Origin: a virus
Direction: 5' to 3' (one strand)
Virus record (IMG/VR): IMGVR_UViG_3300045825_000192
Coordinates: 1 to 23,755 of that record
Length of the DNA stretch: 23,755 nucleotides
The notes under the pieces are model-generated. The model was not told where the DNA came from. It saw only the letters and a list, made by a program, of their open reading frames with translations, and ran no database searches. How positions within the stretch are numbered: the stretch's first letter is position 1; every line of letters begins with the position of its first letter. Positions 1 through 23,755 of the stretch are shown here, piece after piece. A program made the translations under genes and the position numbers.

Positions 1-50
1 AGGATACGCTCCTCGTCACCTGTATCAAACTGGGTGTCATGCCAACTCAT
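1..50 (-). CDS. N-terminal fragment of an unknown protein, cut by the window edge
   Basis: An ATG at 48-50 overlaps the TGA stop of the upstream membrane-protein gene in an ATGA arrangement, the coupling used repeatedly in this minus-strand cluster. The visible residues are MSWHDTQFDTGDEERIL and the frame stays open to the left edge. The ribosome binding site is weak, so translation probably depends on coupling. Too little is present to name a function. A second ATG at 38-40 lies in another frame and has no coupling. Confidence 0.45.
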   Translation of the reverse strand, partial: MSWHDTQFDTGDEERI

Positions 51-232
51 TTCAGACACCCCGCGTGACGCACAAAGCGCGCCGAGGTCTTGCAGGGGTT
101 GGCACACTCGCTATTGATGCATCTCGCATCGGGTAGAACCCGGGTGACCACACCGGCTGTGAACCCAGCGATACCGACAAAGGAGAAGAGCATGAGTAGG
201 CCCAGCATTCCTTGAATTAAAAATTTAAGCAT
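47..232 (-). CDS. Small single-pass membrane protein, function unknown
   Basis: This 61-residue protein has one clear hydrophobic segment at about residues 3-30, rich in Leu, Phe and Gly. A short polar tail follows, with three cysteines spaced like a small loop (residues about 38, 43 and 47) and a fourth near the C terminus. The start is supported by an excellent AAGGAG about 4 bases before the ATG. A candidate promoter lies just upstream (250-278), so the gene may be expressed apart from its neighbours. The hydrophobic stretch could be an uncleaved anchor or a signal peptide. Small phage proteins of this shape include holin-like and superinfection-exclusion proteins, but nothing here selects one of these. 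It overlaps the next gene by 4 bases. Confidence 0.7.
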   Translation of the reverse strand: MLKFLIQGMLGLLMLFSFVGIAGFTAGVVTRVLPDARCINSECANPCKTSARFVRHAGCLK

Positions 233-249
233 AAGCTCCTTAAAAGTTC

Positions 250-278
250 ATCATATCAAGAAGAACTGCAACCCGTCA
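250..278 (-). promoter_or_regulatory. Candidate sigma70-type promoter with extended -10
   Basis: On the minus strand, TGACGG is followed after 17 bases by TATGAT, and a TG one base upstream of the -10 makes it an extended -10 (TGATATGAT). The same TGATATGAT with an upstream GGGTTGC occurs in the divergent control region at 15,547-15,573. The element overlaps the 3' end of the preceding gene and lies 18 bases before the small membrane-protein gene. No transcription data are available. Confidence 0.5.
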
Positions 279-482
279 GATCTTTATCCAATGAGGGGCG
301 TACCACTTGGCTCGCTCATCCCGGGGCTCCCAGCAAGGCCTAGCCCTTAGTGAGTGGAAGGCCTTGTGCTGGTAAGCCCCAGGACGGACAGGCTCGTCGG
401 GCTCTGGACGGTAGAGCTCTTTGGCGGGGCGCAAGTGCTCCTTATTTACTTTGACACGATTGCGTTGGCCGCGAGTTCCCAT
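276..482 (-). CDS. Small basic protein, function unknown
   Basis: A 68-residue, Arg- and Pro-rich protein with many charged residues (basic N terminus, RPEPDEPVRPG at about residues 25-35) and no membrane segment. I do not recognise a family. Its ATG overlaps the end of the VRR-NUC gene by 37 bases, a longer overlap than most here, and the upstream AGGGGT is only a modest ribosome binding site. In its favour, the frame fills the space between two supported genes without a gap. It could be a nucleic-acid-binding accessory protein; that is a guess from charge only. Confidence 0.5.
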   Translation of the reverse strand: MGTRGQRNRVKVNKEHLRPAKELYRPEPDEPVRPGAYQHKAFHSLRARPCWEPRDERAKWYAPHWIKI

Positions 483-844
483 GGTGAGACCCCTGTGGTG
501 TAATAAGTGGAAATTTCACGGAGTATAGAGACTGATACCCCACTGGTTATTAGTTCCCCATGTGAGGGGTCCATGAGGTAGAAGTAAGGCCCGTTGGTGG
601 CCGCCACCCAGGAGAGGCCCCCTGATTGCTGCCAGTCCCTAAGCCACCTAAGCTGTCCCGGACGGAACTTGACTTTAAGGAGGTGGGCACCTCCGAACTC
701 CTTGAGCTCTACAGCCACCCCTCGGCCTTTATAAATCCCAAGAACGTCAGGGATACCCAGTGTGAACTTATCAGCGATTTTCTGGAATTTTCCTAGCCTG
801 GCCAGCTCGGGCCTGAGGTGGTTCCACAATGCGGTTTCTTTCAT
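446..844 (-). CDS. VRR-NUC-like PD-(D/E)XK nuclease
   Basis: A 132-residue protein, the usual size of free-standing phage VRR-NUC nucleases. The signature is GIPDVLG at residues 30-36 followed by VELKEF at 45-50. This gives catalytic Asp33 and the Glu46-x-Lys48 pair, and a preceding helical segment with Glu3 is also typical (MKETALW). Known relatives cut branched or flapped DNA, and some phage members act as Holliday-junction resolvases, so a role in resolving replication or packaging intermediates is likely. The gene starts 12 bases downstream of an intrinsic terminator and has a poor ribosome binding site. Its expression therefore probably relies on read-through, or it is kept low. A restriction-like function is possible but less likely. 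Confidence 0.8.
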   Translation of the reverse strand: MKETALWNHLRPELARLGKFQKIADKFTLGIPDVLGIYKGRGVAVELKEFGGAHLLKVKFRPGQLRWLRDWQQSGGLSWVAATNGPYFYLMDPSHGELITSGVSVSILREISTYYTTGVSPWELAANAIVSK

Positions 845-855
845 AGAGTAAGCCT

Positions 856-884
856 ACAAAAATGCCCGCACTAAGGCGGGCATT
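856..884 (-). terminator. Intrinsic terminator (minus strand)
   Basis: A perfect 9-bp stem AATGCCCGC/GCGGGCATT (861-869 with 876-884) has a 6-base loop and, read on the minus strand, runs into a T tract (complement of 858-862). It sits directly after the small HTH gene and before the VRR-NUC gene. Together with the promoter at 1,161-1,169, it would make the HTH gene a separate transcript. Confidence 0.85.
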
Positions 885-887
885 CTA

Positions 888-1124
888 TTAAGCTACGGTG
901 AGCTTCTTGCGCAGGGAGGTCAGCTCTTTAGAGCCTTCCTTCCAGGACCAGCCAAAGCTGCCTTCGGGCTTGACCAGGCCTTCTACTCCGCGCAGTTTGC
1001 GGCGTAGTGTAGCGGGGCTGATACCCAGCTCAGTAGCCAGCTCATTGATACCCACAAATCCTTCGGGAGCCGCACGAGGTGCTCGCTCGATGGTGATTTC
1101 TTCTTTCACTTTCTTGGTAGCCAT
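888..1124 (-). CDS. Small helix-turn-helix DNA-binding protein
   Basis: A 78-residue protein with a Lys-rich N terminus and one helix-turn-helix at about residues 25-50 (INELATELGISPATLRRKLR). A W-x-W type wing follows (FGWSWKEG, about 57-64), then a basic C-terminal helix. The same layout, HTH followed by an aromatic wing, recurs in the C terminus of the 158-residue protein at 2,602-3,078 and in the 58-residue protein at 15,660-15,836. The start has GGAG at good spacing, in the leader form TTAACCAA..GGAGAAA seen before other transcript-leading genes. A promoter and a terminator bracket the gene, which fits a regulator or nucleoid-type protein with its own expression level. The DNA target is unknown. 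Confidence 0.8.
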   Translation of the reverse strand: MATKKVKEEITIERAPRAAPEGFVGINELATELGISPATLRRKLRGVEGLVKPEGSFGWSWKEGSKELTSLRKKLTVA

Positions 1125-1160
1125 AATTTCTCCAGTTGGTTAAGTCTTTCGACGGGTCTG

Positions 1161-1169
1161 AGTATATCA
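1161..1169 (-). promoter_or_regulatory. Candidate extended -10 promoter for the small HTH gene
   Basis: On the minus strand the sequence TGATATACT is a good extended -10 (TG, one base, TATACT). No recognisable -35 exists at 17 bases (TCTAAT). It lies just past the helicase stop codon, about 37 bases before the HTH start codon. Its TGATAT core matches the extended -10 elements at 250-258 and 15,547-15,555. Confidence 0.4.
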
Positions 1170-1174
1170 GATTC

Positions 1175-2605
1175 TTACTTTGAATTAGAGTTGATTTTAG
1201 AAAGTACTTTAGACACCAGGTCTCCCCTAGTCTTTGAGTTCTCAACTACCTCTTCATCCACAGTCCCCCTGGCCACTAGATGGATGATAGAGACGCTCCC
1301 GCCCGTGCGGGCAATCACCCTGGCTTTAGCCTGGTCATAGTCTATAAGGCTCTGAGGTGTGGAATAAAATATCGCAGTTCTAGACCTACTCAGGTCGATA
1401 GCAATCCCCACCGAGCGGACCTGGGCGACTACCGTATCTACTTCTCCGTCTTGAAAGGCGTGCTTGATGCGGTCTCGCTCGGTCTGGGGTATCTTGCCTG
1501 AGATCACTGCCTTAGAGCGTCCTAATCGGCCCATCAGGGAGTCCACAGCTCTGAGCTCGAAGTGGTACCTGCACAGGATCACTAGGGGCTCTCGTACGGG
1601 GTATTCCTCCACTAGCTCTCGTAGGGCGTCTATGCGGTCAGAGCCAAGGGCTATCTCGCCCTCTGTAGAGGGTAAGAACCCACTGGTCACCTGCTGAAGC
1701 CGAAGAAGCCTGGTCAAAATAATATCGGCTACCACATCTTCCCCGCCTACCGAGGTGGTGACCTCCGTCTTTAAGTCATCGAACATTTCCTGGTAGTGTC
1801 GTTTGGCAGGGTTCGTGAGCTCGAAGGTAATGTTCTGGTATTGCTCCAAGGGGAATCCACCAGCCTGTTCTCGGGTGAGTTGGTAGGAGACCTTCGCCAC
1901 CTTCTCACTAAGTTCATCTAGATTCTTATAAGTCTTAGGCTTAAAACCCCCTGGCCCAAAGGTGGCTGCATACCTCTCCAAGAAACCATCCGAACCCCCG
2001 AACCTCCCGCGCTTGTACTTAGTCCCAAAGATAGTAGGGTCTAAGAATTTGAACTGGGAGAACACATCTGTGGGAACCGTCATGAAGGTCCCGGTCATGA
2101 TGGTGCGGTAATCGGCCCTCTTACCCAGGTTATGTAGGCACCCCGACTGCTTAGCCGCGTGGTTCTTAATCCGGTGGGACTCATCGATGGTGATTTTATC
2201 GGGGTTGACCTTGTAGAGGAGTTTCTTTAGCCTCCAGGAGGCCTCTGGGTTCAAGATTAGGATGGATAAGATCCCAGGACTTCCCCAGGTCTTCAAGAGG
2301 AGCTTTCGCTCATCAGCCTTGCCCTCCACAATGGTGACCTCATGGGGGACTGCCAGGGTGTTCTCTAACTCTACCTTCCACACATCCTTGGCTATTGAGG
2401 GACAGACTATCACCCACCTGTGAACCTGGTCCTGCAAGAAGCGATAGCCAGTAACCGCAATATCGATGCGGGTTTTACCGAGCCGTGGTGCCATAAGCAG
2501 GGCGTAATTCGGGATGGCAACACCCAGAGCGGCGGCCTTCAGCTGATACCCTCGAAGAGGTTGCTTAATCCCAAACTTGGCCTGGTACCTGTCAGACAGC
2601 CTCAT
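1175..2605 (-). CDS. SNF2-family DEAD-like DNA helicase/translocase
   Basis: A 476-residue superfamily 2 enzyme. Motif I is APRLGKTR (39-46), motif II is DESH (141-144, with KIT-ID before it) and motif III is TGT (171-173). The C-terminal RecA-like lobe has VILCRYHFE, a middle VAQVRSVGIAIDL segment and a motif VI-like QAKARVIARTG near residues 423-433. The order and the QAxxR motif fit phage SNF2-type helicases, which use ATP to move along or remodel DNA during replication or recombination. The gene starts in an ATGA overlap with the 158-residue gene, so the two are translationally coupled. It is followed by a promoter for the next small gene. Family assignment is firm; substrate is not. Confidence 0.9.
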   Translation of the reverse strand: MRLSDRYQAKFGIKQPLRGYQLKAAALGVAIPNYALLMAPRLGKTRIDIAVTGYRFLQDQVHRWVIVCPSIAKDVWKVELENTLAVPHEVTIVEGKADERKLLLKTWGSPGILSILILNPEASWRLKKLLYKVNPDKITIDESHRIKNHAAKQSGCLHNLGKRADYRTIMTGTFMTVPTDVFSQFKFLDPTIFGTKYKRGRFGGSDGFLERYAATFGPGGFKPKTYKNLDELSEKVAKVSYQLTREQAGGFPLEQYQNITFELTNPAKRHYQEMFDDLKTEVTTSVGGEDVVADIILTRLLRLQQVTSGFLPSTEGEIALGSDRIDALRELVEEYPVREPLVILCRYHFELRAVDSLMGRLGRSKAVISGKIPQTERDRIKHAFQDGEVDTVVAQVRSVGIAIDLSRSRTAIFYSTPQSLIDYDQAKARVIARTGGSVSIIHLVARGTVDEEVVENSKTRGDLVSKVLSKINSNSK

Positions 2606-3078
2606 TTAAGGATCAACAGCAGTGGTGCCGCAGCCTCAGAGCTAGGCCACTCCCAGCGACCACCCGGCTTCTCAACCTTGGCCTGGCGGAGCTTCTTGCG
2701 GGCCTCTCCAGGGTCTATCCCGGCGTCTCGGCATAGATCTGCCAGGGAGTACCCCGCGCCGACCGCCGTGGGGGCCTTAGGCGGGCGTTTTACCGGTTCT
2801 GGGGGGGTTACCAGGGGGCGCCCGTCCAGGAGCGCTGTGATCTCGGCCTGGGCCTCAGGGGACTTCCCCAGGTGGGAGGAGGCATATTTCTCTACGGCCA
2901 GGATAAACTCATAGTTGAAGGGAACCAGTTCATCGTGGTCAACCCAAAATTTGTCGTCGATCCAGGGGAGGGTCACTACTTCGATGGTCCCACTATCAAA
3001 GGTCAAGAAACGCCCGCTGTACTCAGACCGAGTCAGCATCAGGTAGGTGTGGGTTTTATCCCGCATATAAACGGTCAT
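2602..3078 (-). CDS. Unknown protein with C-terminal HTH-like domain
   Basis: A 158-residue protein whose N-terminal half (about 1-85) I do not recognise: it is rich in aromatics and beta-like segments (YLMLTRSEYSGRFLTF). A Pro/Lys-rich linker at about 86-105 leads to a C-terminal segment (YSLADLCRDAGIDPGEARKK, then GGRWEWPSSEAA) that mirrors the HTH-plus-wing of the 78-residue protein encoded downstream. The start is supported by TAGGAG six bases before the ATG. Because its stop overlaps the helicase start, it may act with the helicase, for example as a loader or DNA-binding partner. That is an inference from position and domain. Confidence 0.75.
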   Translation of the reverse strand: MTVYMRDKTHTYLMLTRSEYSGRFLTFDSGTIEVVTLPWIDDKFWVDHDELVPFNYEFILAVEKYASSHLGKSPEAQAEITALLDGRPLVTPPEPVKRPPKAPTAVGAGYSLADLCRDAGIDPGEARKKLRQAKVEKPGGRWEWPSSEAAAPLLLILK

Positions 3079-3087
3079 GGGTAACTC

Positions 3088-3378
3088 CTATAGGGTGAAG
3101 GGGCCAAGCCTCAGGTGGCCGGACTCGGTGACTCGAATCTCAGAGTAGGGGATAGAGGCTACCCGATCCCAGCGTACCCGTGAGGGATGTTGCTCGGTGG
3201 GGGTCACTCGGGTACGAATCTCTATGGTGACTGTAGGCCCCGTGTCTATGCGGACCTCCTGGATCAACTGGCGGTGTCCCTGGGGTGGCCACATCAGCTT
3301 CTTAGTTCGGTGGGACTTGACCTGACCCCATCCCAAGATACCGAGGGCCTCATGTACGGCTTCAGGGGTTATTTGCAT
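3088..3378 (-). CDS. Hypothetical protein
   Basis: A 96-residue protein with no family I recognise. The first 20 residues look like a short helical domain (ITPEAVHEALGILGWGQVK); the rest is beta-rich (EVRIDTGPTVTIEIRTRV) with several aromatic and basic residues, which would suit a small OB- or SH3-like fold. The start has a very strong AAAGGAGG with about 8 bases of spacing, inside the end of the DenV-like gene (17-base overlap). It lies in an operon with a DNA repair glycosylase and a helicase, so a nucleic-acid role is plausible but unproven. Confidence 0.7.
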   Translation of the reverse strand: MQITPEAVHEALGILGWGQVKSHRTKKLMWPPQGHRQLIQEVRIDTGPTVTIEIRTRVTPTEQHPSRVRWDRVASIPYSEIRVTESGHLRLGPFTL

Positions 3379-3757
3379 GACGAAGTCCTCCTTTATCGTT
3401 AATCCGTTGGATATTAAGCTCGATGGCTTCAGGTGTGGGTTCCCAGTGTCCCCACCATTCCGTAGGTAGGCCCGCTACCAGGTCGTCTACGTCCCTAAAG
3501 CTTACCAGACGACCCCTAGAGCGGCATTCGTCGCAGATTTCCACATGCCGCTTAAGGATGAAGGCCAGCCTGGGGTAGAAGAACCTTACATGCCCCTTAC
3601 CCAGGATGTAGGTAGTAGGGTTCCGGGTGTCAGTGGGCAGCTCCCCGCGGGCTATGGCCTGTCGTACCAGACCGAAGACTCGGGGAAGTTCCCGGTACTC
3701 AGCCCCCAGGTGCTTGTCAGACAGCATGCTAGGGGCTACGACGTTAATGCGGGTCAC
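3362..3757 (-). CDS. denV: Pyrimidine-dimer DNA glycosylase/AP lyase (T4 endonuclease V-like)
   Basis: A 131-residue homologue of T4 DenV (138 residues), which removes cyclobutane pyrimidine dimers and cuts at the resulting abasic site. Residues known to matter in T4 are in place: Thr2 after the initiator (the Schiff-base nucleophile), Arg3, Arg22, catalytic Glu23 and Arg26, in the run AEYRELPRVFG (19-29). The block ILGKGHVRFFYPRL (51-64) also matches the T4 sequence pattern. Translation starts with GTG overlapping the upstream TGA. The C terminus is different: T4 ends in an aromatic WYKYYG tail that helps dimer binding, whereas this protein stops at GGLRHANNP without it. A free-living phage exposed to sunlight would benefit. 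Identification is strong; dimer preference is uncertain. Confidence 0.93.
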   Translation of the reverse strand: MTRINVVAPSMLSDKHLGAEYRELPRVFGLVRQAIARGELPTDTRNPTTYILGKGHVRFFYPRLAFILKRHVEICDECRSRGRLVSFRDVDDLVAGLPTEWWGHWEPTPEAIELNIQRINDKGGLRHANNP

Positions 3758-4338
3758 TTAGTGCCCCGAATACGGTCGAAGGCGTTACGGGCCGTCAGGG
3801 GGTTAATCCCAGACTCAGCCGCGGTATGCTTGAGCTCGATACGGGTGATGTCAGGAAACTTTGCTAAGACCTGGCGGCAGGCCTCGACTGAGTGGGTCAG
3901 GTCCAGGGTCTTAAAGAAGACCAGAGCGGCGGAGTGGACCTTAGGTCCCTTAGGGGTATCCAGCACCTTAGAGATGTGGTCATGGCTGGGGGGCTGGGTC
4001 TCCACTACAGGGGTTTTGCGTTTGGACAGCTTGCGTGGTGTGAGGGTCTTCTCAGGGACATCGGCCAGCAGAGCCTTCACGATGGCGCTGGTCACGGGGT
4101 CCACAGAAGCGTTGCTTTCATCGATCTCAGCCTGTGTGGGTTCTTCGCTGCCGACCTCGTCTGCCAGTACCGAGGAAGCTCCGTGTGTCTTGGCCTCGTC
4201 GGCTTCCAGCAGGGCCAGGATGGCAGCCGTCCGACGCTCGGCGGTTTTGCGGTCGGTAAACTTCTTGACAGGGGTGGCTGAGTGCTCGTTAAAGAAAGCT
4301 ATCAGTTCAGCTGTGGTGGCGGTTGTTACGTTGATCAT
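3754..4338 (-). CDS. Phage protein with N-terminal conserved domain and C-terminal HTH-like segment
   Basis: A 194-residue protein. Residues 7-42 (TTAELIAFFNEHS, then PVKKFTDRKTAERR) match a short domain I recognise from several phage and plasmid proteins of unknown function. Residues 45-130 are an acidic, then Pro/Lys-rich, probably disordered linker. The C-terminal 60 residues are helical and end in an HTH-like unit (HTAAESGINPLTARNAFDRI). The ATG has AAGGAG in the leader CCAAGGAGAAAATT and lies behind its own candidate promoter (4,371-4,399). The reading frame continues open far upstream of this start, into the frameshifted zinc-ribbon sequence, so a longer fused form cannot be excluded. 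Confidence 0.75.
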   Translation of the reverse strand: MINVTTATTAELIAFFNEHSATPVKKFTDRKTAERRTAAILALLEADEAKTHGASSVLADEVGSEEPTQAEIDESNASVDPVTSAIVKALLADVPEKTLTPRKLSKRKTPVVETQPPSHDHISKVLDTPKGPKVHSAALVFFKTLDLTHSVEACRQVLAKFPDITRIELKHTAAESGINPLTARNAFDRIRGTK

Positions 4339-4353
4339 AATTTTCTCCTTGGT

Positions 4354-4366
4354 GGTTGATGATGTG
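4354..4366 (-). repeat. Copy B of a 13-bp leader box CACATCATCAACC
   Basis: The minus-strand 13-mer CACATCATCAACC is identical to the one at 4,692-4,704. It starts 4 bases after the -10 of promoter B and precedes the AGGAG of the 194-residue gene. With the matching promoter upstream, it marks a duplicated promoter/leader unit. Its place near the predicted transcription start suits an operator or 5' UTR element. Confidence 0.7.
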
Positions 4367-4370
4367 TTGA

Positions 4371-4399
4371 ATTCTAAAGAAGAACTTTGGTGAACCGTG
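4371..4399 (-). promoter_or_regulatory. Candidate promoter B (CACGGT-17-TAGAAT)
   Basis: On the minus strand, CACGGT is followed after exactly 17 bases by TAGAAT. The copy at 4,708-4,736 has the same CACGGT and the same 17-base spacing, preceded in both by TTCT. It would drive the operon from the 194-residue gene through DenV-like to the SNF2 helicase. The -35 is unlike the usual TTGACA, so a phage-specific or activated promoter is possible. Confidence 0.55.
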
Positions 4400-4691
4400 A
4401 GAAGTTCTTCAGAAATATACTTTGCTACCTCAGGGAAGCAACGCTCAGAGGTTCCTACCCCGTTGCGGAGGTTTAAGGCGTTCAGCAGGGCCTTGATGTT
4501 TTCAAGGTTCCCATAGGACCCCCTGTCAGAGAAGTGGTTCTCTTCCCCAGCCAGGTCATAGCAAAGGTCGCATAGTCCTAGGCTGCTTCCGTCTCCCCGG
4601 TGTGACGGGTGTTGTGGTCACATACTCGGCAGCGGTAGACTCCAGAGCCAGTGGCGATGCGGTTGGAAGGTTTCATGTTGAGCTCCTGTTG

Positions 4692-4704
4692 GGTTGATGA
4701 TGTG
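4692..4704 (-). repeat. Copy A of a 13-bp leader box CACATCATCAACC
   Basis: Identical on the minus strand to the box at 4,354-4,366. It begins 3 bases after the -10 of promoter A and is followed by CCAACAGGAGCTCAAC and the ATG of the frameshifted zinc-ribbon gene. The two copies are about 338 bases apart, in the same orientation and the same context. Confidence 0.7.
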
Positions 4705-4707
4705 CAG

Positions 4708-4736
4708 ATCTTAAGAGATCTTCAACCCCAACCGTG
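4708..4736 (-). promoter_or_regulatory. Candidate promoter A (CACGGT-17-TAAGAT)
   Basis: On the minus strand CACGGT and TAAGAT are 17 bases apart. The element lies between the terminator at 4,777-4,798 and the zinc-ribbon start, exactly where a new transcript should begin. The -10 sits inside the palindrome AGATCTCTTAAGATCT, which could also be a regulator site. Confidence 0.55.
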
Positions 4737-4776
4737 AGAACTTAAGAACTTTTTCTTTGGGGGCTTAACAAGGCAA

Positions 4777-4798
4777 CAAAAAACCCGCCGAAGCGGGT
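4777..4798 (-). terminator. Strong intrinsic terminator closing the large replication operon
   Basis: Read on the minus strand, a 6-bp stem ACCCGC-TTCG-GCGGGT (4,783-4,798) with a stable UUCG-type tetraloop is followed by six T residues (complement of 4,778-4,783). It lies about 10 bases past the stop of the small gene at 4,808-4,960 and separates the replication genes from the DenV/helicase unit. Confidence 0.9.
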
Positions 4799-4807
4799 CT
4801 CAGTGGT

Positions 4808-4960
4808 CTACTCCTCAGGGGGCGGTTCCGCCTTAGGATGGACCTGTGGTTCTACCTGTCTACGAACCTCCTCGATCATCCCAGCAGACATCTCGTAGGG
4901 CAGCTTACTCAGTGCATGGAGAACAAGGTTCACTTGCTCGATTGATAGTTCGAGCCTCAT
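4808..4960 (-). CDS. Small conserved phage protein, function unknown
   Basis: A 50-residue protein beginning MRLELSIEQVNLVLHALSKL. I chose the ATG at 4,958-4,960 because it overlaps the upstream TGA as ATGA. A start 33 bases earlier (4,993) is open but would overlap the SSB-like gene by 37 bases. The pattern 'LELS..QVN.VL.AL.KLPYE' with a C-terminal Pro/Glu tail is one I recognise from small proteins in many podophage genomes; no function is known to me. It is probably a single amphipathic helical unit. It is the last gene before a strong terminator. Confidence 0.75.
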   Translation of the reverse strand: MRLELSIEQVNLVLHALSKLPYEMSAGMIEEVRRQVEPQVHPKAEPPPEE

Positions 4961-5649
4961 GCCTTCACCAGGTCGCTTTCTTCGAGTTCCCACTCCTCGG
5001 CCTTCTTGCCCACCCCTGTGGTAACCGTGTAGGCCCCGTCCTCAATAGCCGTAATAGTACCCTTGAGGTCGTTTCCCTCGTCATCCACAAAGGAGACGGT
5101 GTCACCCACTGAGAAGCCATCTGCGGGAGCAGCTGGTTTCTTCTTCTTGGCCTTAGGGGCAGGAGTCTCTGCGGGGGTTTCTGGTTCCTCTACCTTGGGG
5201 GCTGGCTTAGCAGCCGCCTTCGCGACTGGCTTTTCTTCCTCAGCAGACTCCTCGACGTCGTCTGAAGAGAAGAATTCCACCGGGCGGGCCTTGACCTTAC
5301 CGTTGTAGGTCTCGTGAGCCAGGGAAGCACCGCAGCTCTCACCCACCATGTCGGCGGGGTCGAACTCGAACTTACCCGTAGAGACATCGAATCCCAGGGC
5401 CTCCAGCAGGCCTCGCAGGTTAAAGAGCGCCTGGGGCTGGAGGCTGCAGTTGTGCCACACCTTCTTGCCCTTGAACTTGCCCTCAGTGATCTTGAAGGTG
5501 ATAGACAGGTAGTCATTCCCACTGTTGTCACTGGTCTTCTGCTCGACCTCATCCACCTCGAGTACGTAGTCCCCCTCATCGGGGACTCCGGAGGACTCCA
5601 CATTGCTGAAGTCTACAGAGATGGTGTTTTTCTTTCCTTTGGTAGCCAT
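4957..5649 (-). CDS. DUF669-type single-stranded DNA-binding protein
   Basis: A 230-residue protein. Residues about 10-125 show the DUF669 pattern (VDFSNVESSGVPDEGDYVL, then ITFKITEGKFKGKKVWHN and LFNLRGLLEALG); this family supplies ssDNA-binding protein in many phages. A long Glu/Pro/Ala/Lys-rich linker (about 128-178) contains repeated PAPK and PAAK units and is surely flexible. It ends in an SH3/Tudor-like beta domain (GDTVSFVDDEGNDLKGTITA, about 182-228). The usual acidic tip of an SSB is replaced by this extra domain, which may bind partner proteins. It lies 3 bases after the Sak4-like ATPase gene with a clear AAAGGAAG, the common arrangement for a phage recombination pair. Confidence 0.85.
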   Translation of the reverse strand: MATKGKKNTISVDFSNVESSGVPDEGDYVLEVDEVEQKTSDNSGNDYLSITFKITEGKFKGKKVWHNCSLQPQALFNLRGLLEALGFDVSTGKFEFDPADMVGESCGASLAHETYNGKVKARPVEFFSSDDVEESAEEEKPVAKAAAKPAPKVEEPETPAETPAPKAKKKKPAAPADGFSVGDTVSFVDDEGNDLKGTITAIEDGAYTVTTGVGKKAEEWELEESDLVKA

Positions 5650-5652
5650 GGC

Positions 5653-6507
5653 TTACTTCCTTTTGAGTTTACTGGTAACAGCTGCCGGAGCGACCGGAGC
5701 TTCGAATTCCCCCTTCATCACCAAGACCATGGACTCATAGTCTGGGTTCTCGATAATCTCGGGAGCATAACTGCCCTTGGGCTGGCGGATCTTAGTGGTG
5801 TAGTACGCATGCGGACCGAGCCTCATACAGTAAACCACGCTACGTTTGATCTTCCCTCCTTCGAGCTTCTCATGGGCCTCCTTCACGAAGGTGTTCCCAA
5901 TGATCTTTACAGCCGCAGTGAGTACACTGGCGACGGATGGCATGAGACGGGGTCCGACAGAGGGGGTCATCTCCCCGTCTTCGCCTTCCTCTCCTTCTGT
6001 GGTGCGGTCATGGGCCAGGAAGACCACATTGATGTCTTGGTCTACCAGGTCCCGGTAGTTAATGATCCAGGTCTTGAGACGTCCGGCGGCTGCCCCGAAG
6101 TCTCGCATGGAGATGGCCGCAGTCTCGTCCTTGTTGTTGTCCTTCAAGGCCTTGGCCAGTGCGAAGTCCTGGAGCTGAGAGACGGCATCGATGACCACCG
6201 TCTTGTACTTGTTCTCTTTCGACTGGAGGAACCAATAGACCTGCTCGAATTGATCCCAGTCCTCAATGGAGAGGGTGTCCACATCCTTCAGGTCGGAGAT
6301 GGAGTCCGTACCCTTCTCCCGGATGTCCAAGTGGAGGAGCGGCTTAGGGAAGGTCGCCGCTACTGTGGTCTTGCCGGTTCCGGCCTTCCCATAGAACAGC
6401 GCAGCCAAGACAAGCCCCAGGGAGCTCACAGGTTTAATGCGGTCCATGATAGAGGCGAATTTAGAATTATTCGTCTGAGTCGGACTCGATAGCTTTTTCT
6501 TGATCAT
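5653..6507 (-). CDS. Sak4-like RecA-fold recombination ATPase
   Basis: A 284-residue AAA_24/Sak4-type ATPase. Walker A is GKAGTGKTT (40-48), Walker B is VVIDAVS (104-110), and the segment INVVFLAHDR (about 158-167) holds the sensor-like polar residues before an acidic insertion (EGEEGEDGEMTPS). Sak4 proteins anneal or pair single strands together with an SSB, here the DUF669 protein encoded next. The start at 6,507 overlaps the nuclease gene by 41 bases and has only AAGAAAGA upstream. The next Met in frame (residue 21, DRIKP) lacks a ribosome site, so the longer form is kept with moderate certainty. Role: homologous recombination and repair of phage DNA during replication. Confidence 0.88.
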   Translation of the reverse strand: MIKKKLSSPTQTNNSKFASIMDRIKPVSSLGLVLAALFYGKAGTGKTTVAATFPKPLLHLDIREKGTDSISDLKDVDTLSIEDWDQFEQVYWFLQSKENKYKTVVIDAVSQLQDFALAKALKDNNKDETAAISMRDFGAAAGRLKTWIINYRDLVDQDINVVFLAHDRTTEGEEGEDGEMTPSVGPRLMPSVASVLTAAVKIIGNTFVKEAHEKLEGGKIKRSVVYCMRLGPHAYYTTKIRQPKGSYAPEIIENPDYESMVLVMKGEFEAPVAPAAVTSKLKRK

Positions 6508-7495
6508 CTCGTTCTTTCTTGGTTGTGTAATCGGCCTTGCGGATGTAGTCAGAGTCTAGGCCCCGGACTTCAGCTTGGCAGAGGTTGTAATAGGAGCAGA
6601 AGTTGCAGTCCTTGGTCATGTTGCGAACCTTAGCGTTAGGGCCTAGGTCCCGGATCTCGGCAGCGCTGGCCATGATGTCTTGTACGACGTTACCGACCAT
6701 CTCCTGAGAGGGACTTGGGAGGTAAATTCTACGGTAAAACTTTTCATCTCGGCCTTTGAGGGTTTGGGCAAACTCCTCGTACTCGGGAAGTTTATCTTTG
6801 CCAAGCAGGGATTCTACCGTAGACATATAGACTTCGTAAGTTGTGTCTATCTTCGCAGCCTTGCTGATGGTCCCATTCTTGAGAAGCTCTGGCACACTGG
6901 GAGACTTCTTGCGAACATAGTCCCAGATGACCCCTGCCGGTCGATCGTAGCCCAGCTGTGGAAGGAGCCACACATAGAGCAACAGCTGCAGGTCTGCGAA
7001 GCGTGTTTCTTCCCCTGGGATGGACTTGCAGGTCTTGTGATCCATCACCCAACCCCGCCCCTCAGAGTCCTGTGGGAACTTGTCAATGAACCCTATGAAG
7101 CGTGTGTGGTTATCCAGGTCAACGGTCACAGGGATTTCCGCCCGCTTCCCGCGGTGACGAGGCACATAGAGAAGGCCGTCATCCTCGTACTTCTTAAAGT
7201 AACCTTTGACAATTCCCTCTACTTCTCCAGGCACATCACCCAGCTCGGCACGCTCTTCCTGAAACATGCGATTGAAGTCCGAGCGGAAAGTGTTCATCTC
7301 TAGCTTCCAGTCACCCTTGACCACCTGGGCCTCCAGCATAGCATGGACCCCAGTGCCCACAAAGAGGGCCATGGCGTTGGTCTTCTTGCGAAGGCCCTGG
7401 TAGTAGCGGTAGTGGTGCTGCTGCTGGCAGCGTCTCCAGGTTTTAATCCGTGAGTGAGACACCGTGACCATGTCTGACCAATCAATCTCAAACAT
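6467..7495 (-). CDS. Cas4/RecB-like PD-(D/E)XK exonuclease with probable Fe-S cluster
   Basis: A 342-residue nuclease. It opens with the S-x-x-R-x-x-W-x-x-C pattern (SRIKTWRRC, Cys23). The nuclease core has His51, Asp138 in GFIDK and Asp152-His-Lys154 in VMDHKT, followed by a motif with Gln170 (DLQLLLY). Cys297, Cys300 and Cys306 (DCNFCSYYNLC) complete the four cysteines typical of the Cas4/AddB-type iron-sulphur cluster. Such phage enzymes resect duplex ends for the neighbouring Sak4-type recombinase. The start has GGGAG and overlaps the DEDD exonuclease gene by 8 bases. No cas1 or cas2 gene or array is near, so a CRISPR role is unlikely. Confidence 0.9.
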   Translation of the reverse strand: MFEIDWSDMVTVSHSRIKTWRRCQQQHHYRYYQGLRKKTNAMALFVGTGVHAMLEAQVVKGDWKLEMNTFRSDFNRMFQEERAELGDVPGEVEGIVKGYFKKYEDDGLLYVPRHRGKRAEIPVTVDLDNHTRFIGFIDKFPQDSEGRGWVMDHKTCKSIPGEETRFADLQLLLYVWLLPQLGYDRPAGVIWDYVRKKSPSVPELLKNGTISKAAKIDTTYEVYMSTVESLLGKDKLPEYEEFAQTLKGRDEKFYRRIYLPSPSQEMVGNVVQDIMASAAEIRDLGPNAKVRNMTKDCNFCSYYNLCQAEVRGLDSDYIRKADYTTKKERDDQEKAIESDSDE

Positions 7496-8003
7496 GGACT
7501 ACTCCCAGGTTCATGAGGTACTGAGCCTGCCAGACGGCATCGGCCATAGCCATATGCTTGAGGGAGTCTGGCGGGGGTTTCTTAAACCCGTCGGGATCTA
7601 GCATCTTCACCACGGTCCGGTAGTCACGCTCCTGGCGAAAGGACCAAGGTGTCTTGCCCCCAAAGAGGTTCTTCAGGATGGCTAGATCGAACGTAGGGGA
7701 GTTAGCCCAGACCCCCTCAACGGCCTTGGCTCGGTCCTCCAAGATAGCCCATAGGTCGCTTACACTGATGAAGACGGAGTCCTGGGCCACTAGTACTGCT
7801 TCCTTGGCCTCGAGGCTTTGGTTAACCCACCACATAACCGTTGAGTAATCAATCCTACGATCGGATTGCTCTTCTCGATTCAAGTTGAAGTTAGCCATGA
7901 AGTGTATCTTCTGGCTGTCAAAGACACATACCCCAACCTGAAGGACCAGGGCGTCGGTCTCCAGACTAAGGGTTTCGATATCTACCATGAGCTGATTAGG
8001 CAT
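7488..8003 (-). CDS. DEDD-family 3'-5' exonuclease
   Basis: A 171-residue RNase H-like exonuclease. The catalytic pattern is Asp8-x-Glu10 (VDIETLS), Asp106 in NSPTFDLAIL, and His150 with Asp155 (HMAMADAVWQ), which is the DEDDh form. It is close to the phage exonuclease group that includes T4 DexA-like proteins. It could trim DNA or RNA 3' ends or supply proofreading beyond the polymerase's own exonuclease domain. The start has GAGGAAA before the ATG. The upstream homing-endonuclease gene ends 22 bases inside this reading frame, which suggests that the intruder arrived next to it and now shares the boundary. Confidence 0.85.
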   Translation of the reverse strand: MPNQLMVDIETLSLETDALVLQVGVCVFDSQKIHFMANFNLNREEQSDRRIDYSTVMWWVNQSLEAKEAVLVAQDSVFISVSDLWAILEDRAKAVEGVWANSPTFDLAILKNLFGGKTPWSFRQERDYRTVVKMLDPDGFKKPPPDSLKHMAMADAVWQAQYLMNLGVVHV

Positions 8004-8527
8004 ATCTTTCCTCGCTTTCCATTCTTGATATTAGTAACATAATTTCTAGATATTTGATAATCCTGTGCAATTTTCTTATGGGTTCTTTTATCCTCGCGAA
8101 TGGCCTTTAACTGTAGAAGGCTCAGGCCATTTCGAGACTGACCCATGGCCAGCCTAGACTCTAGAGTATGCGCCACCCCATACATTGCGTTTTTAGGACC
8201 AGACCTATTAAAGGACATTAGGTCCTTGGTGGCCTCGGTATGGGTCTTACCATACCAACAGCATTTTTCACCCGTCATACCCTGTTTGCCGGGGCCACCA
8301 TCTGAGATATTAATTAGAGACTTTCTAAAATGTTTTATTAGGTATTTCTCATGTTCCCAAGCCTCCTCCCTATTCTTCCAACTACTGACCACCTCTACAG
8401 AGAACCCTTCATGTGCAATCCTCTTCCACTCGGTTGACCTATGCCTTAAGTCCCAGGGACGCTTAATATTTCCATATCCGACATAGAAGACTCCCTTGTC
8501 ATTGATATGAAGATAAGTGTAATACAT
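7982..8527 (-). CDS. GIY-YIG homing endonuclease (free-standing)
   Basis: A 181-residue protein with the GIY-YIG core at residues 2-19 (YYTYLH and FYVGYG), basic residues at 27-30 and the conserved Glu near 60 (EHEKYLI), then NISDGG at 73-78. NUMOD3-like DNA-binding repeats follow (WYGKTHTEATK, and MYGVAHTLESR at about 115-125), with a C-terminal HTH (KKIAQDYQISRNYVTNI). Enzymes of this type cut an allele that lacks them and are copied in by repair. It sits between the polymerase and the exonuclease genes. Its base composition is visibly more A+T-rich than its neighbours, as expected for recent insertion. The start has AGGATTAGG upstream. Confidence 0.9.
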   Translation of the reverse strand: MYYTYLHINDKGVFYVGYGNIKRPWDLRHRSTEWKRIAHEGFSVEVVSSWKNREEAWEHEKYLIKHFRKSLINISDGGPGKQGMTGEKCCWYGKTHTEATKDLMSFNRSGPKNAMYGVAHTLESRLAMGQSRNGLSLLQLKAIREDKRTHKKIAQDYQISRNYVTNIKNGKRGKICLISSW

Positions 8528-8568
8528 GACCTAATCCTAAGTTCTATTGAGCATAGTTCGTAGGTGAA

Positions 8569-10803
8569 TTACTTCCATGCCTTACTCACACCCCAATGTG
8601 TTCCATATTCCACATCGGCCACCAGGGGCACAGACATGTTGATCTTGAAGGTCTCTAGCAGCTTGGGCTTCTCCATGATGGCCTTGATCTGTGGAAGGTT
8701 CTTCTCCAGGGTATCAGAGCGAACCCACAGCAGGATTGAGTCGTGAACCTCCCCGCGGATACGAACCTCGTCCCAGGGGAGCGTCTGGTGGATCTCTACC
8801 ATAGACATGACCTTCAGGTCCCCTGACCCGAACCCCTGGACGGGGGAATTAATAGCCTGGCGCTCAGCCTCGGCCCTGATACCCTTCTCAGAGCTATTGA
8901 CCCCTGGCAAATGACGGATGCGCCCAGATGGGGAGCTAACTTGCCCGAAGGCCCTGGCTACTCGGCGTTGACGTTCGTGCCACTGGGGTAGGGCCGAGTA
9001 AGTCTCGAAGTATCGAACTCGGAAAGCCTGGGCGCTGGCCTCGGTCATCTCCACCCCATAGTTGTCCCGAGCATAGATCACTAGCTTGGGCCAGCCCATG
9101 CCGTACAAGAGCCCAAAGTTCACAGCTTTAGCCATCTTGCGCTCTTCCTTAGTTAGCTGACCTATGGGCTTCCCAAGTATCACTGAGGCCGTAGTACTGT
9201 GGATGTCCCCTCCAGTCTGGAAAATCATCTTCATGCGATGATCATTAGCCAGCAGAGCCGCTATCCGTAGCTCAATCTGGGAGAAGTCCGAGCAGACGAA
9301 GGTCCACCCATCAGGAGCCCCTATGAGGGAGCGTATCATCGGGTCTCGGGGAACCTGGTGCAGGCGGCTGGCCCAGCGTCCCGTGACAGTACCGTGCAGC
9401 TTAGTGGAGATATATAGCCTGTCCCCGTGCATGAGCTCTTGCCACCCGTTGATGTACGTGCTAAGGTTCTTGTCAATCCCACGAAACTCCATGAGAAGCT
9501 TGGGCAGCTCATGCTTGTGCTGGAGGCGGAGAAGTACGGATTCCCCTGTACTGGGAGAACCCCCTGCTGTGGTCTCCAGCACGGGCAGGTTTAGCTTATC
9601 GTAGAAGAGCTTACCCACCTGGGCGGGTGAATTCCAGTTGACCTCCTCCCCCGCCAGCTCAGACATCCTGGCCAGGGTAGTGTCCCGTCGGGTGGTGAGG
9701 TCCACACGGGCGGCCTCGAGTTTCTCTAAGTCAATGAAGTGCCCGTCCGTCTCTACCTCTTCCATCATGCGAGCAGAGGGCATCACCAGCCTGTAGAAGA
9801 GCCTCCGCTGTGTGGAATCCGCGATGAGCCTTCTGCGGAAGATGTAGTACAGCTGCCGAGTCCAATGAGTGTCCCAGCAGCCGTACTTGTAGAACTTCTC
9901 TAGGTCACCTAAGCCTAGTTTGGTCTTCAGGTCCACATCATAGCTGGGGGCATTGCAGAACTCAGAGGCTAGCTCCTTGAGCCCGTGTGGGCTATTCTCG
10001 TCCAGGAGGTGGTGGGCCAGCATGGTATCAAAGCCCAAATGGAAGCGAGCCCCATAGTGGCGGAAGATCCAGCGATTATCAAACTTGAAATTCTGCCCGA
10101 TGATGGTCTTTCCATCGGCTACCTCGAAGAGTATGCCCATGAAGCGCTGCTGCTCATCCGCATTCCAAGGGCTGTCCCTTACGCATAGAGGTAAGGCCCA
10201 GTTTTTATCAGTGGCACTTAGCGAGAACTGAATGGTGTTAATCGCGGCCCCTTCCTTCTCGGGGTCTAGGCCTGTGGTTTCTATATCGATGGCCACCTCT
10301 TCAGAGTCCCCGAACTCCTCGATGAAGGTATTCCACTGCTTCATAGTCCGGATGACCTCCCAGTGGAGCTCGGTCTCTTGTTCGTTAGTCCCGCCTAGTA
10401 GATGGCCAAACTTAGCGATGTCCTTACGAAGGCCAGGGAGCCTGGCGGGATCACGAAGGGCCACTGCAGGGGAGAAGGTGGGCAAACACTTGATGCTCTG
10501 GTAGTCGAACTGCTGGCCATGGAGCTCAGTGATCTTCGACTTCTTGTTGAGGGCCTTTAGTACGTTAGCACCTAGTGTGAGTATGTGAGTGGGGGCAAGC
10601 TCCTCGATCTCGGCATCCAGGGCTATTTTGCATTCCTTGACCTCCTTCGCACTGAGAGCTTCCTCAGAGGGAACTTTCGAGAGGCTAGTGAAGGTGTGGC
10701 CTGTAAGGCCTATGCCAGCCAGGAGGTCATCCAGGAGCTTCCTATTCCGACCCCGCGGAAACTCCTCAATGATGAGGATGCGTGGCTTACGCTTGGGAGC
10801 CAT
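8569..10803 (-). CDS. polA: Family A DNA polymerase with UDG-like N-terminal domain
   Basis: A 744-residue replicative polymerase. Residues 1-137 resemble a family 4/5 uracil-DNA-glycosylase fold (ILTLGANVLKAL and the CLPTFSPAVALRDP motif at 106-119), but without an obvious active centre, so it may be structural. The 3'-5' exonuclease shows Asp173/Glu175, Asp242 and Tyr307/Asp311. The polymerase has motif A DFSQIELRIAA (Asp506), the O-helix with Arg555, Lys559, Phe563 and Tyr567 in the E. coli Pol I spacing, and motif C His687-Asp688. Phe563 rather than Tyr predicts discrimination against dideoxynucleotides. There is no 5'-3' exonuclease domain. The start has GAGGT and overlaps the deaminase gene by 17 bases. 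It is the main phage replicase. Confidence 0.95.
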   Translation of the reverse strand: MAPKRKPRILIIEEFPRGRNRKLLDDLLAGIGLTGHTFTSLSKVPSEEALSAKEVKECKIALDAEIEELAPTHILTLGANVLKALNKKSKITELHGQQFDYQSIKCLPTFSPAVALRDPARLPGLRKDIAKFGHLLGGTNEQETELHWEVIRTMKQWNTFIEEFGDSEEVAIDIETTGLDPEKEGAAINTIQFSLSATDKNWALPLCVRDSPWNADEQQRFMGILFEVADGKTIIGQNFKFDNRWIFRHYGARFHLGFDTMLAHHLLDENSPHGLKELASEFCNAPSYDVDLKTKLGLGDLEKFYKYGCWDTHWTRQLYYIFRRRLIADSTQRRLFYRLVMPSARMMEEVETDGHFIDLEKLEAARVDLTTRRDTTLARMSELAGEEVNWNSPAQVGKLFYDKLNLPVLETTAGGSPSTGESVLLRLQHKHELPKLLMEFRGIDKNLSTYINGWQELMHGDRLYISTKLHGTVTGRWASRLHQVPRDPMIRSLIGAPDGWTFVCSDFSQIELRIAALLANDHRMKMIFQTGGDIHSTTASVILGKPIGQLTKEERKMAKAVNFGLLYGMGWPKLVIYARDNYGVEMTEASAQAFRVRYFETYSALPQWHERQRRVARAFGQVSSPSGRIRHLPGVNSSEKGIRAEAERQAINSPVQGFGSGDLKVMSMVEIHQTLPWDEVRIRGEVHDSILLWVRSDTLEKNLPQIKAIMEKPKLLETFKINMSVPLVADVEYGTHWGVSKAWK

Positions 10804-11215
10804 AATGAGATACCTCGATTCCTGCTTGCATCAGTAATTCTAGACCCTCTACCCTGCGGTAGGGAGTTGCGTACACCACCCGACAGATGCCGGCATTGAT
10901 GAGTAGCTTGGCGCAGTCTAAGCAAGGGCAAGCCGTCACATAGGCTGTGGCCTTATCCAGTGCTACCCCATGACGGGCGGCATGGGCTATGGCGCCAGCC
11001 TCGGCGTGCGTGGTATGGGTACAAGGGTTATGCTCGTTGCACGTCTCAGCGGAGCAATGCGGCAGCCCAGAGGGAGCCCCGTTGTAGCCCGTGGAGATGA
11101 CCCTCCCCTCTCGGGCCAAGACAGCCCCTACGGAGAGTCGATTGCAAGTAGATCGCTGGGAGACCACATGGGCGATGGTCATAAGCATTTCATCGCGTGA
11201 GATACGTTCAGTCAT
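10787..11215 (-). CDS. dCMP deaminase
   Basis: A 142-residue zinc enzyme that converts dCMP to dUMP. Zinc and proton-shuttle residues are His70-Ala-Glu72 (HAEAGAI) and the Pro-Cys98-x-x-Cys101 motif (ACPCLDC). The extra Cys/His cluster in the insert (AETCNEHNPCTH) is typical of phage and eukaryotic dCMP deaminases, which often bind a second zinc and are controlled by dCTP and dTTP. I moved the start to 11,215: it has GGGAG at good spacing and overlaps the ligase stop by 8 bases. An open start at 11,263 would add 16 residues and overlap by 56. It feeds the dUMP pool next to two thymidylate-synthase-fold genes. Confidence 0.92.
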   Translation of the reverse strand: MTERISRDEMLMTIAHVVSQRSTCNRLSVGAVLAREGRVISTGYNGAPSGLPHCSAETCNEHNPCTHTTHAEAGAIAHAARHGVALDKATAYVTACPCLDCAKLLINAGICRVVYATPYRRVEGLELLMQAGIEVSHYGSQA

Positions 11216-12071
11216 AGCGAACTCCCAGTAAGACGGGGAATCTAGGGGCATCCTTGCTGCCACTGGGGAAGTATTTAACCTTGACTGTGGCCCCGATAGG
11301 GGGTCTCTCCCAGAGAGCCGAGCGGAGAGCGTCGTCCATACCTGAGCCTACGCTGTATTCCACACCTGCGTAAGGGCCCGTGAGGCCCCGAACTCGGAGG
11401 CTGCCCAGTGTCCCCTTGCCTACCATTCCGGCCTTGTGGTTACTACGCTCGGCCCGACCCAAGGCGTCTCGCGTGAGTTCGTTGGTGTTTTGCATTTGCT
11501 CTTCCACTGCGATCACAACCGCCTCGTCATCAGCAAAGCGCTTAAGCTTAAGGAGGGTTCCCTCTCGAAGGGTAGAGCGACCGTGCTTGTAAGGCCCCTG
11601 TGGGTCACGTAACATCACGCCCTCGAAGCCATCCCCCAGGCAGCGTTCCTCGAAAGACTGGAGCTGGCCCATGTCACTGACCATCGTATGCTCTACGGGG
11701 TAAACCTGACCCCAGGCTCGGGGTGAGACCGCCTCGATACGTCGGTGGAAGGGAAGCTCCAGTAAGAAATCATCAAAGACGTGAAAGCCTATTCCTATAG
11801 GGTTCCCGTCTCGGGACATGACCGCCGAGGTGGTCTTACGGAAGGCCTCCGGGTGGCAAGGGTCTCCACAGATGAGTTCCCCGTCCATCCCGTTGAACTC
11901 GGGTTTCCCGAAGAGCTCTTGAACGAAGGTGTTAGGGATTGGCTTGAGGTTCCTGGACAGTAGGACACCGTCGATGACTACGGCTCTTATTCCATCCAGC
12001 TTGGGGCTGGCGAGGAGTGGGTAACGGAGGAGACTGATGTCGTCGATTGTGGCGGCTAAGAGGGGTTTCAT
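11208..12071 (-). CDS. ATP-dependent DNA ligase
   Basis: A 287-residue short ligase. The adenylation motif is SPKLDGIR with Lys24, followed by DGEL (63-66), FHVFD (96-100), FEGVMLRDP (149-157) and LLKLKR (173-178). These match nucleotidyl-transferase motifs I, III, IIIa, IV and V in order. A C-terminal OB-fold of about 85 residues ends in KYFPSG and FPVLLGVR. This size is typical of phage ligases without an N-terminal DNA-binding domain. It seals Okazaki fragments and repair nicks left by the polymerase and the DenV-like glycosylase. Its ATG overlaps the upstream stop in an ATGA junction, with AAGG as ribosome site. Confidence 0.93.
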   Translation of the reverse strand: MKPLLAATIDDISLLRYPLLASPKLDGIRAVVIDGVLLSRNLKPIPNTFVQELFGKPEFNGMDGELICGDPCHPEAFRKTTSAVMSRDGNPIGIGFHVFDDFLLELPFHRRIEAVSPRAWGQVYPVEHTMVSDMGQLQSFEERCLGDGFEGVMLRDPQGPYKHGRSTLREGTLLKLKRFADDEAVVIAVEEQMQNTNELTRDALGRAERSNHKAGMVGKGTLGSLRVRGLTGPYAGVEYSVGSGMDDALRSALWERPPIGATVKVKYFPSGSKDAPRFPVLLGVRYD

Positions 12072-12880
12072 GCTAGGGCCTTCAGTTGATGGTAGTTACC
12101 TCTGAAGAGGTGTAGACTGGTGATATTAGTGGTAAGGGTGCCAGGTCTAACTTCATACCAATCATCACTCTTGGCCCGGCACTCATCCAGAAACCATAGG
12201 AGGAGTCGAACGGCCATGTAAAGGTCATTACGGAGATGATTGATTAGATCAACACTTCTTAGGGTGTAAACCATGTGGAGTTTATTGTCCCGCATTATGA
12301 GTTGCCAGCTAAGAGAACATGGAACTCGTCCTTTATGAACGGCTCCGGTATCTTCAGGAAAGAACATGGGAACTACCGCCTGTCTGGTATCAGGCTCTCT
12401 GACCAGCTGATCTACCACATCTCGGAGGTCTCCATACTCATAAAGGATTCCCCGATGAGGTTGGTTGAGAGGAGTCCAAGACTCGGGAACCACGGAGGCG
12501 GGTGGAACCCTTCCGGCATACTTAGGCCAAAGCCTAGACATATAGTTATGTTGGAAAGTTCCATCGGGCATACGGAAGTCCTTAGCACCCTCCCCCATAC
12601 GCCAGTTGGCCCATTCTGTCCCAGGGTTTAGTGGATACCCACAGACCCGTTCCTCGAAATGGTTATCGGACCAGGGGATATCTGGACCTATGTCTTTTCG
12701 GTAGTGAGCTAAGAGCTCGGTAGGAAGCAATACGACTGAGTGGTGGTTTAATACTTCATAAGTCTCCAGGTCAGGTTTCCCCTCCACAGAGGTCCCCTGC
12801 CAACGACGGGGCTTTATTACGGGAGCGGATAAGAATTCCTGATGAAGGGACCTTTTCAACTCGGTGAATGATTGGTACAT
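12068..12880 (-). CDS. Thymidylate-synthase-fold enzyme, possibly dCMP hydroxymethylase-like
   Basis: A 270-residue member of the ThyA superfamily. The catalytic Cys188 lies in GRVPCSLSWQL, with Arg166 upstream (RQAVV). The phosphate-binding Arg208-Ser209 lies in TLRSVDLINHL, exactly 20 residues after the Cys as in E. coli ThyA (146 to 166). At +31, where ThyA has the dUMP-selecting Asn177, this protein has Asp219. T4 dCMP hydroxymethylase also has Asp there. A C-terminal SLHLFRGNY resembles the ThyA THLYSNH motif. The residues therefore favour dCMP over dUMP, although the neighbouring Asn218 leaves some alignment doubt. It is followed by ligase and deaminase genes. Its ribosome site (GGAAC) lies in the tail of the homing-endonuclease gene. 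Confidence 0.8.
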   Translation of the reverse strand: MYQSFTELKRSLHQEFLSAPVIKPRRWQGTSVEGKPDLETYEVLNHHSVVLLPTELLAHYRKDIGPDIPWSDNHFEERVCGYPLNPGTEWANWRMGEGAKDFRMPDGTFQHNYMSRLWPKYAGRVPPASVVPESWTPLNQPHRGILYEYGDLRDVVDQLVREPDTRQAVVPMFFPEDTGAVHKGRVPCSLSWQLIMRDNKLHMVYTLRSVDLINHLRNDLYMAVRLLLWFLDECRAKSDDWYEVRPGTLTTNITSLHLFRGNYHQLKALA

Positions 12881-12881
12881 A

Positions 12882-13547
12882 TTAGTTCCAAAGGTAAGGA
12901 CGTGCTTTATGAGCCCTTATAAGTTTTACCAAACCCCTCGAACAGCCATACCTAGTGGCTAGAGACCGAAGAGGTTCCCCACGTTGACATTCAATTTCCA
13001 TTATTTGTTCATCAGTAAACCTTCTATTAGGGCTGGGCTTTCCCCACATCGCATTACTAGGCCCAGAGTTGAGACCAGGGTGTTTTCTCCCGTAGTTGGG
13101 GTTCTTGGCCCCGCTATTGTTTATTTTGGCAGTATGTTCTGTGGGCAACTTCTTACCCCTGCGATGGCTAGGCCTTCCTTTAAGGTGTTTAGAAATAGCT
13201 TCCCTATGCTCAAGAGATAAGGCTTTCCCCTTATGAACTTCGCTAACCCTAAATTTTTGTTCGGGGGTTAGCTTCCTTCCTGCAGGCCCCTGCCCACCGT
13301 CGGTGATATTGACCAGGGGGTAACCACCCTGCCTTAACTGATGAATCAATCGAACTTCCTCAGCTAGAGCTTGCTCATCGGAGCCATAGGTAGAGTGAAT
13401 GTGCACGGACCTCCCATATAGTTCAACTATCCGAGTCCAGTGAGGGCTCCTACCCCTCCGGGTCTCCCAAGCTCGTTTCTTCTGACCCTTACCGACATAG
13501 AAAATCTCGCCAGTGTCAAGCCTAAGGTGGATATAAACATAGAACAT
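12882..13547 (-). CDS. GIY-YIG homing endonuclease (free-standing)
   Basis: A 221-residue protein starting MFYVYIHLRLDTGE, with FYVGKG at 16-21, Arg25, Glu64 and NITDGG at 80-85. This is the GIY-YIG order seen in phage Seg-like nucleases. NUMOD-type repeats occupy about 90-170 (LSLEHREAISKHL, KNPNYGRKHPG, SNAMWGKPSP) and a C-terminal HTH covers about 177-213. I chose the start at 13,547, with AAGG eight bases upstream and the family's usual beginning. The frame is open to 13,646 and would add 33 unlike residues, including the upstream junction. It sits between the two thymidylate-synthase-fold genes, probably as an invader targeting one of them. Confidence 0.88.
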   Translation of the reverse strand: MFYVYIHLRLDTGEIFYVGKGQKKRAWETRRGRSPHWTRIVELYGRSVHIHSTYGSDEQALAEEVRLIHQLRQGGYPLVNITDGGQGPAGRKLTPEQKFRVSEVHKGKALSLEHREAISKHLKGRPSHRRGKKLPTEHTAKINNSGAKNPNYGRKHPGLNSGPSNAMWGKPSPNRRFTDEQIMEIECQRGEPLRSLATRYGCSRGLVKLIRAHKARPYLWN

Positions 13548-13635
13548 AGTGCGCCTTATCCGTGGGCTATCAAAAGAAGTGGGGAAGAGGTTGATAAGAC
13601 ATCTTGTCAGGCTGCAGGCCCTATCCCCATAGGCA

Positions 13636-14406
13636 TTATAGCTCATCGGGTTCTGGCTCGTCCACTACCTCACCCGTGAGCCCCGCCAGAAGGGCCACCA
13701 CCGGAAGCATCTTCTTGCTAGTGACCCCCACGTGATCCCACCCGAATTGCCACATCTTGACCCTAGTGCGATATGCGTACACACACTCTGGGTTGAAGTT
13801 TCTTCGGGTAGAAAGACCAAAGGTTCTAAAGAACTTGGGGTCTCCGCTCCTGATGGCCCTTAGCGTTCCCAGCGGTGTGGGGTCATACCTCATCAGGATA
13901 GGAGCAAATACGGCAGAGAGATAGGTATTCGCGAAATAGAACTTAATATGGGTAGGCTTTCTATCGGGAAAATATGCAGGTAACTTCTGAGAGAAGAAGA
14001 TTAGGTCGGCCAAAAATTTTTGGATTAACTCGGTTGACCTATACAGTATTGTGACTTGAAGGTGGTGTGGTGTTTGGGTGATAACCATGTTCTGTAGGCA
14101 CCTACCTTGAGACCTTGAGTCCTTGATCCCATTCTTTAGTTGAACTGCCACACTGCTGTGGGGTTTCGAGGTCCGTGATGCCAGCTTAGCAAAGGCGGCC
14201 TCTATGTCTTGAACTGGCCAGTAGATCCGCTCGAGTTGTCGACCCTTGGACTTTGTATAACCAATATCGGTATAGTCCAAGGGGCAGCTGACTAGCTCGT
14301 CCCAAGTGAGCTCGAAGTGCTGATCGAATACTATCTTGCGAACCCCCGTGACCATGCCTTTAGCGCAGGCCACCTGACGGATGAACTCAAGCCACTTCGT
14401 TATCAT
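13636..14406 (-). CDS. Second thymidylate-synthase-fold protein, divergent
   Basis: A 256-residue protein. Overall similarity is low, but the core follows ThyA spacing: Cys103 in QGRCLQNMVI, Arg123-Ser124 in LYRSTELIQKF (+20) and Asp134 at the +31 position (FLADL), as in the gene encoded downstream and in T4 dCMP hydroxymethylase. A later segment, KFYFANTYLSAVF (about 155-167), could be the counterpart of the ThyA HLYSN region. The first 90 residues are unlike E. coli ThyA. It might be a partner, a second hydroxymethylase with another substrate, or a subunit of a heteromer. The C terminus is acidic (EVVDEPEPDEL). The start has AAAGGA. The fold assignment is moderate; the reaction is an inference. 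Confidence 0.62.
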   Translation of the reverse strand: MITKWLEFIRQVACAKGMVTGVRKIVFDQHFELTWDELVSCPLDYTDIGYTKSKGRQLERIYWPVQDIEAAFAKLASRTSKPHSSVAVQLKNGIKDSRSQGRCLQNMVITQTPHHLQVTILYRSTELIQKFLADLIFFSQKLPAYFPDRKPTHIKFYFANTYLSAVFAPILMRYDPTPLGTLRAIRSGDPKFFRTFGLSTRRNFNPECVYAYRTRVKMWQFGWDHVGVTSKKMLPVVALLAGLTGEVVDEPEPDEL

Positions 14407-14572
14407 GCTCGTCCTTTAGGGTTAATGTGTGATTCTGGTAGGTCCCCGTGAAGACCCGAGAGCGACCGTCCAGAAGTTTGGCCAACTCAGGGGTGAGGGG
14501 GACTTCTCCCACGGGCTTGCCCTTCTGGGAGATGAGTACGGTCTCCCCATGCACCGTGAGCCTAACCCTCAT
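14387..14572 (-). CDS. Small hypothetical protein
   Basis: A 61-residue protein that looks all-beta at the N terminus (RVRLTVHGETVLISQKGKPV) with a short acidic C-terminal strand. I recognise no family. It has a good CTGGAG ribosome site and overlaps both neighbours (MazG-like by 11 bases, ThyA-like by 20), which supports it as a real operon gene. It could be an accessory subunit of either enzyme. A DNA or nucleotide role is suggested only by position. Confidence 0.65.
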   Translation of the reverse strand: MRVRLTVHGETVLISQKGKPVGEVPLTPELAKLLDGRSRVFTGTYQNHTLTLKDEHDNEVA

Positions 14573-15011
14573 TGCGGCGCTCCAGGGCCAGAGCGGCTAT
14601 CGCGGCTGTGGCATCGAAGGTCGGGTAAGGTCGGGGTAGGAGGGTGCTGTGGTCTGGGCCTACCCAGCCTGGGGGCTTGACCACATCCAGGGGACTACCG
14701 CGCTTGCTGTCAGAGCCGTCCGGTTTGGCCAACCGTTTAGTCATGTTCGCCTCTTGCACCCGATTCCACAGAGGCTGCCAGGGGAGTCCCATCATGTGGG
14801 CGGTTCCCATCGCGATGTAGACCAGGTCTATGAGCGCGTCAGCCATGCCTTCCAGGTCATCGCGCGCGGCAGAGTCCTCGAACTCTGAGAGTTCTTCATG
14901 CAGGAAGTTCCTGCGAAATTTGTAGGCCTCCCAATCTAGAAGGCTTGGCTCGGTGGCCATCGGGACACAAAACTTGTTGTGGAAGGCCAGCACGTCATCA
15001 GAGTTTGTCAT
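14562..15011 (-). CDS. MazG-like dNTP pyrophosphohydrolase
   Basis: A 149-residue all-alpha NTP pyrophosphatase. The metal-binding pattern is Glu39/Glu40-x-x-Glu43 (HEELSEFE) and Asp58-x-x-x-Asp62 (MADALIDLVY), followed by the conserved VQEANMTK. A Lys/Pro-rich tail (RGSPLDVVKPPGW) is usual in phage members annotated as MazG or phosphoribosyl-ATP-pyrophosphatase-like. It would hydrolyse a dNTP to dNMP and pyrophosphate. In this cluster a dCTPase- or dUTPase-like job, supplying dCMP to the deaminase or the ThyA-like enzymes, is the natural reading but is inferred. It overlaps the kinase gene by 14 bases. Confidence 0.85.
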   Translation of the reverse strand: MTNSDDVLAFHNKFCVPMATEPSLLDWEAYKFRRNFLHEELSEFEDSAARDDLEGMADALIDLVYIAMGTAHMMGLPWQPLWNRVQEANMTKRLAKPDGSDSKRGSPLDVVKPPGWVGPDHSTLLPRPYPTFDATAAIAALALERRNEG

Positions 15012-15519
15012 GGGGTTTCTCTAGGTGGTTGATAACTTGATTCATGATCCAGCTGTACTCGTAGGTCTCGTAGTCCCAGTGGGCCACAGTGAAGCCTGTG
15101 AGGGCCAGCTGGTCTAGAGTGAGGTCGTAGGCCCCTAAGAGCTGCTTAGAACGTTGGATGACTCCGTCCATCTGGGGGCGGTCCCCAAAGTCAAAGATGG
15201 CTTCATCACTCGGGCGGCAGTAGATGATGAGGGGTTCCTCAGCCAGGAGGAAGCTGTATTCCTCAGCTAGCTCGGCATCCGAGTAGATATAAGAGCCCCG
15301 GCAGATCGGCCCGTAGATGGGCTCGCTGATGGTACACAGCCGGTCTAGGATGAGGGGAAGGTTCTTAGACATCTCAGCTGCCTTCCGAAGGTAGAGCTTA
15401 CCCTCGGAGGATGTGGATGGCCTTCTTCGGTTGTTCATCACCAGCAGCTTGAGGTCCTCTGATAAGCGGGCAACCAGTGTGGTCTTCCCTGAGTTATCCA
15501 TACCCTCGACGATGATCAT
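14998..15519 (-). CDS. Deoxynucleoside monophosphate kinase (thymidylate-kinase-like P-loop protein)
   Basis: A 173-residue P-loop kinase with Walker A GMDNSGKTT at 6-14, preceded by IIVE as in thymidylate kinases. DRLCTISEPIYG (about 59-70) corresponds to the DR-x-xxS-x-xxY substrate loop, and IIYCRPSDE is the base- and lid-side strand. It would phosphorylate dTMP or a modified dNMP to the diphosphate. It is the first gene of the leftward operon, 28 bases after the -10 of the candidate promoter in the divergent region, with the leader TTAACCAAGGAGAAAACT before its ATG. The exact nucleotide specificity cannot be read from sequence. Confidence 0.83.
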   Translation of the reverse strand: MIIVEGMDNSGKTTLVARLSEDLKLLVMNNRRRPSTSSEGKLYLRKAAEMSKNLPLILDRLCTISEPIYGPICRGSYIYSDAELAEEYSFLLAEEPLIIYCRPSDEAIFDFGDRPQMDGVIQRSKQLLGAYDLTLDQLALTGFTVAHWDYETYEYSWIMNQVINHLEKPHDKL

Positions 15520-15546
15520 AGTTTTCTCCTTGGTTAAAGAGCTCCC

Positions 15547-15575
15547 ATCATATCAGCTAAGAACTCGCAACCCAT
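15547..15575 (-). promoter_or_regulatory. Candidate leftward promoter of the replication operon
   Basis: On the minus strand TGATATGAT is an extended -10, preceded by GGGTTGC-GAGTTCTT. The promoter at 250-278 shares GGGTTGC, AGTTCTT and TGATATGATG, with two bases fewer between the first two. The -35 at 17 bases (ATGGGT) is poor. It faces away from the rightward genes and lies directly ahead of the kinase gene. Confidence 0.5.
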
Positions 15576-15597
15576 TAAGAATATCAATAAATTTACA

Positions 15598-15626
15598 GCA
15601 ACCTCGGCTACCCCGATGGCTATAAT
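15598..15626 (+). promoter_or_regulatory. Candidate rightward promoter of the primase operon
   Basis: A perfect TATAAT at 15,621-15,626 has TGGC just upstream. The hexamer 17 bases before it is GCAACC, which is no -35 consensus; TTTACA at 15,592-15,597 is better but 23 bases away. The position, about 34 bases before the 58-residue HTH gene and opposed to the leftward promoter, is what supports it. Confidence 0.4.
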
Positions 15627-15659
15627 GGGCCTCCCAAATATAAATGTGCGGAGATCTCA

Positions 15660-15836
15660 ATGCCAAGGACAGTCCCTGTCTCGGAGGCGGCCCGGATGCT
15701 AGGGCTGACCCATCAACAAGTACTCAACCGGATCTATCGAGGGAAGCTCAAGGCCAAGAAGGAGGACTGGTGCTGGAGGGTCTACCTCTCGAGCATTCGG
15801 GCTGAGCTTCGGGAACCCCAGCATGACCTCAGTTGA
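15660..15836 (+). CDS. Small HTH (excisionase/AlpA-like fold) DNA-binding protein
   Basis: A 58-residue protein. Residues 6-28 (PVSEAARMLGLTHQQVLNRI) form a helix-turn-helix of the HTH_17/AlpA type. The sequence ends with a basic stretch, an aromatic wing (EDWCWRVYLSSIRAEL, 38-50) and a short tail. The ATG has GGAG six bases upstream. The gene overlaps the primase-helicase gene by 14 bases and is the first rightward gene, next to the divergent promoters. It may therefore regulate both arms or mark the replication origin for the primase. There is no integrase nearby, so an excisionase role is unlikely. The wing resembles those of the two leftward HTH proteins. Confidence 0.82.
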   Translation: MPRTVPVSEAARMLGLTHQQVLNRIYRGKLKAKKEDWCWRVYLSSIRAELREPQHDLS

Positions 15837-17673
15837 GTTCCTCTTAAGGGTCTGGTCCACCCAGTGTCAAGAAGGTGACTTCGTCTGCCTATCGGTCAAG
15901 GGCAATTCCTGGAAAGATTACTCATTCCCCTATGACAGTAACCTCAAGCATGAGCTAGCCCAGTGGGTAGACAACCATGCAGCCAGGGACATGTATTTCT
16001 GCCCCTTACCGTTCTCTGAGCCCAGACGTCGCAAGGAGGCCGTAGCCCGTAGCTCTTTCTTGTGGTCAGACATCGACGATGGGGACTACTCCAAGTCCGA
16101 GCCCACAGTCCTGTGGGAGTCATCCCCTGGTCGTTTCCAAGGGCTCTGGCAGTTGCCCGCCCCAGTGGAGCCTGAGCAGGCCGCTGAGATGTCTAAGCGC
16201 ATGGCCTACTACCTGGGCGCGGACCGCGGGGGCTGGGACCTGACCCAGGTCTTGCGTATCCCTGGCACCCACAATCTCAAATACCCTGCCAAGCCTGTGG
16301 TGACCTTGCGCCACTGGAATGACTCTATCCTCCGCCGCGTCCCCCAGTCCACACTGGATAAATGGAGAGCCTCCCTCCCTAAGAAGTTAATCCGGATCAT
16401 CGAAGGGCCTGCCGAGCAGGGCAAAAGGTCAGACATGCTGTGGTATCTAGAGCACGAGATGTGTGATCTGGGTTTGCCCATACGGGATGTCTTCAGTATC
16501 TTGCGAGACTCAGCCTGGAATAAATACCGCGAGCGGGGCGATGAGGACGCCCGCTTCGGGGCCGAGATGGAGAAGCTCCGTGCCGACCGAGGGGCCAAAG
16601 GGGAACCCACGAAGGTAGAGTCCACACCACTGAATGTGACCTCCTATGACGACCTCATGCGGAGCGAGGACAGCGAGCCAGGGTGGATGGTGGAGGGTTT
16701 CTGGATGAGGAACTCACATGGTATCATCGCGGGGCAACCGAAATCATTCAAGTCCACACTGTGCATGGACATGCTATTCTCTGTGGCCACTGGGCACCCG
16801 TTCTTAGGTAAGCCCGTCCACCAGATAGGCCCCGTGCTGGTTATCCAGAACGAGAATGCGGACTGGATCATGAAGGACCGCCTGGCTAAGCTGAGCATGA
16901 AGCATGGGATGCTGGGTAGCATCAGCAACAGCACGAGAAACCCGCAAAAGCTCGTAGGGAGCTGGCCGAAAGGCGCCCCCGTGCTGGATGACAACGGCAG
17001 GCCTACAGGCCGCGAGAGGCCCGTTCCTATTTATTTCATCAATCAGCAGAGCTTCATGCTGGACGACGCTGATAACAAGCAAGCTCTCGAAGACCTTATC
17101 GCGCGTATCCGCCCTGTGGCTATCAACCTAGACCCACTGTACTTGATGTTCGGAGGGGATGTGAACTCAGCCAAGGACCTAGCTCCCGTGCTCCAGTGGT
17201 GCCTGTATATCAAGCAGAAGTACAAGTGCTCGGTCATCCTGGTCCACCACTATGGCAAGGGCGGCGAGGAGAAGCGTGGGGGCCAACGCATGCTGGGGTC
17301 TGCCACACTTCATGGTTGGATCGAGTCCGCCTGGTACCTGGACCGCCAGGAGGCCGAGGCGGGCTCCGAGGTAGTGTCCCTAGAGTGCGAGTTCCGCGGC
17401 GCCGCTGGCCGGTCCGTAGAGGTCGCTATAACGATGTCTGACATGGGGGCTAAGGATGGGTTCTACTATGGATCTGAGATTTATGAGAGCCCTGCGGATG
17501 AGTCAGGAATATTTATCAACCTAACGAATGCCCTGGGAGGCCTCTCCGTGCAGGGCCTAGCTGGGAAGGTGGATATGAGCCGAGAGAAGTGCCAGAGGCT
17601 CTTGACTAAGCTTGAGAAAGAAGGAAAGATAATGAAGGAAGGACGCAATTATGTCATCAAACCGAAAGAGTAA
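15823..17673 (+). CDS. Primase-helicase: RepB-like AEP primase fused to RepA-like AAA ATPase
   Basis: A 616-residue fusion. The N-terminal half has an archaeo-eukaryotic-type primase pattern: Asp83-x-Asp85 in SDIDDGD, SSPGRFQGLWQL (100-111), and the RepB-type block with Arg145 in RIPGTHNLKYP. The middle has an AAA_25/RepA-like helicase core with Walker A GQPKSFKST (304-312), Walker B INLDPLY (434-440) and VILVHHYGKG (471-480), whose His pair is typical of RepA-like hexamers. Residues about 560-613 form a winged helix (LAGKVDMSREKCQRLLTKLE). It would prime and unwind the fork for the polymerase, replacing the T7 gp4 type. It lies rightward and apart from the polymerase operon. Confidence 0.9.
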   Translation: MTSVEFLLRVWSTQCQEGDFVCLSVKGNSWKDYSFPYDSNLKHELAQWVDNHAARDMYFCPLPFSEPRRRKEAVARSSFLWSDIDDGDYSKSEPTVLWESSPGRFQGLWQLPAPVEPEQAAEMSKRMAYYLGADRGGWDLTQVLRIPGTHNLKYPAKPVVTLRHWNDSILRRVPQSTLDKWRASLPKKLIRIIEGPAEQGKRSDMLWYLEHEMCDLGLPIRDVFSILRDSAWNKYRERGDEDARFGAEMEKLRADRGAKGEPTKVESTPLNVTSYDDLMRSEDSEPGWMVEGFWMRNSHGIIAGQPKSFKSTLCMDMLFSVATGHPFLGKPVHQIGPVLVIQNENADWIMKDRLAKLSMKHGMLGSISNSTRNPQKLVGSWPKGAPVLDDNGRPTGRERPVPIYFINQQSFMLDDADNKQALEDLIARIRPVAINLDPLYLMFGGDVNSAKDLAPVLQWCLYIKQKYKCSVILVHHYGKGGEEKRGGQRMLGSATLHGWIESAWYLDRQEAEAGSEVVSLECEFRGAAGRSVEVAITMSDMGAKDGFYYGSEIYESPADESGIFINLTNALGGLSVQGLAGKVDMSREKCQRLLTKLEKEGKIMKEGRNYVIKPKE

Positions 17674-18037
17674 GCTGGCCCTAGAACACACCATTCCACT
17701 GGCCTCGAGGACGCCCACAGGTGTCCCGACCTATGGGGACTGGGAGCGTCGAGAGCGTGGCCTCCACACCTTTATGAGGCCCAGGGATCTCGTGGAGTGG
17801 GACCTTCTGAGGGCTGAAATGGTGGCCGGAGTAGTGGCCTCCACACCCACCTGGGCAGTGGTTCCTTATGGCATCCTAAGGGCCTATGCAGCAAGCCAGA
17901 GACGCGACCTGGGCAGCCATGTGGAGGGCTACTGTGAGCACCCGATGTGCTACTTTTGGAGTGGCCTGGAGCTCGGTCATGCGGGATCTCGGTGGCCCGC
18001 TGTGGTGATCTCGGCATATGAGGAACTGGTGTCGTGA
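17651..18037 (+). CDS. Hypothetical protein
   Basis: A 128-residue protein of no family I recognise. It contains a middle helical stretch (VEWDLLRAEMVAGVV) and a short motif with two cysteines and an aromatic cluster (GYCEHPMCYFW, about 93-103), followed by GLELGHAGSRWP. The Cys-x4-Cys pair and His residues could hold a metal, but the set is incomplete. The ATG overlaps the primase-helicase gene by 23 bases and has AAGGAAGG upstream, so it is probably co-expressed with it. The gene ends before a long A+T-rich non-coding stretch. Confidence 0.65.
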   Translation: MSSNRKSKLALEHTIPLASRTPTGVPTYGDWERRERGLHTFMRPRDLVEWDLLRAEMVAGVVASTPTWAVVPYGILRAYAASQRRDLGSHVEGYCEHPMCYFWSGLELGHAGSRWPAVVISAYEELVS

Positions 18038-18131
18038 GTGCAGAACATATGCTAATATTTTGTAAGAACTTGTTTAGTAATAAGACAGCACCCGCAGCTT
18101 TTTTTCAATCATATATTTTTTATTCCTTTCC

Positions 18132-18140
18132 TGTTATGAT
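18132..18140 (+). promoter_or_regulatory. Candidate extended -10 promoter in the 18-kb control region
   Basis: TGTTATGAT is an extended -10 (TG, one base, TATGAT) in an A+T-rich stretch (18,100-18,130) with poly-T runs but no clear -35. It lies about 45 bases before a hairpin and the AGGAGG/GGAG sites of a short leader. It could start the transcript that carries the multi-wHTH and terminase genes. Confidence 0.4.
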
Positions 18141-18192
18141 TAGGTTCACTGTTTCCCTGGGAAAGGAGGAAGAATTGGAGTCAAAATGGAAA

Positions 18193-18227
18193 CCCGCAGC
18201 GAACAATATAAAATTGCTATCTGCGGG
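18193..18227 (+). ncRNA. Two-tier RNA hairpin in the leader
   Basis: CCCGCAG (18,193-18,199) pairs with CTGCGGG (18,221-18,227). Inside, a symmetric 4x4 internal loop (cgaa and ctat) separates this stem from CAAT/ATTG with a 5-base loop. This is ordered structure beyond a chance palindrome and lies inside a possible leader peptide, 18 bases before the terminator hairpin. It could be the first arm of an attenuator or part of a small RNA. Confidence 0.5.
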
Positions 18228-18244
18228 GCCCCTTTATAAAAGAT

Positions 18245-18287
18245 AAAAAAAGGACCCTACTGCGGCTGGGGCCTCCGCTGTCCTTTT
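18245..18287. terminator. Bidirectional terminator-like hairpin
   Basis: AAAAGGAC (18,248-18,255) pairs with GTCCTTTT (18,280-18,287), with an inner GCGG/CCGC stem (18,262-18,265 with 18,275-18,278). Reading right it ends in only four T residues; reading left it ends in seven. It would end leftward transcripts well and rightward transcripts only partly, which would leave room for regulated read-through into the packaging genes. Confidence 0.7.
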
Positions 18288-18331
18288 AAGAAGTAGTTTA
18301 CGGGCCGCTAGCCCACAGACTGGAGAACTTT

Positions 18332-19117
18332 ATGGATGAAGAATACTTTGAAGATATTTTGGAGCAACTGGATGGTATGGGAGCATTCACCTATGCTGAG
18401 CTAATGATCATGACCGGTGGGAAGATGCTCACTGGCTATAGAACTAATCATCTGCTCTTGAGAGCCGTTGAAAAGGGGGAGGTTTCTACTCACTTCGGTC
18501 AGAATGGTGTGAGATATTTTCAATACCCCGCGTTTGAGAAGGCCCTCAGGTCTGGCCGAGGCCCAGGTCGACCTAGAGATGATCAACTCTACTCTAAAAG
18601 GAAGGAGAAGTTCTTGGATGTGGTTAAGAAGAACCCTGGAGTCAATGGGAGGAGAATTCGTACTTCTGTGGGATGCACTCAGGCTCCGTTTGATAAGTTG
18701 GAGGAAGAACTTCTTGAAGAAGGAAAACTCTACCGTGTGAGAGAAGGGGCCAGTTGGAAGTACTTTGTGGAAGGTGAAGTAGTCCCGAAGATTGAGAAGG
18801 CATCAGGGAGGCCAGACGATCTTGAAGAGAAGCTCAACTCTATGAGTCCAGGTGAGAGAAAACTTCTTGTCAAGAGGATTGAGAAAGGGATGAAGGAGTT
18901 GAAGAAGGAGCGAACCATCGAGCTTCAGGTAGCCAGCGTTCTGAGGACGTTCGGAGGGGTTCCCTGGTGGAGTCTGGGTCAGCACTTGAACGAACTGTTC
19001 TCTGTGGGAGACTCTCTCAGGCTTTCAGACAGGGCCGTTCGCCAGTCGTTGGGTTTGAGATTAGAGGTCCTGGAGGAAGAGAAAACTCTTGGGGAGAAAT
19101 GGTTCTTTCCTCTGTAG
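18332..19117 (+). CDS. Multi-winged-helix protein with AT-hook-like motif, likely regulator
   Basis: A 261-residue protein without a family I can name. Three segments look like winged helices: about 15-66 (FTYAELMIMTGGK to VRYFQYP), about 90-147 (ending in LEEELLEEGKLYRV and WKYF) and about 196-261 (SLGQHLNELFSVGDS, then DRAVRQSLG and WFF). Between the first two lies GRGPGRPRD (75-83), an AT-hook-like minor-groove motif. A charged Lys/Glu region (about 155-195) links to the third. The start has GGAG. The gene uses more A/T-ending codons than its neighbours, which hints at a separate origin. Lying between a control region and the terminase genes, it is a candidate late-gene activator or DNA organiser. 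Confidence 0.7.
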   Translation: MDEEYFEDILEQLDGMGAFTYAELMIMTGGKMLTGYRTNHLLLRAVEKGEVSTHFGQNGVRYFQYPAFEKALRSGRGPGRPRDDQLYSKRKEKFLDVVKKNPGVNGRRIRTSVGCTQAPFDKLEEELLEEGKLYRVREGASWKYFVEGEVVPKIEKASGRPDDLEEKLNSMSPGERKLLVKRIEKGMKELKKERTIELQVASVLRTFGGVPWWSLGQHLNELFSVGDSLRLSDRAVRQSLGLRLEVLEEEKTLGEKWFFPL

Positions 19118-19165
19118 ATTGTTCCAAACCACTACCCTTCGGTTGAATTAGGATTTATGGTATAA

Positions 19166-19720
19166 ATGCGACCTATGACGATCAAACGACACCCTAAGGC
19201 CAGGAACCTCAGTGCAGATGCGGATGGTCGTCTTGTGATCACCCATGACCCTGAGAAGTACATGAAGCCGATCTGTGACCTTCTGGAGAAGAACATCTCT
19301 CTCCGGAAGGCCTGCGACATGGTTGGGGGTCCGTCCTTCTCTGTGGTCATCAAGTGGACGCACACCGAGAAGTACCGGTTGATGTACGATGCCGCCCGCA
19401 GGATTGGCTACTCCTTCATGGCGGATGAACTCTTGCACATCGCAGACACCCAGCAGGCTGTGGAAGTCGACGAGGACACAGGCGAGGTCAAGAAGCGGCG
19501 TTTCGACCAGATTGACGTCGCTATGACCAAACACCGGATCGACACCCGCAAGTGGATGCTGGCGAAGATGCTGCCCAAAATCTACGGCGAGAGAATCGTC
19601 TCCGAACATGTGGGCCCTGACGGGGGCCCTCTGCAGATCGCCGCCCTTGACCTCAAGGGGTTGAGCACTGAGGAGCTTTCCGTGCTGCAGAAGTTACTGG
19701 CGAAGGCCAATGGCAGCTGA
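19166..19720 (+). CDS. terS: Terminase small subunit
   Basis: A 184-residue protein. An N-terminal HTH-like part (EKNISLRKACDMVGGPSFSV, about 41-60) is followed by a helical oligomerisation region with YDAARRIGYSFMADELLHIA. The typical TerS end of this family follows (MTKHRIDTRKWMLAKMLPKIYGER), then a flexible C terminus. TerS recognises the packaging site and loads the large subunit. The gene directly precedes the large-subunit gene. The ribosome site is weak (AGGAT), and a second ATG at 19,175-19,177 is a possible start. The stretch before the gene (19,118-19,165) is A+T-rich. Confidence 0.87.
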   Translation: MRPMTIKRHPKARNLSADADGRLVITHDPEKYMKPICDLLEKNISLRKACDMVGGPSFSVVIKWTHTEKYRLMYDAARRIGYSFMADELLHIADTQQAVEVDEDTGEVKKRRFDQIDVAMTKHRIDTRKWMLAKMLPKIYGERIVSEHVGPDGGPLQIAALDLKGLSTEELSVLQKLLAKANGS

Positions 19721-19793
19721 CTCACCACCACGCAGGGACCTAGCCGGCCCCAAGAGACGGGCTAGCCGCTCGCTGGTTCTACCCCTACCGTGA
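19710..19793 (+). CDS. Possible 27-residue leader ORF coupled to the large terminase
   Basis: ATG at 19,710 opens 27 codons (basic, Arg/Pro/Ser-rich; ends SLVLPLP) and stops at TGA 19,791-19,793, which overlaps the GTG start of the large terminase (GTGA). AAGG lies three bases upstream. The large-subunit GTG has no clear ribosome site of its own, so coupling through this short frame would explain its translation. A stem CTAGCC/GGCTAG (19,740-19,745 with 19,760-19,765) lies inside. The product may be meaningless; the coupling is the point. Confidence 0.3.
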   Translation: MAADSPPRRDLAGPKRRASRSLVLPLP

Positions 19794-21373
19794 ACGCACG
19801 GCTGAGCGTCTCAGCCCTTCTTGAACTGGTTGAAGCTGAGACCCTCCGAAGGGCCGCCGAGAACTCCCTCTACGAGTTTGTGAAGCAGAGTTGGCATGTG
19901 GTTGAGCCGGGGGTTCCCTTCATTCCGAGCTGGCACATCGAGGCGATCTGTGAGCATCTCGAAGCAGTCACTCATGGGGACATCCGTCGGTTGCTCATCA
20001 ACATCCCGCCTCGGCACTCGAAGTCGACCATCGTGTCGGTGATGTGGCCCGCCTGGGAGTGGATCACTGACCCCCAACAGAAGTTCCTTTGTGCGTCGTA
20101 CTCTGGGGCACTGAGCACACGGGACAACCTGAAGACGCGGCGTCTCATCCAGTCCCCCTGGTACAGCTCTCGGTGGGGTCACATGTTCGCCTTCGCTGGC
20201 GACCAGAACGCCAAGCAACGCTTCGAAAACGACAAGACAGGCTACCGACTGGCAACCTCTGTGGGCGGCACCGCAACTGGTGAGGGCGGCTCCCGTCTCA
20301 TCCTGGACGACCCCCACGGAGCGCAAGATGCCCAGTCAGAGGCTATGCGCAACGCTGCCCTGGAATGGTTCGATGTGGTGTGGTCTACTCGGCTTAATAA
20401 CCCGAAGACCGACGCCATGGTGACCATCATGCAGCGTCTCCACGAGAAGGACATCTCCGGCCACATCATTGATGACATCAAGGGTTGGGAGCACATCTGT
20501 ATCCCTGCGGAATGGGACGGCGAGAAACGGGTGAGCTCTCTGGGGTCATACGACCCCCGGAAGGTCAAGGGAGAGCTTATCTGCCCAGAGCGATTCGGCG
20601 AGGCCGAGATCATCACGCTCAAGCAGCTCTTGGGTGAGTATGGAACAGCCGGCCAGCTCCAGCAGAACCCCGTGCCCACGAAGGGCGGTATTCTCAAGAC
20701 CAAGCACCTCCAGATGTGGCCTACCACGGAACCCACACCACAGCTGGAGTTCGTGGTGCAGAGCTACGATACGGCCTTCACCGAGGAGACCACAGGCGAC
20801 CCGAGTGCATGCACGGTGTGGGGTATCTTCACGCACAAGAAACAACGGAACGCTATGCTGCTGGATGCCTGGGATGAGCACCTAGGCTACCCAGAGCTAC
20901 GAGCTAAGGTCATGGAAGAGTGGTGCGCTGAGTATGGGGGCTCTGGCAGCAAGGGACATGCTGGGCCTGCCACTAAACCGCGTAGGCCTGACCGTGTGTT
21001 GGTTGAGAAGAAGGCCAGTGGTCAGAGTCTCATTCAAGACTTGCGTAGGGCGAAGGTTCCGGTCGTGGCATTCAACCCAGGAACCTCTGACAAAGTGGCC
21101 CGTGCTCACCAAGCCGCGCCCATCCTGGAGCTGGGCCTGCTGTGGATACCCGAGTCGAAGAAGAACCCTGGGCAACTCGTCAGTTGGGCACAGCCCCTCA
21201 TTAAGCAGATGGCTAAGTTCCCCGTGGCCGAGCATGATGACTTAGTGGACACTACGACCCAGTGTGTTATATTCCTACGCAACGAGGGGTTGCTGGCCAT
21301 GCCTACAGCATCCCGTGAAGAACTGCCTAAGGAGGCACCTAACACTCCACGAGCCAACCCATATGCGGTGTGA
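19790..21373 (+). CDS. terL: Terminase large subunit (ATPase and nuclease)
   Basis: A 527-residue packaging motor. The ATPase has the Walker A variant PPRHSKST (73-80), Walker B LILDD (170-174) and a coupling motif TIMQRLHEKD (212-221). The C-terminal RNase H-like nuclease shows Asp327 (QSYDTAF), Glu406 (VLVEKKASG) and Asp483/Asp484 (EHDDLVDT), which cut the concatemer. It uses a GTG start; an in-frame TAG at 19,763-19,765 excludes a longer protein. The order TerS, TerL, then the portal-side genes is standard for tailed phages. Motif spacing is normal and the gene is intact. Confidence 0.95.
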   Translation: MNARLSVSALLELVEAETLRRAAENSLYEFVKQSWHVVEPGVPFIPSWHIEAICEHLEAVTHGDIRRLLINIPPRHSKSTIVSVMWPAWEWITDPQQKFLCASYSGALSTRDNLKTRRLIQSPWYSSRWGHMFAFAGDQNAKQRFENDKTGYRLATSVGGTATGEGGSRLILDDPHGAQDAQSEAMRNAALEWFDVVWSTRLNNPKTDAMVTIMQRLHEKDISGHIIDDIKGWEHICIPAEWDGEKRVSSLGSYDPRKVKGELICPERFGEAEIITLKQLLGEYGTAGQLQQNPVPTKGGILKTKHLQMWPTTEPTPQLEFVVQSYDTAFTEETTGDPSACTVWGIFTHKKQRNAMLLDAWDEHLGYPELRAKVMEEWCAEYGGSGSKGHAGPATKPRRPDRVLVEKKASGQSLIQDLRRAKVPVVAFNPGTSDKVARAHQAAPILELGLLWIPESKKNPGQLVSWAQPLIKQMAKFPVAEHDDLVDTTTQCVIFLRNEGLLAMPTASREELPKEAPNTPRANPYAV

Positions 21374-21393
21374 CCCAGCCAGAGGTATAGATC

Positions 21394-23697
21394 ATGGGAA
21401 TAAGTAAGATTGGTTTGCAAGCCCTTAAAAAGATTGCAGAGTCTTCCTCAGGTAGGGAGCAGGCCATTATGCTTGAGAGGCTATATAGCCAGAAGTTCGG
21501 TCATGTGCCCCTTAACGACCCCATGTCTAAGGAGGTGCCTACCTTGGAGGATTGGATCAAGGTGCTTCCTGAAAACTTTGACCCAGCCATTGAGCTTAAG
21601 AAAGGCTACGCAGGTGGAGGCGAAGTCAAAGCCACCCCTGCCAAGAATGAGGCCTTAGCATGGCTAGCGGAGAAGTTGGGACGGGCTGACTCCTTCGCAC
21701 GCAAGCCCTTCGGGTACGACAACCCACCTGTGGCCATGATCTCTGACCTATTCAGTATTCCAGCAGTACAGAAGACGCTAGAGCGCAAAGCCTATGGTGA
21801 AGATCTGACATCCGGTAGGGGTTGGACTACGCGCATGAAGCCTGAGACAGAAGAGGCACTTCTCGCGGCCACGCAGCTTGGGTCTCCCCTGAGCAAAGTG
21901 GCACAGCTGACTAAGGGCATGCCTGTGGGTGCCAGCATCAAGAACGTCGGCGGCAACTGGCTGAGCGGATCTGTAGAGGATGCGCTGAAGGGACTGAAGC
22001 GAACCCCGACCGCTGAGGAAGCATGGCTGATGCAACACGCCCGACCTGGTGCACTGGATGCAGCGGTTAGCAGAAGTGATGCTGTTGACACCTGGATCGA
22101 CAAGCAACTGACACGCTACGTCAAGAACGACATGGCGACGCCTGAGGACCCCATTCGCCTTATGGCAGACGCGTGGCCCGCACAGCGTGACGCTAAGCTC
22201 GCCGTGAAGCAGGGTCAGATTGAGAAGCTGATGGCTAAGCGCGCCGCAGCTGATCCCCGCGCACATCCAATGATTGACCGTGACATTGAGGCTGTGCGCA
22301 GCCAGATGCAGGGTATCGCTGACTACGTGCCGTTGCACGTTAACCCTGAGGCGCTGAACTTCCGCCCCGAGATGCATGGCAAGTTCATGGAGCCGGGACA
22401 GGTGCCTATGGGCACTTCTCCTGCAGCAAAAGCATGGGACGGGGCAGCGGACATCAAAGTGTACAACAACAAGGCAGGTGCCATCGTCGGTAACGACTCT
22501 TGGGTTCCTGCAGAGATTGATGCCAACATCGCGAACAACCCATGGCTCACTAAGGTGCCGCCTGACACTCCAGTGCACTCTATAGCCGAGGGGCGCTCCC
22601 TACCTCAAGACCTCGGCTTCAACCACCTCATCGACGAGCTGCGCAACGCTACTAACCCCGCGAGTGGCCTACCACCCGAACTCTTGCTCAAGTATAGCAG
22701 CTTGCCACAGGTCAGCGTACCACAGGCAGTGGAACGTGTGGCTGCAATCAATGCATGGCGGGAAGCCCAGAAGGTGGAAGCCAACCTAGCCAAGGCCAAC
22801 AACGCTGCTACAGTACTCCACAAGGACTACCCAGACAAGGGGTTCAAGTGGGTGGAGTTGAAGAAGAGCGAGCAGCTGCCAGAAGGTTGGAAGGAGTTTC
22901 CAGCCCCCAAAGGAAAAGGGGGTGGCAGGACTATTTGGGAAAGTCCCTCTGGTGAAATTGTGTATGATGATCCTCGCACCACTTTGCTCGCCGACACCCT
23001 GAAGTACGAAGGCGACACCATGGGCCACTGCGTCGGGGGCTACTGTGACGAGGTGGCTAGCGGGGCATCCCGCATCTTTAGTCTGCGCAATGCTAAGGGT
23101 ACTCCGCACACCACGATTGAGGTGGCTCCTAAGCGTAACATCCGCTCCTACATGGAGACGTTGGAAGATCCAGCACGTCCTCCCGAGCCAGGACCACTGG
23201 GTACCAAGTGGACACTACACGACCGAGTCCAGCGAGAGCGGTCTGGCAACGGGGATTACGATCAGTATGCCAACAAACTACTCCAAGAGTTGGGTATGGA
23301 TGCTCCCCAAGACATCGTGCAGATCAAAGGCAAAGCCAACCGCAAGCCGAACGACGAGTACCTGCCCTATGTGCAGGACTTCGTGAAGTCAGGCAAGTGG
23401 AGTGAGGTGGGTGACCTGAATAACTCAGGGCTAGTGGAATACACTAAGGGTCGTCAAACCGTGCCGCAGGGGCTACAGGGTCGTACCACAATGGGTGTTC
23501 CGTTTGATGAGGTAGGCATCCCAGAAGGTTACTACACCAATGACGAATTGCTCGGTCACATGCGTGACTGGCAAGAGCGAACGGGAAACAAACCAAACTT
23601 CGCCGACGGGGGACTTGCCCAGACAACCGTTCAAGGTTATAATCCAGCACGCGTTCAAGAGATCGCAGACGCCCTGCGCGCAGAACTGTTCAACTGA
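21394..23697 (+). CDS. Large phage protein with PcfJ-like domain between terminase and portal
   Basis: A 767-residue protein. The clearest part is residues about 535-580 (GDTMGHCVGGYCDEVASGAS, IFSLRNAKGTPHTTIEVAP), which matches the PcfJ-like domain pattern with His545-Cys546 and Cys551. It is followed by QIKGKANRKPNDEYLPYVQD (643-662), which often accompanies it in phage proteins. Residues 80-530 are mostly helical and unassigned (a charged stretch at about 262-310). Short glycine motifs GYAGGGEV (71-78) and NFADGGLA (735-742) flank the protein, the second before YNPARVQEIADALRAEL. This looks like one of the large multi-domain 'polyvalent' proteins carried near head genes, perhaps injected with DNA. 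Function is unknown. Ribosome site AGAGG. Confidence 0.75.
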   Translation: MGISKIGLQALKKIAESSSGREQAIMLERLYSQKFGHVPLNDPMSKEVPTLEDWIKVLPENFDPAIELKKGYAGGGEVKATPAKNEALAWLAEKLGRADSFARKPFGYDNPPVAMISDLFSIPAVQKTLERKAYGEDLTSGRGWTTRMKPETEEALLAATQLGSPLSKVAQLTKGMPVGASIKNVGGNWLSGSVEDALKGLKRTPTAEEAWLMQHARPGALDAAVSRSDAVDTWIDKQLTRYVKNDMATPEDPIRLMADAWPAQRDAKLAVKQGQIEKLMAKRAAADPRAHPMIDRDIEAVRSQMQGIADYVPLHVNPEALNFRPEMHGKFMEPGQVPMGTSPAAKAWDGAADIKVYNNKAGAIVGNDSWVPAEIDANIANNPWLTKVPPDTPVHSIAEGRSLPQDLGFNHLIDELRNATNPASGLPPELLLKYSSLPQVSVPQAVERVAAINAWREAQKVEANLAKANNAATVLHKDYPDKGFKWVELKKSEQLPEGWKEFPAPKGKGGGRTIWESPSGEIVYDDPRTTLLADTLKYEGDTMGHCVGGYCDEVASGASRIFSLRNAKGTPHTTIEVAPKRNIRSYMETLEDPARPPEPGPLGTKWTLHDRVQRERSGNGDYDQYANKLLQELGMDAPQDIVQIKGKANRKPNDEYLPYVQDFVKSGKWSEVGDLNNSGLVEYTKGRQTVPQGLQGRTTMGVPFDEVGIPEGYYTNDELLGHMRDWQERTGNKPNFADGGLAQTTVQGYNPARVQEIADALRAELFN

Positions 23698-23705
23698 GGA
23701 CTCCC

Positions 23706-23755
23706 ATGGCCACTCGCCCTACTCTACCGCCCGAAGATGACGAAGACGAAACCGC
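23706..23755 (+). CDS. Start of the next head gene, possibly portal (cut by the window edge)
   Basis: ATG at 23,706 follows the previous stop by 8 bases and has GAGGA upstream. The 16 visible residues are MATRPTLPPEDDEDET and one more, with an acidic N terminus. Portal genes usually follow the terminase at this place, and portal proteins often have acidic, disordered N termini, but the fragment alone does not identify it. Confidence 0.6.
   Translation, partial: MATRPTLPPEDDEDET

Follow-up and report, generated by a model that had tools for sequence, protein, structure and literature searches.

Two neighbouring genes in a 23,755-nucleotide stretch of viral DNA (IMG/VR record IMGVR_UViG_3300045825_000192, positions 1 to 23,755; hereafter the window) were found to encode proteins predicted to share the thymidylate synthase (TS) fold, and we favour, on balance, the reading that they form a two-protein phage module in which cytosine nucleotides are modified before replication, by a route running through MazG, protein 1 (P1), protein 2 (P2), a kinase and the polymerase PolA. 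P1 and P2 together probably make an altered cytosine for viral DNA. P2 is a member of a widespread phage protein family whose TS nature is unrecognised in Pfam or PHROGs. The window is a fragment, and its virus is a virus of bacteria. P1 (positions 12068-12880, minus strand) is a TS-superfamily enzyme of 270 amino acids bearing C188, R208, D211 (equivalent to Asp169) and D219 (Asn177-to-Asp); P2 (13636-14406, minus strand), its divergent TS-fold partner, has 256 amino acids with invariant Y62, C103, R123 and D134. Both sets of coordinates agreed with the initial annotation, as did its observation that a Cys, an Arg(-Ser) and an Asp lie at +0, +20 and +31 in each translation (C188/R208/D219 in P1 and C103/R123/D134 in P2). 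This motif is not due to chance, since the catalytic positions are invariant across 58 P2 relatives and 70 P1 relatives. The fold assigned to both proteins at that stage was likewise borne out by confident AlphaFold models, which Foldseek and VIA-align placed among TS structures.

P1 was identified as a clear TS homologue, matching the Pfam family Thymidylat_synt (PF00303) at 24.9 bits (barely over the cut-off of 24.3) and phrog_160 (6e-27). Its AlphaFold (AF2) model (pLDDT 94.0) was aligned with TS, MilA, T4 gp42 and 9iqc at VIA Z scores of 19.4-20.1 (212-232 residues, rmsd 2.4-3.1); these scores and the PF00303 match place P1 within the TS fold, and by fold the four structures tie as matches. 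C188, R208, D211 and D219 were invariant in all 70 aligned relatives, and R166/Q167 of P1 were also retained in 70/70. In place of the Asn at position 177 of canonical ThyA, Asp was present in every relative aligned (70/70 for P1 and 58/58 for P2), as had been proposed for the two window proteins. The folate-site Asp169, represented by D211, is kept in P1 as it is in TS, T4 gp42 and MilA, so that P1 carries the T4 gp42-type combination of Asp at both 177 and 169 (70/70). The C-terminal segment of canonical TS, which is needed for hydride transfer (compare the C-terminally deleted TS, PDB 1tda), is missing from P1. The dCMP hydroxymethylase T4 gp42 (1b49, 6a9b) and P1 are alike in TS fold, catalytic Cys, Arg, folate-site Asp and Asp177, and the RND context at the 177 position is common to both; however, the profile match between them reached only E 1.4e-7, P1 lacks the C-terminal tail of gp42 and has His-x-Phe where gp42 has His-x-Tyr, and P1 is coupled to P2 whereas T4 has no known P2.

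It is most likely that P1 is a folate-dependent dCMP-modifying enzyme, predicted to be a hydroxymethylase by preference, and three other chemistries were weighed against this. Most records annotate P1 relatives as thymidylate synthase, in keeping with a divergent, dTMP-making TS of which P2 would be a degenerate copy. Such a reading is very improbable, as position 177 is Asp and not Asn throughout the P1 family, some relatives have a separate ThyX (three relatives) or a canonical Asn-type TS (one), so that the pair is unnecessary for dTMP there, and the catalytic positions of P2 are the sole invariant ones in its family, which is the opposite of decay. P1 as an ordinary ThyA was ruled out by Asp177 together with these separate genes. 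Production of 5-methylcytosine by P1 as an XP12-like dCMP methylase is quite unlikely: the folate-site Asp is kept, and the Asn-to-Asp switch alone yields a dCMP methylase from TS according to the account of Liu and Santi (1992) given in PMC8670742, but the TS C-terminal segment is absent. A flavin-dependent dCMP 5-hydroxylase of the RB69/HY126 type, forming 5-hydroxy-dCMP with P2 as partner or further modifier, is unlikely also, although the closest PDB sequence to the P1 profile was this FAD-dependent hydroxylase (9iqu, 9.9e-12, versus 1.4e-7 for T4 gp42), with 9iqu and 9iqc being described as 'phage HY126 dCMP hydroxylase-AfhB' and 'monooxygenase dependent on riboflavin with dCMP and FAD'. 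The 5-hydroxy-dCMP synthase belongs to the TS superfamily (PMC13390438). AfhB (9iqc, 9iqu; RB69ORF048c, the RB69 enzyme being 98.7% identical to that of phage HY126) resembles P1 in its early C-terminus, its His-x-Phe and its Asp177, and resembles P2 in Tyr-to-strand spacing. Unlike P1, it has Asn at the folate-site position, a residue whose diagnostic value we infer, where D211 is found in 70/70 P1 sequences, and it comes from T4-like genomes. The tie in fold between 9iqc and the other three structures also weighs against a flavin hydroxylase, as does the absence of glycosyl- or sugar-activation genes among the annotated genes of relatives' neighbourhoods. Hydroxymethylation of dCMP by P1 is favoured because P1 keeps the folate-site Asp without the C-terminal hydride-transfer segment.

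P2 matched no Pfam model, and none recurred among its relatives, which fall in phrog_34294 (46/58) and phrog_13667 (6/58); both PHROGs hold P2 family members, listed there as of unknown function and without a TS fold. In the AF2 model of P2 (pLDDT 94.5) the TS fold extends across about residues 1-177, with about 178-256 mostly outside the alignment. The top fold match was the CMP hydroxymethylase MilA (5b6d, 5b6e, 5jnh) at VIA Z 13.8 (163 aligned, 3.4 A), followed by 9iqu at 13.6 and by TS at 11.3-12.2; all 50 listed VIA entries belong to the TS superfamily, the Foldseek probability was 1.00, and an independently predicted BFVD model of the P2 of PMBT14 matched at TM 0.87, which places P2 in the TS fold. 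MilA shares with P2 the fold and an Asp at the 177 position and acts on cytosine in ribonucleotide form, but its gene lies in an antibiotic cluster, unlike the phage pair. Across an alignment of 58 divergent relatives (11-50% identity to the P2 of the window), the only invariant columns were Y62, C103, R123 and D134, of which D134 is at the Asn177/Asp switch position and Y62, judged by spacing, at that of Tyr94. Position 169 is Glu in 53/58, not the Asp of the T4 gp42 type. P2 has S84/S85 (mostly Gly/Thr/Ser in the family) where TS has an Arg pair, which in TS serves the neighbouring subunit, and the His207/Tyr209 region is not conserved; the substrate of P2 may therefore differ from dCMP. Profile-profile comparison of P2 with P1 (hhalign) gave no sequence relation (probability 0.2%), and the kinship of the two accordingly rests on structure and conserved residues. 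A search of PDB sequences with the P2 profile returned nothing credible (best 4a0x, E 0.067). The records of MW202455 and Yersinia phage P744 label P2 orthologues 'pyrimidine hmase synthase', a TS/pyrimidine-hydroxymethylase-like label, the pair itself being unanalysed there.

The initial annotation had regarded two divergent copies in one operon as unusual, whereas the pair proved to be the rule in the P1 clade of the window, occurring at 128/140 loci, with P2 on the same strand for 91 of the 101 distinct P1 genes. P2 is usually immediately upstream of P1, with an overlap of exactly 4 nt in 35/91 distinct pairs, and the pair was found in Pseudomonas, Serratia, Gordonia and Mycobacterium phages, the last represented by Muddy (P2 = gp47, P1 = gp46). 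P2 was never seen without P1, save at contig ends. This co-occurrence and overlap are consistent with an obligate hetero-oligomer of P1 and P2 with composite active sites, in which R166 of P1 would serve the P2 site across the TS dimer interface; the missing Arg pair of P2, set beside the R166/Q167 retained throughout P1, points the same way. We consider such an assembly possible but rather doubtful, as no P1-P2 fusion was seen, and at least five contigs that bear a C5-methyltransferase-like gene, along with three further contigs, have a P1 with its catalytic set intact but no P2. P2 was absent from the whole contig (which may be incomplete) in eight P1 loci not cut at P1, from which it appears that P1 does not always depend on P2. 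A module of C5-methyltransferase-like and asparagine-synthetase-like genes replaces P2 in at least two lineages, the P1 tree showing two or more such swaps, and the partners are mutually exclusive: the C5-methyltransferase-like gene was present in 0/128 P1+P2 loci, and its own loci had a P1-like gene in 13/16 and P2 in 0/16. C5-methyltransferases and TS both activate C5 through attack of a Cys at C6. The exclusion and the full catalytic residue set of P2 suggest that P2 is an enzyme in its own right whose step follows that of P1, with 5-hydroxymethyl-dCMP or DNA-borne 5hmC as substrate, in the role filled elsewhere by that module; this is quite possible, somewhat short of even, the exclusion being a correlation and the two modules perhaps yielding different products. 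More tentatively, and with doubt prevailing, P2 may be a new TS-fold branch that performs an undescribed second step on P1-modified cytosine (or forms a heteromeric TS with P1) and was replaced more than once by the C5-methyltransferase-like and asparagine-synthetase-like pair, giving two alternative hypermodification routes from one first enzyme.

The genes noted initially near the pair, for MazG, a kinase and dCMP deaminase, are real, being matched in Pfam or PHROGs and conserved in relatives. The MazG/PRA-PH-type nucleotide pyrophosphohydrolase (14562-15011, minus strand; PF01503 5e-14, phrog_671 6.7e-24; best PDB match 3nl9, a putative NTP pyrophosphohydrolase, 3.1e-10) is a candidate supplier of dCMP from dCTP. 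The thymidylate-kinase-like (d)NMP kinase (14998-15519, minus strand; phrog_761 2.3e-17), a neighbour also conserved in relatives, is a candidate kinase for modified dCMP. Also on the minus strand are a dCMP deaminase for dUMP supply (10787-11263; PF00383 2.5e-22, phrog_174 1.3e-55), an ATP-dependent DNA ligase immediately 3' of P1 (11208-12071; PF14743 1.4e-12, PF01068 5.6e-9, phrog_114 1e-58) and a family A DNA polymerase with a UDG-like N-terminal region (8569-10803; PF00476 9.6e-80, PF03167 1.8e-6), a PolA match being present in 124/128 P1+P2 loci. The carbamoyltransferase PF02543 was found in none of 14 whole records searched. Phage T4 likewise encodes a dCTP pyrophosphatase alongside its dCMP deaminase. 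Genes of the families expected for the pyrophosphatase, dCMP-modifying and dNMP-kinase steps adjoin and are conserved, their substrates being predicted. In the favoured route, MazG would convert dCTP to dCMP, and P1 would use methylene-tetrahydrofolate to place a one-carbon unit on C5 of dCMP, its product most likely being 5-hydroxymethyl-dCMP. P2 would join P1 in processing this line of cytosine substrates, either as its partner subunit or as the enzyme of the following step, and the kinase would phosphorylate the modified nucleotide up to the triphosphate used by PolA. The purpose would be to guard the DNA of the phage against nucleases of its host. In the searchable literature neither an enzyme assay nor a nucleoside analysis was found for any family member, and literature searches gave no chemical analysis of DNA from Serbin, PMBT14, Muddy or Strzyga. 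The joint presence of TS with Asp177, PRA-PH and dCMP deaminase was associated by MetaGPA with fully cytosine-modified phage contigs, and ligase domains likewise accompany TS Asp177 in the association with modified-cytosine contigs (PMC8670742); the proposed route, if true, may help explain the Asp177 TS homologues that accompany MazG and dCMP deaminase in such contigs. A two-component cytosine-modifying system would then join the known TS-type routes (to 5mC, 5hmC and 5-hydroxycytosine), and modified cytosine is predicted in the virions of all P1+P2 phages. A phage family that lacks a Pfam model and is of unknown function in PHROGs is thereby assigned a TS fold and a role that can be tested, and is linked to a specific partner, P1, across proteobacterial and actinobacterial phages, mycobacteriophage Muddy included.

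A free-standing GIY-YIG/NUMOD3 homing endonuclease gene (listed at 12882-13646, minus strand; NUMOD3 0.0012, phrog_314 3.8e-17), absent from the finding in the initial annotation, was located at the P2/P1 junction. Its start is likely to be the internal ATG at 13547 (MFYVYIH...), judging from the junction sequence. P1 and P2 were also considered as one gene split by this mobile element, a reading that was rejected because, where relatives lack the endonuclease, both genes are full-length and in many cases overlap.

The initial annotation had described two thymidylate synthase (TS)-fold proteins with an aspartate at the position that switches TS between uracil and cytosine, and this was confirmed by motif spacing, invariant residues and AlphaFold folds. 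The claimed spacing (Cys +0, Arg +20 and Asp +31) was present in both P1 (270 amino acids; 12068-12880, minus strand) and P2 (256 amino acids; 13636-14406, minus strand). Among relatives drawn from named phages and IMG/VR, C188, R208, D211, D219 and H257 of P1 were invariant (n=70), and in P2 only Y62, C103, R123 and D134 were (n=58, 11-50% identity). That exactly the three residues named in the initial annotation are among the only four frozen positions of so divergent a family is strong evidence, from alignment, that C103/R123/D134 belong to an active site in P2. Read by eye, the sequences place the P2 tyrosine as far ahead of the strand that follows as the Tyr94-equivalent residue is in the RB69 enzyme.

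AlphaFold models were confident for P2 (pLDDT 94.5) and P1 (94.0). The P1 model had the full TS fold, with TS, the CMP hydroxymethylase MilA, T4 gp42 and the HY126 dCMP hydroxylase tied at Z 19.4-20.1. Residues 1-177 of P2 aligned to the same fold (Z 13.8 to MilA, 13.6 to the HY126 enzyme, PDB 9iqu), all 50 listed entries of its structure search were TS-superfamily proteins and Foldseek gave the same placement. The C-terminal helices of P2 (about 178-245) fell mostly outside these matches. The best viral match of P2 was an independently predicted BFVD model of PMBT14 P2 (TM 0.87). In both models Cys opens a strand, Arg lies near the end of the next and Asp sits 3-4 residues into the following helix, a predicted register that agrees with that of Cys146, Arg166 and Asn177 in E. 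coli TS.

The proposal that these proteins belong to a cytosine-modification system was supported in part. P1 and P2 are probably a new two-component version of known TS-type cytosine-modifying systems. The novelty lies in P2, whose TS-fold family has neither a Pfam model nor an assigned function in PHROGs; this family travels with P1 and appears to be replaceable by a module of the methyltransferase-like kind. In MetaGPA, domains of TS, PRA-PH, dCMP deaminase and DNA ligase were associated with contigs from phages that have fully modified cytosine, and Asp at position 177 marked the modified class (PMC8670742). The same Pfam families surround P1 and P2, but P1 is barely above the Pfam cut-off, and MetaGPA may not have covered the P1+P2 clade. 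A literature search found no nucleoside analysis for any phage carrying the pair.

TS with Asp at 177 prefers cytosine over uracil (Liu and Santi; Hardy and Nalivaika; Graves et al., as cited in PMC8670742). The equivalent of the folate-site Asp169 was retained in P1 (D211, 70/70), as in TS, T4 gp42 and MilA, whereas Asn stands there in the RB69 protein (98.7% identity to its HY126 counterpart); this favours folate as the probable P1 cofactor. By structure alignment P1 ends at about TS residue 220. The C-terminal segment of TS closes the site and transfers hydride; as P1 lacks it, addition of water would be favoured over formation of a methyl group, and P1 is ranked first as a predicted hydroxymethylase. 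The missing segment also weighs against a methylase, which is still a live reading. So is a hydroxylase: the best PDB sequence match of the P1 profile was the FAD-dependent dCMP hydroxylase (9iqu, 9.9e-12; TS N229D mutant, 3.8e-10; T4 gp42, 1.4e-7), which shares its short C-terminus and His-x-Phe, but the conserved folate-site Asp argues against it. In Mosigvirus, 5-hydroxy-dCMP is also known to be a product of the TS superfamily (PMC13390438).

P2 was found on the same strand in 128 of 140 P1 loci, accompanying 91 of 101 distinct P1 proteins when these loci were collapsed. Separation was ≤800 nt in 84 of the 91 distinct pairs; 42 overlapped by 1-17 nt, 35 of the 91 by exactly 4 nt. In a P2-led scan the sole locus without P1 lay at a contig end. 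P2 was nearly missing from cellular genomes (2 MAG contigs among 84,980 genomes). The pair occurred in phages of Pseudomonas, Serratia, Yersinia, Brevundimonas and Desulfofustis, and iterated profiles extended it to phages of Gordonia, Microbacterium and Mycobacterium, among them Muddy, where the pair is gp47/gp46. Among the 128 loci, which are partly redundant, matches were found to dCMP deaminase (123), PolA (124), TMP-kinase-like (96) and MazG (91) proteins. One relative's contig (L016, also that of L107) has an extra P2-like ORF (8572-9315) besides the pair and ThyX.

In 8 P1 loci whose contig is not truncated immediately at P1, P2 was absent from the entire contig; 5 of these carried a C5-methyltransferase-like gene (PF00145), 4 of the 5 with an Asn-synthetase-like match in the locus scan, and neither gene was present in the 128 P1+P2 loci. 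Of 16 loci in a methyltransferase-led scan (3 contigs shared with the P1 scan), 13 had a P1-like gene, 15 an Asn-synthetase-like gene and none P2; Cys/Arg/Asp169/Asp177 were present in all 12 P1-like genes checked. Mapped onto a tree of P1, the state with the methyltransferase requires two changes on supported branches. This mutual exclusivity and the two changes indicate that P1 probably has two alternative partners, P2 or the methyltransferase-like module. The correlation argues that, family-wide, P1 catalysis does not strictly require P2, and hints at a later or modifying step for P2.

The methyltransferase-like loci, in some of which this gene and an asparagine-synthetase-like gene stand beside P1 instead of P2, were L117, L122, L124, L125, L140 and L147-L162, and PECG replaces the usual PPCQ in most of their methyltransferase-like proteins. 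In L117 (2895-5057) an intein-like insert, matching Intein_splicing and a DUF559/MTES_1575 nuclease, splits this protein from the Cys of its HPEC motif onward, suggesting that this Cys may be catalytic. In L125 the methyltransferase-like gene and P1 are separated by a gene for an N6_N4_Mtase family protein (5114-5983), and L117 has a similar one.

The contig (23,755 bases, IMG/VR) covers part of a phage genome; its minus strand carries replication genes, and its plus strand apparent primase/helicase and packaging-type genes. In transcription order, the minus-strand genes are TMP-kinase-like (14998-15519), MazG/PRA-PH pyrophosphohydrolase (14562-15011), a 61-aa ORF (14387-14572), P2, a GIY-YIG/NUMOD3 gene (12882-13646 as listed), P1, ATP-dependent DNA ligase (11208-12071), dCMP deaminase (10787-11263) and PolA (8569-10803). 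The GIY-YIG/NUMOD3 gene separating P2 from P1 appears to encode a free-standing homing endonuclease; its probable start (13547) is 88 nt past the P2 stop, and one base separates its stop from the P1 ATG. It does not look like an intron, and both the P1 and P2 frames are uninterrupted. The P2 stop lies in TAATG (13630-13640), whose overlapping ATG opens a few codons only and is possibly the remnant of an earlier overlapping start displaced by the insertion. A second such endonuclease-like ORF (7982-8527) lies directly downstream of PolA, which has a uracil-DNA-glycosylase-like N-terminal region (PF03167, 1.8e-6); the PolA of a relative's locus (L068) resembles it at the N-terminus, which contains Cys residues.
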